Source: Arthrobacter citreus | GTDB taxonomy: Bacteria > Actinomycetota > Actinomycetes > Actinomycetales > Micrococcaceae | Assembly (NCBI RefSeq): GCF_038405225.1 | Contig: NZ_CP151657.1 | Span: 620,001 to 684,000, forward strand | DNA: 64,000 nt | Direction of reading: 5' to 3' | Part shown: piece by piece, positions 1 through 64,000 of the stretch | How the letters are laid out: each line of letters starts with the position of its first letter | Numbering within the stretch: the first letter of the stretch is position 1 | Translations under genes and position numbers: made by a program | Notes under the pieces: generated by a model | What the model was told of the DNA's origin: nothing | Databases searched by the model: none | The model's input: the letters and a program-made list of their open reading frames with translations, nothing else

Positions 1-707
1 ACCACGATCCGGCCTTCGAAGGCGATGCAGCGGGTGGAGCGGTCAAAGGTTTCTCCGCCCACGGGATCGTAGATGACGTCGGCGCCGCGTCCCCCGGTGG
101 CCGTGTTGACTACCTCCACGAAGTCCTCGGTGGTGCGGTTCACCACGATGTCGGCGCCCGCCTCTTCGGCGACCCGGCGTTTGGCTTCATTGCCAACCAC
201 GCCGATCACCCTGGCGCCGGCGGCCTTGCCCAGCTGCACGGCCGCCGTGCCAACACCGCCGGCGGCGGCATGCACCAGCAGTGTCTCTCCGGGGGCGATC
301 CGCGCCCGGCGGTGAAGGCCGAAGTACCCGGTCTGGTAACCGATGCACAGGGCCGCGGCCTCGGCGTCGGACAGGGATTCCGGGGCCGGGAAGACAGCTG
401 CCGCGGGAACCTGCACCTGCTCGGCCATCACGCCAAGATGCGAGGCAATCACGCGGTCACCGAGCGAAATCCCCGTGACGCCGTCGCCGATTGCCGTAAC
501 GGTGCCGCACAGCTCAATGCCCGGGATGAAGGGCAGCGCCGGTTTTTCCTGGTACAGGCCGCGGCAGAGCAGCACATCCGGGAAATTCAGGGCGACGGCG
601 CGGGTGGCCAGCACCACCGTGCCCGGCATGGCCTCGGGTGCGGGCAGTTCGGCCAGGTGAAGGGCATCGCGCGGTTCGGCGAGGGTGGTGACGTTCCAGG
701 CTTTCAT
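1..707 (-). CDS. NADPH:quinone oxidoreductase, MDR/zinc-type alcohol dehydrogenase superfamily (3' part beyond window)
   Basis: Probable medium-chain NAD(P)H-dependent quinone or enone reductase acting in the cytoplasm. The visible first ~235 residues start MKAWNVTTLAEP and contain the N-terminal GroES-like fold (GTVVLATRAVALNFPDVLLC, GDRVIASHLG). The Rossmann glycine motif follows (HAAAGGVGTAAVQLGKAAGA), with downstream sequence typical of quinone reductases (VGGETFDRSTRCIAFEGR). The zinc ligands of true alcohol dehydrogenases are not evident, which favours the quinone-reductase branch. The gene runs off the left edge, so the C-terminus is unseen. Its ATG overlaps the stop of the upstream TetR gene as ATGA, so the two are translationally coupled and probably co-regulated. 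The substrate is unknown. Confidence 0.88.
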   Translation of the reverse strand, partial: MKAWNVTTLAEPRDALHLAELPAPEAMPGTVVLATRAVALNFPDVLLCRGLYQEKPALPFIPGIELCGTVTAIGDGVTGISLGDRVIASHLGVMAEQVQVPAAAVFPAPESLSDAEAAALCIGYQTGYFGLHRRARIAPGETLLVHAAAGGVGTAAVQLGKAAGARVIGVVGNEAKRRVAEEAGADIVVNRTTEDFVEVVNTATGGRGADVIYDPVGGETFDRSTRCIAFEGRIV

Positions 708-1303
708 TCGGATGATCCTTCGGGTAGGGCGGGCCGCAGGCCGGCAAGGTACAGATCAGTCAGTTGCTTCGCGACCTGGTGCTTCGTCAGCGGCCCGGAG
801 GGCTGGTACCAGAACGAGAGGTAGTGCGGGTTGGCGAAAAAGTTGGCCACGAGGACGGCCGTCGGGATGTCGGTGCGGAAGATGCCCTCTTCGCGGCCGC
901 GGGCGATCAGTGCGCCGAAGACCTCGTTGTAGCGGCGGCGGCGGTCCTTCACGGCTTCCATCCGGTCGGGACTGAGCATGTGCTGGGACCGGAAGAATAC
1001 GGTGCCTTCACGAATCCAATCGATCGAGGTGACGATGACGTCTTCGCAGACCAGCCGGACGGTCTGCTCCACGGGCAGGCCGCGGGCCGTGATTTCGGTG
1101 AGGTTGTGGTGCTGCAGGGTGAGGATCCGGTCGTAGATGTCGAAGAGCAGATCATCCTTGGAATTGAAGTAGTGGTACAGGGCGCCCTTGGTGACGCCGG
1201 CGGCATCGACGATCTGCTGCACGCTGGTCCTGGCGTAGCCTTGGCTGGAAAAGAGCTCCACGGAAACGCGGGCCAGTTCTTCCTTGATGTTCATGGTCTT
1301 CAT
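704..1303 (-). CDS. TetR/AcrR family transcriptional regulator
   Basis: Predicted 199-aa DNA-binding repressor. The N-terminal helix-turn-helix is clear at residues ~10-50 (ARVSVELFSSQGYARTSVQ, then DAAGVTKGALYHYFNSKDD), with the GALYHYF recognition-helix core typical of TetR proteins. The C-terminal ligand domain is all-helical. I place the start at ATG 1303 (MKTMNIKEEL); ATG 1294 is possible. The reading frame stays open upstream to 1609, but that extension is Pro/Gly/Arg-rich, crosses a poly-G run and does not look like protein. The stop overlaps the quinone reductase start (ATGA), so the pair forms one operon. A near-palindrome at 1364-1377 just upstream is the best operator candidate for autoregulation. 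The inducer is unknown; regulators next to quinone or enoyl reductases often sense acyl-CoA or electrophiles. Confidence 0.9.
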   Translation of the reverse strand: MKTMNIKEELARVSVELFSSQGYARTSVQQIVDAAGVTKGALYHYFNSKDDLLFDIYDRILTLQHHNLTEITARGLPVEQTVRLVCEDVIVTSIDWIREGTVFFRSQHMLSPDRMEAVKDRRRRYNEVFGALIARGREEGIFRTDIPTAVLVANFFANPHYLSFWYQPSGPLTKHQVAKQLTDLYLAGLRPALPEGSSE

Positions 1304-1363
1304 GCGGGTGTTCCGTGTTTCTCGTGGAGTCTCGTGCCGGAATGCCGCCGGGTGAACCCGGGA

Positions 1364-1377
1364 ACCGACCGGTTGGT
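1364..1377. promoter_or_regulatory. Candidate TetR operator (near-perfect 14-bp palindrome)
   Basis: ACCGACC|GGTTGGT matches its reverse complement at 6 of 7 paired positions. It lies 61 bp upstream of the TetR start in a non-coding stretch. ACCGACCGGT-type palindromes are familiar for TetR-family regulators. A second inverted pair, GGTATG (1375-1380) and CATACC (1391-1396) with 10 nt between, abuts it. Assignment to this TetR is inferred from position only. Confidence 0.5.
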
Positions 1378-1481
1378 ATGTAGGGATCACCATACCGTCA
1401 CAATGCCCGATGTCCGCAAGGGTTTGGCGAAAGAATTCCCGCGGCTTCGGTATGGAAGGATGACCCTGCCGTGTCTTGCCG

Positions 1482-1492
1482 CCCCCCCCCCC
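1482..1492. repeat. Poly(C) tract, 11 bp
   Basis: Uninterrupted run of 11 C (G on the minus strand) in the intergenic region between the TetR gene and tRNA-Arg, about 180 bp upstream of the TetR start. Such homopolymers are prone to slippage. I see no coding frame it would switch if the TetR start at 1303 is right. The rest of 1304-1597 holds the operator candidate and no gene. Confidence 0.85.
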
Positions 1493-1597
1493 GCGGTGCG
1501 CGTGCTGGTAGCGTCCCGTTGCAATCGGTGCGTCAAGCTGCCCGGGGACGAATGCTTTGACGGGGGAACCGATGGTGGGGCCGGCCGGGGCCCGGGC

Positions 1598-1630
1598 AAA
1601 AGAAAACACCCCGGTCCGAAGACCGGGGTG
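1598..1630 (-). terminator. Rho-independent terminator of tRNA-Arg
   Basis: A perfect 10-bp stem (CACCCCGGTC 1607-1616, loop CGAA, GACCGGGGTG 1621-1630). On the minus strand it is followed by TTTTCTTTT (1606-1598). It lies directly downstream of the minus-strand tRNA. Confidence 0.9.
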
Positions 1631-1643
1631 CTGTCACTTGATA

Positions 1644-1719
1644 TGGTGCCCTCGATAGGATTCGAACCTACGGCCTGTTGCTCCGGAGGCAACCGCTCTA
1701 TCCCCTGAGCTACGAGGGC
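1644..1719 (-). tRNA. tRNA-Arg, anticodon CCG
   Basis: Read on the minus strand, the sequence folds into a complete cloverleaf: acceptor GCCCTCG/CGAGGGC, D-stem GCTC/GAGC, anticodon stem GTTGC/GCAAC with loop CTCCGGA, and T-arm containing GGTTCGAATCC. The anticodon is CCG, which reads CGG codons. The 3' CCA is encoded in the DNA at 1646-1644. A terminator follows at 1598-1630. Confidence 0.97.
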
Positions 1720-1828
1720 AAGGACGCCGGTAAACCGGCAGGTCCTGTGGGACTCAAGAAGCTTAGCAGGTCCGGCGCGCCGTGTGAAAACGTCCCCGGA
1801 TCATGCCGCGGAACGGGCGGTGTGGACG

Positions 1829-1875
1829 CCCCCGGGTCAGAGGCCCCCGGGCCAGAGGCCCTCGGGCCCCTCAGT
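1829..1875. repeat. Three imperfect ~15-bp tandem repeats
   Basis: The motif CCCCCGGGYCAGAGG occurs about three times in a row, the last copy degenerate, just downstream of and slightly overlapping the end of the minus-strand oxidoreductase (stop at 1871). The complementary CCCGGG and GGGCCC blocks can form GC hairpins on either strand. No T-run is present, so a terminator role is uncertain. Confidence 0.55.
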
Positions 1876-3418
1876 AGCCCAGGAAGGCATCCGTCCGGAC
1901 CGGGCGGCCGCCGGCGCGGCGGACCGCGGCACGGGCGGCAGCCACGGCGGCGGGGGATCCGGAAACGTATCCGGCGCGCCGCGAAATGTCCGGCACTGCG
2001 GAGGCCAGGGCTTCCGCGTCCGGGAGGCCGGGGCCAAGATACGTCCAGCCGCTGATCTGCGGGTCGGTGGGCGTGCAGACCAGGACACGGATGCCCAAAC
2101 GGTGCAGTTCAGCCGCGTAGGCCAGCTCATCCACCGAAGCGGCGGCATACACGAGGACGACGTCGCGCTCCACAGTCCCGGGACCTCTCCCGTCACCACC
2201 GGCAGCCAGCGAGCGCAGCTGGCTCATGAAGGGGGTGATGCCCACGCCGGAGGCGATCAGCAGCAGCGGGACCGTGCGGTCCCGGGGAAGCAGGAAGTCT
2301 CCGGCCACTGACGTCGCGGACACCACGGCGCCGGGCTTGAGCTTCAGCAGGGCGGTCTTGAACGAACTTGCCGGTTCGGCGGCCCGCAGCCCCACGGCAA
2401 CCGTGGCGGAATCCTGCGGAGCCGTGGTGAGGCTGAAGATCCGCCGGGTTCCCCGCGCGTCGGCCGTGCCGTGCGGGATGCTCAGTTCCACATACTGGCC
2501 GGGCTGGAAACGCAGCGGACGGGTCGGTTCAAACACCAGTTCGCGCGCGGTGGGGGTCAATGCGCGGTTCTCCCGCAGCCGCAGCCGGATCCCCGTGCGC
2601 GGAGCCAGGGCAAAGGCCAGCACATTGCCGGCCAGCAGGGCCAGCTCGGGGGACATGAAGACCGGGCCGGCGCTCAGCGGCACGGCGAACAGGACGCCGA
2701 CGACGCCGGCCTCCAGCAGGCGCTGCCAGCGCCGCGGGGGCAGGGTCAGCGGCTCGGACAGCATGAAGCCGGCAAAAAACACCACCGGGTAGGAAGCAAG
2801 TAGGATTCCCAGCGCCGTCGGAAGGGCCTCCCCGGCCATCACCATCCGCACGGTAATGATGACGCCGGCGGCGAGCAGGAACACTGCGGCCATCGGCAGC
2901 AGCCGGTTCCGGTACAGGATGACCGCAGCCGCCGGGAGCACGGCCACGAGCATCAGCGGCGCCGCCACCCACCACACGGCGGCACCCAGGCCGGTCAGCG
3001 CCAGGACCGCAGCACCCAGGGCTGCGGGATTAAAGATGTGCCGGCCGCGCCAAACCAGCAGGTACTTGGACACGGTGGCGGCACCGGCGGCCAGTGCCAC
3101 GGTAAGCAGAGCGGATCCCTCGGTGCTGGGCCACAGCAGGAAATAGAGCAGCAGCCCGGTGATGAGCGAAGAATCCGTCTGCGGCCGGGTGCGGAAAAGC
3201 AGCCCCATGACGCGGCTGGCGACAAGGGCGGAGACGACGGCGGTGGCTGCGGTTGCCGCCAGCTCGGACGGGGTGAAGGCGAGCGCCCCGGCGAAGGAAA
3301 GCACAAATGACCAGGCGGTGACGGCCAGCAGCAGGATCACCGTCAGCCGGTACATCGTCCAGCGGCCGGTGAAGGCGTCCAGCCGGCGGGTAACCGGCGC
3401 GGGCAGGGAAAGACTCAT
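1871..3418 (-). CDS. RnfD/NqrB-like membrane domain fused to an FNR-type FAD/NAD(P)H oxidoreductase domain
   Basis: A 515-aa predicted transmembrane electron-transfer protein. Residues ~20-285 hold about eight or nine hydrophobic helices resembling the RnfD/NqrB family (RRLDAFTGRWTMYRLT, GRHIFNPAALGA, LLASYPVVFFAGFMLSEPLT). Residues ~290-515 form a ferredoxin-NADP reductase-like module: flavin motif RRIFSLTTAP, nucleotide motif SGVGITPFMSQL, and terminal FLGY. The likely role is to take electrons from cytoplasmic NAD(P)H and pass them across the membrane to the flavinylated protein encoded two genes upstream. The start overlaps the apbE stop as ATGA. The physiological acceptor is unknown. Family assignments are from recognisable motifs; the electron path is inferred from gene context. 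Confidence 0.85.
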   Translation of the reverse strand: MSLSLPAPVTRRLDAFTGRWTMYRLTVILLLAVTAWSFVLSFAGALAFTPSELAATAATAVVSALVASRVMGLLFRTRPQTDSSLITGLLLYFLLWPSTEGSALLTVALAAGAATVSKYLLVWRGRHIFNPAALGAAVLALTGLGAAVWWVAAPLMLVAVLPAAAVILYRNRLLPMAAVFLLAAGVIITVRMVMAGEALPTALGILLASYPVVFFAGFMLSEPLTLPPRRWQRLLEAGVVGVLFAVPLSAGPVFMSPELALLAGNVLAFALAPRTGIRLRLRENRALTPTARELVFEPTRPLRFQPGQYVELSIPHGTADARGTRRIFSLTTAPQDSATVAVGLRAAEPASSFKTALLKLKPGAVVSATSVAGDFLLPRDRTVPLLLIASGVGITPFMSQLRSLAAGGDGRGPGTVERDVVLVYAAASVDELAYAAELHRLGIRVLVCTPTDPQISGWTYLGPGLPDAEALASAVPDISRRAGYVSGSPAAVAAARAAVRRAGGRPVRTDAFLGY

Positions 3419-4281
3419 GAAAACAGGACTCCAGCCATGGCATCTGAGAAGGTGGCCCGGCCGTCCGAGAACATCCGCACGTAGTCAAACGCGAATTCCT
3501 CGGCCAGCCGGGCAGGATCAGTGAAAAATAAGGCGGTGGCCAGCCCGTCCGCCGTCATGGCGTCAGCGGCCAGCACCCAGGTGGCGGCCACCCGCTGGAC
3601 CGGCCGGCCGGTGGAGGCATCCAGGATATGGTGCAGTCCGTCGCCCCAGGTTCGCCGGTTTCCCGCGGACGCGCACATTGCACGGTCCTGCAGCGGCACA
3701 ATGCCAATGGCCCGCGTGGTGTCATACGGATGCTCCAGCGCAACCCGCAGGCTGGCAGCGCCTGCGTGCCGCAGGTCCGAACCGGCGTCCACCGTGAGCT
3801 CCCGGTGACCGGCGGAGTGCAGCAGCTCGAAGACCAGGTCCACCAGCTGGCCCTTGCCGGCGGCGCCGATGTCCAGGGTCGCCGGAATCGTGGTGTTCAG
3901 CTGCACCCTGCCGCCGGTGCTTTCCCAGGACACGGCCGCGGCCCAGTCCGGTGCCGGCACCGGCCCGGAGCCGGCAAAGGAATAGGCGGCGTCGTACCCG
4001 AGCTTTTCCAGGGAATGCCCCACCAGGGGATTAACGGCCCCGCCGGATAACCGGTGCAGGCTGTCGAACAGGGACAGCAGCGGTGCCGCTGAGGGCGGCA
4101 GATCCACGGTTCCGGCCTCCCGGGTCAGTGCGGTGATGACCGAATCGGAGCGGAACCTTGAATAAGTGCGGTCATAGTCCTCAACGAGGTCCGCCACGGC
4201 GGCCCGGACCGGTGCGGCAAGCGGTTCAGCCGTGGTGATGGTCCACGCGGTGCCGATGGCATCGAATCTCGTCTCCGGCAT
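3415..4281 (-). CDS. apbE: FAD:protein FMN transferase (ApbE family)
   Basis: A 288-aa ApbE-type flavin transferase that covalently attaches FMN from FAD to a Ser/Thr of target proteins. Recognisable elements include the N-terminal MPETRFDAIGTAWTITT strand, DRTYSRFRSDSVI, the Gly/Asp-rich core VDAGSDLRHAG, and the late family motif ASAGNRRTWGDGLHHILDA followed by STGRPVQ. I see no signal peptide, so modification may occur on the cytoplasmic side, as is known for some ApbE proteins. It lies between the putative target (FMN-binding protein, 11 nt upstream) and the membrane oxidoreductase (4-bp overlap downstream), which strongly suggests a dedicated maturation role. Confidence 0.92.
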   Translation of the reverse strand: MPETRFDAIGTAWTITTAEPLAAPVRAAVADLVEDYDRTYSRFRSDSVITALTREAGTVDLPPSAAPLLSLFDSLHRLSGGAVNPLVGHSLEKLGYDAAYSFAGSGPVPAPDWAAAVSWESTGGRVQLNTTIPATLDIGAAGKGQLVDLVFELLHSAGHRELTVDAGSDLRHAGAASLRVALEHPYDTTRAIGIVPLQDRAMCASAGNRRTWGDGLHHILDASTGRPVQRVAATWVLAADAMTADGLATALFFTDPARLAEEFAFDYVRMFSDGRATFSDAMAGVLFS

Positions 4282-4292
4282 GGCGCGGCAGT

Positions 4293-4775
4293 TTAGTTCG
4301 CGGCTTCGGAGCGGATGGTGTCCAGGGCCTTGTTGAAACCGGAACTGGTAAGGGATGAACCGCCCACCTTGTCCACGTCCAGCTCGTCGAGGTTTTTGCC
4401 GACCACCTGCTCCTGCACCTTGGAGGTGAAGTCGCGCTGGTGCATCTTCGAGGTGGGATGGTTGCCGGAGGTTTCGACCTGAAGCTCCGTGACCACGCTG
4501 TCCTTGAGGGTCAGCGTGACGTCCACCTCCTCGGTCTGGTTCGACGGCGGGGTGTAGCTGCCCTGGGCCGAGTACTCGCCGTCGGCGTAGGCGCCGGCCG
4601 CGGCACCGTCCTGGGGTGCGGCGCTTTGGGGTGCGGCACTCTGGGGTGCAGCCGTGGCCGCGGCGGAGGACTCCTGCGCGGCGGGTGCCTCATCGGCGGC
4701 CGGTCCGGCGCAGGCGGTGGAAGCCAGGGTCAGGGACGCGGCGGTGAACAGCAGTGTCTTGCGGGTGTGGTTCAT
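4293..4775 (-). CDS. Exported FMN-binding domain protein (probable flavinylated electron carrier)
   Basis: A 160-aa secreted protein. The N-terminus has a basic start, a hydrophobic core and Cys22 (LASTACAG), a non-classical lipobox that would make it a lipoprotein. An Ala/Pro/Gln-rich linker with repeats (APQSAAPQSAAPQ) spans ~25-62. The FMN-binding domain occupies ~65-160. Near the C-terminus VDKVGGSSLTSSGF aligns with the family's SGAT-type flavinylation motif; Ser141 would be the FMN acceptor, a Ser in place of the usual Thr. A good ribosome site (AGGAGAG) precedes ATG 4775. It is the first gene of the apbE/oxidoreductase operon. Flavinylation is inferred from the motif and neighbours. 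Confidence 0.85.
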   Translation of the reverse strand: MNHTRKTLLFTAASLTLASTACAGPAADEAPAAQESSAAATAAPQSAAPQSAAPQDGAAAGAYADGEYSAQGSYTPPSNQTEEVDVTLTLKDSVVTELQVETSGNHPTSKMHQRDFTSKVQEQVVGKNLDELDVDKVGGSSLTSSGFNKALDTIRSEAAN

Positions 4776-4872
4776 TTCTCTCCTGGAGATGGGGGCAGCA
4801 GGCAGACCGGAGGAAGCCCGGTGAGGTGTCCCTATCCATTACAACGTATTCAGCGCAACGCTGCCTGTGAGC

Positions 4873-4953
4873 AGGTGCGCGGGGGACGGCACAGCGGACG
4901 GCACCGCGGACGGCGCGGGGGACGCTGTGGGGGACGCCGCGGGGGACGTCACA
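4873..4953. repeat. Degenerate G-rich tandem repeats
   Basis: Units of roughly 12 bp built around GCGGACGGC and GGGGGACG recur about six times in the 218-bp space between the divergent FMN-binding gene and argS. The unit length drifts. Local slippage is the simplest origin. The AT-richer patch at ~4835-4860 probably contains the promoter of the minus-strand flavin operon, but I cannot place clear hexamers. Confidence 0.5.
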
Positions 4954-4981
4954 GTTCGCGGAACCGCAGGTGAGACGAGGC

Positions 4982-4987
4982 TATGCT
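4982..4987 (+). promoter_or_regulatory. -10 element TATGCT, leaderless argS promoter
   Basis: TATGCT is followed by exactly 6 nt and then the GTG start at 4994, so transcription would begin at or next to the start codon. No Shine-Dalgarno sequence is present. No convincing -35 hexamer is visible. The same element and spacing (TATGCTnnACCGGTGA) recur upstream of the ADP-ribosylglycohydrolase gene. Confidence 0.6.
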
Positions 4988-4993
4988 TAACCG

Positions 4994-6643
4994 GTGACTC
5001 CTGAAGAACTTTCCTCCGCCGTAACTGCCTGCCTCCAAGACGCCATCGATGCCGGTGATTTCAGCATCGACGTGCCCCGGGAGGTGCGCGTGGAGCGGCC
5101 GAAGAACCGGGACCACGGTGACTGGGCCACCAACATCGCCCTGCAGCTGTCCAAGCAGGCCGGCATGAACCCGCGCCAGTTCGCGGAGATCCTCAAGGGC
5201 CGCCTCGAGAAAATCGACGGCGTGGCCAAGGTGGACATTGCCGGTCCCGGCTTCCTGAACATCACCCTCGACGCCGGTGCCGCCGGCGAGCTGGTCAAGA
5301 CGATTGTCGACGCCGGACCGGAGTACGGCACCTCGGAGATCCTCAAGGGAACCCGGATCAACCTCGAGTTTGTCTCGGCCAACCCCACCGGACCGATCCA
5401 CCTGGGTGGAACCCGCTGGGCCGCCGTCGGCGACGCCCTGGCCCGGATCTTCGAATCGCAGGGCGCCGAGGTGACCCGCGAGTACTACTTCAATGACCAC
5501 GGTGCGCAGATCGACCGTTTTGCCCGTTCCCTGCTGGCCTCCGCGAAGGGCGAAGCCGCTCCCGAGGACGGCTACGCCGGCGCCTACATCGAGGACATCG
5601 CCAACCGCGTGCTGGCAGCGGAGCCGAACATCATGGAGCTGCCCGACGCCGAGGCGCAGGAACGCTTCCGCGCGGTGGGCGTTGACTTCATGTTCACGGA
5701 CATCAAGGAATCCCTGCACAACTTCGGCGTGGACTTCGACGTCTTCTTCCACGAAGATTCCCTCCACGAAAACGGCCAGGTGGACAAGCTCCTGGAACAG
5801 CTCAAGGGCTCCAAGAACCTGTACGAGAAGGACGGCGCCTGGTGGCTGAACTCCACCGAGTTCGGCGACGACAAGGACCGCGTGGTCATCAAGTCCGACG
5901 GCAAGGCCGCCTACATCGCCGGTGACATTGCCTACATCCAGAACAAGCGCGACCGCGGCTTCGACCTGAACTTCTACATGCTGGGCGCCGACCACCACGG
6001 CTACGTTGTCCGCCTGAAGGCCGCTGCCGCAGCGCTGGGCCACGACCCGGCCTGCGTTGAGGTGCTGATTGGCCAGATGGTCAACCTGGTCAAGGACGGC
6101 AAGCCCGTGCGCATGTCCAAGCGTGCCGGCACCGTGGTGACCCTGGAGGACCTGGTGGACGCGGTGGGCGTTGACGCCGCCCGCTACACGCTGGCCCGCT
6201 TCTCCGCGGACTCCAACATCGACGTCGACCTTGACCTGCTGACCAAGCGCAGCAACGAGAACCCGGTGTTCTACGTCCAGTACGCCCATGCCCGCACCTA
6301 CGCCCTGGCCCGCAATGCCGAAGCCGCCGGTGTGGATGACTCAGCATTTGACGCGTCCCTGCTGACGCACCCGACCGAGGGCGAGCTGCTCGCCGCACTG
6401 GGACAGTTCCCCGGCGTCGTCGCGCAGGCCAGCGCGTTCCGCGAACCGCACCGCGTGGCCCGGCACCTGGAAGTCATCGCCGGCACCTACCACCGCTGGT
6501 ACGACGCCTGCCGCATCGCCCCCCAGGGCGACGAGGAGATCACCGACGTCAACCGCACGCGCCTGTGGCTGAACCTTGCCGCCCGGACGGTCCTGGCCAA
6601 CGGCCTGGACCTGCTGGGAGTTTCCGCTCCGGAACGGATGTAA
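4994..6643 (+). CDS. argS: Arginyl-tRNA synthetase
   Basis: A 549-aa class I aminoacyl-tRNA synthetase that charges tRNA-Arg. The N-terminal additional domain occupies residues ~1-110. The catalytic HIGH-like motif is seen in [19 protein letters not shown] and the KMSKS-like loop in [11 protein letters not shown]. The anticodon-binding helical domain at the C-terminus ends with [10 protein letters not shown], the typical ArgS ending. Length is normal. The start is GTG with no ribosome-binding site, consistent with a leaderless transcript. It heads the argS-lysA-hom-thrC-thrB cluster; lysA follows after 3 nt. Confidence 0.97.
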
Positions 6644-6646
6644 TCA

Positions 6647-8101
6647 ATGACTGTTTCCCCCCTCGCCCCCGGCTGGCTCAGCTACCCGGCGGACGCGAAT
6701 GCCCTGCGCCCGCAGATGTGGGCGCGCGACGTGACCCGGAACGACGGCGGCGAACTGGAAATTGCCGGTGTTTCAGTCTCCGCGCTGGCGAAGGAGTTCG
6801 GCACGCCGCTGTTCGTGGTGTCCGAGGCTGACTTCCGGGCCCGTGCCCGGGACTTCAAGGATTCCTTCGACGCCGCGTTTGCCGACCTCTGCGGGGGAGT
6901 GGATGTCTACTACGCCGGTAAGGCCTTCCTGTGCACCGAAGTGGCCCGCTGGGTGGCCTCCGAGGGACTGCGCCTGGACACCTGCTCCGGCGGGGAACTG
7001 GCGGTGGCCCGCCGGGCCGGCATTCCGGGTGCGGCCTTGGGGCTGCACGGTAACAACAAGTCGGACGCGGAGCTGACCCGTGCCCTGGACATGGGGCTGG
7101 GCCGGATTGTCGTGGACAGCCTGGCCGAACTCCAGCGGCTCGGCGCCCTGGCGGCATCGCGCGGCGAGCAGGCCAACGTCATGCTGCGGCTGACCCCGGG
7201 CGTGCACGCCTCCACCCACGAGTTCATTGCCACCGCGCATGAGGACCAGAAGTTCGGGCTGTCCATGGCACCGGACCCCGAAGCCGGGGACAGGTCGCCG
7301 GCGGAAACCGCAGTGGCTGCCGCCCTGGCACACGAAGGCATCCGCCTGCTCGGGCTGCACTGCCACATCGGCTCCCAGATCTTCGAGGCTGAGGGCTTTG
7401 AGCTCGCAGCGCAGCGGCTGCTGGGTTTCCTGGCGGAGATCAAGGCGGTGCACGGCGTCGAGCTGCCCGAGCTGGACCTTGGCGGCGGTTACGGGATTGC
7501 CTACACCGAGGCCGACGCCCCGCGCCCGCCGGCCGAGATTGCCAAGGCGATGGCCGCCGTCGTCGGCTCCACCTGCGCGGAGCTTGGACTGGCCGTGCCG
7601 CGGATTTCCATCGAACCCGGCCGCGCCATTGCCGGCCCCACCACCTTCACCCTGTACCGCACCGGAACGATCAAAACCGTGCGCGTGGACACTGACGGCG
7701 GCGGAACCTCCGAACGCCGGTACGTTTCGGTGGACGGCGGGATGAGCGACAACGCCCGTCCGGTGCTTTACGACGCCGATTATTCGGCCGTGCTCGCATC
7801 GCGTGCGTCCGAAGATGACGCGGTTATGTCGCGCGTGGTTGGCAAACACTGCGAGAGCGGGGACATAGTGGTTCGGGACGTCTACCTGCCGGCGGACACC
7901 TCCGACGGCGATCTGTTGGCCGTTCCCGGCACCGGTGCGTACTGCTGGGCGCTGGCCAGCAACTACAACTACATTGCCCGGCCGCCCGTCGTCGCCGTCC
8001 GGGACGGCGCTGCCCGGCTGATTATCCGCGGCGAAACCGAAGACGATCTGCTGGCCCGGGACGTTTATGCCTCCCACCAGCCCGAAACGCCAGAGGAGTA
8101 G
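6647..8101 (+). CDS. lysA: Diaminopimelate decarboxylase
   Basis: A 484-aa PLP-dependent fold-III enzyme that converts meso-diaminopimelate to L-lysine, the last step of lysine synthesis. The PLP lysine is K92 in VYYAGKAFLC. The family glycine-rich and substrate motifs LDLGGGYGIAY and IEPGRAIAG are present, as are CESGDI and the C-terminal GAYCWALASNYN with its active-site Tyr. ATG 6647 lies 3 nt after argS, so the two are cotranscribed. The argS-lysA-hom order is common in actinobacteria and links arginyl-tRNA supply to aspartate-family synthesis. Confidence 0.97.
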   Translation: MTVSPLAPGWLSYPADANALRPQMWARDVTRNDGGELEIAGVSVSALAKEFGTPLFVVSEADFRARARDFKDSFDAAFADLCGGVDVYYAGKAFLCTEVARWVASEGLRLDTCSGGELAVARRAGIPGAALGLHGNNKSDAELTRALDMGLGRIVVDSLAELQRLGALAASRGEQANVMLRLTPGVHASTHEFIATAHEDQKFGLSMAPDPEAGDRSPAETAVAAALAHEGIRLLGLHCHIGSQIFEAEGFELAAQRLLGFLAEIKAVHGVELPELDLGGGYGIAYTEADAPRPPAEIAKAMAAVVGSTCAELGLAVPRISIEPGRAIAGPTTFTLYRTGTIKTVRVDTDGGGTSERRYVSVDGGMSDNARPVLYDADYSAVLASRASEDDAVMSRVVGKHCESGDIVVRDVYLPADTSDGDLLAVPGTGAYCWALASNYNYIARPPVVAVRDGAARLIIRGETEDDLLARDVYASHQPETPEE

Positions 8102-8108
8102 GCACCAT

Positions 8109-9407
8109 ATGAAGACCCTGAAAGTTGCCCTGCTGGGATGCGGAAACGTTGGCTCCCAGGTTGCCCGGATCCTTCTCGACGACGCCGAAGACCTGGCCTC
8201 GCGCACCGGAGCCCGGCTGGAGCTGACCGGCATCGCAGTCCGTAACCCCGACGCTCCCCGCGACGTTGACCTGCCGAAGGAACTGTTCACCACCGACGCC
8301 GAAAAGCTGGCGGAGAACGCTGACATCGTCATTGAGCTGATGGGTGGCATGGAACCGGCCCGCACGCTGATGCTCCACGCCATCGGCCACGGCGCGTCGG
8401 TGGTCACCGGCAACAAGGCCCTGCTGGCCGCCGACGGCGCCGCGCTGTTCCAGAAGGCGGACGCCGCCGGCGTCCGGCTGGCCTACGAAGCCGCCGTGGC
8501 CGGAGCCATCCCGATCCTGCGCCCCATCCGGGACAGCCTCTCGGGTGACCGCATTACCCGCGTGCTGGGAATCGTCAACGGCACCACCAACTACATCCTG
8601 GACGCCATGGACACCACCGGGGCGCAGTTCGCCGACGCCCTGGCCGAAGCCCAGCGCCTGGGCTACGCCGAAGCCGATCCCACCGCCGACGTCGAGGGCC
8701 ACGACGCCGCCGCCAAGGGCGCCATCCTCGCGTCGCTGGCCTTCCACACCAATTTTGACCTGGCCAACGTTTCCTGCGAGGGAATCTCCGCGGTCACCGC
8801 CGGCGACATAGCCGCCGCGAAAGACGCCGGGTTTGTCATCAAGCTGCTGGCCATTGCGGAAAAGCTGGAGAACGACGGCGAACCGGGCGTCAGCGTCCGC
8901 GTGCACCCGACGCTGCTGCCGCGCACCCATCCGCTGGCCGCGGTCCACGGCGCGTTCAACGCCGTGTTCGTGGAGGCGGAAAACGCCGGAGAGCTGATGT
9001 TCTACGGCCAGGGCGCGGGCGGTGCGCCCACCGCCTCCGCCGTGATGGGCGACGTCGTCAGCACCGCCCGCCGGCTGGTGCTTGGCGGTCCGCTGGGCGC
9101 CGAGACGCCCACCGGACACGTTCCGGCCCTGCCGTTCGAGAAGGTGACCACCAGCTACAGCATTGGCCTGGAGGTCACCGACCAGCCGGGCGTGCTGGCC
9201 GCCGTGGCCCGGGTGTTCGCCGAAAACGGCGTCTCCATCGAAACCATGCGCCAAACCATCCACAGCGACGGCGCCGGAACAGCCGCGGAACTGCGCTTTG
9301 TCACGCACCGCGCGTCCGAAGCCGCGCTGGCAGCAACCGTCGAGGCCATCAAGGGCCTGGACGTCATCAATTCCGTCACATCCGTCCTGCGGGTAGAAGG
9401 GGTCTAA
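8109..9407 (+). CDS. hom: Homoserine dehydrogenase
   Basis: A 432-aa enzyme that reduces aspartate semialdehyde to homoserine. The NAD(P)-binding motif [12 protein letters not shown] is at residues ~8-20, followed by the catalytic core ([50 protein letters not shown]). A C-terminal ACT domain begins near residue 355 ([20 protein letters not shown]), consistent with threonine feedback control in this family. ATG 8109 has a strong GAGGAG site at the end of lysA and so beats the upstream in-frame starts. The stop lies 4 nt before thrC. Confidence 0.97.
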
Positions 9408-9411
9408 TACC

Positions 9412-10527
9412 GTGGCTCACCAATGGCGCGGCGTCATCCGCGAATACGCCAACCGTCTTCCCGTTACCGACAGCACCGAGATCATCACCCTGGGTGAGGG
9501 CGGCACGCCCCTGGTCAAGGCCAAGGCCCTGTCCGAACTCACCGGCTGCGAGGTGTACCTCAAGGTCGAAGGCATGAACCCCACCGGCTCCTTCAAGGAC
9601 CGAGGCATGACGATGGCCATGACCGCCGCCGTAGAATCCGGGGCCAAGGCCGTGGTCTGCGCGTCCACCGGCAACACCTCCGCCTCCGCCGCCGCGTATG
9701 CAACTCAGGCCGGCATCACCTGCGCCGTGCTGGTGCCGGACGGCAAGATCTCCATGGGAAAGCTCAGCCAGGCCATCGCCCACGGCGCCGAGCTGCTGCA
9801 GGTCAACGGCAACTTCGACAACTGCCTGGACGTGGCCCGCAAACTGGCCGAGGCCTACCCGGTGTTCCTGGTGAACTCAGTGAACCCCGCCCGCATCGAG
9901 GGCCAGAAGACCGCAGCCTTCGAAGTGGTTGACGCGCTTGGCGATGCCCCGGACCTGCACCTGCTGCCGGTGGGGAACGCCGGAAACATCACCGCATACT
10001 GGAAGGGCTACAAGGAATACGCCGCTCCCTACACGAACATCGCCGGCGAGGAACTGGCACCGGTGGCCACAAAGACTCCCACCATGTGGGGCTTCCAAGC
10101 CGAAGGCGCATCGCCGCTGGTGAAGGGCCACCCGGTGACGGACCCGGACACCATTGCCACCGCCATCCGGATCGGCAACCCCGCATCCTGGGACCAGGCC
10201 ATCGCAGCCCGCGATGAGTCCGGCGGCCTCATCGAAGCCGTCACGGACACCGAAATCCTCGAGGCGCACCGCTGGCTGTCCTCCCGCGAGGGCGTTTTTG
10301 TGGAGCCAGCCTCCGCCGCAGGCGTGGCCGGGCTGCTGAAAAAGCATGCCGCCGGTGACGTCCCGGCCGGCAAGAGGATCGTTATTACGGTCACCGGCCA
10401 CGGGTTGAAGGACCCGCAGTGGGCGCTGCGCACCGCCGACGGTTCAGACGTGGAGCCCACCAAGGTGGAGTTCGACGTCGTATCCGTTGCCGCAGCGCTG
10501 GGCCTGGAAGCACAGGCCGCGGGTTAG
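9412..10527 (+). CDS. thrC: Threonine synthase
   Basis: A 371-aa PLP enzyme that converts O-phosphohomoserine to threonine. The PLP lysine is K62 in [12 protein letters not shown]. The phosphate-binding and glycine-rich segments [15 protein letters not shown] and [13 protein letters not shown] are intact. It is the short bacterial form (~370 aa) typical of actinobacteria. The start is GTG at 9412, 4 nt after hom, with thrB following after 6 nt. The last three genes form the classic hom-thrC-thrB threonine operon. Confidence 0.97.
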
Positions 10528-10533
10528 GCCGAC

Positions 10534-11511
10534 ATGCAGGTGAGTGATTCCGCGGCACCGTCCCGCACCATGGTGGCGCCGGGCCAGGACGTGACCGTCC
10601 GGGTCCCGGCCACCAGCGCCAATCTCGGCCCGGGCTTTGACAGCCTGGGGCTTGCGGTGGGCCTGTACGACACCGTGCGCGTCCGGACCTCCGGCGAGCC
10701 CGGAACCGTGGTCCGCATGAGCGGCGAAGGCGCCGCGACGCTGCCCACCGACGGGACCCACCTGGTGGCCCGCACGGTCCGGCTGACCGTCGAGGCCGCC
10801 GGGTATTCCCTGCAGGGCCTGAGCCTTGATGCGGACAACGTGATTCCGCACGGTCGCGGCCTGGGCTCCTCAGCCTCGGCCATCGTGTCCGGTGTCCTGG
10901 CCGGCAACGCCCTGCTGCCGTCCGAACACCGGCTGGACGCCGCAGGGCTGCTGGACTTGTGCTCCCGGTTGGAGGGGCATCCGGACAACGTTGCACCAGC
11001 GCTGGCCGGGGGACTGGCCATCTCCTGGGAGGAAGACGGCGTTTTCCGTTCCGTTTCCGCCCCCGTGCACCCGGACATCATTCCCGTGGCGGCGGTTCCC
11101 GCCAACGAGTTGTCCACGGAAAGCGCCCGCGGACTGCTTCCGGCACAGGTGCCGCATCCGGCGGCCGCGGCCAACGCGGGCCGGGCGGCACTGCTGATCC
11201 ATGCCCTCGCCGCCGAGCCATCCCTCCTGCCGGCGGGCACCGTCGATTTCCTGCACCAGGAGTACCGGGCACCGGCCATGCGCGCCAGCGCCGCGCTGAT
11301 GGCACATCTGCGGGCCGGCGGGCTGGCTGCGGTCATCTCGGGAGCCGGTCCCACCGTCATGGCCCTGGCCCACGGAGTGGATCAGGCGTGCCGGGCCGAA
11401 GAGCTGATCGCCGAGCATCTTGCGGCCGCGGGAACCGCGGAATTTTGGCGTGTTCTGCGGCTGAGTGTGGACCGAGATGGTGCTAGAGTGGAAGAGCACC
11501 AGCGGTACTAA
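10534..11511 (+). CDS. thrB: Homoserine kinase
   Basis: A 325-aa GHMP-superfamily kinase that phosphorylates homoserine for ThrC. It shows the N-terminal VRVPATSANLGPGFDSLG signature, the ATP-binding loop PHGRGLGSSASAIVSG and the C-terminal ISGAGPTVMAL. No clear ribosome site precedes ATG 10534, and ATG 10570 is an alternative. The close spacing to thrC suggests coupled translation. A 7-bp inverted repeat (11478-11501) overlaps the end of the gene. Confidence 0.95.
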   Translation: MQVSDSAAPSRTMVAPGQDVTVRVPATSANLGPGFDSLGLAVGLYDTVRVRTSGEPGTVVRMSGEGAATLPTDGTHLVARTVRLTVEAAGYSLQGLSLDADNVIPHGRGLGSSASAIVSGVLAGNALLPSEHRLDAAGLLDLCSRLEGHPDNVAPALAGGLAISWEEDGVFRSVSAPVHPDIIPVAAVPANELSTESARGLLPAQVPHPAAAANAGRAALLIHALAAEPSLLPAGTVDFLHQEYRAPAMRASAALMAHLRAGGLAAVISGAGPTVMALAHGVDQACRAEELIAEHLAAAGTAEFWRVLRLSVDRDGARVEEHQRY

Positions 11512-11583
11512 CCGTCTTGTGTTCCCCGCACCCAGGTTGTGCTTTCGCATCCAGGCCGTCCGTTTCTGGACCGCCCTGAAGAA

Positions 11584-11613
11584 TTGTTGAAAACTCGTTG
11601 CCGAGGGCATAGT
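11584..11613 (+). promoter_or_regulatory. Possible rho promoter
   Basis: TTGTTG (11584-11589) and CATAGT (11608-11613) are separated by 18 bp in the 398-bp non-coding gap before rho. A second -10-like TAGAGT lies at 11484-11489 inside the end of thrB. Neither is strong. Apart from these and the hairpin at 11816-11851, I see nothing else in 11512-11909. Confidence 0.35.
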
Positions 11614-11815
11614 GTCCAAACACCGTGTCGGAAACTCTTGTTCAACTGCGGAGATGCAATTCTCGGTGCAGCCTTCCGGGTACTGCCAAGAAACGGCCAG
11701 TCCCCTTGAATGCCGCATAGTTCGGCAGCGAAGCTGACCAAACTCCTGTGGATTTCTTTCCAAAGGCACCTTATGTAGATTCGCCGATTCCCGGCTCTTA
11801 CCGGCAATAGGCGAA

Positions 11816-11851
11816 CCCTGACCCCCATGTCTGACCATAGGGGGATCAGGG
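11816..11851 (+). other. Stem-loop in the rho leader
   Basis: CCCTGACCCCCAT pairs with ATAGGGGGATCAGGG as a 13-bp stem with two single-A bulges and an 8-nt loop. It lies about 60 nt upstream of the rho start. It is not followed by a T-run, so it is a leader structure rather than a simple terminator. Rho is autoregulated in other bacteria; a role here is inferred. Confidence 0.6.
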
Positions 11852-11909
11852 CCAAATCATCCGCGGCCGGCACTGCGCCGGACCGCCCGACGAGGGGGAA
11901 GGATCCTTC

Positions 11910-14123
11910 GTGACAGACACCACTGACCTGACAACAGGTGTGGACTCAGCTAACGCCGGAACAAACGGCGAAGCCACTTCAAAAAGCTCCGGTCTTGCGG
12001 GCCTCAAGCTCGCGCAGCTGCAGGCGCTTGCCGGCCAGCTGGGCATCACCGGCGGGTCCCGCATGCGCAAGGGAGATCTCGTAACGGCAATCTCCAACCA
12101 CCAGCGGGGCGGCGCAGTTGCCGACCGCCCGGTTCGCGGTGCGAAGACCGAGGCTGCCCAGAGTGACGGAGCCAAGGCCGGCACCGAGCGCGCAGCCGCT
12201 CCGGTTGCCGCCGCTGAGGCACCCGCCGCCGAGCAGTCCGCTCCCGAGCGTCCCGCCCGGACCCGCAACCGCAACCGCCGCGCGGCCAGTGACGGAGTCG
12301 TCACCACACCCGCCGCGGAAGCGCCAGTTCAGGCCCCCGCCGAGACACCGGCCGTCCAGGCCGATGCTCCCCGCGAGGAAACCCCACGCGAAGACAACCA
12401 GCGCGAGCGCGGCAACCGCCGTTCACGCAGCCGCCGTGCTGACAGCGAAGCCTCCGACAACGGCCGCGACGCACGCCAGGACCGCGACGCACGCCAGGAC
12501 CGCGACGCCCGCCAGGATAAGGCAGAGCAGAACAACAAGGCAGAGCAGAACAACAAGGCCGAGCAGAACGGCAAGGTTGAGCAGAACACCGAGTCCGCGC
12601 CGTCGAACGCGCCGGAGTCCGGGACGGCAGAGCGCCCGTCCGAGGACCGCAGCCGGGAGAACACCCGCAGCGAGCGCGAGAACAACCGCGACCGCGACAA
12701 CAGGCGCGAGAACACCCGCGGCGACCGCGAGAACAACCGCGACAACACCCGCGGCGACCGCGAGAACAACCGCGACGACAGCGAAGAAAACGGCCGCGGA
12801 CGCAACCGCCGCAACCGGAACCGGAACGACCGTAATGACCGCGGCGACCGCAATGACCGCAGCGACCGGAATGACCGCAGCGACCGCAATGACCGGTTCC
12901 GCGACCGCAACGAGCGCCGCCGCAACCGCAACCAGAACCCGGACGTGGACGACGTCGAGGTCACCGAAGATGACGTCCTGCTGCCCGTAGCCGGCATCCT
13001 GGACGTCCTCGAGAACTACGCGTTTGTCCGCACCTCGGGTTACCTGCCGGGACCGAACGACGTCTACGTGTCCCTGGCCCAGGTCAAGAAGTACAACCTG
13101 CGCAAGGGCGACGCCGTTGTCGGCGCCATCCGCGCACCCCGCGAAGGCGAGAGCCAGGGCGGAAACCAGCGCCAGAAGTTCAACGCGCTGGTCCGCCTGA
13201 CCACGGTCAACGGCAAGCCCGCCGAGGACAACAAGGACCGCGTGGAGTTCTCCAAGCTGGTTCCGCTGTACCCCTCCGAGCGCCTGCGCCTGGAGACGTC
13301 CGCCAAGGTCATCGGCCCCCGTGTCATTGACCTGGTGGCTCCGATCGGCAAGGGCCAGCGCGGCCTCATCGTCTCGCCGCCCAAGGCCGGCAAGACGCTG
13401 ATCCTGCAGGCCATTGCCAACGCGATCACGATCAACAATCCTGAGGTCCACCTCATGATGGTCCTCGTGGACGAGCGCCCCGAAGAAGTCACGGACATGC
13501 AGCGCACGGTCAAGGGCGAGGTTATTGCCTCCACCTTCGACCGTCCCGCCGATGACCACACCACGGTGGCCGAACTGGCCATCGAGCGTGCCAAGCGCCT
13601 CGTGGAAATGGGGAACGACGTCGTTGTCCTCCTGGACTCCATGACCCGCCTGGGCCGTGCCTACAACCTGGCCGCTCCGGCGTCGGGCCGTATCCTCTCC
13701 GGTGGTGTGGACTCGTCCGCGCTGTACCCGCCCAAGCGTTTCTTCGGTGCTGCCCGCAACATCGAAAACGGCGGCTCGCTCACCATCCTGGCCACGGCCC
13801 TGGTGGAGACCGGGTCCAAGATGGACGAGGTCATCTTCGAGGAGTTCAAGGGCACCGGCAACATGGAACTGCGCCTGTCCCGCAACCTCGCGGACAAGCG
13901 CATCTTCCCGGCCGTGGACGTCAACGCGTCCGGTACCCGCCGCGAAGAGAACCTGCTCTCGCCCGACGAGGTCAAGATCATGTGGAAGCTGCGCCGCGTG
14001 CTCTCCGGCCTGGACACCCAGCAGGCGCTGGAGCTGCTCACCGGAAAGATCCGTGAGACGCAGTCCAACGTTGAGTTCCTGATGCAGGTCCAGCAGACCA
14101 CCCTGGGCACCAAGGACAACTAG
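11910..14123 (+). CDS. rho: Transcription termination factor Rho with large disordered insertion
   Basis: A 737-aa hexameric RNA-dependent ATPase that ends transcription. The Rho N-terminal helical domain is near residues 28-66 (LKLAQLQALAGQLG, MRKGDLVTAI). A long Ala/Pro then Arg/Asp/Asn/Glu-rich low-complexity region spans ~70-350, and the cold-shock-like RNA-binding domain follows (VAGILDVLENYAFVRTSGYL). The ATPase has Walker A PPKAGKTLI near residue 490 and VVVLLDSMTRLGRAYN. At ~420 aa, E. coli Rho lacks the insertion. Inserted Rho proteins are known in actinobacteria such as Micrococcus luteus, where the insert aids termination on GC-rich RNA. GTG 11910 has a GAGGGGGAAGG site. Confidence 0.97.
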   Translation: MTDTTDLTTGVDSANAGTNGEATSKSSGLAGLKLAQLQALAGQLGITGGSRMRKGDLVTAISNHQRGGAVADRPVRGAKTEAAQSDGAKAGTERAAAPVAAAEAPAAEQSAPERPARTRNRNRRAASDGVVTTPAAEAPVQAPAETPAVQADAPREETPREDNQRERGNRRSRSRRADSEASDNGRDARQDRDARQDRDARQDKAEQNNKAEQNNKAEQNGKVEQNTESAPSNAPESGTAERPSEDRSRENTRSERENNRDRDNRRENTRGDRENNRDNTRGDRENNRDDSEENGRGRNRRNRNRNDRNDRGDRNDRSDRNDRSDRNDRFRDRNERRRNRNQNPDVDDVEVTEDDVLLPVAGILDVLENYAFVRTSGYLPGPNDVYVSLAQVKKYNLRKGDAVVGAIRAPREGESQGGNQRQKFNALVRLTTVNGKPAEDNKDRVEFSKLVPLYPSERLRLETSAKVIGPRVIDLVAPIGKGQRGLIVSPPKAGKTLILQAIANAITINNPEVHLMMVLVDERPEEVTDMQRTVKGEVIASTFDRPADDHTTVAELAIERAKRLVEMGNDVVVLLDSMTRLGRAYNLAAPASGRILSGGVDSSALYPPKRFFGAARNIENGGSLTILATALVETGSKMDEVIFEEFKGTGNMELRLSRNLADKRIFPAVDVNASGTRREENLLSPDEVKIMWKLRRVLSGLDTQQALELLTGKIRETQSNVEFLMQVQQTTLGTKDN
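12465..12590 (+). repeat. Two adjacent 18-bp tandem repeat arrays inside rho
   Basis: Three copies of an 18-bp unit (12465-12518; hexapeptide RDARQD) are followed without gap by four copies of another 18-bp unit (12519-12590; KAEQNN-type hexapeptide). Copies are identical or differ by one to a few bases, which suggests recent duplication. They encode part of the disordered insertion, at about residues 186-227. Confidence 0.95.
12711..12890 (+). repeat. 33-bp and 18-bp tandem repeats inside rho
   Basis: Two identical 33-bp units at 12711-12776 encode NTRGDRENNRD. Three near-identical 18-bp units at 12837-12890 encode DRSDRN-type hexapeptides, with a partial fourth unit after. All unit lengths are multiples of three, so copy changes keep the frame. 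Confidence 0.93.
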
Positions 14124-14196
14124 CTGCCTTACCGAGCCGCTCATGCTCCGGCCCCTCCGCATCCGCGGAGGCGCCGGAGCCTGGGCGGTTTGGCAG
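14124..14196 (+). terminator. Extended stem-loop between rho and prfA
   Basis: The inner stem is 8 + 7 bp (GCTCCGGC, a C-C mismatch, then CCTCCGC; loop ATCC). It is flanked by weaker outer pairing (ACCG/CGGT, CTGCC/GGCAG), giving a structure of 73 nt directly after the rho stop. A GTTTTTTG run occurs 24 nt further on (14219-14226), too distant for a textbook terminator. It may be an attenuator or a 3' stabiliser for rho. Confidence 0.65.
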
Positions 14197-14280
14197 TTAA
14201 CGCGCGCACCTGAGTAAAGTTTTTTGAAGGTCCTCCCGAATTCCGGGCCAGGTCCACCGTCGAAAGAGGAACTAGAGAAC

Positions 14281-15360
14281 ATGTTTGAGTCCATACAGGG
14301 TCTGTTGGATGAGCACGAGGAGCTGCAGCTGCGGCTTTCCGATCCGGCAGTGCACGCGGACCAGGGCCTGGCCCGCCGGCTTGGCCGGCGCTACGCCGAA
14401 CTCAGCCGCATCGTGGACGCCTACAACAAGTGGCACGCCCTCGAGGACGATCTTGCGGCCGCTTCCGAAATGGCGGCGGAGGACCCGGAGTTCGCAGCCG
14501 AGGTTCCGGTGCTGAAGGAGGCCCTCGACGAGGCGCAGGAAAAGCTGCGGCGCCTGCTGATCCCGCGGGATCCCAACGACGGCCGTGACGTCATCATCGA
14601 GGTCAAGGGCGGTGAAGGCGGCGACGAGGCGGCCCTGTTCGCCGGTGACCTGCTGCGCATGTACACCCGTTACGCCGAGCACCGCGGCTGGAAGACGGAG
14701 ATCATCACCTCCACCGAGTCGGACCTGGGCGGCTACAAGGACGTGTCCATGGCCATCAAGGGCAACTCCAACGACCCCGCCGAAGGCGTTTACGCCCGCC
14801 TGAAGTACGAAGGCGGAGTGCACCGCGTGCAGCGCGTTCCCGTGACGGAGTCCCAGGGCCGCATCCACACTTCGGCCGCGGGCGTGCTGGTCCTGCCGGA
14901 AGTGGACGAGCCCGAGGAAGTGGAAATCAGCCAGAACGACCTGAAGATCGATGTCTACCGGTCCTCGGGCCCGGGCGGCCAGTCGGTGAACACCACGGAC
15001 TCCGCAGTGCGCATCACCCACCTGCCCACCGGCATTGTGGTGGCCATGCAGAACGAGAAGTCGCAGCTGCAGAACCGTGAAGCCGCCATGCGCGTGCTGC
15101 GCTCACGCATCCTCGCGCACGAGCAGGAAAAGATCGACGCCGCCAACTCGGACATCCGCAAGTCGCAGATCCGCACCATGGACCGCTCCGAGCGCATCCG
15201 CACCTACAACTACCCGGAAAACCGGATTGTGGACCACCGCACCGGATATAAGGCCTACAACCTGGACACCGTCATGAACGGCGACCTTGAAGCCGTGGTG
15301 CAGGCCGCCATCGAGATGGACGAGCAGGCCCGCCTGGACGCCATTGGTGACGAGAACTAA
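14281..15360 (+). CDS. prfA: Peptide chain release factor 1
   Basis: A 359-aa class I release factor for UAA and UAG stop codons. The peptidyl-hydrolysis motif GGQ is present in [17 protein letters not shown]. The RF1-type segment [14 protein letters not shown] and C-terminal [15 protein letters not shown] are typical. ATG 14281 is preceded by GAAAGAGGAA and is preferred over the in-frame upstream extension to 14224. The next gene, prmC, encodes the methyltransferase that modifies the Gln of this GGQ motif, so substrate and enzyme are neighbours. Confidence 0.97.
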
Positions 15361-15369
15361 CGTCTGGTG

Positions 15370-16266
15370 ATGGAATCCACCACACTGGCGGCGGCCCTGC
15401 GCGAGGCCGCCGCCATCCTGGCCGGGGCCGGCGTTCCCACACCCGCGGTTGACGCCGAGCTGCTGGCGGCCCACCTGCTGGGAGTCTCCCGCGGCCGGGT
15501 CAAGGCCCTGGCGTTCACTGACGCACCGGTGCCGCCCGGCTACGGGGAACTCGTCGCCGAGCGTGCGGCCCGCATTCCGCTGCAGCACCTGACCGGCACT
15601 GCGTCCTTCCGCTACCTGGAACTGCAGGTGGGCCCGGGCGTCTTTGTGCCCCGTCCCGAGACCGAAACGGTGGCGCAGCTGGCCATCGACGCCGCCCGCC
15701 GGTTTGAGGCGGACGGCACCGCGCGGGTTAAGGTTGTGGACCTGGGGACCGGATCAGGGGCGATTGCCGCCGCCCTGGCCACCGAGGTTCCCGAAGCCGA
15801 GGTCCACGCCGTGGAACTGAGCCCGCTGGCGCTGGCCTGGGCACGGCGGAACCTGGACCCGCTCGGAGTGCACCTGATGCACGGGGACCTGCGCACGGCA
15901 CTGGCGGACGCCAACGGAACGTTTGACGTGGTGGTATCCAACCCGCCCTATGTCCCCGAGGATGCCGTCCCCAACGAACCGGAGGCCGCGGTGCATGATC
16001 CGGCCATGGCCCTGTACGGCGGAGGCCGGGACGGACTGGAACTGCCGCTTGCCGCAGCCCGGACCGCTGCGCGGCTGCTGCACACCGCCGGCTACTTCGT
16101 CATGGAGCACGCCGAGGTGCAGGCCGAGCGGATCGCGGCGCTGCTCGCCGAAGAGCCGTGCTGGCAGGACGTTGCAACCCACACAGATCTTAACGGCCGG
16201 CCGCGGGCAACCTCCGCGGTGCGCACGGCACATCCCCCCTACGACAAAGGACAGATTCAGGCGTGA
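15370..16266 (+). CDS. prmC: Peptide chain release factor N5-glutamine methyltransferase
   Basis: A HemK/PrmC-family SAM-dependent enzyme of 298 aa that methylates the GGQ glutamine of release factors. The N-terminal helical domain covers ~1-80 (AAALREAAAILAGAGV, AERAARIPLQHLTGTA). The SAM motif VVDLGTGSGAIAAALA and the catalytic NPPY in VVSNPPYVPED are intact. ATG 15370 is chosen; GTG 15367 one codon earlier is equally possible. The stop overlaps the tsaC start as GTGA. Confidence 0.95.
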   Translation: MESTTLAAALREAAAILAGAGVPTPAVDAELLAAHLLGVSRGRVKALAFTDAPVPPGYGELVAERAARIPLQHLTGTASFRYLELQVGPGVFVPRPETETVAQLAIDAARRFEADGTARVKVVDLGTGSGAIAAALATEVPEAEVHAVELSPLALAWARRNLDPLGVHLMHGDLRTALADANGTFDVVVSNPPYVPEDAVPNEPEAAVHDPAMALYGGGRDGLELPLAAARTAARLLHTAGYFVMEHAEVQAERIAALLAEEPCWQDVATHTDLNGRPRATSAVRTAHPPYDKGQIQA

Positions 16267-16928
16267 CTACCACCTATGACTGCACGGAACCGGACGGCCT
16301 GAGCGAGGGCCTGGCAAAAGCGCATCAGGCCATCAGTGCCAAGCAGTGCGTGGTGCTGCCCACCGACACCGTTTACGGCATTGGGGCCGACGCCTTTTCA
16401 CCGCAGGCAGTGGCCACCCTGCTCGCTGCCAAGGGCCGCGGCCGGTCGATGCCGCCTCCCGTGCTGATTCCCCGGATGCAGACCATGGATGGGTTGGCCG
16501 TGGACATTTCCGCTGATGCCCGGGCCCTGGCCGAGGCGTTCTGGCCGGGTGGACTGACACTGATCTTCCACTCCCAGCCGTCCCTGACCTGGGACCTGGG
16601 GGATACCCTGGGCACCGTGGCGCTGCGGATGCCCGATGACCGCATCGCCTTGGATCTGCTGGCGCTGACCGGACCGATGGCGGTTTCCTCGGCCAACCGC
16701 ACCGGAAACCCCGCGGCCCAGACCGCCGCCGAGGCGCGGGAACAGCTGGCCGAATCCGTGGAGGTCTACCTCGAAGCCGGAGCAAGGCCGGAACAAGGCG
16801 CGGACGGGGTCCCCTCGACCATCGTTGACGCCACATCGGACATCCTGCGGGTGGTCCGCCTGGGCGCCATCAGCCTGGAGCAGCTGCAGGCCGTTGTCCC
16901 CGGAGTCCAGGGACCGGACGAAAGCTAG
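16263..16928 (+). CDS. tsaC: L-threonylcarbamoyladenylate synthase (Sua5/YrdC)
   Basis: A 221-aa YrdC-domain protein that makes threonylcarbamoyl-AMP from threonine, bicarbonate and ATP for t6A37 modification of ANN-decoding tRNAs. Typical motifs are VVLPTDTVYGIGADAF, the Lys/Arg-rich KGRGR segment, FWPGGLTLIF and VSSANRTGNPAAQ. It lacks the long Sua5 C-terminal domain. GTG 16263 overlaps the prmC stop by 4 bp. Its stop overlaps the stop of the convergent epimerase gene by 3 bp (CTAG), so the two operons abut tail to tail. Confidence 0.95.
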   Translation: MTTTYDCTEPDGLSEGLAKAHQAISAKQCVVLPTDTVYGIGADAFSPQAVATLLAAKGRGRSMPPPVLIPRMQTMDGLAVDISADARALAEAFWPGGLTLIFHSQPSLTWDLGDTLGTVALRMPDDRIALDLLALTGPMAVSSANRTGNPAAQTAAEAREQLAESVEVYLEAGARPEQGADGVPSTIVDATSDILRVVRLGAISLEQLQAVVPGVQGPDES

Positions 16929-17935
16929 CGGCCGGCCGGTTCCCGGACCCGCTGGGAGCGCAGGACTTCCTGCACCCGGGGTTCGGGAACGTTGCCGGTG
17001 GACTCGGCCCAGCCCGGCTCCTGCCGCTGTCCGAACCACATCATTTCCAGCCGGCGCAGGGGTCCATGCAGCCGTTCGCCGGCCAGGGACGAGAGCCGGT
17101 AACCGCACCACAGCGCGCTGCGACACAGCCACGCGGGCAGGCGGACCGGCCTGCGCCCGCCCGCGGCTTCCAGCACTCCCGCCACGGTGGAGCGTTCCCA
17201 CGGCTGCAGCACGACGGCGGGAACCCCGCCGTCGTGCTGCCCCACCGTGATGATGAACTGCACCAGCGAGTCCACGGAACTGACCGGCGACGGAGCCGAC
17301 CCGGCTCCGGCCACCGAGGACAGTGGTGACGCCGCGAGCCGGGCGAGCGTGGCCGTGGTGGGCCTGCCCGGCCCCTGAACCGAGGTGGCCCGGATGGTCA
17401 CGGCACTGCATTCCCCGCCGGCACGGGCAGCCAGCGCGCGTTCGCCGAGGGCCTTGGACCGCGAATAGGCGGAAAACGGCTGCACATAGCTTGTTTCGTC
17501 GAGGAACGGGCGGTGGCCCTGGACGGCGGCGCTGCTCAGGTGCACAAACCGCCGCAGCCCGGCATCATCCGCCGCATCGGCAATCAGCACCGGCAGCAGG
17601 GAGTTGGCGCCGCGCAGGTCGGGAGAATCCGTTCCGCCCGGTGTGGCAAGGCCGGCCGCGTTGATGACCACCTCGGCGCCGGCGAAGGCGGCAGCCAGGC
17701 TGGAGCGGACCCCGGCAAGCGCTGCGGCCTCGGCCAGGATCCCGGCGGGGTCACCGGCGGATGACTGCAGCCGCGGCGCGGGGACAGCCTTGACCGTGAT
17801 TCCGGCCGCCGTCAGGCCCGAACAGACCCGCCCGCCGATAAAGCCGGTGGAACCCAGCACCACCCAGACCGGGGGTCGGGGAGTGGGGGACTGAAGATCC
17901 GGGGTTTCCTGCGGGGACGGGAGGTGCTGCGTCAA
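16925..17935 (-). CDS. NAD(P)-dependent SDR epimerase/dehydratase
   Basis: A 336-aa extended short-chain dehydrogenase likely to act on nucleotide sugars. The Rossmann motif VVLGSTGFIGGRV and the catalytic YSRSK (YxxxK), with upstream VHLSSAAVQG, are clear. The substrate is not predictable. The best start is TTG 17935: it overlaps the stop of the upstream glycosyltransferase as TTGA and gives TQHLPSPQET as the N-terminus. An in-frame upstream extension lies within the glycosyltransferase and is rejected. As the third gene of the minus-strand glycan operon it probably modifies or supplies a sugar donor for the two GT2 enzymes. Confidence 0.8.
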   Translation of the reverse strand: MTQHLPSPQETPDLQSPTPRPPVWVVLGSTGFIGGRVCSGLTAAGITVKAVPAPRLQSSAGDPAGILAEAAALAGVRSSLAAAFAGAEVVINAAGLATPGGTDSPDLRGANSLLPVLIADAADDAGLRRFVHLSSAAVQGHRPFLDETSYVQPFSAYSRSKALGERALAARAGGECSAVTIRATSVQGPGRPTTATLARLAASPLSSVAGAGSAPSPVSSVDSLVQFIITVGQHDGGVPAVVLQPWERSTVAGVLEAAGGRRPVRLPAWLCRSALWCGYRLSSLAGERLHGPLRRLEMMWFGQRQEPGWAESTGNVPEPRVQEVLRSQRVREPAGR

Positions 17936-18906
17936 ACCTGGTTCCGATCGTGGTGGGAAGTGTCCTTCAGCGGCTGGATGGGCTGCCAGGACGTGTCGTG
18001 CATGATGCGCCGGCTTTCGCGCCAGCCGCGCCACAGGCTGCCCACACCGGAAATGCGGTGTTCCACGGCGATGAGCCGCAGGACCTCCTTGGCGGCCGTC
18101 AGCGCGGTGCCCAGGGCAAACCCGGCGCGGTGGTATCTGCCGTGCGCCAGGAGGTACTGGGCGGTATGGCCGCGGTTGCGCATGGAGTAAAAGCGGCTGA
18201 GGTCGCTCGAGTCGTTGAGGTGGCGGATGCCAAGGTCAATCTGCTTCTGCGGGCGGACCTTCTGGAGCACAAAATCATTGACATACGTGACGTCGGTCAG
18301 CTGCGATGCAAGCCACCCGTAGATCTCGTCGTCACCGTTGATGAAGTAGCGTGCGTCCGGCAGCCCCATCCGGCGGACCAGGTCCGCGGAGATCAGCATG
18401 CCCTCGAAGCAGCCCACGTTGGTGGAAAAAACCGGGGAATCCCGGAAAACGTTGCCGCGGATGGGGATGTGGATGCCCAGGAACGGCAGGAAGCGGTGCT
18501 GCCAGAAGAACGGGTTGCCGGCGTCGTCCAGCCGCCGCCCGTGAATGCACTCATACGTTCCGGTCCACTTGGCCAGGGCCGCGGCGGCACCGGGGAGAAT
18601 GACGACGTCGTCGTCCATCACCCACAGCCAGGAGGCGCCCTCGGCGATGGCGCGCTCCACTCCGGCCGCAAACCCGCCGGCGCCGCCGGCATTGACGGTC
18701 AGGCGCAGGTTGACCACCGGCACGGCCAGCCGTGCCGCAGTGTCAGTGATGGCTTCCTGCGTGTCGTCGGTGCTGGCGTTGTCCACGACGATGATCCGTT
18801 CCGGTGCCGGATCCATGGTGGCCACCGAGTCCAGCAGGCCCCGCAGGTAGCGGGAGCGGTTGAACGTGGTGATGACGAGTGTCAGCGCGGGGTTGTCCGT
18901 CCTCAT
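17932..18906 (-). CDS. Family 2 glycosyltransferase
   Basis: A 324-aa GT-A fold glycosyltransferase. The N-terminal nucleotide-binding segment LTLVITTFNRSRYLRGLLDS is followed by VVDNASTDDTQEA, the acidic metal motif LWVMDDDVV, and a downstream NGDDEIYGWLASQL that may hold the catalytic base. The C-terminal YSMRNRGHTAQYLL echoes the YRNRGH motif of its neighbour, and the style resembles GlfT/rhamnosyltransferase enzymes. No membrane anchor is evident. ATG overlaps the stop of the preceding GT2 gene by 1 bp (TGATG). Donor and acceptor are unknown; context suggests cell-surface glycan assembly. Confidence 0.85.
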   Translation of the reverse strand: MRTDNPALTLVITTFNRSRYLRGLLDSVATMDPAPERIIVVDNASTDDTQEAITDTAARLAVPVVNLRLTVNAGGAGGFAAGVERAIAEGASWLWVMDDDVVILPGAAAALAKWTGTYECIHGRRLDDAGNPFFWQHRFLPFLGIHIPIRGNVFRDSPVFSTNVGCFEGMLISADLVRRMGLPDARYFINGDDEIYGWLASQLTDVTYVNDFVLQKVRPQKQIDLGIRHLNDSSDLSRFYSMRNRGHTAQYLLAHGRYHRAGFALGTALTAAKEVLRLIAVEHRISGVGSLWRGWRESRRIMHDTSWQPIQPLKDTSHHDRNQV

Positions 18907-19802
18907 CAGAACCCAAAGTCCGACGGCGGGCCGAACCGGCCGCGCATGCCGGAGGCGTAGGCGCGCAGCCAGGAGGCAAAGCCGCGCGGGTCACGGGTTT
19001 TGGCAAAGTGGACCGGGTAACCCACGGCGTCGGCGGCGAAGGAACGCAGGCGCTTGTATTTCCAGGTCAGGTGGCCGCGGTTGCGGTAAAAGTAGAACTG
19101 TTTGAAGGCATTTTCCGGAACCAGCACATGCAGCCGTTCCCCCGCCACCTGCTGGACCTCGCCCCAGGCCGCCGGATGGGTCAGGGCAACGGAGGTGACG
19201 GTGCCGAAGCGCACGCCGGCCCGGCGCAGGCGGATCATGAAGTCGGTTTCATCACCGCGGATGAAAAGCCGCAGATCCGGCAGCCCGACGCGGAAGAACA
19301 CGTCGGCGCGGATCAGGGCGCCGTTGAAAAAGTGCCCGACGCCGGGGATGAAGCCCAGCTTCTCCACCTCGGCGCGGTCATGGGTCAGCTTGCCGTTCAG
19401 TCGGAAATGGAAGGAGAGCGTGTCCGGATGCCCGGGGGCGACCACCAGCGGCAGGACCACATCCATGTTTTGTTCCCGGGCGGCCTCCAGCAGCGCTGCC
19501 AGGCAGGTCGGATCCTCGGGGTGGGCGTCGTCGTCCATGATCCAGATCCAGTCCGCGCCGGAGGCCAGGGCCGAAAGGATGGCCAGCGAGAAACCGCCCG
19601 CACCGCCCAGATTGGTCTTGGAGCGGATGTAGGTGACGGGCGCCGCGGACGACTCAGCGATATCCTGAACCGGAGTGTTCCCTGAATCCACCAAGGAAAC
19701 TGACGTAATGTTGCCGGTCTGGGCAGCCAAGGAGCCCAGAAGCACTGCAACGTCATCGGGACGGTCGAAGGTTACTGCTGCTACGGCCACTGAGTCCGGC
19801 AA
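18906..19802 (-). CDS. Family 2 glycosyltransferase
   Basis: A 298-aa GT2 enzyme. It shows VAVAAVTFDRPDDVAVLL at the N-terminus, NLGGAGGFSLAI, the metal-binding WIWIMDDDAHPED, RGDETDFMIRLRRAG and the C-terminal FYFYRNRGHLTWKYK. It is related to its downstream neighbour and probably adds a second sugar to the same glycan. The start is TTG 19802, supported by an AAAGGA site 5 nt upstream; GTG 19790 is an alternative without such a site. It is the first gene of the minus-strand glycan operon and diverges from the CapD-like gene across a 157-bp intergenic region. Confidence 0.85.
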   Translation of the reverse strand: MPDSVAVAAVTFDRPDDVAVLLGSLAAQTGNITSVSLVDSGNTPVQDIAESSAAPVTYIRSKTNLGGAGGFSLAILSALASGADWIWIMDDDAHPEDPTCLAALLEAAREQNMDVVLPLVVAPGHPDTLSFHFRLNGKLTHDRAEVEKLGFIPGVGHFFNGALIRADVFFRVGLPDLRLFIRGDETDFMIRLRRAGVRFGTVTSVALTHPAAWGEVQQVAGERLHVLVPENAFKQFYFYRNRGHLTWKYKRLRSFAADAVGYPVHFAKTRDPRGFASWLRAYASGMRGRFGPPSDFGF

Positions 19803-19863
19803 AATGATCCTTTCGAGGCAACCCGGATGAGCGGCACAAGCCGAACGGAGAAGGGTGTGCAGT

Positions 19864-19869
19864 TAGAAT
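19864..19869 (+). promoter_or_regulatory. Candidate -10 (TAGAAT) for the CapD-like gene
   Basis: TAGAAT lies in the divergent intergenic region, about 90 nt upstream of the dehydratase start. No matching -35 is visible. It is the best promoter-like hexamer on the plus strand here. Confidence 0.4.
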
Positions 19870-19959
19870 GCTGATGAGTTTCCAGTCTATTACACCGGAT
19901 TCTTCTGAACTGTGTTGCAACCACCGAGAAGAGAACCGGGGAACTACCCGTTGAGGATT

Positions 19960-21894
19960 ATGAGGCAGACAAGCACTGACGAGCGCGGTCCTTCGCGCGA
20001 CGAAAAACCTGCGCTGTGGCTGTGGTCCCAGTACATTCTGGATTCGCTGGCCTGGATCGTGGCCATAGTCCTGGCGCTGGTTCTTCGCTACGAGCTCACA
20101 GTGGACCAGATCAACCCCGGCGGTGTAGCGGTCTTCTGCGGGGCCGCGGTGCTGGTGCAGCTGATCGTTGGATATTCCTTCGCGCTGTACCGCGGAAGGT
20201 ACAGCTTCGGAAGTTTCCACGAGATGCGCCTCCTGGCGATCGTCACCCTGGTGGTGGCAGCCATCCTCGTCATGGTCAGCGCACTCTTCGGACTGACCAT
20301 CGACATTCCCCGCAGCACCGGAATGATCGCCTTCCCGTTTGCCTGCCTGTTCATGGCCGCCATGCGCTACCTCAAGCGGATGTATGTCGAAGGCAAGGCC
20401 CGCCCGGGCGACCAGGCGCAGCGCACCCTGGTGTACGGCGCCGGTTTCCTGGGCAGCTCGCTGGTCACCCGCATGATGAAGGACCCAGAGTCTCCGTACT
20501 ACCCGGTGGGGCTGATCGACGACGATGCGGCCAAGAAGCACCTGCGCCTGGCCACCGTGCCGGTGCTGGGCAGGCTGGATGACCTCCGTGAAATTGTCCA
20601 GCGCACCCGCGCCACCGTCCTGGTGATCGCCATCGCCGACGTCGAGGCCCGCCAGGTGCGCGAAGTCACCGACCACGCCAACGGACTGAACCTGAGGGTG
20701 CTGGTCCTGCCCCCGCTGAAGGACATGCTGAGCAAGGGCGCTGCAGCCGGCCTGACCGACTTCCGCGAAGTGGCGGTGGAGGACCTCATTGGCCGGCGCC
20801 CCGTGGACATCCATGTGGAGGAAGTGGCCGGGTACCTGACCGGGCGCAAGGTGCTGGTCACCGGTGCCGGCGGTTCCATCGGCTCCGAACTGTGCCGGCA
20901 GATCACCGCCTTCGATCCCGCCGAGCTGATCATGGTGGACCGGGATGAGACCGGACTGCAGCTGACGCAGCTGTCCATCACCGGCCATGGCCTGCTCAAC
21001 GGCAAGGACACCGTCCTGGCGGACATTCGGGACTCCGCAGCCCTGGAGGAAATTTTCGCTGACCGGCGGCCCGACGTCGTTTTCCATGCCGCCGCACTCA
21101 AGCATGTTTCGCTCCTGGAGCAGTACCCGCAGGAGGCCTGGAAGACCAACGTGCTGGGAACCGCGAACGTCCTGCGCGCCGCCAAGAAGGCCAACGTCAA
21201 GTACTTCGTGAACATCTCCACCGACAAGGCGGCCAACCCCACCACGGTGCTGGGACACTCCAAGCGCGTAGCCGAGAAGCTCACCGCGTGGATGGCCGGA
21301 AGCACCGGCGAACGCTACGTCTCGGTGCGGTTCGGCAACGTCATTGGCAGCCGCGGATCCATGCTGCCGCTGTTCACCGAGCAGATCCGCCAGGGCGGCC
21401 CGCTCACCGTGACGGACCCGGAAGTAACCCGCTTCTTCATGACCATCCCCGAGGCCTGCCAGCTGGTGATCCAGGCCGGTGCCATTGGCCGCGGCGGCGA
21501 AGTGCTGATCCTGGACATGGGGGAGCCGGTCAAAATCCTCGACGTTGCGCGGCGCATGATCGACATGTCCGGCAAGGACATCGAGATTGTCTTCACCGGC
21601 CTGCGGCAGGGCGAAAAACTGCACGAGATCCTGGTGGGCACGGGCGAAGACGATTCACGGCCGCTGCACCCGAAGATCTCCCACACGGCAGTGGACGAGC
21701 TCAACCCCTCGGACCTGCGGTTCGAGGACTGGCTGAAAAAATGCGGCGTGGATTCCCACGGCGGGCTGCTGCCCCCGGTCACCGGGATTGGTGATGTCCG
21801 CGCTCCCGCCGCCGGCACCGGGGGAGCGGCCAACAGCGGCCATGCCGACCTGCGCCCGCTCAGCGGCGGCGCCGCGGAACGGCGGACGGGCTGA
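19960..21894 (+). CDS. Membrane nucleoside-diphosphate-sugar epimerase/dehydratase (CapD/WbpM/FlaA1 family)
   Basis: A 644-aa polysaccharide-biosynthesis protein. Four N-terminal membrane helices (~15-130) are followed by a CoA-binding-like Rossmann domain (LVYGAGFLGSSLVTRM). The catalytic SDR domain follows (VLVTGAGGSIGSELCRQI, DVVFHAAALKHVSLLE, NISTDKAANPTTVLGHSKR). The family converts UDP-GlcNAc to 4-keto-6-deoxy sugars. The start is uncertain: ATG 19960 is listed, TTG 19951 has a GGGGAA upstream, and GTG 19912 is also in frame. The stop overlaps the wecA-like ATG by 1 bp (TGATG), tying dehydratase and lipid-linked initiation together. Confidence 0.88.
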   Translation: MRQTSTDERGPSRDEKPALWLWSQYILDSLAWIVAIVLALVLRYELTVDQINPGGVAVFCGAAVLVQLIVGYSFALYRGRYSFGSFHEMRLLAIVTLVVAAILVMVSALFGLTIDIPRSTGMIAFPFACLFMAAMRYLKRMYVEGKARPGDQAQRTLVYGAGFLGSSLVTRMMKDPESPYYPVGLIDDDAAKKHLRLATVPVLGRLDDLREIVQRTRATVLVIAIADVEARQVREVTDHANGLNLRVLVLPPLKDMLSKGAAAGLTDFREVAVEDLIGRRPVDIHVEEVAGYLTGRKVLVTGAGGSIGSELCRQITAFDPAELIMVDRDETGLQLTQLSITGHGLLNGKDTVLADIRDSAALEEIFADRRPDVVFHAAALKHVSLLEQYPQEAWKTNVLGTANVLRAAKKANVKYFVNISTDKAANPTTVLGHSKRVAEKLTAWMAGSTGERYVSVRFGNVIGSRGSMLPLFTEQIRQGGPLTVTDPEVTRFFMTIPEACQLVIQAGAIGRGGEVLILDMGEPVKILDVARRMIDMSGKDIEIVFTGLRQGEKLHEILVGTGEDDSRPLHPKISHTAVDELNPSDLRFEDWLKKCGVDSHGGLLPPVTGIGDVRAPAAGTGGAANSGHADLRPLSGGAAERRTG

Positions 21895-22892
21895 TGCTGC
21901 TGGCCCTGTGCACGGGTGCGGCGTTCCTGGCGAGCCTGCTGCTGCCGTTCGGATTCATTCCCCTGCTGCGCCGGCTCGGCGTCCTGGACATACCGAATGA
22001 GCGGTCATCCCACACCAAGGTGGTGATCCGCGGCGTTGGCGTGACCATCGCCGCCGGCGTCCTTCTGGGGCTCGCGCTGTCCCTGCTGACCGGACTGGTT
22101 GCAGTGGACCGGTCCATCGTGCTCATCCTGGCCGTGCTGATCGCTGCGGCGTCGCTGCTGGGCTGGATCGAGGATTTCCGGGGACTCTCCGTCCGGGTCC
22201 GGGCCGGCCTCCAGCTCCTCCTGGGAATCCTGGGCACCGCAGCCCTGGTCTGGACCATGGAGCAGAGCTACTGGTGGGTTCCGGTGGGGGCGCTTGCCAT
22301 CGCCGGGTACATCAACGTGGCCAACTTCATGGACGGCGTCAACGGCATTTCCGGACTGCACGGCATGGCCGTGGGAATCCTGTATACGGTGGGCGGCGTG
22401 CTCGGCGACCAGGCCTGGATGACAGCCGCCGGTGCAGTCACCGCCGCCGCCTTTGCCGCCTTCCTGCCATGGAACCTGGGCCGCGGTTCGGTGTTCATGG
22501 GCGACGTCGGCAGCTATCTGCTCGGCGCGTCGGTGTCCGGTATTGCCGTGGCTGCCTTCCTGGCCGGCGTCAATGTGGAGTACCTGCTCTTCCCGGTCCT
22601 CATCTACCTGGCCGACACCTTCTCCACGCTCCTGATGCGCGTCAGCCGCGGTGAGCGCTGGTACGCCGCACACCGGCAGCACGTGTACCAGCGCCTGACC
22701 GATGCGGGACTGAGTCATCTGCAGTCAGCTGCCGTGGTCACCCTGTGCACCGTCCTCACCGGCGCGGCCGGCATCGTCGTCGCCGAAGCCGGCGCTGCGC
22801 CCAAGGTCGCCGTGACACTCTTCGCACTGGCCGTGGTGGTGCTTTACCTGCTTTCGCCGCGTATCTTTCGGCGGCAGCGCACGAGTGTGTGA
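21894..22892 (+). CDS. WecA/MraY-family phosphoglycosyltransferase
   Basis: A 332-aa polytopic membrane enzyme (about ten helices) that transfers a sugar-1-phosphate from a UDP-sugar to a polyprenyl phosphate, starting a lipid-linked glycan. Family hallmarks: DIPNERSSHTKVVIRGVGV near the N-terminus, the Asp motif GWIEDFRGLSV, NVANFMDGVNGISGLHG, FMGDVGSYLLGA, and a His-rich loop RWYAAHRQHVYQRL. It resembles WecA/Rfe of actinobacteria, which often sits just upstream of the atp operon as here. The exact sugar cannot be read from sequence. Confidence 0.9.
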   Translation: MLLALCTGAAFLASLLLPFGFIPLLRRLGVLDIPNERSSHTKVVIRGVGVTIAAGVLLGLALSLLTGLVAVDRSIVLILAVLIAAASLLGWIEDFRGLSVRVRAGLQLLLGILGTAALVWTMEQSYWWVPVGALAIAGYINVANFMDGVNGISGLHGMAVGILYTVGGVLGDQAWMTAAGAVTAAAFAAFLPWNLGRGSVFMGDVGSYLLGASVSGIAVAAFLAGVNVEYLLFPVLIYLADTFSTLLMRVSRGERWYAAHRQHVYQRLTDAGLSHLQSAAVVTLCTVLTGAAGIVVAEAGAAPKVAVTLFALAVVVLYLLSPRIFRRQRTSV

Positions 22893-22934
22893 GCCTGCGT
22901 GACGTGCCCGGCGGGCGCCCACTTCTATGTGCTG

Positions 22935-22940
22935 TAGAAT
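22935..22940 (+). promoter_or_regulatory. Candidate -10 (TAGAAT) of the atp operon
   Basis: TAGAAT preceded by TG sits in the 115-bp gap between the wecA-like gene and the atpI-like gene, about 68 nt upstream of that start. The GC-rich region upstream offers no good -35. It is the only strong -10-like hexamer in the gap. Confidence 0.5.
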
Positions 22941-23007
22941 TTGTACCGTCGCGGATTCCCGCGCCGCCGCTCCCACCCGCCCCGGCCCGAAGGATGTTCC
23001 AAAAGTT

Positions 23008-23517
23008 ATGAGCCCCGCAGACGGTGCCCAGACTGGACGTCCCGTTGCCGTATCCGGACCCACCTCCAACCCTTGGCTCGCCATCTTCGGCACGTCAATG
23101 AAGTGGACGGGCCTCCTGGTTGGCGTCCTCGGAGTGGCAGCCCTGATCGCTGCCGGCACCCCGGCCCTGTTCAGCGTGCTGTTCGGCTGGGCGCTAATCA
23201 TCGCCTTCAGCGGTGTCAGCCTCCTGATCGTCCACGTGGTGGGCCGCGACAATCCGCACGGCGCCATGGCCATGTTTGCCTTGATTTACATCGTCAAGGT
23301 GGTGGTGCTCGCCGTGGTGCTGCTGATGATCGGAAAGCCCGCATGGCTCGACGGTACGTGGTTCCTCACCGCCGCCGTGGCAACCGTTGTGGTGTGGCAG
23401 GCCGCGGAAATCCGCGGCTTCTCCCGGATCCGATTCCAGCTGTACGACGACGGCCCCGGGGAAACACCGCCGGCGGCACACGCGGAACCATTAGCAAAAG
23501 GGGAAAAGGATGTCTGA
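23008..23517 (+). CDS. ATP synthase protein I-like membrane protein
   Basis: A 169-aa protein with four predicted membrane helices (WTGLLVGVLGVAALIAAG, LFGWALIIAFSGVSLLIV, AMFALIYIVKVVVLAVVLLM, WFLTAAVATVVVWQAA) and a hydrophilic tail. By position and topology it is the actinobacterial AtpI-like protein encoded ahead of atpB, proposed to help c-ring assembly or metal transport. ATG 23008 (MSPADGAQ) is chosen over an upstream in-frame extension that contains the promoter. It overlaps the next gene by 8 bp. Confidence 0.8.
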   Translation: MSPADGAQTGRPVAVSGPTSNPWLAIFGTSMKWTGLLVGVLGVAALIAAGTPALFSVLFGWALIIAFSGVSLLIVHVVGRDNPHGAMAMFALIYIVKVVVLAVVLLMIGKPAWLDGTWFLTAAVATVVVWQAAEIRGFSRIRFQLYDDGPGETPPAAHAEPLAKGEKDV

Positions 23518-23779
23518 AAAGCCTGGCTTCGACACCGAGTCCACTTACGACTCCGGCATGCGCGTCTTCAGCTACATCATTGGCGGGATCGTCGCCTGGG
23601 GTTTGGTAGGGTGGTTTTTGGACAATCTGTTCGAAACTCAGTGGTTGGTGCTCATCGGTATTCTCTTCGGAGCTGCCGCCGGATTCTACCTGACCAAAGT
23701 GCACGGCCTGACCGGAAGCAAACCTGCGAAAGCCAGCGTCGGCCATCCAGCCCACGACCGTGAAGAAGCCGAACAGTAA
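23510..23779 (+). CDS. AtpZ/AtpI-family small membrane protein
   Basis: An 89-aa protein with two membrane helices (VFSYIIGGIVAWGLVGWFL, WLVLIGILFGAAAGFYL). It matches the small AtpZ family found in front of F1Fo operons; in other bacteria AtpZ with AtpI has been linked to cation supply or assembly of the ATP synthase. It overlaps the previous gene by 8 bp and has an AAAAGGA site. Having both this and the 169-aa protein suggests an I/Z pair. Confidence 0.82.
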   Translation: MSEKPGFDTESTYDSGMRVFSYIIGGIVAWGLVGWFLDNLFETQWLVLIGILFGAAAGFYLTKVHGLTGSKPAKASVGHPAHDREEAEQ

Positions 23780-23797
23780 TGCCACAGATTTTAGACC

Positions 23798-23815
23798 GGG
23801 CAACTAGCTTTGCCC
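23798..23815 (+). other. Intercistronic stem-loop, atpZ-atpB
   Basis: GGGCAA (23798-23803) pairs with TTGCCC (23810-23815) across the 6-nt loop CTAGCT. The structure lies in the 79-nt gap before atpB. There is no T-run, so a terminator is unlikely. Confidence 0.55.
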
Positions 23816-23858
23816 CGACACACACGCCCGATGAAGGACACAGCAGAGAGGAAACGCG

Positions 23859-24665
23859 TTGATCGCGCTTGCACTCCCGGCCACTAATGAAGGTGGATTC
23901 GTTCCGCCGGCCATTGACGAAATGCACCTCCCTGAGATTTTCCCGTGGGGCGCCGAGTACGGAACCGGTGTTGGCAAGCAGATGCTGCTGGTCTTCATCT
24001 CGGTCATCATCATCGCCGTGTTCTTTATCCTCGCTTCCCGCAAGGGGAAGCTTGTGCCGGGGCGGCTGCAGTTCCTGGGCGAATTCGGTTACGGCTTTGT
24101 CCGTAACGGCATCGCCAAGGACGTGATTGGCGAGAAGGACTTCCTCAAGTTTGTTCCTTTCCTCTTCGCGCTGTTCTTCTTCATCATCGTCAACAACATT
24201 TACGGAGCCATTCCGTTTATCCAGTTGCCGAGCTTCTCCCATCCGGGCGGAGCCTACCTGCTGGCCGCGATCGTCTACTTCACGTGGATCGGTATCGGCA
24301 TCAAGAAGCACGGTATGAAGTACTTCGTGATTGCCACCGTTCCTTCGGGCGTGCCGTGGTACATCCTTCCGGTTTTGGTACCGATCGAAATAATCTCCAA
24401 CTTCCTGGTCCGGCCGATCACGCACAGCCTGCGTCTGTTCGCCACCATGATGTCCGGACACCTGATCATCATGCTCGCCGGCGCCGGCATTGAATACCTC
24501 CTGGTCCTCCAGGACAACATCCTGCTCCAGGCCTCTTCAGTGCTGGTGCTGGGCGGCGGTATCGCCATGTACATGCTTGAAGCGCTGATCATGGTGCTCC
24601 AGGCCTACGTTTTCACCCTGCTGACCGCCATTTACATCCAGGGCGCGCTGGCGGACGATCACTAA
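23859..24665 (+). CDS. atpB: F1Fo ATP synthase subunit a
   Basis: A 268-aa integral membrane stator subunit forming the proton half-channels. About six helices are seen. The essential Arg is in the conserved helix [14 protein letters not shown], with other conserved patches at HLPEIFPWG near the N-terminus and [12 protein letters not shown]. The start is TTG 23859 with an AGAGGAAA ribosome site at ideal distance. The weaker TTG start may help keep subunit a at 1 copy against ~10 c subunits (inference). Two hairpins separate it from atpE. Confidence 0.97.
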
Positions 24666-24705
24666 GCTTCCCTTCCGGGAACCCAAGCTTCCCTTCGGGG
24701 AAACC
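24664..24705 (+). other. Duplicated hairpin pair upstream of atpE
   Basis: Two direct-repeat copies of AAGCTTCCCTTC each form a 5-bp hairpin TTCCC/GGGAA. The first (24668-24681) has loop TTCC. The second (24689-24702) has loop TTCG closed by C-G, the very stable cUUCGg tetraloop. They fill the atpB-atpE gap, where E. coli has a translation-enhancing region for atpE. Confidence 0.8.
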
Positions 24706-24748
24706 CCAAGCAACCTGCCCTCAGGGCATCTTGAAAGGAAAAATGAAC

Positions 24749-24961
24749 ATGGAAATCACGGGTAGCCTCAACGCAATCGGCTATGGCCTCTCCGCTATCG
24801 GCGGCGCCATCGGCGTGGGCCTTGTCTTCTTCGCCTACATCAGCGGCGTTGCACGCCAGCCGGAGGCACAGCGCGTCCTCCAGCCGATCGCCTTCCTGGG
24901 TCTGGCACTGACCGAAGCACTCGCTATTCTTGGTCTGGTTCTCGCGTTTATTCTTGGCTAA
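24749..24961 (+). CDS. atpE: F1Fo ATP synthase subunit c
   Basis: A 70-aa hairpin subunit of the rotor ring. Helix 1 contains the Gly-rich [15 protein letters not shown]. The polar loop is ARQPEA (RQPE at 36-39). Helix 2 carries the ion-binding Glu56 in [10 protein letters not shown]. The lack of Na+-type ligands suggests a proton-driven ring. ATG 24749 has AAAGGA at good spacing; ATG 24743 (adding MN) sits too close to it. Hairpins just upstream may boost its expression relative to subunit a. Confidence 0.95.
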
Positions 24962-25000
24962 TCCCAGCCGACCGACCAACCAAGCAGATAGGACGGGTGA

Positions 25001-25551
<551 letters not shown>

Positions 25552-25552
<1 letters not shown>

Positions 25553-26367
25553 TGGCAGGAGTATCGAGCGAATCACTCGCCGTGGCACATGAGCAGCTGG
25601 AAGCCAAGCTTCCGCTTGCTTCGCTGTCACTGGCAGAGGAACTCTTTGGAATCCTGGGCGTCCTCGACAGCAGCGCCGGTATCCGGCGCGCGCTGACCGA
25701 TCCCGCCCGTCAAAGCGATGCCAAGGCGGCGCTGGTTTCACAGCTGGTACGCGGCAAGGTTTCGGCTCAGGCCGAGACCATTGTGGCGGATCTGGTCTCC
25801 TCGCGTTGGCGGTCTCCGCGTGACTTGGGTGATGCGCTCGAGGAACTGGCTGCCACTGTTGTTTCAGCAACGGCAGAAAACAGGGGATCGGGCCTTGCCG
25901 GTCTCGACTCCCTGGAAGATGACCTCATCCGGTTCAACCGGGCGGTAGCTTCCAGCCACGAGCTGCAGCGGGCACTGTCGGAGCCACAGGCATCGCCTGA
26001 GGCAAAGATCGCCCTGGCCGAGAAGCTGGTGCCCGGGGCAAGCCCCGAAGCACTGGTCCTCATCCGCCAGGCAGTCACGCATCCGCGTGGCCTGAAGCCC
26101 AGTGCCCTTGTGGCACGCTTCCTGGAGCTCGTCGCCGGGCGCCAGAAGCGCTGGATCGCCGAGGTTCGGGCCGCCCGTCCGTTGACCCAAGAGCAGCTTT
26201 CGCGTCTGCAGTCCTCTCTTAATGGACTCTACGGCCGTGAGTTGAAGATCAACGCCGACGTTGACCCGTCACTGATCGGCGGCGTGCGGATCGCAGTGGG
26301 GGACGAGATACTGGATTCATCAGTAGTTTCCCGTCTGTCCGACCTCCGTCGGAAGCTCGCGGTCTAA
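25552..26367 (+). CDS. atpH: F1Fo ATP synthase subunit delta
   Basis: A 271-aa OSCP/delta subunit connecting the peripheral stalk to F1. It is about 90 residues longer than E. coli delta (177 aa), as expected for actinobacteria. The C-terminal half has the family pattern (AEVRAARPLTQEQLSRLQ, DPSLIGGVRIAVGDEILDSSV, LSDLRRKL). A separate atpF is present, so this is not the mycobacterial b-delta fusion. ATG 25552 overlaps the atpF stop. Confidence 0.95.
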
Positions 26368-26383
26368 CCGTCCCCCGGGACGG
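26368..26383 (+). other. Intercistronic stem-loop, atpH-atpA
   Basis: CCGTCC pairs with GGACGG across the loop CCCG (26368-26383), starting 1 nt after the atpH stop. No T-run follows. It is one of several hairpins in the gaps of this operon. Confidence 0.6.
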
Positions 26384-26469
26384 CAGGGACCAGTTCAAGA
26401 TCATTTGAGAATTAATCACGGTCATCGGCACCAAGCGATGATCACAACACAGGAGAGCAGGGACTGCAG

Positions 26470-28107
<1,638 letters not shown>

Positions 28108-28117
28108 CGCCTTTGTA

Positions 28118-28156
28118 GTTCCGCGTCCGGGCCCCTCAGGGATCCGGACGCGGAAC
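28118..28156 (+). other. Intercistronic stem-loop, atpA-atpG
   Basis: A perfect 13-bp stem (GTTCCGCGTCCGG 28118-28130; CCGGACGCGGAAC 28144-28156) encloses a 13-nt loop that can pair internally (CCC/GGG). No T-run follows, and three CTAG tetranucleotides occur within the next 40 nt. It is too GC-rich and long to be chance, but not a classical terminator since the operon continues. Confidence 0.8.
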
Positions 28157-28209
28157 CCTAGGCCTTTGCCTTAGCCCCTAGTAGAACGCTAGGAACTGAA
28201 AGGAAAAGT

Positions 28210-29103
28210 ATGGGAGCCCAAATTCGGGTCTACCGTCAGAAGATCGCTTCGACGACGTCGATGCAGAAGATCTTCAAGGCGATGGAGCTGATTGCTGCCT
28301 CTCGCATTGGAAAGGCACGCACCCGTGTGGCTGCGTCATTGCCGTACTCCAATGCGATCACCCGTGCCGTTTCTGCTGTGGCGTCCCAGTCGGAAATCGA
28401 CCACCCGCTGACTACCGAGCCGGAGAACATCCGCCGGGCAGCCATGGTGATCCTGACCTCCGACCGTGGTCTTGCTGGTTCGTATTCCGCCAGTGTGCTT
28501 AAGCAAAGCGAATCCTTGGCCGAACTGCTCCGTGAAGAGGGCAAAGAGGTCAAGACCTACCTGGTGGGACGTAAGGCGCAGGCGTACTACGACTTCCGTG
28601 ACCGCGAATCTGCGCGTGTCTGGACCGGAAATACCGATGCACCGGACTTTGAAACCGCCCGCGAAATCGGCCGGGCCCTTCTTGATGACTTCAACACCGA
28701 CTACGAAGACGGCGGCGTGGACGAGATCCACATTGTCTACACGCGCTTCAAGTCAATGGTTGTCCAGGAACCCACGGTGATCCGCCTGCTTCCGCTGGAG
28801 GTGGTGGAGGAAGAAGCGAAGTCCGAGACTGAGCTGCTGCCTCTCTACGAATACGAGCCCGAGCCCGAAAAGGTTCTTGACGCACTGCTGCCGCGCTACA
28901 TCGAGTCGCGCATTTTCGCAGCCATGCTTCAGGCAGCCGCTTCCGAGCTTGCCGCCCGCCAGCGCGCAATGAAGTCCGCCGGGGACAACGCCAGCGACCT
29001 TATTAAGAAGTACACGCGACTTCGCAATAACGCCCGCCAGGCCGAGATCACCCAGGAACTGTCCGAGATTGTGGCCGGTGCCGACGCGCTCAGCGCGTCC
29101 TAG
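28210..29103 (+). CDS. atpG: F1Fo ATP synthase subunit gamma
   Basis: A 297-aa central-shaft subunit. The N-terminal helix [21 protein letters not shown] and the C-terminal helix ([18 protein letters not shown], then [12 protein letters not shown]) form the rotating coiled coil; between them lies the Rossmann-like foot domain ([19 protein letters not shown]). ATG 28210 follows GAAAGGAAAAGT. Normal length for the family. Confidence 0.97.
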
Positions 29104-29163
29104 CTCCAGCACGATTCCAGGCGTAGTTCCACCAGAAGCAAACTTAGTCCACACGCCATCTAA

Positions 29164-30645
<1,482 letters not shown>

Positions 30646-30650
30646 GCCCC

Positions 30651-30944
30651 ATGGCGAACACTGCTGAACTCGAAGTTGAGATTGTCGCAGCGGACCACTT
30701 CGTGTGGTCCGGCGCGGCAAAGATGGTCAAGGCGCGCACGTCCGAGGGTGACGTCGGGATTCTTCCCGGCCACACCCCGCTGCTGGCCATCCTGGCTGAA
30801 GGCGAAATGGCCATCGAGCCGGTCTCCGGCGCCCGCTTCACGGTGAACGTTGACGGCGGATTCTTCTCCGTTGACAGCAACCGCGTGGTGATTGTCGCTG
30901 ACAATGCTCAGATGAACGACGCAGCCAACGCTGGGACTCGCTGA
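30651..30944 (+). CDS. atpC: F1Fo ATP synthase subunit epsilon
   Basis: A 97-aa epsilon subunit consisting of the N-terminal beta-sandwich (LEVEIVAADHFVWSGAAKMV, SEGDVGILPGHTPLLAIL). The helical hairpin present in E. coli epsilon (~139 aa) is almost absent, so the C-terminal inhibitory domain is missing or minimal. Short epsilon subunits are known in some actinobacteria. ATG 30651 follows atpD by 5 nt. Confidence 0.95.
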   Translation: MANTAELEVEIVAADHFVWSGAAKMVKARTSEGDVGILPGHTPLLAILAEGEMAIEPVSGARFTVNVDGGFFSVDSNRVVIVADNAQMNDAANAGTR

Positions 30945-30953
30945 CCCTTCCCA

Positions 30954-31382
30954 ATGAGCAGCTCCTATGTGTTCATTGCGCTGGCAGGGCTGCTGTGCCT
31001 GCTGCTGCTGGCAGTAGTCCTGTTCGGGGTGCGCCGCAGCCAGCTGCGGCGCACCCTCGGTACTTTCGACGCCTCCATTTGCCTCCCGCCCGGCGGGTGG
31101 CAGATGGGGGTTTGTCGTTATACGGATACCCATTTGGAGTGGCTGCGCCTCATATCGCTCAGCCCCCGCCCGCCCCACCGGTTCCTGCGCAGCTCCCTGG
31201 AAATTGGCAGCTGGCGCCAGCCCACCGAAGCTGAGCGCGCCCGCGTCCAGCCCGGCGCCATTATTGTGACGCTCAAGTATGAAAACCGCGATGTCCTGAT
31301 GGCCATGAACTACGACGTCTACACCGGTCTCTCGTCCTGGCTCGAAGCCGGCCCCGTTATCGGCATCGGCACCTGGCGCTGA
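30954..31382 (+). CDS. DUF2550 membrane protein
   Basis: A 142-aa protein with one N-terminal membrane helix (VFIALAGLLCLLLLAVVLFGV) and a cytoplasmic or surface domain rich in Trp/Arg (ICLPPGGWQMGVCRYT, LEIGSWRQPTEAE, MNYDVYTGLSSWLEAG). The order atpC-DUF2550-murA is conserved in actinobacteria, which supports the family call. Its function is unknown. It begins 9 nt after atpC and is likely cotranscribed with the atp operon. Confidence 0.88.
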   Translation: MSSSYVFIALAGLLCLLLLAVVLFGVRRSQLRRTLGTFDASICLPPGGWQMGVCRYTDTHLEWLRLISLSPRPPHRFLRSSLEIGSWRQPTEAERARVQPGAIIVTLKYENRDVLMAMNYDVYTGLSSWLEAGPVIGIGTWR

Positions 31383-31440
31383 CGCCGCCCCGGCCGCCCG
31401 TCCGCCGGCCATCCGTCATCCACCCTCGTGTCATCCAACC

Positions 31441-31446
31441 TAGTAT
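31441..31446 (+). promoter_or_regulatory. -10 element TAGTAT, leaderless murA promoter
   Basis: TAGTAT is followed by 6 nt (TGAGGG) and then ATG 31453. The GAGGG touches the start codon, too close to act as a ribosome site, so leaderless initiation is the better reading. No clear -35. Confidence 0.6.
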
Positions 31447-31452
31447 TGAGGG

Positions 31453-32718
31453 ATGGAAGACGTCATAGTTGTTACCGGCCCGTCCACGCTCAACGGAGCG
31501 GTCAGCGTACCCGGAGCTAAAAACAGTGTCCTCAAACTGATGGCCGCCACGCTGCTGGCCCGGGGACGCTCCACCATCACCAACGTTCCCAACATCCAGG
31601 ATGTCTGGATCATGGCCGAGCTGCTGCGCCGGCTTGGCTGCGACGTGGATTACGACGTCGAGGCGGCCTCCGTCTCCGTTGACGTTCCGGATTTGCCGGG
31701 GCACCAGGCTGACTATGACCTTGTGCGCGCCATGCGCGCCTCCATCTCCGTCCTCGGCCCGCTGGTGGCCCGCTGCCGCCAGGCGGAAGTGGCGCTGCCC
31801 GGCGGCGACGCCATCGGTTCCCGCGGCCTGGACATGCACCGTGCAGGCCTGGAACTGATGGGAACCACCATCACCATCGATCACGGTTATCTTGTTGCCT
31901 CAGTGCCGGACGGCCTGGTCGGAGCACGCCACCTGCTGGACTTTCCCTCCGTCGGCGCCACCGAGAACCTGATGATGGCGGCCACGCTGGCGGCCGGAAC
32001 CACCGTTATCGATAACGCCGCGCGCGAACCGGAAATCACCGACATAGCCGAGATGCTCAACGAAATGGGTGCCAGGATCTCCGGGATCGGCACCAACACC
32101 CTCGTCATCGAGGGCGTGGAGGCGCTGCAGCCCGTGGTCCACCGGGTGGTCCCGGACCGCATTGTTGCCGGCACCTGGGCATTTGCCGCAGCGATCACCG
32201 GCGGCTGCATCGAGGTGCGCGACGCCGACGCCTCGGCTCTGGCCGTGGTGCTGGACAAACTCACCCAGGCAGGCTGCACGGTGACCGTGGGGGAGAACAG
32301 CTTCACCGTCAAGGGCCCCGAGCGGCCCGAGCCGATCAACGTCTCCACCCTTCCCTATCCCGGGTTCCCCACCGATCTGCAGCCCTTCGTGGTTGCCCTG
32401 AACGCGGTATCCACCGGATCGGGCATGGTGACCGAGAACGTCTTCGAAGCCCGGTGGGGGTTCACGTCCGAACTGGCGCGGTTGGGCGCGGGGATCCGGC
32501 TGGACGGGCATCACGCCCTGATCCAGGGAGTGCCCCGGCTGTCCGGTGCCCCGGTGGAGGCCAACGACATCCGCGCCGGAGCAGCCCTCGTTATTGCCGG
32601 GCTTGCCGCCGACGGCACCACCGAGGTGCGCGGCGTGGACCATATTGACCGCGGCTATGAGCGCTTTATGGAAAATCTTCGCGGGCTGGGTGCGCGGGTG
32701 ATCCGCCGGCGGAGCTGA
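31453..32718 (+). CDS. murA: UDP-N-acetylglucosamine 1-carboxyvinyltransferase, Asp in place of catalytic Cys
   Basis: A 421-aa EPT-fold enzyme making enolpyruvyl-UDP-GlcNAc, the first committed peptidoglycan step. The N-terminus has [14 protein letters not shown] with the conserved Lys/Asn. The mobile loop, normally GGCxIG, here reads [10 protein letters not shown], so the fosfomycin-target Cys is Asp119. Cys-to-Asp MurA is known in mycobacteria and confers intrinsic fosfomycin resistance while keeping activity. The C-terminal half is normal ([44 protein letters not shown]). It probably has its own leaderless promoter. Confidence 0.95.
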
Positions 32719-32755
32719 TGCGCGCCGGGGTCCCGCGGGATGCCGGCAGGCCCGT

Positions 32756-32796
32756 TAAAAGAGGAAGTCCCCGGCGATACTGCCGGGGACTTCCTC
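32756..32796 (-). terminator. Terminator of cspA (possibly bidirectional with murA)
   Basis: A perfect 15-bp stem (GAGGAAGTCCCCGGC 32761-32775; GCCGGGGACTTCCTC 32782-32796) has a 6-nt loop. On the minus strand it is followed by TTTTAAC, ideal for cspA. On the plus strand murA would read into the same hairpin but with few Us after it. Confidence 0.9.
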
Positions 32797-32838
32797 ATTG
32801 TCCGGGAAATTCCGGACCAAGAGTGGGTGCGGTGAAGC

Positions 32839-33042
32839 TTAGAGCGCGGTGACGCCGGTTGCCTGGGGGCCCTTGGCGCCCTGGCCGATTTCGAACTCAA
32901 CACGCTGGTTCTCGTCGAGGGTCTTGAATCCACCGGTCTGAATTTCAGAGTAGTGAACAAAGACGTCGCCGTCGGAATCGTCGGGAGTGATGAAGCCGAA
33001 GCCCTTTTCAGCGTTAAACCATTTGACGGTACCCTGTGCCAT
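32839..33042 (-). CDS. cspA: Cold-shock protein (CspA family)
   Basis: A 67-aa single OB-fold RNA chaperone: [19 protein letters not shown], then [15 protein letters not shown], with both RNA-binding motifs (KGFGFI and VFVHY) intact. The start at 33042 has a strong GAGGAG site; the in-frame extension to 33132 is rejected because the family begins here. An unusually AT-rich upstream region of ~250 bp likely forms a long, thermosensitive 5' leader as in other csp mRNAs. A strong terminator lies at 32756-32796. Confidence 0.95.
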
Positions 33043-33203
33043 TTTGTTTCTCCTCATAAGTGGAACTTCCGGCCGCCACACCCCGCGGCGGCCTATTGTT
33101 ACTGAAACGGGAAGGCTCAAGTTCCTTGCCATTCAGCAGTTCCTTGAGGAGCTTCACGCTCGCAACGGTCTTGCGAGCATGAATAACACCTACACAAAGA
33201 CTG

Positions 33204-33209
33204 GTTATA
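33204..33209 (-). promoter_or_regulatory. Candidate cspA -10 (TATAAC)
   Basis: On the minus strand TATAAC stands in the AT-rich zone, about 160 nt upstream of the cspA start. A TTGACC lies at 33237-33232 but 22 bp away, too far for a standard -35. If correct, the cspA mRNA has a leader of roughly 155 nt. Confidence 0.4.
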
Positions 33210-33270
33210 GGATTACACACGCCCAATGGCTGGTCAACGAATTTGATGAAAAACTTTCCAAGTATTTGCG

Positions 33271-33355
33271 GTGCCGCTGAACCGCCTCTCGGTGCGGTCC
33301 GGGAAGTCCCATAACGGAAACGAAACCAATAACCGTCCGGGACTTCCGGCGGCAC
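33271..33355. other. Possible three-way-junction RNA element between nucS and cspA
   Basis: The outer stem GTGCCGC (33271-33277) / GCGGCAC (33349-33355) encloses hairpin 1, ACCGC/GGT-side GCGGT (33281-33285 with 33294-33298), and hairpin 2, GGAAGTCCC/GGGACTTCC (33302-33310 with 33339-33347). All stems are perfect. On the minus strand a GTTTTTC follows 16 nt later, so it may end nucS transcripts; it could also lie in a longer cspA leader. The remainder of 33043-33390 holds the AT-rich cspA leader and no gene. Confidence 0.5.
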
Positions 33356-33390
33356 TTAGCCCGGCTAAATCCCCGGGGTCGGAACAGGAC

Positions 33391-34086
33391 CTAGAACAGC
33401 CGGGATGCTGAATCGTCAACGCCGCGCATGGCGTCGTAATCAAGGGTGAGGCAATCAATGCCGCGGTCATTGGCGAGCACGCGGGCCTGCGGCTTGATCT
33501 GCTGCGCCGCGAAAACGCCCCGGACCGGAGCCAGCAGCGGATCGCGGTTGAGCAGCTCGAGGTACCGGGTCAGCTGTTCCACGCCGTCGATGTCCCCGCG
33601 GCGCTTGAGTTCAACGGCAACGGTGGCGCCGGACGCATCCCTGGCCAGGATGTCCACCGGACCAATGGCTGTCATGTACTCACGGCGGATCAGCGTGAAG
33701 CCGTCGCCGAGCTTGGTGATCTGTTCGGCCAGGAGGCGCTGCAAATCAGCCTCGACCCCGTCCTTGATCAGCCCCGGGTCCACGCCCAGGTCATGGGACG
33801 TTTCCGAGAACCGCTCGTAGATGCTGATCACGAGCTTGTCATCGGTCTTGGCGCTTTGGACGTTCCAGGTTTCGATGACGCCGGTTTCGGCGTCGTCGTC
33901 CTCCGGTTCGGTGATGCGCAGGGTGGCCGGAGGGCTCATCCAGTTCAGGGGTTTGTAGGAGCCGCCGTCGGAATGGATCAGGACGGAGCCGTCGGCTTTG
34001 ACCATCAGCAGACGGACGGCTAGCGGAAGATGGGCACGGAGGCGGCCGATGTAGTCAACAGAGCAGCGGGCAATTACTAAACGCAC
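33391..34086 (-). CDS. nucS: Mismatch-specific endonuclease NucS/EndoMS
   Basis: A 231-aa endonuclease that cuts both strands at mismatches in the MutS/MutL-independent repair of actinobacteria. The N-terminal beta-rich DNA-binding domain (~1-105) contains [18 protein letters not shown]. The C-terminal RecB-like nuclease has GPVDILARD followed by [10 protein letters not shown], giving the D...ExK catalytic set. The extreme C-terminus SASRLF resembles the beta-clamp-binding tail described for EndoMS. The start is GTG 34086, with a -10 TAAAGT exactly 6 nt upstream, indicating leaderless expression. Confidence 0.95.
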
Positions 34087-34092
34087 AGTTGC

Positions 34093-34098
34093 ACTTTA
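34093..34098 (-). promoter_or_regulatory. -10 element TAAAGT, leaderless nucS promoter
   Basis: On the minus strand TAAAGT, 6 nt (GCAACT), then GTG at 34086. There is no ribosome site between. It is divergent from the zinc-ribbon gene starting at 34127. Confidence 0.6.
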
Positions 34099-34113
34099 CC
34101 GGCTCCGCTGCGG

Positions 34114-34119
34114 CAAAAT
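34114..34119 (+). promoter_or_regulatory. Weak -10 (CAAAAT), zinc-ribbon gene
   Basis: CAAAAT is followed by 7 nt and ATG 34127. TTGCAC at 34089-34094 could be a -35 with a 19-bp spacer. The first base differs from TANNNT, so confidence is low. Confidence 0.35.
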
Positions 34120-34126
34120 GACTTAT

Positions 34127-34495
34127 ATGCCCCGTTCCAACCGTCCCCGCCGCCCGCCCGGCGCAGCCAACGCCAACCTGGGCCGCAGTGCCCGCAGCAA
34201 GTGGGCAACCCCCGCGGCCGAGCTGGATCTGGAGCGGACCCGGGCCGGTATTCCGCAGCGGGAAAGCGCGTCCGACGGCGAATGGTCGGTGCGGCAGATC
34301 ACTGCCCGCAACGCGGCCAAAGACTATAAATGCCCGGGGTGCGGAATGGTGATCCCTCCGGGCGTGCCGCACCTGGTGGTGTGGCAGGAGGATTCCCTGC
34401 TGGGACGGGACACCGCCGTTGCGGACCGCCGGCACTGGCACGAACGGTGCTGGCGCACCCGCAGGACCGGCGGCGGCCGCCTGGGGCGCCGCTAA
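34127..34495 (+). CDS. Small putative zinc-ribbon protein of unknown function
   Basis: A 122-aa basic protein. The N-terminus (~1-60) is Arg/Pro/Ala-rich and probably disordered. The C-terminal part has YKCPGCGMVIPPGVPHLVVW followed by RRHWHERCW, a CxxC...H...HxxC pattern that likely binds zinc. I do not know a function. Such genes occur beside nucS in actinobacteria as I recall, but I cannot check this. ATG 34127 (MPRSN) is chosen as a near-leaderless start; ATG 34118 would add three residues. The stop overlaps the convergent permease stop by 3 bp. Confidence 0.7.
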   Translation: MPRSNRPRRPPGAANANLGRSARSKWATPAAELDLERTRAGIPQRESASDGEWSVRQITARNAAKDYKCPGCGMVIPPGVPHLVVWQEDSLLGRDTAVADRRHWHERCWRTRRTGGGRLGRR

Positions 34496-35820
34496 CGCTG
34501 GTCCTGGCGGGAAATAAACACTTCCTTGAGCAGCAGCAGCACTGCGGCGGCGGTCGGAATCGCTATCAGCGCACCAAGCACGCCCAGGAGGCTGCCGCCG
34601 GCGATAACGGCGATGACGGCCACGGCTCCCGGCACGGCAACGGCCCGCTGCATGATGCGCGGGGACACGAAGTACGCCTCGAACTGCAGGTAGGCAACGT
34701 AGAACAGGGCAAAGACCACAGCCGTCTGCCAGCTGACGGTCAGCGCCACCAGTGATACGAGGATGAGGGCAATCGGCGGGCCCACCAGCGGAATGAAGGC
34801 CAGCAGCGCCACCACGAAGGCCAGCAGCACGGAGAACGGCACGCCCGTGATGGTCATGACCACAAAGGCGTAGGTGGCGTCCAGCAGGGCCACCAGCCCC
34901 TGCCCGATGACGTAGTTGCCGACGCTGCTGGTGATTTCCTCGGACAGGGCCTCTACCCGCCGGCGCCGGCTCCGCGGAGCCAACCGGTAGGCCCACATCT
35001 TCATGGAGGGCAGGGAAGCAAGGAAGTACAGCGTCAGGACCAGGATGATCAGCGCGCCGAAGAGGCCGTTGGCAATCACCGTGCCCACGGACAGCACACC
35101 GCCGAAGACGCCGCCCAGGGCGTCGGCGTTGGTGAAGAATTTGTTGACTTCCTCTTCGATCCGCTCCCGCACGTGGAACTGTTCCTCGATGCTGACGAAG
35201 AAATCGGATTCCAGGAACGTGTTGACGTAGCCGGGCGCCTTGGTGATGATCTCCGACGTCTGGCGGACGATCGTGGGAATCAGGGTGGCAAAAAACCCGA
35301 TCACGACGCCTGCCAGCCCGAGCACGGTGATGGCTATCCCCGCCGGCCGCGGAATGCGCCTGGCACCGAGCCAGCGCACCACGGGGTCCAGGCCCAGGGC
35401 AATGAACAGCGCAGCGCCGATCCACACCAGGAGTTCGCCGACGTTGGTCAGGATGAAGAACCCCAGCAGCGCAAAGCCCACGCCCACGGCAAACATGAAA
35501 CCGAAATGGATGGGGGCGCCCGTGCCGCGGGTGGAGCTGTCCGGGGTGTTGTCGGGCTGTTCTCCGGCGGGAGGGATGTCGACGGCGGACGCGCCGGCGG
35601 TGCTGACCTCCGGAGGGAACTCGAACCGGCGCCGCGGCCGGGCCCCGGGTACGCCGTGCGGAACTGCCTGCCGGAGCAGCCCGGACGCGGCCGCAAGGAA
35701 TCCCTGTCGCGGCGTGCCCTGAGTCGGCGTGCCCTGGGGCGGCGACGGTTCCTTCGCCGGCTGAGGAGCCTCACGTGGCTCGTCGGCCGGCTGGTCCTGG
35801 TTCTCGCCCATTTTTTGCAT
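34492..35820 (-). CDS. AI-2E family (PerM/YdiK-like) membrane permease
   Basis: A 442-aa protein with a ~100-residue Pro/Glu/Arg-rich cytoplasmic N-terminus followed by about eight membrane helices. Conserved family segments are GFFATLIPTIVRQTSEI, the soluble loop ~190-235, VALLAFIPLVGPPIALIL and YFVSPRIMQRAV. The family includes AI-2 exporters and Na+/H+ antiporters, so the substrate is open. ATG 35820 and ATG 35811 are both possible starts. The convergent stop overlaps the zinc-ribbon gene. An upstream 227-bp divergent region contains a TGGGTT/AACCCA inverted repeat at 35946-35960. Confidence 0.85.
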   Translation of the reverse strand: MQKMGENQDQPADEPREAPQPAKEPSPPQGTPTQGTPRQGFLAAASGLLRQAVPHGVPGARPRRRFEFPPEVSTAGASAVDIPPAGEQPDNTPDSSTRGTGAPIHFGFMFAVGVGFALLGFFILTNVGELLVWIGAALFIALGLDPVVRWLGARRIPRPAGIAITVLGLAGVVIGFFATLIPTIVRQTSEIITKAPGYVNTFLESDFFVSIEEQFHVRERIEEEVNKFFTNADALGGVFGGVLSVGTVIANGLFGALIILVLTLYFLASLPSMKMWAYRLAPRSRRRRVEALSEEITSSVGNYVIGQGLVALLDATYAFVVMTITGVPFSVLLAFVVALLAFIPLVGPPIALILVSLVALTVSWQTAVVFALFYVAYLQFEAYFVSPRIMQRAVAVPGAVAVIAVIAGGSLLGVLGALIAIPTAAAVLLLLKEVFISRQDQR

Positions 35821-36047
35821 GTCTCCTGTATGTAGCGAACGCCCGGGATAGGAAGCGCCAGATTATCAGCCGCGGTGTGCCGGGAGGCTTGTCCTGCTCC
35901 CGCAGGGGTGCCGGAATGTGCCGGTTCGGGGGATTTCGTTACCATTGGGTTATAAACCCATTGACCGGCCCTTAGCTAAGAGGCTCCACGTCCCGTTTTT
36001 GCCTGCCTACAGGTGAGCGATGTACCGAGACTGAAGATAGGTAGCTT

Positions 36048-37841
36048 GTGCGAAACAAAATTGCAGTTCCGCTGATCGTGATCGGAGTGCTCCTGATGCT
36101 CGTCGGCATCGGGCAGCGCACCTTCTGGGCTCCGCCCGGGACCGTCACCGCCGAAGCGCCGGCCGCCGATCAGCAGGCACCGCTGACGGTCATCGGTACG
36201 GATGTCCTGACCGCTCACCCCGACGGCGTGGAACTCACGGTTTCCGGGGACGGGCCGTTCCTGATGGCCGTGGGCCGCGCTGACGACGTGGACGCCTGGG
36301 TGGGGGACGCCACCGTGCTGCGGGTCGCCGCGGACGGCGATAACGTGGCCACCGAGGTCACCGAGGGCACACCCACCGTCCCGAATCCCGCCGGATCCGA
36401 CCTGTGGGTCTCCGAGCAGGAAGTCGACGGCGAAACAACCTCCACCTGGGAAGCCCCCGGCGCGGGGGAGTGGGAGATCCTGCTGGCCACTGACGGAACT
36501 GCTCCCGCCCCGGCCGATGTTTCGGTCACCTACGCCAATGACGAGTCCACGCCGTTTGCCGTGCCGCTGATCGTCGGAGGCGCGCTGGTTGCCGTTCTCG
36601 GCCTCGCGCTGGCCTTCGTGGCCGGGCGCGGCAACACCGGACGGCGCTCCGGAGGCGGGGGAACGTCCACCGGGGGTCCCGCCCGCGGCACCGCCGAGGC
36701 TGCGCCTGCCGCCGCCGGCACCACCACGCTGCCCGCGGCTGACACCGCACCGGCCGCCGGTCAAAAGCCCGGCAGTTCCGGAACATCCACTCCGGGAACT
36801 TCAGCTTTCGGCATCATTCCGGCCCTGCGCCGCCGGGGACCCGCCGCCGCCTTCGGCACGGCGCTCGTCACCGCCCTGGCACTGGGCACGGGACCGGCCC
36901 TGGCCGCACTGCCGATGACCGCCGCTCCCACGGCCGGCGCGAATGAAGCCACGCCGCCCGTCGTGCTGGACTCGCAGCTGGAACGGATTCTTGCCGACGT
37001 GGCCGCCACGGTCCAGACGGCGGATGCCGCCAAGGACGCGGCGCTGCTGACTGAACGCGCAGGCGGTGCCGCGGCAACACTGCGCAAGGCCTCCTACGCC
37101 ACCGCTGCCAAGGTGCCCACGTATGCCGCACCGGAGCCGGTGTCCGCGGAGCCGCTCAAGACGGACCTGATCATGGGTGGAACTGAATTCCCGCGCAGCG
37201 TGGTTGCGGTAACCCAGGGCCCGGAGAACGAGGTTCCCCAGGCCCTGCTGCTGGTGCAGAAGACAGCACGCGAGAACTACAAGCTGATGTCCTCCATCCG
37301 GATGCTGCCCGGCACCACCTTCCCGGCCCGTCCGGCCGCCGGAGACGGCGTGAATCCCGCCCCCGCGGATTCCGCGGACGGCCTGACGACTTCCCCGCAG
37401 GCCGCGGTGGAAGCGCTGGCTGATGCGCTGACCAACCCGGACGGCGAGAACAAGGACACCTTCTCGGCGAACACCTTTGCCGAAGCGGTGACGAAGTTCC
37501 AGTCGGACGTGACGTCGAGCCCGGACAACGAGTTCGCCAACATCACCTTTAACCACGCCCCGGTCCCCGCCGACACGAACGCCCTGCGCACTGCCGACGG
37601 CGGCGCCATTGTGTTCGGCTACATGGACAGCAGCTACACCAGTGTTCCCAAGGAAGCCGGCGATTCCATCAACCTGGAGGGCACCGTCTACCAGACGCTG
37701 ACCGGCGAGGTGAGCACCGAAGCCGGTATTGAGGTCAAGTACGGCGAAGGCGTCATGCTGTACGTTCCGCCGGCCGGCAGCGCCGACCAGATCCAGGTCA
37801 TCGGCGCCGTCCAGGAACTGCTGTCAGCCACCCTGAAATAG
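36048..37841 (+). CDS. Large multidomain membrane/exported protein of unknown function
   Basis: A 597-aa protein I do not recognise. An N-terminal helix (~5-24) anchors an external domain (~25-165, with PLTVIGTDVLTAHPDG and WEAPGAGEWEILLATDG). A second helix (~167-190) leads into a Gly/Ala/Pro/Thr-rich linker (~195-258). A third segment, RRRGPAAAFGTALVTALALG then GPALAAL, looks like an internal twin-Arg or Sec-type signal sequence. A C-terminal exported alpha/beta domain (~295-597) ends in LYVPPAGSADQIQVIGAV. The layout suggests fusion of two secreted proteins. The start is GTG 36048 with only a weak ribosome site. The next gene starts 64 bp later. Confidence 0.7.
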   Translation: MRNKIAVPLIVIGVLLMLVGIGQRTFWAPPGTVTAEAPAADQQAPLTVIGTDVLTAHPDGVELTVSGDGPFLMAVGRADDVDAWVGDATVLRVAADGDNVATEVTEGTPTVPNPAGSDLWVSEQEVDGETTSTWEAPGAGEWEILLATDGTAPAPADVSVTYANDESTPFAVPLIVGGALVAVLGLALAFVAGRGNTGRRSGGGGTSTGGPARGTAEAAPAAAGTTTLPAADTAPAAGQKPGSSGTSTPGTSAFGIIPALRRRGPAAAFGTALVTALALGTGPALAALPMTAAPTAGANEATPPVVLDSQLERILADVAATVQTADAAKDAALLTERAGGAAATLRKASYATAAKVPTYAAPEPVSAEPLKTDLIMGGTEFPRSVVAVTQGPENEVPQALLLVQKTARENYKLMSSIRMLPGTTFPARPAAGDGVNPAPADSADGLTTSPQAAVEALADALTNPDGENKDTFSANTFAEAVTKFQSDVTSSPDNEFANITFNHAPVPADTNALRTADGGAIVFGYMDSSYTSVPKEAGDSINLEGTVYQTLTGEVSTEAGIEVKYGEGVMLYVPPAGSADQIQVIGAVQELLSATLK

Positions 37842-37893
37842 CCCTGCCCTCCATCAGGGGAAACCGGGTTGCCGGTGACCCGAGACTGCGTAA

Positions 37894-37899
37894 TAAGGT
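37894..37899 (+). promoter_or_regulatory. -10 element TAAGGT, leaderless promoter of the CnoX-like gene
   Basis: TAAGGT, then 6 nt, then ATG 37906. TTGCCG at 37869-37874 could be a -35 with a long 19-bp spacer. Confidence 0.55.
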
Positions 37900-37905
37900 G
37901 AAGCC

Positions 37906-38865
37906 ATGAGCACTCCGAACCACCGTCCCGCACCGGCCCCCTCCGCAATGAACCTGCGCGGCGCCGTCGACCTCTCCGGCCTGAAGGCCAGGGCCACGGC
38001 GCCTCCCGCCGCGGCAGCCCAGGCGCCGGGGCAGGCCGGCCAGCCCGCAGCCAGCCCCTACATCGTTGAGGTGACGGAGCAGACCTTCCCCCAGCTGGTT
38101 CAGCTGTCCGAGCAGGTCCCGGTCATCATCGACATGTACTCGGCGCGCAGCCCGGAGTCCGTCCAGGTGAGCTCAGTGCTGAAGAGCATTGTCACCGAGC
38201 ATGACGGCAAGCTGCTGCTGGGGCGGGTGGATGCCGAGGCGTTTCCGCAGATCGCCCAGGCATTCCAGGCCGTGGCGGTCCCCACGGTGGCCGCGGTCCT
38301 GAAGGGCCAGCCGGTGCCGCTCTTTGACCGGGCGGTTCCGGAGGAGCAGATCCGTGCCCTGGTGGCAGAACTGCTGCAGGTGGCCGCTGCCAACGGCGTT
38401 TCCGGAACCTTGAATGAAGGCGGCGCAGGGGAGTCCGCGGAGGAGGCGCCGCTTCCGCCGCTGCACCAGGAAGCCTATGACGCCATTGTGGCCGGGGACT
38501 ACGACGGCGCTGCCGCCGCCTACCGCAAGGCGCTGGCCGAGCAGCCCGCGGACGCGGAAGCCAAAGCCGGGCTCGCCCAGGTGGAGCTGATGGCCCGGCT
38601 GAAGGACGCCGATGCGGAGAAGCTGCGCACGGAAGCGGCGCAGAACCCCGACGACGTCGACGCCCAGCTGGCCGTCGCTGACCTGGACATTTCCGGCGGG
38701 CACGTCGAGGACGCGTTCACCCGTGTGGTTCGGCTGATAGCCCGTGTCTTTGGTGATGACCGGGAGAAGGCACGGCTGCGCCTGCTTGACCTGTTCGAGG
38801 TGGTGGGCACCACCGATCCGCGGGTCACCAAGGCACGCTCGGCCCTCGCCCGGGCACTTTTCTAG
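37906..38865 (+). CDS. Thioredoxin-like/TPR co-chaperone (CnoX/YbbN family)
   Basis: A 319-aa cytoplasmic protein. After a disordered Ala/Pro N-terminus (~1-50) there is a thioredoxin-like domain (~52-160; TEQTFPQLVQLSEQVPVIID, FQAVAVPTVAAVL). The CxxC active site is replaced: the expected position reads YSARSPES, so it cannot act as a dithiol oxidoreductase. The C-terminal half (~185-319) has TPR-like helices (AYDAIVAGDYDGAAAAYRKA, DAEAKAGLAQVEL). It matches the YbbN/CnoX pattern of holdase co-chaperones. Probably leaderless. Confidence 0.85.
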   Translation: MSTPNHRPAPAPSAMNLRGAVDLSGLKARATAPPAAAAQAPGQAGQPAASPYIVEVTEQTFPQLVQLSEQVPVIIDMYSARSPESVQVSSVLKSIVTEHDGKLLLGRVDAEAFPQIAQAFQAVAVPTVAAVLKGQPVPLFDRAVPEEQIRALVAELLQVAAANGVSGTLNEGGAGESAEEAPLPPLHQEAYDAIVAGDYDGAAAAYRKALAEQPADAEAKAGLAQVELMARLKDADAEKLRTEAAQNPDDVDAQLAVADLDISGGHVEDAFTRVVRLIARVFGDDREKARLRLLDLFEVVGTTDPRVTKARSALARALF

Positions 38866-38875
38866 GCGGCCCGGC

Positions 38876-39982
38876 ATGAGTCCGACTCCGTCTTTTCCCG
38901 GCCTCTTTGATCCCCTGTCGCTGCGGGGCCTGGAGCTTTCCCACCGCGGCTGGGTTGCGGCCATGTGCCAGTACTCCGCCGACGCCGACGCCGCGCCGGG
39001 TGTTCCCCATGACTGGCACCTGATGCACCTGGGATCCTTCGCCGCCGGGGGAGCGGCACTGATCATCACCGAAGCAACGGCCGTCAGCCCCGAGGGACGG
39101 ATCAGTCCGCAGGACACCGGGATCTATACGCCGGAGCACACCGAAGCCTGGCGCCGCATCACTGACTTCGTCCACCGTTACGGGACCGCCGGGGCCAAGA
39201 TTGGCGTGCAGCTGGCCCATGCCGGCCGCAAGGCGTCCACCTATGCTCCTTTTGCGGAGGGCCGCGGCAGCGTTGCGCCGTCCGACGGCGGATGGCCCAC
39301 TGTCGGCCCCACGAACGATGCCTTCGGCCGCTACGCCGCACCCCGGGCGCTGGACGAAGCAGGCATCCGCCAGGTCATTTCCGATTTTGCGCAGGCTGCC
39401 CAGCGGTCCGTCGACGCCGGTTTTGACACGATCGAAATCCACGCGGCGCACGGTTACCTCCTGCACCAGTTCCTGACCCCGCTGGTGAACACCCGCACCG
39501 ACGGATGGGGCGGCTCCGAGGAGGCCCGCAACCGTCTGACGCTCGAAGTTGTCGACGCCGTGCGGGCGGTCATTCCGGACTCCATGCCCCTGCTCCTGCG
39601 CATCTCCGCCACTGACTGGATGGATGGCGGCCTCGATGAGCACACCTCTGCGCGGCTTGCCGCAGCGGCGTACGCCCGCGGCGTGGACCTGGTGGACGTA
39701 TCCACCGGCGGAGCCGTGCCCGATGCGCGCATCCCCGTGGCCCCGGGATACCAAACGGGGTTCGCCGAACACATCCGGACGCAAACCGGTGTTCCCACTG
39801 CCGCCGTCGGCCTGATCAGCACGGCCGCCGAGGCGGAGGAGGTCCTCCGCACCGGGCGCGCCGATGCCGTTCTGATTGCCCGGGCCGCGCTGCGGGATCC
39901 GCACTGGTGGATGCATGCGGCCGAAGAGCTTGACGCCAAACTCCCGTGGGCACCGCAGTATGAACGGGCGCGGCCGGCCTAG
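38876..39982 (+). CDS. NADH:flavin oxidoreductase, old yellow enzyme family (YqjM-like)
   Basis: A 368-aa FMN-dependent TIM-barrel ene-reductase. Features of the thermophilic-like YqjM class are the early Cys in VAAMCQYSADADA, PHDWHLMHLGSFAAGGAAL, the active-site region IGVQLAHAGRKAS, and the substrate motif EIHAAHGYLLHQFLTPLVN. C-terminal ADAVLIARAALRDPHW is typical. It probably reduces activated alkenes; the natural substrate is unknown. ATG 38876 lies 10 nt after the cnoX-like gene with no strong ribosome site. Confidence 0.92.
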   Translation: MSPTPSFPGLFDPLSLRGLELSHRGWVAAMCQYSADADAAPGVPHDWHLMHLGSFAAGGAALIITEATAVSPEGRISPQDTGIYTPEHTEAWRRITDFVHRYGTAGAKIGVQLAHAGRKASTYAPFAEGRGSVAPSDGGWPTVGPTNDAFGRYAAPRALDEAGIRQVISDFAQAAQRSVDAGFDTIEIHAAHGYLLHQFLTPLVNTRTDGWGGSEEARNRLTLEVVDAVRAVIPDSMPLLLRISATDWMDGGLDEHTSARLAAAAYARGVDLVDVSTGGAVPDARIPVAPGYQTGFAEHIRTQTGVPTAAVGLISTAAEAEEVLRTGRADAVLIARAALRDPHWWMHAAEELDAKLPWAPQYERARPA

Positions 39983-40072
39983 TTCCCGAGGCGGGTTTTC
40001 CGCGCCCAGCCGCGGTGTGGCGGCAGGGGATTCTGGTCCTTGCGGCTGATCACGCCCCGGGGCGCTGAAGGG

Positions 40073-40078
40073 TACTTT
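40073..40078 (+). promoter_or_regulatory. -10 element TACTTT, leaderless promoter of the ABC leader peptide
   Basis: TACTTT is followed by 6 nt (TGGAGC) and ATG 40085, the start of a 7-codon ORF rather than of the ATPase itself. Confidence 0.55.
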
Positions 40079-40084
40079 TGGAGC

Positions 40085-40108
40085 ATGACGAAAGTGGTGC
40101 TGACATGA
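40085..40108 (+). CDS. Seven-codon leader peptide (MTKVVLT) overlapping the ABC ATPase start
   Basis: ATG 40085 opens a 7-codon frame, MTKVVLT, whose TGA (40106-40108) overlaps the ATG of the ABC ATPase (40105) as ATGA. The ATPase has no good ribosome site of its own. The upstream -10 places transcription at the leader start. The simplest reading is that ribosomes load on the leaderless peptide and then re-start on the ATPase. It is an inference from geometry; translation is unproven. Confidence 0.5.
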   Translation: MTKVVLT

Positions 40109-40899
40109 CCGACTCCGCGTTTCCTGAAACTCCGGCCGTTCCGGCTGCTCCCGCGCTGGCCGTCCGCGGCCTCGGCAAGCGCTTCGGCGAGAAGATTGCC
40201 GTCAACGGGATCAGCCTGGACGTCCCCGCCGGTTCCTTCTACGGGCTGGTCGGGCCCAACGGAGCGGGTAAGACCACCCTGCTGTCCATGGCCACCGGCC
40301 TGCTGCGCCCCGAGCACGGACAGGTGTGGGTGCACGGGACCGATGTTTGGGCCGAACCGCTCAAGGCCAAGCGGCTCATGGGCGTGCTGCCGGACGGGGT
40401 CCGGCTCTTCGACCGGCTCACCGGCGAGCAGCTGGTCACCTATTCCGGCCTGCTGCGCGGCATGGACCGCGAGACAGTCACCGGGCGCGTGAAGGATCTT
40501 CTCGAGGCCATGGACCTGACCAATGATGCCGGCACCCTTGTGGTGGACTACTCCGCCGGCATGACCAAAAAAATCGCCCTCGCCTCGGCCCTGATCCACG
40601 CGCCCCGGCTGCTGGTGCTGGACGAGCCCTTTGAGGCCGTGGACCCCGTTTCCGCCGCAAACATCCGCGACATCCTCTCGGGCTACGTGGCATCCGGCGG
40701 CACGGTGATCGTTTCAAGCCACGTCATGGACCTGGTCCAGCGCATGTGTGACCACGTTGCCGTGGTCTCCGGCGGCAACCTCCTCGCCGCCGGCACCGTG
40801 GACGAGGTCCGCGGCGGAGAAACCCTGGAAGAGCGTTTTGTCCAGCTGGTGGGCGGACGCACCCACTCGGAGGGCCTGCCATGGTTGCGGACCTCCTAA
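40105..40899 (+). CDS. ABC transporter ATP-binding protein
   Basis: A 264-aa ATPase of the drug/lantibiotic-export type. The Walker A VGPNGAGKTTLLSM, the atypical signature DYSAGMTKKIALASAL (in place of LSGGQ) and the Walker B RLLVLDEPFEAVDP followed by VSSHVMDLVQRM are all present. YSxGM signatures are common in ABC-2-type exporters. ATG 40105 (MTDSAFPETP) lacks a clear ribosome site; translation is probably coupled to the leader peptide. The gene overlaps its permease by 19 bp, so the two form one exporter. Confidence 0.92.
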   Translation: MTDSAFPETPAVPAAPALAVRGLGKRFGEKIAVNGISLDVPAGSFYGLVGPNGAGKTTLLSMATGLLRPEHGQVWVHGTDVWAEPLKAKRLMGVLPDGVRLFDRLTGEQLVTYSGLLRGMDRETVTGRVKDLLEAMDLTNDAGTLVVDYSAGMTKKIALASALIHAPRLLVLDEPFEAVDPVSAANIRDILSGYVASGGTVIVSSHVMDLVQRMCDHVAVVSGGNLLAAGTVDEVRGGETLEERFVQLVGGRTHSEGLPWLRTS

Positions 40900-42455
40900 G
40901 GCTCAAGCTTCTCCTGCTGCGCAACTCCCTGCGCCGCAGCCCCTGGCAGATTGTGGGGCTTGCCTTTGGTGCGCTCTACGGCCTGGGCATGCTCGGCCTG
41001 CTGTTTGTGGGACTGTTCTTCCTGAGCATCGATGACCCGGAGCTGGCCCGGACCGTCACCGTCCTCGCCGGCGCTGCGGCCGTGCTGGGATGGGCGCTGA
41101 TACCCATTCTGGCCACAGGCGTGGACCTGACCCTGGACCCGGCGCGCTTCGTCACCTTCGCCGTCCCCCTGCCCAAGCTCCTGGCCGGCCTGGCACTGGG
41201 CGGACTCATTGGCATCCCCGGTCTGATGACGCTGCTGGCGGCACTGGGTTCGGCCGCTGTCTGGTGGCGGAACCCGGCGGCGCTGGCCGCCGGCGTGGTG
41301 TCCGCGCTCATCGCGGTGTTCACCTGCTTCATCGCAGCCCGGGTCATGGTCGCCGCAAGCACCTCGCTGTCCTCTTCGCGCCGGTTCAAGGACATCTCCG
41401 GCCTGGTGGCGATCATCCCCCTGATGCTGCTGGGTCCGATTATCGCCGGCATCAGTTCGGGCATCAGCAGTGCGCAGGACTACCTTCCCTCACTGGCCCG
41501 CACACTGTCCTGGACTCCGCTGGGCGCGGCGTGGGCGGTGCCCGGCGACGTGGCCCTGGACCAGCCGGGAGCGGCCGCCGCCAAACTGGCCATCGCCGTC
41601 GTCTTCCTGGCCGTGCTGGTCTGGGCGTGGAAAGTGCTGCTGGTGCGGGCGCTGGTCACTCCGCCGCACAACGCCGGCCCGCGGCGCAAGGGCGGGAAGC
41701 TGGGGTTCTTTGCCCTCTTCCCCGCAACGCCCACCGGTGCAGTGGCTGCCCGGTCGCTGACTTACTGGATCCGGGACCCGCGCTATGGCGCGTCCCTGCT
41801 GATCATCCCGCTGCTGCTGGTCCTCATGGTGTTCCTCGGGACCCAGGACGGCAGCGGCCCAACGGTGCTGCTGTTCGCGGGACCGCTGCTGGGCTTCCTG
41901 CTCGCCTTTGGCATCTCCGCTGATGTCTCGTATGACAACACGGCCTTTGCCCTGCACATCAGCACCGGTGTTTCCGGTGCTGCCGACCGGGCCGGACGCG
42001 TGATCGCCTGCGGCGTTTTTGCGCTCCCGGTGACGGTCCTGGCCGCGGTGGTGCCATGCCTGGTGCTGGGGGAGGAGGACCTGATCCCGGTCATTCTCGG
42101 GGTGTCCCTGGCCATCCTGCTGGGTGGGTTCGGTCTCTCCGCCGTCGTATCGGCACGGTACACCTACAACGTTCCGCTGCCGGGGGAGAACGCGTTCAAG
42201 ACTCCGCCCGGTTCCGGCGGACGGACCATGCTGGTGCAGGGGCTGGGCATGCTGGCGCAGATAGTGATTGTGCTTCCCGTGCTGGCCCTGGCGCTTGTGG
42301 CGCTGCTGAATGACAACCCGCTCTGGGACTGGCTGACCCTGATTGTCGGCGTGGTGCTGGGAGCCGGGCTGCTGGCGGCCGGGATCCGGATCGGCGGACG
42401 GTGGCTGGACCGCCGGGCTCCGGAATTGCTGGCTGCCGTGTCGGTGCACAAATGA
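40881..42455 (+). CDS. ABC transporter permease
   Basis: A 524-aa hydrophobic protein with roughly twelve membrane helices (for example WQIVGLAFGALYGLGMLGLL, LAGLALGGLIGIPGLMTLLA, SLLIIPLLLVLMVFLGT, MLAQIVIVLPVLALALVALL). It overlaps the ATPase gene by 19 bp and is surely its membrane partner. The substrate is unknown. The fold is the long ABC-2-like permease seen in actinobacteria, where one polypeptide may represent two half-permeases. It ends 57 bp before DUF3039. Confidence 0.9.
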   Translation: MVADLLRLKLLLLRNSLRRSPWQIVGLAFGALYGLGMLGLLFVGLFFLSIDDPELARTVTVLAGAAAVLGWALIPILATGVDLTLDPARFVTFAVPLPKLLAGLALGGLIGIPGLMTLLAALGSAAVWWRNPAALAAGVVSALIAVFTCFIAARVMVAASTSLSSSRRFKDISGLVAIIPLMLLGPIIAGISSGISSAQDYLPSLARTLSWTPLGAAWAVPGDVALDQPGAAAAKLAIAVVFLAVLVWAWKVLLVRALVTPPHNAGPRRKGGKLGFFALFPATPTGAVAARSLTYWIRDPRYGASLLIIPLLLVLMVFLGTQDGSGPTVLLFAGPLLGFLLAFGISADVSYDNTAFALHISTGVSGAADRAGRVIACGVFALPVTVLAAVVPCLVLGEEDLIPVILGVSLAILLGGFGLSAVVSARYTYNVPLPGENAFKTPPGSGGRTMLVQGLGMLAQIVIVLPVLALALVALLNDNPLWDWLTLIVGVVLGAGLLAAGIRIGGRWLDRRAPELLAAVSVHK

Positions 42456-42499
42456 CGTGCGGGCCGGTCAGTCGACCGGTCCCGGGAACCCCCGGGTAC

Positions 42500-42505
42500 T
42501 AAGAT
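42500..42505 (+). promoter_or_regulatory. -10 element TAAGAT, leaderless DUF3039 promoter
   Basis: TAAGAT is followed by 7 nt and ATG 42513. An earlier in-frame ATG at 42504 overlaps this -10 and would not be on the transcript, which argues for the later start. Confidence 0.55.
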
Positions 42506-42512
42506 GGAAACC

Positions 42513-42815
42513 ATGAGTCTGCCTCCCGATCCTTTCGAAAATGACCCTGCCCGCCGTTTGGACGACGGCGGCGGTTCCACCGCCGTCATCGAGCGCGAAG
42601 AGCAGCGCGAGTACACAGAACCCGGCGACAGCGAGCGGTTTGCCCATTACGTCCGCAAGGAAAAGATCATGGAGTCGGCGCTGTCCGGCGAGCCGGTCAT
42701 CGCCCTGTGCGGCAAGGTGTGGACCCCGGGACGGGACCCGAAGAAGTTCCCTGTCTGCCCCACCTGCAAGGAGATTTACGACGGCTTAAGCGCACCGAAG
42801 GACGGCGGGAAGTAA
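42513..42815 (+). CDS. DUF3039 protein
   Basis: A 100-aa acidic protein. The N-terminus is Asp/Pro/Glu-rich (LPPDPFENDPARRLDDGGGS). The conserved core has RFAHYVRKEKIMESALSGEP, then ALCGKVWTPGRDPKKFPVCP and TCKEIYDGL, with Cys residues that could bind a metal. DUF3039 is a recognised actinobacterial family of unknown role. It starts a DUF3039-MFS-helicase run in which the MFS gene follows after 13 nt. Confidence 0.88.
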   Translation: MSLPPDPFENDPARRLDDGGGSTAVIEREEQREYTEPGDSERFAHYVRKEKIMESALSGEPVIALCGKVWTPGRDPKKFPVCPTCKEIYDGLSAPKDGGK

Positions 42816-42828
42816 TTTCCGCGCGTCC

Positions 42829-44250
42829 ATGAGCGGTTCATCCGCAAAGCCGCGTTCCGCCGGCCCGCTGTCCCCGGAGTACCGTGCCCTTACGCTGGGC
42901 ATCCTGGCGATCATTACCTGCTCGGCCTTTGAAGCCATGGCAGTAACGACGGCGATGCCGGTGGTGGCGGAGGAGCTGTCCGCGGGTGCCGGTTACGGAC
43001 TGGCGTTCTCGATGTTCCTCACCGCCTCGCTGCTGGGCACCGTCGTGGCCGGCAGCCGGTGTGACGTCCAGGGGCCGCTGCCGTCGCTTGCCGCCGGCAT
43101 GGCCCTGATGACCGCGGGCCTGGTGCTTTCCGCCCTGGCCGGCGAGTTTTGGATTGTCACGGCGGGCCGGGCGGTGTCCGGGCTTGGCGGCGGGGCCATG
43201 ATCGTGGCGGTGTACGTGATTATCGGTGAGATCTACCCCTCTGCGCTCCAGCCCGTGCTTTTTGGCTGGCTCGCCGCCGCCTGGATCCTGCCGTCCATGG
43301 TGGGACCCCTCGCTGCCGGGCTGCTGGCTCAATACGTGAGCTGGCGGTGGGTCTTCGCCGCTGTGATTCCCATCGTGCTGGTTGCCGGGCTTACGGTGTG
43401 GCCGCGGGTTAGTTCCCTTGGTCCGCCGGACAACCCCGCCCTCGACAAAGCCCTGGGTCGGCGGCGGGCGGTATGGGGCAGCGTGCTGGCCGCCGCCGTC
43501 TTCGTCGCCCAGTGGGCGGGGAATGAAGCCGCCGATGCGCCGTCGGCGCCGGTGCCGCTCTGGACCGCTGCCGCCGTGGCTGCCCTGACGGCCGGAGTTG
43601 CGCTGGGACGGCTGCTGCCTCCGGGGACGCTCCGTTTGGCCCGCGGACTGCCAAGCGTCATCGCCACGCGGGGACTGCTCAGCGCCGGATTTGTGGCCGC
43701 TGAAGCTTTCCTGCCGCTCATGGTCCTTGCCACGCACGGTGTGGACCCGGCCACTGCCGGACTGGCACTGACCGCAGGAGCGGTAGGCTGGGCTGTGGGT
43801 TCCTTCCTGCAGGCACGTGCCGGCGGGCGCCGCCACCGTCTCCTGGTGATTGGCGCGTCCATGCTGGCCGCGGCAGTGGGAGGAATTGGGCTGCTAGCCT
43901 CGCCGTCGGTCCCCTTTTGGGTCATCGTGGCGGTGTGGACCTTCGCGGGAGCAGCCATGGGCCTGGCCCTCTCCAGCACCTCAGTGATGGTGCTGGCACT
44001 GTCCACTTCCGCGGACCGGGGACGCAATTCCGCGTCCCTCCAAATTTCCGACCAGGTCGGAGCCGTTGCGGGAACCACCGTGGCAGGGATTCTCTTCGCC
44101 CTGCTGCAGAACCCCGCCGCTTCCGGACAGACCGGCGTCTTCAGCGTCATGTGGCTTGTCCTGGCCGTCTTTGCGTGCCTGGGGATCGTCTCCGGTGCCC
44201 GCAGTGCAATAGTTACCCCGAACACAGGAAAGGTGCCGTTCACAGCGTGA
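42829..44250 (+). CDS. MFS transporter
   Basis: A 473-aa major facilitator protein with about fourteen hydrophobic segments. It is of drug:H+ antiporter style: GILAIITCSAFEAMAVTTAMP in helix 1, GSRCDVQGPLPSLAAGM in the loop after helix 2 in place of the usual GxLaDrxGrkr, and GRAVSGLGGGAMIVAVYVII. The basic residues of the canonical loop are reduced, which is unusual. Substrate unknown. Its stop overlaps the helicase start by 3 bp (GTGA). Confidence 0.88.
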   Translation: MSGSSAKPRSAGPLSPEYRALTLGILAIITCSAFEAMAVTTAMPVVAEELSAGAGYGLAFSMFLTASLLGTVVAGSRCDVQGPLPSLAAGMALMTAGLVLSALAGEFWIVTAGRAVSGLGGGAMIVAVYVIIGEIYPSALQPVLFGWLAAAWILPSMVGPLAAGLLAQYVSWRWVFAAVIPIVLVAGLTVWPRVSSLGPPDNPALDKALGRRRAVWGSVLAAAVFVAQWAGNEAADAPSAPVPLWTAAAVAALTAGVALGRLLPPGTLRLARGLPSVIATRGLLSAGFVAAEAFLPLMVLATHGVDPATAGLALTAGAVGWAVGSFLQARAGGRRHRLLVIGASMLAAAVGGIGLLASPSVPFWVIVAVWTFAGAAMGLALSSTSVMVLALSTSADRGRNSASLQISDQVGAVAGTTVAGILFALLQNPAASGQTGVFSVMWLVLAVFACLGIVSGARSAIVTPNTGKVPFTA

Positions 44251-46031
44251 GCCCCGACACCCTCTTCGGCGGACCGGCCCTGCCGCCCGCCTATCCGGAA
44301 CGAGCCGCATGGGGCACCGCCCCCAAGCTGCGCCAGTGGCAGGCTGAAGCCCTCGAAAAGTTCTTCGCCAATGACGCGGATGACTTCCTTGCCGTCGCCA
44401 CCCCCGGCGCCGGCAAAACCACCTTCGCCCTGCGGGTGGCCACCGAACTGGTGGACCGCGGGATCGTCAAGCGGATTACCGTCGTGGCCCCCACAGACCA
44501 CCTCAAGCGCCAGTGGGCCGACGCCGCCGCCAAGGTTGGCCTGGCCCTGGACCCCAATTTCAAGAACGCCGACGGCCGGCACGGCGACGGCTTCATTGGC
44601 GTGGCCGTCACCTACGCGCAGGTGGCCTCCAAGCCCATGCTGCACCGGGCCAAGACGGAAGCGGCCCGCACCCTGGTTATCCTCGATGAGATCCACCACG
44701 GCGGCGACGCCCTGTCCTGGGGTGACGGCATCCGGGAAGCCTTCGAACCGGCGGTCAAGCGGCTGTCGCTGACCGGTACGCCGTTCCGCTCGGACACCGC
44801 AGCCATTCCGTTCGTGGAGTACGAGGCGGACAGGGACGGTATCCGCCGCTCCAAGGCCGACTACACCTACGGCTACGGCGAGGCGCTGCGGGACCACGTG
44901 GTCCGCCCGGTCATGTTCATGGCCTACTCCGGGCAGATGCGCTGGCGCACCAGCGCCGGAGACGAAATGGCGGCGTCCCTCGGCGAGGCCGCGGTCACCA
45001 AGGACATCACGGCCCAGGCATGGCGGACGGCGCTGAATCCCACCGGCGAATGGATTCCGGCCGTGCTGGCCGCCGCCGACCGCCGGCTGTCCGAGGTCCG
45101 GCGCGCCGTGCCCGACGCCGGCGGGCTGGTTATTGCCACGGACCACGACGACGCCCGCGCCTACGCCGGCACGCTGAAAAAGATCACCGGGCAGTCCCCA
45201 ACGGTGATTCTCTCCGATGACGCGAAGGCCTCGGACAAGATTGACGAGTTCTCCGCGGGGGACCAGCGGTGGATGGTTGCCGTGCGCATGGTGTCCGAAG
45301 GCGTGGACGTACCGCGCCTGGCGGTGGGGGTCTATGCCACGTCCACCGCAACCCCGCTGTTTTTTGCCCAGGCAGTGGGCCGGTTCGTGCGTGCCCGCAA
45401 GCGCGGGGAGACGGCGTCGGTCTTCCTGCCCTCGGTGCCGAACCTGATGGCCCTGGCCAACCAGTTGGAAATGGAACGCGACCACGCCCTGGACCGGCCG
45501 GACAACCACCTCGAAGAGGAGGGTTTCGGTCTGGAGGACAGCCTCATGGAGGCTGCCAACCGGGAGGAAAAAGCCTCCGATTCGCTGACCAAGCAGAAGT
45601 TCGAGGCCCTGGAGTCCCAGGCGTCCTTTGACCGGGTGCTGTTTGACGGCGGCGAGTTTGGCACCGGCGGCGCGCTGGGCAGCGAGGAGGAACAGGATTT
45701 CCTGGGTATTCCCGGGCTGCTGGACGCTGACCAGATGGGTGTGCTGCTGCGCCAGCGCCAGCATGACCAGCTGTCCCGCCGCGGCCGGAAGGCACCGGCG
45801 GCCGCCCCGGAGCCGGAGCCGTCCGTCATGGACCACCGCAGGCTGACCGAGCTGCGCGGCGAGCTGGCGAAGAACGTCTCAGCCTGGTCGGCGCGCTCCG
45901 GCATGCCGCACGGCGTGGTGCACAGCGAGCTGCGCCGGATCTGCGGGGGACCGCCGGTGGCGCAGGCCAATGAGGAACAGTTGAACAAGCGGCTGAAGAA
46001 GCTGCAGGACTGGTTTATCGGCCGCAAATAG
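44247..46031 (+). CDS. SF2 DEAD/DEAH-box helicase-like protein
   Basis: A 594-aa superfamily 2 ATPase. The N-terminal Q-region WGTAPKLRQWQAEALEKF, motif I VATPGAGKTTFALRVA, motif II LVILDEIHHGGD (DEIH) and motif III SLTGTPFRSD are followed by a helicase C domain (WMVAVRMVSEGVDVPRLAVG, FAQAVGRFVRARK with motif VI). The C-terminal ~150 residues are acidic and then helical, with no known domain. It resembles restriction-type or UvrB/XPB-like helicases in this phylum, with no nuclease or methylase nearby. GTG 44247 overlaps the MFS stop; an in-frame extension to 43917 lies within the MFS gene. Confidence 0.87.
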   Translation: MSPDTLFGGPALPPAYPERAAWGTAPKLRQWQAEALEKFFANDADDFLAVATPGAGKTTFALRVATELVDRGIVKRITVVAPTDHLKRQWADAAAKVGLALDPNFKNADGRHGDGFIGVAVTYAQVASKPMLHRAKTEAARTLVILDEIHHGGDALSWGDGIREAFEPAVKRLSLTGTPFRSDTAAIPFVEYEADRDGIRRSKADYTYGYGEALRDHVVRPVMFMAYSGQMRWRTSAGDEMAASLGEAAVTKDITAQAWRTALNPTGEWIPAVLAAADRRLSEVRRAVPDAGGLVIATDHDDARAYAGTLKKITGQSPTVILSDDAKASDKIDEFSAGDQRWMVAVRMVSEGVDVPRLAVGVYATSTATPLFFAQAVGRFVRARKRGETASVFLPSVPNLMALANQLEMERDHALDRPDNHLEEEGFGLEDSLMEAANREEKASDSLTKQKFEALESQASFDRVLFDGGEFGTGGALGSEEEQDFLGIPGLLDADQMGVLLRQRQHDQLSRRGRKAPAAAPEPEPSVMDHRRLTELRGELAKNVSAWSARSGMPHGVVHSELRRICGGPPVAQANEEQLNKRLKKLQDWFIGRK

Positions 46032-46074
46032 CAGGTCTCTCCCGGCTTCGGCCCTTCACCGCCCACCCTTCACG

Positions 46075-46130
46075 CGAAATGGCGGAAACTGCACTTCCCA
46101 GCGCTGGGAACTGCAGTTTCCGCCATTTCG
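46075..46130. repeat. 56-nt near-perfect palindrome between convergent genes
   Basis: CGAAATGGCGGAAACTGCA pairs with its exact reverse complement over 19 bp. One C-C mismatch is followed by the inner palindrome TTCCCAGC/GCTGGGAA (8 bp, no loop). It sits between the end of the helicase gene and the end of pncA. It could be a bidirectional transcription stop, though no T-run follows, or a dispersed palindromic element. Confidence 0.9.
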
Positions 46131-46169
46131 ATGTGGGCCAGGGGGGGCGGGCAGGAGGGAAAAGGTGCC

Positions 46170-46793
46170 CTACAGGTCCAGCAGCTCCACGCCGGCGTCT
46201 TCCAGCTCGGCCAGCGCGGCCCTGGTTCCGGCGCGGTCGATGCCGCGGCACAGGTCCGGGATGACAAACGTGTCATAGCCGGCGGCAATGGCGTCCAGGG
46301 CTGTGGCACGGACACAGTAGTCGGCGGCCAGGCCCACGATCACCACTTCCTCGACGTCGTTCTCGCGCAGCCAGTCGTCCAGACTGACGGTCTCGGCCGG
46401 GTCCGGCGGCACAGCCGCGGCGTCCAGGTCACCGGTGGGAACCTCGTCTTCCGGGGCGAGCACGCCTTCGAAGCCGGAGTACGCCGCTTCATACTGTCCC
46501 TTGCGGAAGAAGGCATCGATGTGTTCGGTGTCCAGGTCCGGGTGCAGGCTGGCGCCGGTGCTTCCGGCCACGCAGTGCACCGGCCAGGAGTCCTTGTAGT
46601 CCGGGGTTTCGGAGAAGTGGGACCCGGGCTCAATGTGCCAGTCCTGCGTAGCGGCCACGACGTCGTAACGTCCCAGGGTCGATTCGATGTAGTCGGTGAT
46701 TTCCGACGCTGTGTCGGTGCCGCCGGGAACAGCGAGGGATCCTCCTTCGCAGAAGTCGTTCTGGACATCGACAACAATAAGGGCGCGCGTCAT
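46170..46793 (-). CDS. pncA: Nicotinamidase
   Basis: A 207-aa isochorismatase-fold hydrolase that converts nicotinamide to nicotinate for NAD salvage. The active-site Asp is in ALIVVDVQNDFCEGG, the metal site in TQDWHIEPGSHF, and the nucleophilic Cys in VGLAADYCVRATALDA. Length is slightly above the ~190 aa of mycobacterial PncA. ATG 46793 has GAGGAG at 5-nt spacing (formed by the pncB end), better than GTG 46799. It lies 2 nt after pncB, whose product uses the nicotinate made here. Confidence 0.95.
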   Translation of the reverse strand: MTRALIVVDVQNDFCEGGSLAVPGGTDTASEITDYIESTLGRYDVVAATQDWHIEPGSHFSETPDYKDSWPVHCVAGSTGASLHPDLDTEHIDAFFRKGQYEAAYSGFEGVLAPEDEVPTGDLDAAAVPPDPAETVSLDDWLRENDVEEVVIVGLAADYCVRATALDAIAAGYDTFVIPDLCRGIDRAGTRAALAELEDAGVELLDL

Positions 46794-46795
46794 TC

Positions 46796-48121
46796 TCACT
46801 CCTCGTATTCGGTGGGTATGGCCGGTTCTCCGCGCTGCAGGCGGTTAACCGAAGTCGGCAGTTCCGCCAGGGAATCGGTGTGCCTCTTGGCGGCCCGGTC
46901 CACGGCAGCGGCTCCGGTCCAGCCGGGAAGGATTTCGCCGTCGGCCACAAACTGCTCCAGCAGCGGGCGGTCGTTGCCGTCGTCGAGCGGGCGGTGGCCG
47001 ATGCCGATAACTTCGGCGGTGGCCGTGCCGCGCTCATCCAGCCGGCGCAGCGCGTACTTGCGCCCGCCGCGGGAAGCCTTGTTCTTGGCGGCCTTGGCCA
47101 CCGAAACAAACTCGTGGTTGTCGTCTTCGCGGCTGACCAGTTTGTACACCAGGCCGGCCGTCGGTGCGCCGGATCCGGTCACCAGGGATGTCCCCACACC
47201 GTACGCGTCCACCGGGGCGGAGGCCAGAGCCGCAATGGCGTATTCGTCCAGATCCGAGGTCACCATGATCCGGGTGTCCGTGTTGCCCAGCTCGTCCAGC
47301 AGTCCGCGCACCCACTTGGCCTGGGCCACGAGGTCCCCGGAATCCAGCCGGACCCCGCCCAGCTCCCGGCCCGCGGCGGCGACGGCGTTGCGGACGCCCT
47401 GCTCGACGTCGTACGTGTCCACCAGCAGGGAAGTGCCGGCTCCGAGGGAACCGATCTGCGCTTCGAAGGCGTCAGTCTCGCTGTCATGCAGGAGGGTGAA
47501 GGAATGGGCGGCGGTGCCCACGGTCTTCAGGCCGTAGCGGCGCCCGGCCTCCAGGTTCGAGGTCGAGTCGAAGCCGGCGATCATCGCCGCGCGGGCCGCT
47601 GCCACCGCCGATTCCTCGTGCGTGCGGCGCGAACCCATTTCCACGCAGGGCCGCCCGCCGGCGGCGGTGACCATCCGGGACGCCGCGGAGGCGATGGCGC
47701 TGTCATGGTTCAGGACCGACAGCAGGAGCGTCTCCAGGATGCAGGCCTCGGCGAAGCTGGATTCCACGGTCAGGATCGGCGAATGGGGGAAATAGGCCTC
47801 GCCTTCCGCGTAACCGAAGATGTTTCCGGAGAACCGGAAGTCAGCGAGCCACTTCAGCGTGGGCGCGTCCACCACCGAGGTGTTCTCGAGGAACGCAAGC
47901 TGGTCGTCGTCGAACCGGAAAGCGGCCAGGGCTTCGAGGATCCGGCCGGTGCCGGCCACCACCCCGTACCGGCGTCCGTCCGGCAGCCGGCGGCCGAAAA
48001 CCTCAAAGACGGAGCGGCGGGAAGCGGTGCCCGAGTGCAGGGCAGCCTGCAGCATGGTCAGCTCATAATGGTCTGTATACAGGGCGGCATTGGGCTGGCG
48101 CCAAGCGTTGGTGCTGTTCAC
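46796..48121 (-). CDS. pncB: Nicotinate phosphoribosyltransferase
   Basis: A 441-aa enzyme forming nicotinate mononucleotide from nicotinate, PRPP and ATP. The family N-terminus NAALYTDHYELTMLQAALHSG and the phosphoribosyl region (FDSTSNLEAGRRYG, AHSFTLLHDSETDAF, VRLDSGDLVAQAKWV) are clear. GTG 48121 is chosen because a -10 TAGAGT lies 7 nt upstream, giving a leaderless start; TTG 48127 in frame is the alternative with a GGGGGA site. It forms an NAD-salvage operon with pncA and is divergent from clpS. Confidence 0.93.
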   Translation of the reverse strand: MNSTNAWRQPNAALYTDHYELTMLQAALHSGTASRRSVFEVFGRRLPDGRRYGVVAGTGRILEALAAFRFDDDQLAFLENTSVVDAPTLKWLADFRFSGNIFGYAEGEAYFPHSPILTVESSFAEACILETLLLSVLNHDSAIASAASRMVTAAGGRPCVEMGSRRTHEESAVAAARAAMIAGFDSTSNLEAGRRYGLKTVGTAAHSFTLLHDSETDAFEAQIGSLGAGTSLLVDTYDVEQGVRNAVAAAGRELGGVRLDSGDLVAQAKWVRGLLDELGNTDTRIMVTSDLDEYAIAALASAPVDAYGVGTSLVTGSGAPTAGLVYKLVSREDDNHEFVSVAKAAKNKASRGGRKYALRRLDERGTATAEVIGIGHRPLDDGNDRPLLEQFVADGEILPGWTGAAAVDRAAKRHTDSLAELPTSVNRLQRGEPAIPTEYEE

Positions 48122-48128
48122 AGTCAAA

Positions 48129-48134
48129 ACTCTA
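48129..48134 (-). promoter_or_regulatory. -10 element TAGAGT, leaderless pncB promoter
   Basis: On the minus strand TAGAGT, 7 nt (TTTGACT), GTG 48121. Confidence 0.5.
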
Positions 48135-48194
48135 TCCCCCGTTCGCTTATTGAGTAGAAGGCTGACTCCGGCGGTTCGGCTACCGGGCCCACCC

Positions 48195-48200
48195 TACAAT
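48195..48200 (+). promoter_or_regulatory. -10 element TACAAT, leaderless clpS promoter
   Basis: TACAAT, then 7 nt (TGGAGTC), then ATG 48208. GGAG is only 2 nt from the ATG, too close for normal ribosome pairing. Confidence 0.6.
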
Positions 48201-48207
48201 TGGAGTC

Positions 48208-48516
48208 ATGACTTTGAGCACTGCGCCCGGAACCGACACCCTCGAGCGCGCTGACACGGAGTCGCTGGTCAGCAGTGACGTGCCCTGGGTGGTGATTGTC
48301 TGGAATGACCCGGTCAATCTCATGAGCTACGTCAGCTATGTGTTCCGCAGCTACTTCGGTTACTCCGAGGCCAAAGCGAACCGGCTGATGATGGAAGTCC
48401 ATGAACAGGGGAAATCCGTGGTGGCAACCGGATCCCGTGAATCCGCCGAGCGGGACACCGTGGCCATGCACTCCTTTGGACTGTGGGCCACGTTCCAAAA
48501 AACCGACGAGCCCTGA
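48208..48516 (+). CDS. clpS: ATP-dependent Clp protease adaptor ClpS
   Basis: A 102-aa N-degron adaptor that delivers substrates with bulky N-terminal residues to ClpC/ClpA-ClpP. The flexible N-terminal extension (~1-25) is followed by the core PWVVIVWNDPVNLMSYVSYV (the NDP/N-M-Y peptide-binding pocket), LMMEVHEQGKSVVATGSRE and ERDTVAMHSFGLWATF. Length is normal for actinobacteria. clpS-DUF2017-murI is a conserved run in the phylum. Confidence 0.95.
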   Translation: MTLSTAPGTDTLERADTESLVSSDVPWVVIVWNDPVNLMSYVSYVFRSYFGYSEAKANRLMMEVHEQGKSVVATGSRESAERDTVAMHSFGLWATFQKTDEP

Positions 48517-48630
48517 CCCGTACCGCGGGCAGCCTCTCGCCAGCGGCACCCCCCCCTGCACCAGGGGCACCCCGCACCAGCGGCAACAGCAGCAGGACAG
48601 CCCGGCATCTGCCGGCGGATAGGACAACAC

Positions 48631-49188
48631 GTGGCAAGCGGATTCAAAACCACCCGCAAGGGAATCACTGCATCATTGGACGCGGGGGAGCGGGAGCTGC
48701 TGCGCAGCCTCTTTAATGACGTGCTGGGCATGCTGGAACCGGATACCCCGGCGGACGCCGATCCGCTCGCTGCCATGGTGGGTTTGGACACCACCGCCAG
48801 TGTCCCGTCCGACTCCGCGCTGCACCGCCTGCTGCCCAACGGAGTGCAGGGGGACGACGCCGAAGCCCTGGAATTCCGCCGCCTCACCGAGCGCTCGCTG
48901 CGGGAAAGCAAGACCGGCGCACTGCGTGCCGCGGCCCTGTTGCTGGAGTCCAAACCGCTGCTGCTCAATGCCGAGCAGGCCCAGTATTTTGCCCGCGCCC
49001 TCAACGATGTCCGGCTTGTCCTTGCCGACCGGGTGGGGCTGGAAACCGACGAGGACGCCGAGCGGCTGCACGGCATCACTGACCCTTCCCAGGCGCAGGA
49101 CGTGGACGGCTACCTGGCCCTGGTGTACAACTTTGTCACCTGGCTGCAGGAGACCCTGATGCAGGCCATGAACCGCTCCCTGCTGTGA
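48631..49188 (+). CDS. DUF2017 protein
   Basis: A 185-aa mostly helical cytoplasmic protein. Conserved stretches are GERELLRSLFNDVLGMLEP, FRRLTERSLRESKTGALRAA and the C-terminal YLALVYNFVTWLQETLMQAM. DUF2017 is a known actinobacterial family beside clpS; a role with Clp proteolysis is suspected from position only. GTG 48631 has AGGA at 6-nt spacing. The 114-bp gap before it is rich in CACC and AGCGGCA micro-repeats and contains a C8 run. Confidence 0.88.
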   Translation: MASGFKTTRKGITASLDAGERELLRSLFNDVLGMLEPDTPADADPLAAMVGLDTTASVPSDSALHRLLPNGVQGDDAEALEFRRLTERSLRESKTGALRAAALLLESKPLLLNAEQAQYFARALNDVRLVLADRVGLETDEDAERLHGITDPSQAQDVDGYLALVYNFVTWLQETLMQAMNRSLL

Positions 49189-49232
49189 CCAAGCGCACGC
49201 CCCGATGAGTTCGCAGCGGGGAACCGGGGGAC

Positions 49233-49238
49233 TATTCT
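49233..49238 (+). promoter_or_regulatory. Candidate -10 (TATTCT) upstream of murI
   Basis: TATTCT lies 9 nt before ATG 49248, so the mRNA would carry only a few leader bases. No ribosome site is present. Confidence 0.4.
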
Positions 49239-49247
49239 CGATACATT

Positions 49248-50312
49248 ATGAGCTCTGACCCGGAAAGTTCCTCGCTGATGACGGAGCCGCTGCAGGACGC
49301 ACCGCGCAAGCAGGCGCCTGAACGCACCATCGCGCCGCAGCACAGCGGACTGCCGCACGGAAACAACGCGGACGCGCCCATCGGCATCTTCGACTCCGGG
49401 GTTGGCGGCCTGACGGTTGCGCGGGCAGTGATTGACCAGCTGCCCAATGAGTCCATTCTTTACGTGGGCGACACCGCCCGGGGACCCTACGGTCCGCTCC
49501 CCATCGCCGAAGTGCGGGCCAACGCCCTGGGCGTCATGGATGAACTGGTGGATTCCGGCGTCAAGCTCTTGGTCATCGCCTGCAACACGGCGTCGGCCGC
49601 CGTGCTCCGCGACGCCCGGGAACGCTACACCCGCCGCTACGGCATCCCGGTCATCGAGGTCATCCAGCCGGCTGTCCGCCGCGCCGTTGCGGCCACCCGG
49701 TCCGGGCGGGTCGGCGTGATCGGCACGGAGGCCACCGTGGGCTCGCGTGCCTACAATGACACCTTCGCCGCGGCGCCGCACCTGCAGATCGCATCCGTGG
49801 CCTGCCCCGCCTTTGTGGATTACGTCGAAGCCGGGGTCACCGCCGGGCCGGATCTGCTGGCCACTGCCGAGGAATACCTGGCACCGCTGAAAGCCCAGGA
49901 CGTGGACACCGTGGTGCTCGGATGCACCCACTATCCACTGCTGACCGGCGTGATCTCCTATGTGATGGGCGACGGCGTAACGCTGGTGTCCAGCGCCGAG
50001 GAAACAGCCAAGGACGTGTACCGTGCGCTGATCTCCCATGATCTGCAGCGCACCGCGGCCACCGCACCGGACTACCGGTTCCTGGCCACGGGGGACTCCG
50101 CGTCCTTTGAACTGCTGGCCCGGCGTTTCCTCGGACCCGAGGTCCTGAGCGTTGAGCACGTGGACAACGTGGCAGCCCACTATCCCACCGGAAGCCTGGC
50201 CCGGATCACCCCGGCCATGGCTGCGGCGGACCGCTTCACCCGCACCGGACCCAGCCCCATCCATGACGAGAACGGAAGGCCGCCCGGCGCCCTTCGGAAC
50301 GGCACCGAATGA
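49248..50312 (+). CDS. murI: Glutamate racemase
   Basis: A 354-aa racemase making D-glutamate for peptidoglycan. After a ~45-residue hydrophilic extension comes [30 protein letters not shown], then the two catalytic cysteines in [13 protein letters not shown] and [14 protein letters not shown]. The extension and a ~35-residue C-terminal tail make it longer than the usual ~270 aa. ATG 49248 is kept; ATG 49293 (MTEPLQD) is also in frame. The end overlaps the next gene by 4 bp (ATGA). Confidence 0.93.
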
Positions 50313-51160
50313 AACTGACCATCGTGGGCTGCAGCGGATCCTTCCCCGGCCCGGCGTCGCCCGCCTCCTGTTACCTCGTCACCGCCAACGACGGCGTCCG
50401 TGACTGGCGCATCCTGCTGGACCTGGGCAACGGCTCACTGGGCGCGCTGCAGCGCTACATGGACCTGCGCGACATCGACGCCGTCCTCCTGACGCACCTT
50501 CATCCGGACCACTGCATGGATCTGTGCGGGCTGCACGTGGCGGTGCACTGGGACCCGGCCGGATGGAACCGTGACCGGATCAAGGTCTGGGGACCGAAGG
50601 ACACCGCGGACCGGATGGCCACCGCGTACGGTCTGCCCACGGATCCGGGGATGCACGAGGACTTTGAGTTCATGAGCTGGAACAGCCGCCAGCCGGTCAG
50701 CATCGGACCGTTCACCGTCACGCCCTACCCGGTGCGGCATCCAGCGGACGAGGCCTACGCGCTGCGGGTCGAGGCGAAGTGCGCCGGCCCGGACGGCAGC
50801 ACGGCGCTGCACACCCTGGCCTATTCCGGAGACACCGACTCCTGCAGCGGATTGGAGGAGGCCGCCCGCGACAGCGATGTCTTCCTTTGCGAAGCAGCCT
50901 TCCACGAGGGCCGCGACGACGCGATTGACGGTGTGCACCTGACCGGGAAGCGGGCCGGCGCCGCCGCCTCCGCCGTCAACGCCCGCCGGCTGCTCCTGAC
51001 CCACCTGCCGGTGTGGAACGATGCCAACGCCTCAGTGGCGGAAGCCCGGGAAACGTATGCCGGTGACCTGGCGGTGGCCGTGGCCGGCGTTTCCTATGAG
51101 GTTGGCAGTCCGTTCACGGCTCCGCTGGCTGTGGACTCCCGGATCCAGCCCGCCGGCTAA
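50309..51160 (+). CDS. MBL-fold metal-dependent hydrolase (RNase Z/cyclic phosphodiesterase-like)
   Basis: A 283-aa metallo-beta-lactamase fold protein. The HxHxDH metal site is H63, H65, D67, H68 in [12 protein letters not shown]. Further ligands are likely at [20 protein letters not shown] and [11 protein letters not shown]. The overall pattern resembles small RNase Z-like phosphodiesterases in actinobacteria, but the substrate is not assignable. It overlaps murI by 4 bp (ATGA), so it belongs to that operon. Rv1339-type cAMP hydrolases of mycobacteria have the same setting next to murI and rph, a plausible function here. Confidence 0.87.
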
Positions 51161-51175
51161 CGGGAGCCCGGCCGA

Positions 51176-51181
51176 TAGACT
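51176..51181 (+). promoter_or_regulatory. -10 element TAGACT, leaderless rph promoter
   Basis: TAGACT, 6 nt (GGGCGC), ATG 51188. Confidence 0.6.
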
Positions 51182-51187
51182 GGGCGC

Positions 51188-51973
51188 ATGACTACCGCTG
51201 CAAACAGCCCCTCTTCCTCAACGCCTGCCGCCGGTTCCGCCGTCGTGCGCTCCGACGGCCGCACGCCCGACCAGCTGCGCAGCATCACCATCACCCGCGG
51301 ATGGTCCAAGCAGGCCGAAGGATCCGCGCTGATCGAGTTCGGCAATACGCGCGTGCTGTGCACCGCATCGCTCACCCCCGGCGTCCCGCGCTGGCTCAAG
51401 GGCGAAGGCAAGGGCTGGGTCACCGCCGAATACGCGATGCTGCCCCGCGCCACCAACACCCGCAACGACCGCGAATCGGTCAAGGGCAAGCTCGGTGGGC
51501 GCACGCACGAGATCTCCCGGCTGATCGGCCGCTCGCTGCGCTCCATCATCGACACCAAGGCCCTGGGCGAAAACACCATCGTCCTGGACTGCGACGTGCT
51601 GCAGGCGGACGGGGGCACCCGCACCGCCGCCATCACCGGCGCCTACGTGGCGCTGGCGGACGCCCTGGCCTGGGCCAAGGACAACAAGCTCATTGCCCGC
51701 AACGCCCAGCCCCTGCTGGACACGGTGGCTGCAATCAGCGTTGGCATTATTGACGGCGTTCCCATGCTGGACCTGCCGTATGTGGAGGACGTCCGCGCCG
51801 AAACCGACATGAACGTGGTGGTCACCGGCTCCGGGAAGTTCGTGGAGGTCCAGGGCACCGCCGAGGGCGCTCCCTTTGACCGGGACGAGCTCAACGCCCT
51901 GCTGGACCTGGCACTGCTCGGCACCTCCGAGCTGGCTGAAATCCAGCGCCGCACGCTGGGTGAAAGCGCGTGA
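51188..51973 (+). CDS. rph: Ribonuclease PH
   Basis: A 261-aa phosphorolytic 3'-5' exoribonuclease that trims tRNA 3' ends. A short Ser/Ala-rich extension precedes [19 protein letters not shown]. Family motifs [38 protein letters not shown] and [15 protein letters not shown] are present, with active-site [20 protein letters not shown]. It overlaps rdgB by 4 bp. The murI-MBL-rph-rdgB order is typical of actinobacteria. Confidence 0.95.
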
Positions 51974-52599
51974 CCCAGATCCCCGCGGGAGCCCGGCTGG
52001 TCCTGGCCACCCGCAACCAGGGCAAGCTGCGGGAACTGCGCGAACTGCTGCGCGGACGCATCGAGGGGCTCGACGTCGATACCCAGGTGATCGACGCGGC
52101 GGCCGCCGGCGTGCCTGACGTGCCCGAAACCGGAGTGACGTTCGAAGAGAACTCCCTCCTCAAGGCCCGCGCCGTGGCCGACGCAACCGGCCTTGCCGCC
52201 ATCGCAGACGACTCCGGCCTGGCCGTGGACGTCCTGGGCGGAGCCCCGGGCATCTTCTCCGCGCGCTGGGCCGGCCGGCACGGGGACGACGCCGCGAACC
52301 TTGACCTGCTGCTGGCCCAGCTCGCTGACATTCCGGCAGCGCACCGGGGCGCCGCCTTTGTGTGCGCTGCGACACTGGCGCTGCCCGGCGGCAAAGCAGT
52401 GGTGGAACGCGCCGAGCTGCGTGGGACGCTTCTCACAGAACGCCGCGGAGAGGGCGGCTTCGGTTATGACCCCGTGCTCCGGCCGGACGGTCTGGACCGC
52501 AGCACCGCTGAGCTGGCGCCGGAGGAGAAAAACGCCATCAGCCACCGCGGACAGGCGTTCCGCGCCCTGCTTCCGGCCATCGTGGACGCCCTGGCCTAA
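51970..52599 (+). CDS. rdgB: XTP/dITP diphosphatase (RdgB/HAM1)
   Basis: A 209-aa house-cleaning nucleotidase removing dITP, dXTP and XTP. It has the N-terminal [18 protein letters not shown], the catalytic [18 protein letters not shown] and [17 protein letters not shown] followed by FSARWAG, and [14 protein letters not shown] 51970 overlaps the rph stop as GTGA. The gene is followed by a very strong terminator that closes the operon. Confidence 0.95.
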
Positions 52600-52632
52600 C
52601 CGTTTCCTTCGGCCGCGAAAAAACCACTGGAG

Positions 52633-52679
52633 AAGCGGCGGGTGGCCGGCCGGAAAACGGCCGGCCACCCGCCGCTTTT
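52633..52679 (+). terminator. Strong Rho-independent terminator after rdgB
   Basis: A perfect 20-bp stem (52633-52652 with 52658-52677), loop GAAAA, and trailing TTTT. It ends the rph-rdgB operon. Confidence 0.95.
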
Positions 52680-52741
52680 GCCGCTGCCGGCAGTGTCGGG
52701 TTTCCGCCCGGGACCGTTCTTAGGGCAGAATTGGGGGCAAT

Positions 52742-53449
52742 ATGACTACACAGATTCTTGCCTCAGTTGCCACCGCCAGTACCGACGGATCGGCGCTGGG
52801 AGGGATCGCGGAGTGGGCCGTCAACATTATGGAGGCCATCGGAGCCCCCGGTGCAGGCCTGGCCATTGCCCTCGAAAACCTCTTTCCGCCGCTGCCCAGC
52901 GAGGTAATCCTGCCGCTGGCCGGGTTCGCCGCCAGCCAGGGAAACTTCTCTCTCCCCGCGGCGCTCATCTGGACCACCCTGGGCTCGGTGCTGGGTGCGT
53001 GGGTGCTCTACGGCATTGGCGCGTGGCTGGGGCGGGACCGGATGCGTGCCCTCGTGTCCCGGGTTCCCCTGGTCGACATCGAAGACGTGGACAAGGTGGA
53101 GGCCTGGTTTGACCGCCACGGCTACAAGGCAGTCTTTTTTGGCCGGATGATCCCCATTTTCCGCAGCCTCATTTCCATTCCCGCCGGCATCGAGCGGATG
53201 CCCATCTGGAAGTTCCTGGCACTGACGACGGCGGGAAGCCTGATCTGGAACTCCATTTTCGTTTTCGCGGGCTATTACCTCGGTGAGAGCTGGCACATCG
53301 TCGAGGAATACGCCGGGGTCTTCCAAAAGATCGTCATTGCCGCGGTGGTAGTTGCCGCCGTCTGGTACATCGTCAGCAAGGTCCGCTCGCACCGGCGGAA
53401 AAAGGCCGCGGGCCCGGTTGAGCCGGTGGAGCCGGCCGAGGGCGAGTAG
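52742..53449 (+). CDS. DedA family membrane protein
   Basis: A 235-aa polytopic protein of the DedA/SNARE-associated family, whose members include undecaprenyl-phosphate flippases. Motifs: LENLFPPLPSEVILPLAGFA near the first reentrant segment and AVFFGRMIPIFRSLISIPAG, with the conserved acidic and Arg residues. The C-terminus is a basic and then acidic tail (RSHRRKKAAGPVEPVEPAEG). It stands alone between a strong terminator and the exonuclease gene. Confidence 0.92.
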   Translation: MTTQILASVATASTDGSALGGIAEWAVNIMEAIGAPGAGLAIALENLFPPLPSEVILPLAGFAASQGNFSLPAALIWTTLGSVLGAWVLYGIGAWLGRDRMRALVSRVPLVDIEDVDKVEAWFDRHGYKAVFFGRMIPIFRSLISIPAGIERMPIWKFLALTTAGSLIWNSIFVFAGYYLGESWHIVEEYAGVFQKIVIAAVVVAAVWYIVSKVRSHRRKKAAGPVEPVEPAEGE

Positions 53450-53511
53450 CTCCCGCATCTCTGTTTGACCCGTCTGCAGCCTGCATCATCGTTTAAGGAA
53501 CCGAACACCGC

Positions 53512-54522
53512 GTGGGAATTGAATTCACGGCCATCGACTTTGAAACGGCCAACGGATTCCGCGGTTCGCCCTGCTCGGTGGGACTGGTGAAGGTCCGGGA
53601 CGGCGCCGTCGCCGAGGAAGCATCCTGGCTGATGCGCCCGCCGGAGGGACACGATTTCTTTGACCGGCGCAACATCCGCATCCACGGCATTGAAGCGGAC
53701 ATGGTTGCGGGAGCTCCCCGCTTTGGTGACCTGTTCCCCGAGATCGGCGCATTTATTGGCGCGGATCTGCTGGTGGCCCACAACGCCGCCTTTGACATGG
53801 GCGTGATCCGCTCGGCGCTGGAAGTGTCCGGTCTGCCCGGACCGGCCTATGACTACACCTGCTCCGTGGTGCACTCCCGCCGCACCTACAGCCTGCTCTC
53901 GCACTCCCTGCCCTTTGCCGCCGAGGCGGCAGGGGTACCGCTGCAGAACCACCACGACGCCGTCGAGGATGCCCGCGCCTGCGCCGGGATCATGCTCGAC
54001 ATTGTCCGGCGCAGCGGCGCCGCGGATATGGCCGGGTTTTTCGCCCTTCAGGGGATGGTGCCGTCCCGGCTCGAAGCGTACATTCCCGGCGTCGACCCCC
54101 TCTCCAAGGCGACCCGCGCAGCGCTGGAGCGGGGCACCGGATCGGAAGCCAAGGCAGCAGCAACCGGATGGACCGGCTGGCCCTCCGAGGGCGAAAACCC
54201 GCCGCCCAACCCGCTGGCCGATTCCAGCCATCCACTCTTCGGCCACACCGTGGTGTTCAGCGGAAACCTCGCAATGTCCCGGCAGCACGCCAAGAACTTT
54301 GCCGCTGACCTCGGGGCCCGCCCGGCCTCCAGCGTCACCCGCGCCACCACCATGCTTGTCATGGGCGACGGCTTCGAATCCGGAGACCTGCGCAACGGCG
54401 TCCTGACCGGCAAGGCCCGCCGGGTGCTGGACCTGCACGGCAGGGGCCAGCGCATCGAAGTTCTCTCGGAGGGGGAGTTCCTGCAGATGCTCGGCGGAAC
54501 GTGGCAGGCCGGGGTGCAGTAA
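53512..54522 (+). CDS. DnaQ-like 3'-5' exonuclease with C-terminal BRCT domain
   Basis: A 336-aa protein. The DEDDh exonuclease (~1-170) shows FTAIDFETANG (Exo I), LVAHNAAFDMGVIRSAL (Exo II) and NHHDAVEDARACAGI (Exo III with the catalytic His). A linker ~185-235 leads to a BRCT-like domain (~237-325: GHTVVFSGNLAMSRQHAKNF, TTMLVMGDGFESGDL, GKARRVLDL). Such exonuclease-BRCT proteins resemble DNA polymerase III epsilon and are common in Micrococcales; a role in repair or proofreading is likely. The start is GTG 53512 with AAGGAACC upstream. Confidence 0.9.
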   Translation: MGIEFTAIDFETANGFRGSPCSVGLVKVRDGAVAEEASWLMRPPEGHDFFDRRNIRIHGIEADMVAGAPRFGDLFPEIGAFIGADLLVAHNAAFDMGVIRSALEVSGLPGPAYDYTCSVVHSRRTYSLLSHSLPFAAEAAGVPLQNHHDAVEDARACAGIMLDIVRRSGAADMAGFFALQGMVPSRLEAYIPGVDPLSKATRAALERGTGSEAKAAATGWTGWPSEGENPPPNPLADSSHPLFGHTVVFSGNLAMSRQHAKNFAADLGARPASSVTRATTMLVMGDGFESGDLRNGVLTGKARRVLDLHGRGQRIEVLSEGEFLQMLGGTWQAGVQ

Positions 54523-54576
54523 CAGGCGAAGTAAGGTGCGGTGAGGGGACCGCAGGCGGAGCGCCGGTCAGGGCGG

Positions 54577-55695
54577 TTATGCGCCGGTCGCGGCTGCGAA
54601 CTGCCGCGCCAGTTCCCCGATGACTTCCCGGCCTTCCAACGCGTCCAGCCAAGCGGCGGGCAATGCCGCGGCGCCGTGAAGGGTGCCCACGATATTGCCG
54701 GTGATGGAGCCGGTGGAGTCGCTGTCGCCGTCATGATTAACCGCCAACGCCACCGCGGCCCGGAAATGATCTTCCGGCGTCCCCTCGCCCGACGTCGCCA
54801 GGGCGGCGTAGACGCCGATGGCGAGGGCTTCTTCGGCCACCCAGCCTTCGCCCAGGGCCGCCGTGAGTTCCGCCGGCCGGACGGGACCTTTGGCGGCCAG
54901 CGCGACGGCGTCGGCCAGGCGTGCGGCAAGCTCGGCAACGCCGCTTTCACGGGCCCGGACCACAGCCGCTTCGGCGGCGTCCTGCAGCGAGGCTTCCGGG
55001 TCCAGCAGGTCATGGATCAGGACGCTGAACACTGCGGCGCTGTGCAGGGCTGAGGGGTGCCCGTGCGTCAGTGCGGCGGCGTCGCGGCTGAGGCCGTACA
55101 CCATTTCCGGCTCGACATAGGGCAGCAGGCCGAAGGGGGCGGAGCGCATTACCGTTCCGCAGCCCTTCGAATCGGGGTTCACGGGGCGGAACGTGGTTCC
55201 CATGTCCGGCCCGGACAACCCGGACAGGCAGGCGTTGCCGGGAGCCCGGCGGTGATGCAGCACTTCCTGCGCGTCGATCCACCGCAGCGGCGGTGCCGGG
55301 GCGGCGGGGTCCAGCGCCACGCCCTGGGTCTTCAGCCAGCGCAGATACGCCAGCCAAATGCACGCCGTTTCATCGGCGCCCACGCCCTGGTTGGCCCACT
55401 CAAGGGCCTCGAGCAGCCCGTCGAGCGTGTAGAGGGTCATCTGCGTGTCATCGGAAAAGGGGACGGGCGCGGCGAGGGCCGCGAAGTCGCGCAGCCCGTC
55501 CGGGCCATAGGCGGCGCGGATCTCGGCCATCCCGGAAAACTCGACGGCGTACCCCAGTGCATCTCCCAGGGCACCGCCCAGCAGGGCGCCGAACACTTTT
55601 CCTGCTTGTCCCTGCAGGGGAAGATGAAAGGAGGACCCGCCGCCTGTCATGGCAGAAGAATCGGTCCGGGGCTGGTTTTCGGGGTTAGAGCTCAC
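54577..55695 (-). CDS. ADP-ribosylglycohydrolase family protein
   Basis: A 372-aa all-helical hydrolase predicted to remove ADP-ribose from proteins or small molecules. Two-metal motifs are intact: FSDDTQMTLYTLDGL and the late VNHDGDSDSTGSITGNIVG; also GALLGGALGDALGYAVEF and TVMRSAPFGL. The start is uncertain: GTG 55695 is chosen because TATGCT lies exactly 6 nt upstream, as at argS; ATG 55650 (MTGGGSS) is the alternative. It is a lone minus-strand gene between two plus-strand units. No ADP-ribosyltransferase is visible nearby. Confidence 0.87.
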   Translation of the reverse strand: MSSNPENQPRTDSSAMTGGGSSFHLPLQGQAGKVFGALLGGALGDALGYAVEFSGMAEIRAAYGPDGLRDFAALAAPVPFSDDTQMTLYTLDGLLEALEWANQGVGADETACIWLAYLRWLKTQGVALDPAAPAPPLRWIDAQEVLHHRRAPGNACLSGLSGPDMGTTFRPVNPDSKGCGTVMRSAPFGLLPYVEPEMVYGLSRDAAALTHGHPSALHSAAVFSVLIHDLLDPEASLQDAAEAAVVRARESGVAELAARLADAVALAAKGPVRPAELTAALGEGWVAEEALAIGVYAALATSGEGTPEDHFRAAVALAVNHDGDSDSTGSITGNIVGTLHGAAALPAAWLDALEGREVIGELARQFAAATGA

Positions 55696-55701
55696 CGGTC
55701 C

Positions 55702-55707
55702 AGCATA
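55702..55707 (-). promoter_or_regulatory. -10 element TATGCT, leaderless ADP-ribosylglycohydrolase promoter
   Basis: On the minus strand TATGCT, 6 nt (GGACCG), GTG 55695. The match to the argS promoter region is near identical (TATGCTnnACCGGTGA). Confidence 0.55.
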
Positions 55708-55870
55708 TCCAGCCTCGCACGCCGGGCGGGTCTTCAGTATCCTCCCAGCAGGAGATGGCAAGCTGGGTGAGTTTGCCCGGCGCGTGAGCAACTGCTTCGG
55801 GCCCGCGGAGGGCTTACCGCCATGGAAGCCCGATGTGCCACAACACCTAGGAAGAGGACACTTTTTGCCA

Positions 55871-56899
55871 ATGAATGCCGAGCCCAACTCAACAGACGGC
55901 GCACGGGCAGTGCACCCTGCCGCCGGAACAGCGCCGCGGAAGCGTCTGCACAGCTACGGACTGCCGGCGCGCGCCGCCGCGGAGGCAGTGGGCGCGTTCC
56001 TCCTGGTCTTTGTTGGCGTCGGTCTTGCCTTCTTCAGTGCCACGGGCAGCGTCTCCTCTCCGCTGGGAGTGGGCCTGGGCGCTGCGGCAGCCATGGTGGC
56101 CTTTGGGTACGTCTCCGGCGGCCACTTCAACCCGGCCATCAGTGTTGCCAGCGCCGCAGCCGGACGCACCGAGTGGAAGGCCCTGCCGGTCTACATCGTG
56201 TCCCAGCTCATCGGCGCGGTCCTGGCCGTTGGAATCCTGTGGGTGGTCATCCAGGGCGTTCCCGAACTTGCTGAAACCCGCATGGTCTTCGCTGCCCTGG
56301 CCAACGGCTACGGCGAGCAGTCCGGCGCCGGCTTCCCGCTGGCCAGCGCGCTGCTGACGGAAGTTATCGGTGCCGTGCTGCTCACCGCCGTCTTCCTCGG
56401 TGCCACGTCCGGGCGCAGGCCGCTCGCTGGCGCCGCCTTTGCCGTGGGCGTGACCTACGCGGTCCTGCTGACGTTCCTGGCGCCGATTACCGGCGGCTCG
56501 CTCAACCCGGCCCGCTCCACTGCGGTTGCCCTCTTCGCCGAGGCTGCGGCGCTGGAACAGCTCTGGCTGTTCTGGGCGGCTCCCGTGCTGGGTGCGCTGA
56601 TCACCGGACTGATTTACCGCAGCATCGATATGACCGCTGCCGACTCGGCTGAGCCGGATGCCGACGATGATGACGACTTTGATGTTGACGCCGAGGATTC
56701 CGCCGTCCACGCCGAAGCCGGAACGGCTTCTGACAGGGGAGCAACAGCCGCAGCGGCCCCAGCACCCACAACCGGAACCGGCACCGCGCATACCGGCGCG
56801 TCAGGCCGCGGCAGCGATGCCCGGAACGACGACGAAGCGCGCGGTTTCTTCGACGGGGACCAGGACACCGACGGCGGCAAGCCCGCCGGCAGGTCCTAA
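55871..56899 (+). CDS. MIP-family channel (aquaporin/glyceroporin-like) with acidic C-terminal tail
   Basis: A 342-aa channel. Six helices (~35-260) carry both NPA boxes: SGGHFNPAISVAS and GGSLNPARSTAV with the filter Arg. The position equivalent to the aquaporin filter His appears to be Leu (YAVLLTFLAPITGG), so strict water selectivity is doubtful and glycerol or another small solute is possible. A ~95-residue cytoplasmic tail is strongly acidic and low complexity (DADDDDDFDVDAEDSA). ATG 55871 (MNAEPNST) is preferred to an in-frame extension to 55649 that crosses the divergent gene's promoter. Confidence 0.88.
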   Translation: MNAEPNSTDGARAVHPAAGTAPRKRLHSYGLPARAAAEAVGAFLLVFVGVGLAFFSATGSVSSPLGVGLGAAAAMVAFGYVSGGHFNPAISVASAAAGRTEWKALPVYIVSQLIGAVLAVGILWVVIQGVPELAETRMVFAALANGYGEQSGAGFPLASALLTEVIGAVLLTAVFLGATSGRRPLAGAAFAVGVTYAVLLTFLAPITGGSLNPARSTAVALFAEAAALEQLWLFWAAPVLGALITGLIYRSIDMTAADSAEPDADDDDDFDVDAEDSAVHAEAGTASDRGATAAAAPAPTTGTGTAHTGASGRGSDARNDDEARGFFDGDQDTDGGKPAGRS

Positions 56900-57018
56900 C
56901 CGCCGCAAGGTCCTAACCGCCGCTCCGCGACACGCCCGCTTCCTGATGCAACCACCACCGCATCAGGGGGTGGGCGTTCTCATGCCCCTGGTGTCCGGGG
57001 AGTGTCGGTGCCGGGAGG

Positions 57019-57024
57019 TAGCTT
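57019..57024 (+). promoter_or_regulatory. -10 element TAGCTT, leaderless sbcD promoter
   Basis: TAGCTT, 6 nt (TGGAGT), ATG 57031. GGAG sits 1 nt from the start codon, too close to work as a ribosome site. Confidence 0.55.
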
Positions 57025-57030
57025 TGGAGT

Positions 57031-58194
57031 ATGCGAATACTGCACACCTCCGACTGGCATTTGGGACGCTCCTTCCACGGTGTGGGGATGCTGGGCGCCC
57101 AGCAGCAGTTCATTGACCGGCTGGTGGACACCGTCTGCGAAGAGCGGGTGGATGCCGTGCTCATCGCCGGAGATGTCTACGACCGCGCCCTGCCGGGCGT
57201 CGACGTCGTCCGCCTGCTGGATTCGGCGCTGGAGCGGATCACCGCAGCCGGGGCCAAGGTTATCCTGTCCAGCGGCAACCACGACTCCGCGGCCCGGCTG
57301 GGTTTCGGCAGCCGCATCTTTGAACGCGGCGGTGTGTACCTGAGGACCCGGATCAGCGAAATCGACGAGCCGGTCCTGCTCGAAACGGGCGGCAGCCCGG
57401 TGGCCGTGTACGGCATTCCCTATCTGGAGCCCCGGCTTGCCGCTCCCGAGCTTGGCGTCGAGACCCCGCAGCACGCCGCCGTCGTGGCTGAAGCCATCCG
57501 CCGGATCACCGCTGACGTGAAGCGCCGTGCTGACGCCGGCGAGCCCGTGCAGCCCGTGGCCATGGCCCACGTTTTTGCCAGCGGGGGCATCACCTCGGAC
57601 AGCGAACGGGACCTCACCGTGGGGGGAGTGGGCGCTGTTCCACTGGACCTCTTCGACGGCTTCACCTACACCGCGCTGGGCCATCTGCACGGACGGCAGG
57701 AACTCAGTCCCTCCGTGCGGTACAGCGGATCCCCGCTGCCGTACTCCTTCTCCGAGGCGCGCCAGCAAAAAGGCGGGCTGCTGGTGGACTTCGACGGCGG
57801 CGGCCTGGTGTCGGTGGAACCCGTCGTCTGGCCGGCGCCCCGGCGCCTTGCCGTCCTCCGGGGCACCCTGGCCGAGCTGCTGGCGGACCCCGCGCTTGCC
57901 GACGCCGAAACCGCTTACTGCCAGGTGACGCTGACTGATGACGAGCGCCCCGCCAAAGCCATGGACAGCGTGCGCAGCCGTTTCCCCGACACCCTCGTCC
58001 TGACTTTCGAGCCGGCCTCCGGGCCGAGAGCCTCCGGCCAGACCTACAGTCAGCGGCTGGCCAAGGCCACTGATGACCTGGAGATCTGCTGCGGGTTCCT
58101 GGACCATGTGCGCTCCAGGCAGGCCGATGAGCAGGAGAAGCAGCTCTTCGCCGAAGTCCTGTCCAAGGTGCAGTCCACGGAGGCGGCACAGTGA
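57031..58194 (+). CDS. sbcD: Exonuclease SbcCD subunit D
   Basis: A 387-aa Mre11-like Mn-dependent nuclease that, with SbcC, cuts hairpins and protein-blocked DNA ends. All phosphoesterase motifs are present: MRILHTSDWHLGRSF, VLIAGDVYDRALPG, ILSSGNHDSAARL, MAHVFASGG and YTALGHLHGRQELSP. The C-terminal ~90 residues form the capping and SbcC-binding region. The stop overlaps the sbcC start by 4 bp (GTGA), ensuring paired synthesis. Confidence 0.96.
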   Translation: MRILHTSDWHLGRSFHGVGMLGAQQQFIDRLVDTVCEERVDAVLIAGDVYDRALPGVDVVRLLDSALERITAAGAKVILSSGNHDSAARLGFGSRIFERGGVYLRTRISEIDEPVLLETGGSPVAVYGIPYLEPRLAAPELGVETPQHAAVVAEAIRRITADVKRRADAGEPVQPVAMAHVFASGGITSDSERDLTVGGVGAVPLDLFDGFTYTALGHLHGRQELSPSVRYSGSPLPYSFSEARQQKGGLLVDFDGGGLVSVEPVVWPAPRRLAVLRGTLAELLADPALADAETAYCQVTLTDDERPAKAMDSVRSRFPDTLVLTFEPASGPRASGQTYSQRLAKATDDLEICCGFLDHVRSRQADEQEKQLFAEVLSKVQSTEAAQ

Positions 58195-61100
58195 GGATTC
58201 ACCGCCTGGAAATCCAGGCCTTCGGACCCTTTGCCGGCCGCGAGGTCATCGACTTCGACGAGCTGGGTGCCCATGGTCTGTTCCTGCTGAACGGGCCGAC
58301 GGGCGCCGGCAAGACCAGCATTCTTGATGCCATTTGTTATGCCCTGTACGGCGGAGTGCCCGGTGCCCGGCAAACGGCCAAGCGGCTGCGCAGCGACCAC
58401 GCCGCACCGGATACGGCCCCCGAGGTGCTGCTGGAATTCAGTTCCGGTGACCGCCGCCTGGAGGTGGTGCGCAATCCGGCCTGGGACCGCCCGGCCAAAC
58501 GCGGCACCGGAAAAACAGTGCTTGAGCAGGCACACACCACCCTGCGCGAATTCTCCCAGGGGGAATGGGTCACAAAATCGGCGCGCAACGATGAAGCCGG
58601 CGCCGAGATCCAAGCCCTCATGGGCATGGACAAGGAACAGTTCACCCGGGTGGTCATGCTGCCCCAGGGCGACTTTGCGGCGTTCCTGAGGGCCGATGCC
58701 AAAACCAGGGCGGACCTGCTGCAAAAACTCTTCGGCACCACCCGGTTCGAAGAGATCGAGGACCAGCTCAAGGAAGACCTCGCCGCTGCAACCCGGCAAC
58801 TGCAGGATGCCCGCGCCGAAGCGGAGCATGTGCTGCGCCGGGCACGGGATGAGATGCAGCGCTGGCCGGCCGATGCCGAAGTGAACGGTGACAGGGCCAC
58901 AGCGGGATCCGGTAACGACGCTTCGGTCGCCGGTGACGCCGACGCAGACGCCGGCGCGGCCGACGACGCCGGCAATGCCGGAGCCGCCGGAGCCGCCGGG
59001 ACCGATATGGCCGCAGTGGAGGAGTTCCGCCGCATGCTGGCGGTACGGACCGCCGCTGCTCGGGAAGAACACGAGGTCCTTGCCGCTGCCCTGGTCGACG
59101 CGGAAGCTGCCCGGCAGGACCTCGAGCACCGCCGCGCCCGCGGGATCGCCCGGCAGCAGCTTGAGCGCGACGAGCAGGACCATGAGCGCCGGAACCCGGA
59201 GATCGCACCCCTGCGCGTTGCGCTGGCCCGCCACGAGCAGGCCGAGGCGCTGAGCGGTTACCTCCGGGCTGTTGACGCAGCCGCAGCCAAGCTCCGGCTC
59301 CGCGAAGAGGCGGCCCAACAGGCGCGGTCACATCTGGCGGCCCATTCCCGGGCCGCCGTGTACGGTTTGGCATCCGGCCCGGACGAGAAGACTGACGGAG
59401 GAACGGACGGCGACGCGGAGAACAGCGCTGACGACGCCGCGGCCGCCTCGGCCCTGGCTGCAGCGGACACCCGCCTCACCACTGAGCTCGGTGCCGCAGA
59501 AGCCGCCCTCGCGGAGGAAAAACGCATCAGCGACCTTGAGGAGGAGCTTTCCGGCGCTGCCGAACGGGCTGAAAGCCGGCGGGCAGCCGCTGCCGCAGCC
59601 CGTGCCGCCGCGGCTTCGCTCCGGTCCGAGGAAGCTGACCTGACCCGGGAACTGGAGTCCCTCAGGGAGCGGGCCTCACGGCGGGAATCAGCGGCGGATG
59701 ACCTGGAGCGGGCCCGCGCCCTGACCCGGGCCATCTGTGAGCACACACGTGCCGCCCGGGAAGCGGAAACCGCGGCGGCCCTCGCGGTTGAGCTGCGCGG
59801 AAACTACCAGGACCGGCGCCAGGAGTGGCAGGACAAACTGCAGCGCCGGCTGGACCAGGCCGCCGCGGAACTGGCCGGACGGCTGGAAAGCGGACAATGC
59901 TGCCCCGTGTGCGGCAGCGTTGAACACCCCGCCCCGGCGGTCCTCCCCGACGGCGAGAGCGCCGTGACCCGGCAGGATGAGGAGCATGCCCGGCAGCTGA
60001 CGGATGCGGCCGAGCAGGAGTTCGAAGCTGCCCGGACGCAGGCGGAAGCCGCCGGCCGCAAGGTGGCGGAACTGCGGATCCAGGGCGGGGACGGTGATCC
60101 GGCGGCGGCCCAGGCAGCGGAAGCAGCAGCTGCCGCGGCCCTGGACAAGGCAGCAGCCGCTTCCCTGGAACTGGAGGCAGCGCTGCAACGCTGCACCGAA
60201 GTGTCCGCCGAACTGGAGCAGCTGGCCGGGGAGGAATCCGCGGCGCTGGTCGCGGCCGCCCAGGCGGATGAACAGCACGTGGCGGCGCAGCGGCAGATAG
60301 CCGATCTCAGCGGGCGGGTTGAGGCCGCCCGGAACGGATTTGCGTCCCTTGCCGAGCGGGTTGAATGCATCACCGAACTGCGCGCATTGGTGGCTGCGGC
60401 GCGCCGCACCCTGGCGGACCGGAAGTCAGCGGAGGAAACCGCAGCGGAAGCCGGCCAGGACCTCGCCGCCAAGCTGGCGGACTCGGAATTCGAGACCGTG
60501 GAGGCGCTGCGGGATGCCCTGCTGGACCCTGAGACGGCCGCCGCCCACAAGCTGGCCGTGACCGCGTATGACCAGGAGGGACAGCGGCTGATGCTGCGCC
60601 GCGAAGGCGAGGACTCCGCGGCGGCCCTGGACGGACACGGTGAACCGCTTCCCGTCCCGGATGAGGAGGATCTGGTGATGGCGTCCGATGCAGCGTCCGA
60701 AGCCCGGAGACGGCTGACCAAGTGTTCGGTGGACCTGGGGCTGATGGAAGCCTCCGCTGAAGCGCTGCAGGCCTACGGCAGGGAGCTGGCTGAGGCGTCC
60801 GAGCGCATTCGTCCTTTGGAGGAGCGCTATGAACTGCTGCGCTCGGTCACTGACACGGCGCGGGGCCTCGGTGAGAACGGCTACAAAATGACGCTGAGCA
60901 CCTATGTGCTCGCGGCGCGTTTGGAGCAGGTCGCAGCGGCGGCAACGGAACGGCTCTCGGCAATGACGGGCGGCCGGTATGCCCTGGTGCACAGTGATTC
61001 CACCTCCGGCAACAAGAAGGCCGGTCTGGGCCTGCATGTGACCGACGCGTGGACCGGCCAGCATCGTGACACCTCCACGCTCTCGGGCGGCGAAGGCTTC

Positions 61101-61388
61101 ATGGCGTCGCTGGCCTTGGCACTGGGTCTGGCCGACGTCGTCCAGCAGGAGGCCGGCGGGGTCAGCATCGAGACACTCTTTGTTGACGAGGGATTCGGAA
61201 GCCTCGATGACACCTCGCTGGAGCAGGTGATGGACGCCCTGGAAGGCCTCCGCGACGGCGGCCGGGTGGTCGGACTCGTCAGCCATGTCGCAGAAATGAA
61301 GCAGCGCATCGGAGCGCAGCTGCAAATTACCAAGGGCCGCAACGGCTCCACGGTGCGCTTCTCCGCCGGCACCCCCGTGGGCGTGTAA
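58191..61388 (+). CDS. sbcC: Exonuclease SbcCD subunit C (Rad50-like SMC ATPase)
   Basis: A 1065-aa ATPase. The N-terminal Walker A GPTGAGKTSILDAI is at residues 35-48, with the Q-loop in VVMLPQGDFAAFLRA. Two long Ala/Glu/Arg coiled-coil arms flank the zinc hook CPVC at 571-574 (SGQCCPVCGSVEHP). The C-terminal ABC signature STLSGGEGFMASLALALGLA and Walker B ETLFVDEGFGSLDD complete the head. A ~35-residue Ala/Gly/Asp-rich insert (~236-275) interrupts the first coiled coil. GTG 58191 overlaps sbcD. Confidence 0.96.
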   Translation: MRIHRLEIQAFGPFAGREVIDFDELGAHGLFLLNGPTGAGKTSILDAICYALYGGVPGARQTAKRLRSDHAAPDTAPEVLLEFSSGDRRLEVVRNPAWDRPAKRGTGKTVLEQAHTTLREFSQGEWVTKSARNDEAGAEIQALMGMDKEQFTRVVMLPQGDFAAFLRADAKTRADLLQKLFGTTRFEEIEDQLKEDLAAATRQLQDARAEAEHVLRRARDEMQRWPADAEVNGDRATAGSGNDASVAGDADADAGAADDAGNAGAAGAAGTDMAAVEEFRRMLAVRTAAAREEHEVLAAALVDAEAARQDLEHRRARGIARQQLERDEQDHERRNPEIAPLRVALARHEQAEALSGYLRAVDAAAAKLRLREEAAQQARSHLAAHSRAAVYGLASGPDEKTDGGTDGDAENSADDAAAASALAAADTRLTTELGAAEAALAEEKRISDLEEELSGAAERAESRRAAAAAARAAAASLRSEEADLTRELESLRERASRRESAADDLERARALTRAICEHTRAAREAETAAALAVELRGNYQDRRQEWQDKLQRRLDQAAAELAGRLESGQCCPVCGSVEHPAPAVLPDGESAVTRQDEEHARQLTDAAEQEFEAARTQAEAAGRKVAELRIQGGDGDPAAAQAAEAAAAAALDKAAAASLELEAALQRCTEVSAELEQLAGEESAALVAAAQADEQHVAAQRQIADLSGRVEAARNGFASLAERVECITELRALVAAARRTLADRKSAEETAAEAGQDLAAKLADSEFETVEALRDALLDPETAAAHKLAVTAYDQEGQRLMLRREGEDSAAALDGHGEPLPVPDEEDLVMASDAASEARRRLTKCSVDLGLMEASAEALQAYGRELAEASERIRPLEERYELLRSVTDTARGLGENGYKMTLSTYVLAARLEQVAAAATERLSAMTGGRYALVHSDSTSGNKKAGLGLHVTDAWTGQHRDTSTLSGGEGFMASLALALGLADVVQQEAGGVSIETLFVDEGFGSLDDTSLEQVMDALEGLRDGGRVVGLVSHVAEMKQRIGAQLQITKGRNGSTVRFSAGTPVGV

Positions 61389-61466
61389 TCCACAGCCCGC
61401 GCCGGGGCAGCTGCTGACCCGGCGCAAGTTGTCCCGGAACGTCCCGCCGGCCCGCCCGCCGAGGGT

Positions 61467-61472
61467 AAAGTG
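61467..61472 (+). promoter_or_regulatory. Candidate -10 (TAAAGT) upstream of the second MFS gene
   Basis: TAAAGT in the 150-bp gap after sbcC. Transcription from about 61479 would give a ~60-nt leader. Confidence 0.4.
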
Positions 61473-61510
61473 GAAGGGTAGCCGGGTCGGGCGCATCGGG
61501 AGGGGGGACG

Positions 61511-61597
61511 ATGCGCGCTGAAACATGTCTGGAACCGCATGAGCAATTTGCCCTCCGCCCCTTCATCTTCCCGGAGCCCGTCTCCGGACACCCCTGA
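61511..61597 (+). CDS. Possible 28-codon upstream ORF overlapping the MFS start
   Basis: ATG 61511 follows AGGGGGGACG and opens a 28-codon frame ending at TGA 61595-61597, overlapping the first ~20 codons of the MFS gene in another frame. A second tiny frame (ATG 61525, MSGTA) ends in TGA overlapping the MFS ATG as ATGA. Either could modulate MFS translation. Neither is proven to be expressed. Confidence 0.25.
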   Translation: MRAETCLEPHEQFALRPFIFPEPVSGHP

Positions 61598-62987
61598 GCC
61601 GCGTGAATCCAAGGCCCCTGTACCCGCGCCGGCTGAACCCGCGCCGGGTGAATCTGCGCCGGCTGAATCCGTGCCGGCGGATCCCGCCGGGAGCCCGGAA
61701 GCCACCACGGGCCGGTATGCGAGGATCTTCACGCTCGCCGGCCGCGGCTTTGTTCCCATCGCCTTCCTGGCCCGCCTGCCCCTGGCCATGCTGACCGTCG
61801 GAGCACTGACCCTGGTCACCAGCGTCACCGGATCCTATGCCACCGGCGGTTTGGCAGCCGGCGCCGTCGGAATCGGTTCGGCCCTGGGCGCGCCCGTCCT
61901 GGGATTCGTGGCGGACCGGATCGGCCAGCGCCCCGTGCTGCTGACCGCCGCCGTCGTGAACCCGCTGGCCATTGCGCTGACCCTGTACATGGCGTTCCTG
62001 CTGCCTGACGCGTCCAGTCCCGTCGCCGCCCTGGCCGCAGCCTTCCTGATGGGAGCCACCTGCCCCCAAGTGGGCCCGCTGGCCCGCGTGCGGTGGATGG
62101 CGATGACCGAACGGAAGCGCTCCGCGGACTCCGCCGGCAGCCGCGACCTCGATACCGCCATGTCCTACGAGGGTACGGCCGACGAGCTCAGCTTTGTGCT
62201 CGGCCCCGCCCTGGTCGGTCTGTTGGCTGCCGCCGTCGCACCGTGGCTACCGCTGGCCATTGCCGCGGTGCTGACGCTGAGCATGGTCAGCGCGTTCGCC
62301 GTGCATCCCACAGTCCGTTCGGTCGTCCCGGCGCGGGCGGCACGGGCAGCCAAAGCAGCCAGTGATTCCGCCGCCGAAAAATCGGGCACGCCGGCCGAAC
62401 CGGTGGCCGCCCAGCCCCGCGCTGACTGGCTGCTGATCGCGCTTCCCGTCCTCGGCATGGTGGCCATGGGCACGTTCTTCGGCGGAACACAGACGAGCCT
62501 CACCGCTTTTGGCGGTCTCTTCAACGTTTCTTCCGCCGCCGGCCTGCTGTACGCGGTGATGGGCATCAGCTCGGCCGCAGCGGCTCTGTCCGTGGCTTTC
62601 TGGCCGGAGCGTTTCACCGCTTCCGCCCGTTGGATGGTGTCAGCAGCCGCGATGGCTGCCTTCTCGGTGCTTCTGCTCTTCCCGGCAGACATTCCCACCA
62701 TGCTGGTGGCACTCTTCGTCCTCGGAATTCCCGTGGGCCCCACCATGGTTAGCATCTTCGGGATTGGCGCCGTGGTTGCTCCCCGGCACCTGATGGGCAC
62801 GGTCATGACCATGCTCGCCAGCGGAGTGGTCACTGGAACCGCCATTGGTGCCGCGCTGGCCGGACGGCTGGGGGACAGTTCCGGGCATCAGGCTGCGTTC
62901 CTGGTGCCCGTGGGTGCCGCCGTCGTGCTGCTGATTCTCAGCCTGTGTGTCCGGTGGGCAGTAGCCTCCCGCCTGCGGCGAAAGTAG
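61539..62987 (+). CDS. MFS transporter with long disordered N-terminus
   Basis: A 482-aa major facilitator with twelve predicted helices. The first ~60 residues are Pro/Ala/Glu/Ser-rich with short repeats (PAPAEPAPGESAPAESVPAD). The core shows GFVPIAFLARLPLAMLTVGA, the loop motif GFVADRIGQRPVLL, and a second-half FGGTQTSLTAFGGLFNVSSA. It is related to YbfB/arabinose-efflux-like permeases of actinobacteria; the substrate is unknown. ATG 61539 has a weak GGAACC site, and coupling to an upstream mini-ORF is possible. Confidence 0.87.
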   Translation: MSNLPSAPSSSRSPSPDTPEPRESKAPVPAPAEPAPGESAPAESVPADPAGSPEATTGRYARIFTLAGRGFVPIAFLARLPLAMLTVGALTLVTSVTGSYATGGLAAGAVGIGSALGAPVLGFVADRIGQRPVLLTAAVVNPLAIALTLYMAFLLPDASSPVAALAAAFLMGATCPQVGPLARVRWMAMTERKRSADSAGSRDLDTAMSYEGTADELSFVLGPALVGLLAAAVAPWLPLAIAAVLTLSMVSAFAVHPTVRSVVPARAARAAKAASDSAAEKSGTPAEPVAAQPRADWLLIALPVLGMVAMGTFFGGTQTSLTAFGGLFNVSSAAGLLYAVMGISSAAAALSVAFWPERFTASARWMVSAAAMAAFSVLLLFPADIPTMLVALFVLGIPVGPTMVSIFGIGAVVAPRHLMGTVMTMLASGVVTGTAIGAALAGRLGDSSGHQAAFLVPVGAAVVLLILSLCVRWAVASRLRRK

Positions 62988-63101
62988 GAGACACCGGCCG
63001 GGGACCAGACTGGCCGGCTGTCGGGGCGGCCCTCAGTTGCCTTAGTATCGAATCAAGCGCCGGAGTTTTCGGCGGAGCCGCAGCGGATGAGGAGACCCAC
63101 C

Positions 63102-63275
63102 ATGGGCAGCGAACAGAACGCCAACAAGGACCACTCCAAGGACGGCGAAAACACAACGGGACCCGAGGGAACCATTCCTGACACCAAGGATGGCGTCGCC
63201 GCAGCGTCCACCGATGAAGCGTCGAACTTCGAGCCCGAAGAAGATCAGGAGTCCGCAGAGGGCGGATCCAAGTAG
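63102..63275 (+). CDS. Small acidic hydrophilic protein, unknown function
   Basis: A 57-aa protein with no hydrophobic core, rich in Glu, Asp, Lys, Ser and Gly (GSEQNANKDHSKDGENTTGP, SNFEPEEDQESAEGGSK). It is almost certainly disordered. ATG 63102 has GAGGAG at 7-nt spacing, a strong translation signal that supports a real gene despite the small size; ATG 63087 is less well placed. A terminator follows. Confidence 0.7.
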   Translation: MGSEQNANKDHSKDGENTTGPEGTIPDTKDGVAAASTDEASNFEPEEDQESAEGGSK

Positions 63276-63324
63276 CAGGCTCAATCTGAAGCAGGACGCT
63301 TCGACACAAGCTGCAAGACAGAAA

Positions 63325-63350
63325 CCCGGACCGGGGATTCCCGGTCCGGG
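63325..63350. terminator. Bidirectional terminator between the small protein and the kinase
   Basis: A perfect 11-bp stem CCCGGACCGGG / CCCGGTCCGGG with loop GATT. The plus strand continues CTTCTATGTT and the minus strand TTTCTGTCTT, so it can serve both convergent genes. Confidence 0.85.
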
Positions 63351-63422
63351 CTTCTATGTTGTCCAGTGAACGTTGTTCAGTGAACGGTGCGCTGCGTGGT
63401 TGTCCGCGGCTGCCCGGCGGAG

Positions 63423-64000
63423 CTAGCCCAGGCTGGGGGCGTGGGTGGGCGGCAGCGGGATGTAGATGTTGCCCGTTGTGATCCCGCCGGTGACCATGTC
63501 ATCCGCCGCCGAATCAGGACCGTCAGCCGTCAGCGCCGGAACCTCGGCCTCCATGCCCAGTGAACGCAGCGCCGCCGCGGCGTCGTGCGCATCGGGCCGG
63601 GCGTCGACGGTTCTGGCGGTCATTGAGCGCAGCAGTTCCACCCACTCGGAACCCAGGTCCCCCGGGATCTCGGGGTCACGGACCAGGCGGGCGACGGCGG
63701 ACTCAACGATCGGACCCGGGAAGGCCTTCTCTCCGGTGAGGCACTCGAGGAGCACCAGCCCCAGGGAGTAGATGTCGGTCCGCGGATCGACGGCCCCGCC
63801 GAGCGCCTGTTCCGGACTGAGGTAGTTGGCGGTGCCTATGGTTGCGCCATGGGCGGTGGCGATGGTTGCCTCGGTCATCCGTGCGATGCCGAAGTCGGTG
63901 AGCTTGGGGTAGAGGCGGGTATCGTTCTCCGCCAGCGGATACAGGAGGATGTTGGCGGGCTTAACGTCCCGGTGGATGACGCCGTTGGAGTGCACGTAGT
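63423..64000 (-). CDS. Serine/threonine protein kinase (5' part beyond window)
   Basis: The last 192 codons of a Hanks-type kinase; the N-lobe lies outside. Seen are the catalytic loop GVIHRDVKPANILL, the metal-binding DFG in PKLTDFGIARM, the activation segment with GTANYLSPEQALGG (SPE for APE), DIYSLGLVLLECLTGEKAF and a conserved ARPDAHDAAAAL. After ~40 Ala/Asp/Gly-rich residues it ends without a membrane helix or PASTA domains, so it is probably a soluble kinase and not PknB. The frame is open to the window edge (YVHSNG). Confidence 0.93.
   Translation of the reverse strand, partial: YVHSNGVIHRDVKPANILLYPLAENDTRLYPKLTDFGIARMTEATIATAHGATIGTANYLSPEQALGGAVDPRTDIYSLGLVLLECLTGEKAFPGPIVESAVARLVRDPEIPGDLGSEWVELLRSMTARTVDARPDAHDAAAALRSLGMEAEVPALTADGPDSAADDMVTGGITTGNIYIPLPPTHAPSLG

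Follow-up and report, generated by a model that had tools for sequence, protein, structure and literature searches.

A leaderless ApbE in a predicted NQR/RNF-like operon of Arthrobacter citreus

If a redox protein works outside the cytoplasmic membrane and the enzyme that presumably attaches its flavin carries no export signal, on which side of the membrane is the flavin attached? This question is raised by three genes at positions 1,871-4,775 of a 64,000-nucleotide stretch of the Arthrobacter citreus genome (contig NZ_CP151657.1, assembly GCF_038405225.1), which we call the window and to which all coordinates refer. On the minus strand, three head-to-tail ORFs run in the order FMN_bind lipoprotein gene (4293..4775, 160 aa), apbE, encoding an FAD:protein FMN transferase (3415..4281, 288 aa), and a membrane-reductase fusion gene (1871..3418, 515 aa). 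An 11-nt gap (4282..4292) separates the FMN gene stop from the apbE start, and an ATGA overlap joins apbE to the fusion. These coordinates and the domain identities described below agree with the three-gene operon reported in a sequence-only reading of this DNA. The missing export signal of ApbE, despite its presumed exported substrate, was absent from that reading.

A conserved three-gene operon

The trio is a real, conserved and intact operon. Beyond the fusion, the same strand carries a tRNA-Arg (1719-1644) and then a TetR-type regulator; on the other side lie the ORFs 4994-6643, divergent from the trio, and 6647-8101, which we take to be argS and lysA. At gathering thresholds, Rfam detected nothing but the tRNA in window positions 1-9000. 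Elsewhere in the window, GC content is 0.60-0.62 at 24001-30000, compared with 0.64-0.71 in most of the remainder.

To describe its distribution we compared 59 genomes, that of the window's organism among them. All 29 of the genus have the fusion (uninterrupted in 28, in two frames in G013), as does one of the family's eight others, at 42% identity, and none of the 22 from the order has it at full length; ApbE occurs in all 29 genus genomes and in two of the eight others, one of which (G035) has ApbE without the fusion. In G013, an assembly 94% complete, apbE and the fusion are each split in two frames, through sequencing error or decay. In a phylum-wide draw, 8/396 genomes, the window's own included, gave a whole-fusion match, and the other 47 of the 55 matched genomes were listed with the reductase half only. 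One of the eight, G353, has a divergent trio in which a single TAA lies between the early membrane part of the fusion and the rest; it may be a pseudogene or an error. A scan of named genomes confirmed at least 559 relatives, the closest being Arthrobacter proteins among the matches listed, and we took the best 80 for analysis.

Homologues of the fusion standing consistently without their partners, which the sequence-only reading had named as evidence against itself, were not what we found: the trio is present in 30/30 same-genus or same-family loci, and FMN gene, apbE and fusion follow in that order on one strand in 79 of the best 80 named loci, the 80th (L096) beginning inside apbE at a contig end. 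Divergent neighbours belong to clusters 3 and 4 in 40/80 and 36/80 of these loci, and the ends of these clusters resemble window ORFs 4994-6643 and 6647-8101; flanks vary elsewhere. All 80 bear actinobacterial names except L077 (WNZI01000018.1, Vibrio cholerae strain 35D), a trio with a fusion 50% identical to the window's and with neighbour clusters 3 and 4 as in Arthrobacter, most likely an Arthrobacter-type contaminant in the Vibrio cholerae assembly.

The FMN protein begins with a Sec/lipoprotein-type signal without a twin arginine, as judged by hydrophobicity and lipobox, followed by an Ala/Gln/Ser-rich linker and an FMN_bind domain at residues ~64-160. By the lipobox rule, Cys22 of the STAC lipobox (codon 4710..4712, minus strand) is on inspection the predicted lipid-anchor cysteine; its invariance in the alignment of relatives is by construction, because rows were chosen by a lipobox-based start. 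From its lipoprotein-type signal the protein is predicted to be exported, as previously claimed, but as a lipoprotein instead of a secreted protein. In the 79 trio loci from the best 80 of at least 559 named relatives, start and lipobox were placed by the parser in 72 and a lipobox was seen on inspection in five more (L041, L066, L077, L079, L098); the L064 frame has none and L054 is masked by N. Maximum 12-residue hydropathy was at least 1.5 in 74/78 FMN proteins of the named trio loci, the four low values coming from mis-picked cysteines (L041, L050, L066) and from L064.

Ser141 (codon 4353..4355, minus strand), the presumed FMN acceptor, lies within the flavinylation-like motif DKVGGSSLTSS (residues 135-145; 4341..4373, minus strand). 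Ser140 and Ser141 are invariant in 39 aligned sequences, and SSL is found in 79/79 trio loci. The Ser-type motif proposed earlier therefore stands as a conserved serine pair but not as an ordinary flavinylation motif, since D-K-V-G-G-S-S departs from Dxx[S/T]GA[S/T] at two positions, with Gly for [S/T] and Ser for Ala. The first-position Asp is found in 34/77 parsed motifs, or 36/79 with two read by eye. Among seven further phylum-draw loci with longer flanks, five have GSSLT; in L173 and L174, from outside the class, a weak match (E 0.11-0.12) and the motif together point to a protein that has a hydrophobic N-terminus and carries TVTGATNTS or TVSGATNTS. The window protein has the FMN_bind fold. 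PF04205 did not match among the window's own proteins, and Foldseek at first gave no match for the FMN protein at E <= 0.001, with IscU-type chains ranked top, before a second look supplied matches.

The fusion combines an RnfD/NqrB-like membrane half (residues 1-275; 2594..3418, minus strand) with a presumably cytosolic FAD/NAD(P)H reductase of the ferredoxin-reductase superfamily (residues 276-515; 1871..2593, minus strand). The NAD-binding domain PF00175 was detected on the fusion chain (E 3.6e-05, 24.8 bits against a cut-off of 22) and in 21/23 aligned proteins at E <= 0.01. Foldseek with the fusion returned reductase-type chains only among the 50 best listed; a second structural look gave matches, with RnfD for the membrane half. 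PF03116 stayed below threshold, without a match in the window's own proteins or, even at E 0.01, in 17/23 aligned proteins. The covalent-flavin motif [ST]GA[ST] is lacking in the membrane half and occurs within the first 300 residues of 0/23 aligned proteins, and the whole fusion has a single Cys, so that it holds no Fe-S cluster. Elsewhere in the window's genome PF03116 has no match and PF02508 has none anywhere; a ferric-reductase-type PF01794 match in the genome falls below the cut-off.

ApbE without an export signal

The window ApbE matches PF02424 (E 2.1e-40), can be aligned with solved FMN transferases across the region holding the His and Asp, and is the sole ApbE in the genome. It begins directly at the catalytic core, with neither the signal peptide nor the lipidation site of an extracytosolic ApbE. 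A hidden signal peptide can be rejected: the upstream frame is Arg/Gly-rich and contains no ATG, GTG, TTG or CTG, with one in-frame ATC 25 codons upstream. As a control, E. coli ApbE (Ftp) shows a signal of lipoprotein type (FFVGC, Cys20), and its chain is 33 residues longer ahead of a shared conserved Gly-Thr. Near the N-terminus, 12-residue hydropathy peaks at 2.68 in the E. coli protein, 1.71 in the window FMN protein and 0.83 in the window ApbE.

By hydropathy and inspection, no ApbE signal peptide was found in the 79 named trio loci (best 80 of at least 559), in which at most 46 residues could precede the core. Hydropathy reached 1.5 in four of the 79 (L052, L060, L065 and L080), with extensions of 8, 8, 8 and 24 residues; core residues or a short run rich in Ala account for these values. 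In L043, L067 and L107, the stretch between the FMN gene end and the ApbE core is short and hydrophilic and holds no ATG, GTG or TTG that could serve as the start codon. ApbE starts in the 30 same-genus or same-family loci, judged by eye only, and in L173 and L174, on inspection, are likewise signal-less.

On the evidence of predicted N-termini, the leaderless form of ApbE is wider than the trio system. In a class-wide sample (the best 30 loci of 121 ApbE-bearing genomes among 197), the hydrophobic N-terminus was absent throughout, with a maximum 12-residue hydropathy of 1.22. A canonical-motif protein lay near 0/30 of these ApbEs in flanks of up to 1.5 kb, so that an exported substrate is not demonstrated by that sample. 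For this reason we made an FMN_bind-centred search, drawing 30 loci of the class (L183-L212) from the 79/197 genomes with a match. In 29/30, a protein with a hydrophobic N-terminus bore a canonical-type motif, a count favoured by our taking the most hydrophobic possible start. An ApbE frame was found in 0/30 by regular expression and in 23/30 by a two-round HMM; excluding L192 (partial match) and L197 (misplaced start), a hydrophobic ApbE N-terminus was seen in 0/21, maximum 1.35. The class FMN_bind proteins in these loci often have an N-terminal membrane anchor of one common type, in which MRR or MKR precedes a hydrophobic stretch, and they adjoin leaderless ApbEs.

A leaderless ApbE does not fit the way extracytoplasmic flavinylation is usually pictured. 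In the available text of PMC9973259, Sec-exported proteins need an extracytosolic supply of cofactor, and FAD is exported by EetB (PF07456). This known FAD-export subunit has no match in the window's genome, where another exporter is still possible. An ApbE without signal in a genome without EetB makes cytosolic flavin attachment before export a possibility, and judging from these sequences we put at about even the chance that, in actinomycetes, leaderless ApbE loads FMN in the cytosol onto the precursors of extracytoplasmic carriers, which are then exported. The route may be Sec/lipoprotein export here and membrane-anchored proteins elsewhere. Excerpts of PMC12052999 describe cytosolic ApbE for the soluble fumarate reductase of Klebsiella and for trypanosomatids, and report that a cytosol-retained ApbE lacking its first 20 residues failed to restore an apbE mutant, a result that counts against a simple pre-export model. 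In the main text of the open-licence literature we found no statement on leaderless actinobacterial ApbE, and supplementary tables may record one. If true, flavinylation before export would need no FAD exporter and would contradict the view that Sec-exported flavoproteins require flavinylation outside. Attachment of flavin on the outside, once FAD has been exported, has been an assumption; the leaderless ApbE makes it a testable question, and this locus is valuable as a clean test case of where actinobacterial flavinylation happens.

Electron flow and flavin attachment

What might the trio do? We consider it probable, from gene anatomy and conservation, that it forms an NQR/RNF-like unit passing NAD(P)H electrons to an outer FMN-lipoprotein. 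ApbE would move FMN from FAD onto Ser141 of the lipoprotein, which would be anchored to the cytoplasmic membrane from outside. In the cytosol, the C-terminal half of the fusion, the reductase, would oxidise NAD(P)H via FAD. The electrons would then traverse the RnfD-like membrane half, probably by a flavin held there non-covalently, reach the covalent FMN of the lipoprotein and pass on to a separate extracytoplasmic acceptor. Counting against this explanation are the Gly and Ser departures in the motif, the misses of PF04205 and PF03116, and the leaderless ApbE. If correct, the trio would be a minimal transmembrane flavin wire of one membrane protein and one lipoprotein, compared with six Nqr subunits, and its small size would make it a tractable model for electron movement by an RnfD-type domain.

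The surroundings of the trio gave no name for the acceptor. A conserved fourth gene was sought and rejected, as none of the neighbouring gene families is common to all types of flank. The family scan covered nine neighbouring proteins: a GT87 glycosyltransferase, an OYE-type oxidoreductase, an NAD(P)H-hydrate dehydratase, an aldo/keto reductase, an M4 peptidase, a lactate/malate dehydrogenase, a DUF4129 protein, a glycine transporter and one without a match; none was a VIT1-type transporter or an obvious extracytoplasmic dehydrogenase. Iron or redox control of the FMN gene was likewise rejected. For 71 FMN genes, the mean best mismatch to box consensus patterns within 250 nt upstream was close to that in plain shuffles for IdeR (9.32 vs 9.08), Fur (9.63 vs 9.58), Rex (6.01 vs 6.25) and SoxR-like boxes (8.17 vs 8.19).

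Homology does not establish outward flow. The NqrB/RnfD subunit of Nqr and Rnf belongs to the return, inward limb, from outer FMN back to the cytosol, and it is RnfD that the membrane half of the fusion matches. The trio might accordingly work as an inward chain, with electrons from an outside donor entering at the FMN-lipoprotein and leaving the fusion for NAD(P)+ or a cytosolic carrier, like the RnfG-RnfD-RnfC limb; the semicircular path for Nqr in the available text of PMC11334425 favours such a course. We think it unlikely, given that no neighbouring family recurs in all flank types and that the nine neighbours scanned include no obvious extracytoplasmic dehydrogenase, that NAD(P)+ reduction would be uphill from a flavin near -184 mV (the SaFMN3 value excerpted from PMC12052999), and that the published proposal, as far as its available text goes, is outward.

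The odd motif and the leaderless ApbE could also mean that the lipoprotein is no longer covalently flavinylated, having another role or a loosely held flavin, while ApbE serves a cytosolic protein, as it does for the Klebsiella fumarate reductase (PMC12052999, in excerpt); the variable first-position Asp is in line with this. That reading seems quite improbable to us, because apbE accompanies the FMN gene in all but one of the best 80 named loci (of at least 559), the window ApbE is the only one of its genome, the serine pair is invariant, leaderless ApbEs also adjoin canonical-motif FMN_bind proteins, and ApbE accepts Ser according to the same excerpts. A minimal NAD(P)H-to-outside exporter, as the sequence-only reading suggested, appears the best account of anatomy and conservation; the same proposal is already in print.

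Comparison with known systems

Compared with Rnf, whose RnfG and RnfD limb the trio recalls, the window's genome lacks an RnfA/E-type subunit (PF02508, 0 matches), and an FNR-type domain within the fusion, without an Fe-S cluster, provides the NAD(P)H site in place of RnfC. Compared with Na+-NQR (NqrF, NqrB, NqrC), the fusion has no [2Fe-2S] domain and no covalent flavin motif in its membrane half, and the genome lacks an NqrD/E-type subunit by the PF02508 search, which did not extend to NqrA. Listeria EET (FmnB, PplA, EetB/FmnA) shares a Gram-positive outer carrier, flavinylated in PplA and presumably so here, but its FmnB works outside the cytosol and depends on EetB/FmnA to export FAD (available text of PMC9973259), whereas the window ApbE is leaderless and PF07456 is absent.

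The closest counterpart is the 'NQR/RNF-like system' of PMC8238504 (eLife 2021), in whose available text NAD(P)H-to-outside electron transfer to an unknown acceptor is proposed and 127 clusters are surveyed, mainly from Actinobacteria and the candidate phyla radiation. PMC11334425 (mSystems 2024, in excerpt) contributes a model of a Ktedonobacter complex, outward flow and the lack of a covalent flavin site in the membrane half. The trio architecture is therefore already in print, and by its predicted domains the window trio is one member of this system. As far as these sources describe it, they share an FMN_bind extracytosolic subunit, apbE, an NqrB/RnfD membrane domain fused to PF00175 and the absence of a covalent flavin site from the membrane half; in the window, apbE and the FMN_bind gene lie within five genes, the latter with a signal and lipidation site by hydrophobicity and lipobox. 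The window member differs in falling under Pfam thresholds, in its GSS serine motif and in its leaderless ApbE, the location of ApbE in this system being a point on which the available text is silent. With PF04205 and PF03116 missed, it would escape the survey's definition as stated in that text, and since 17/23 aligned proteins also lack a PF03116 match even at E 0.01, the published system count is probably low.
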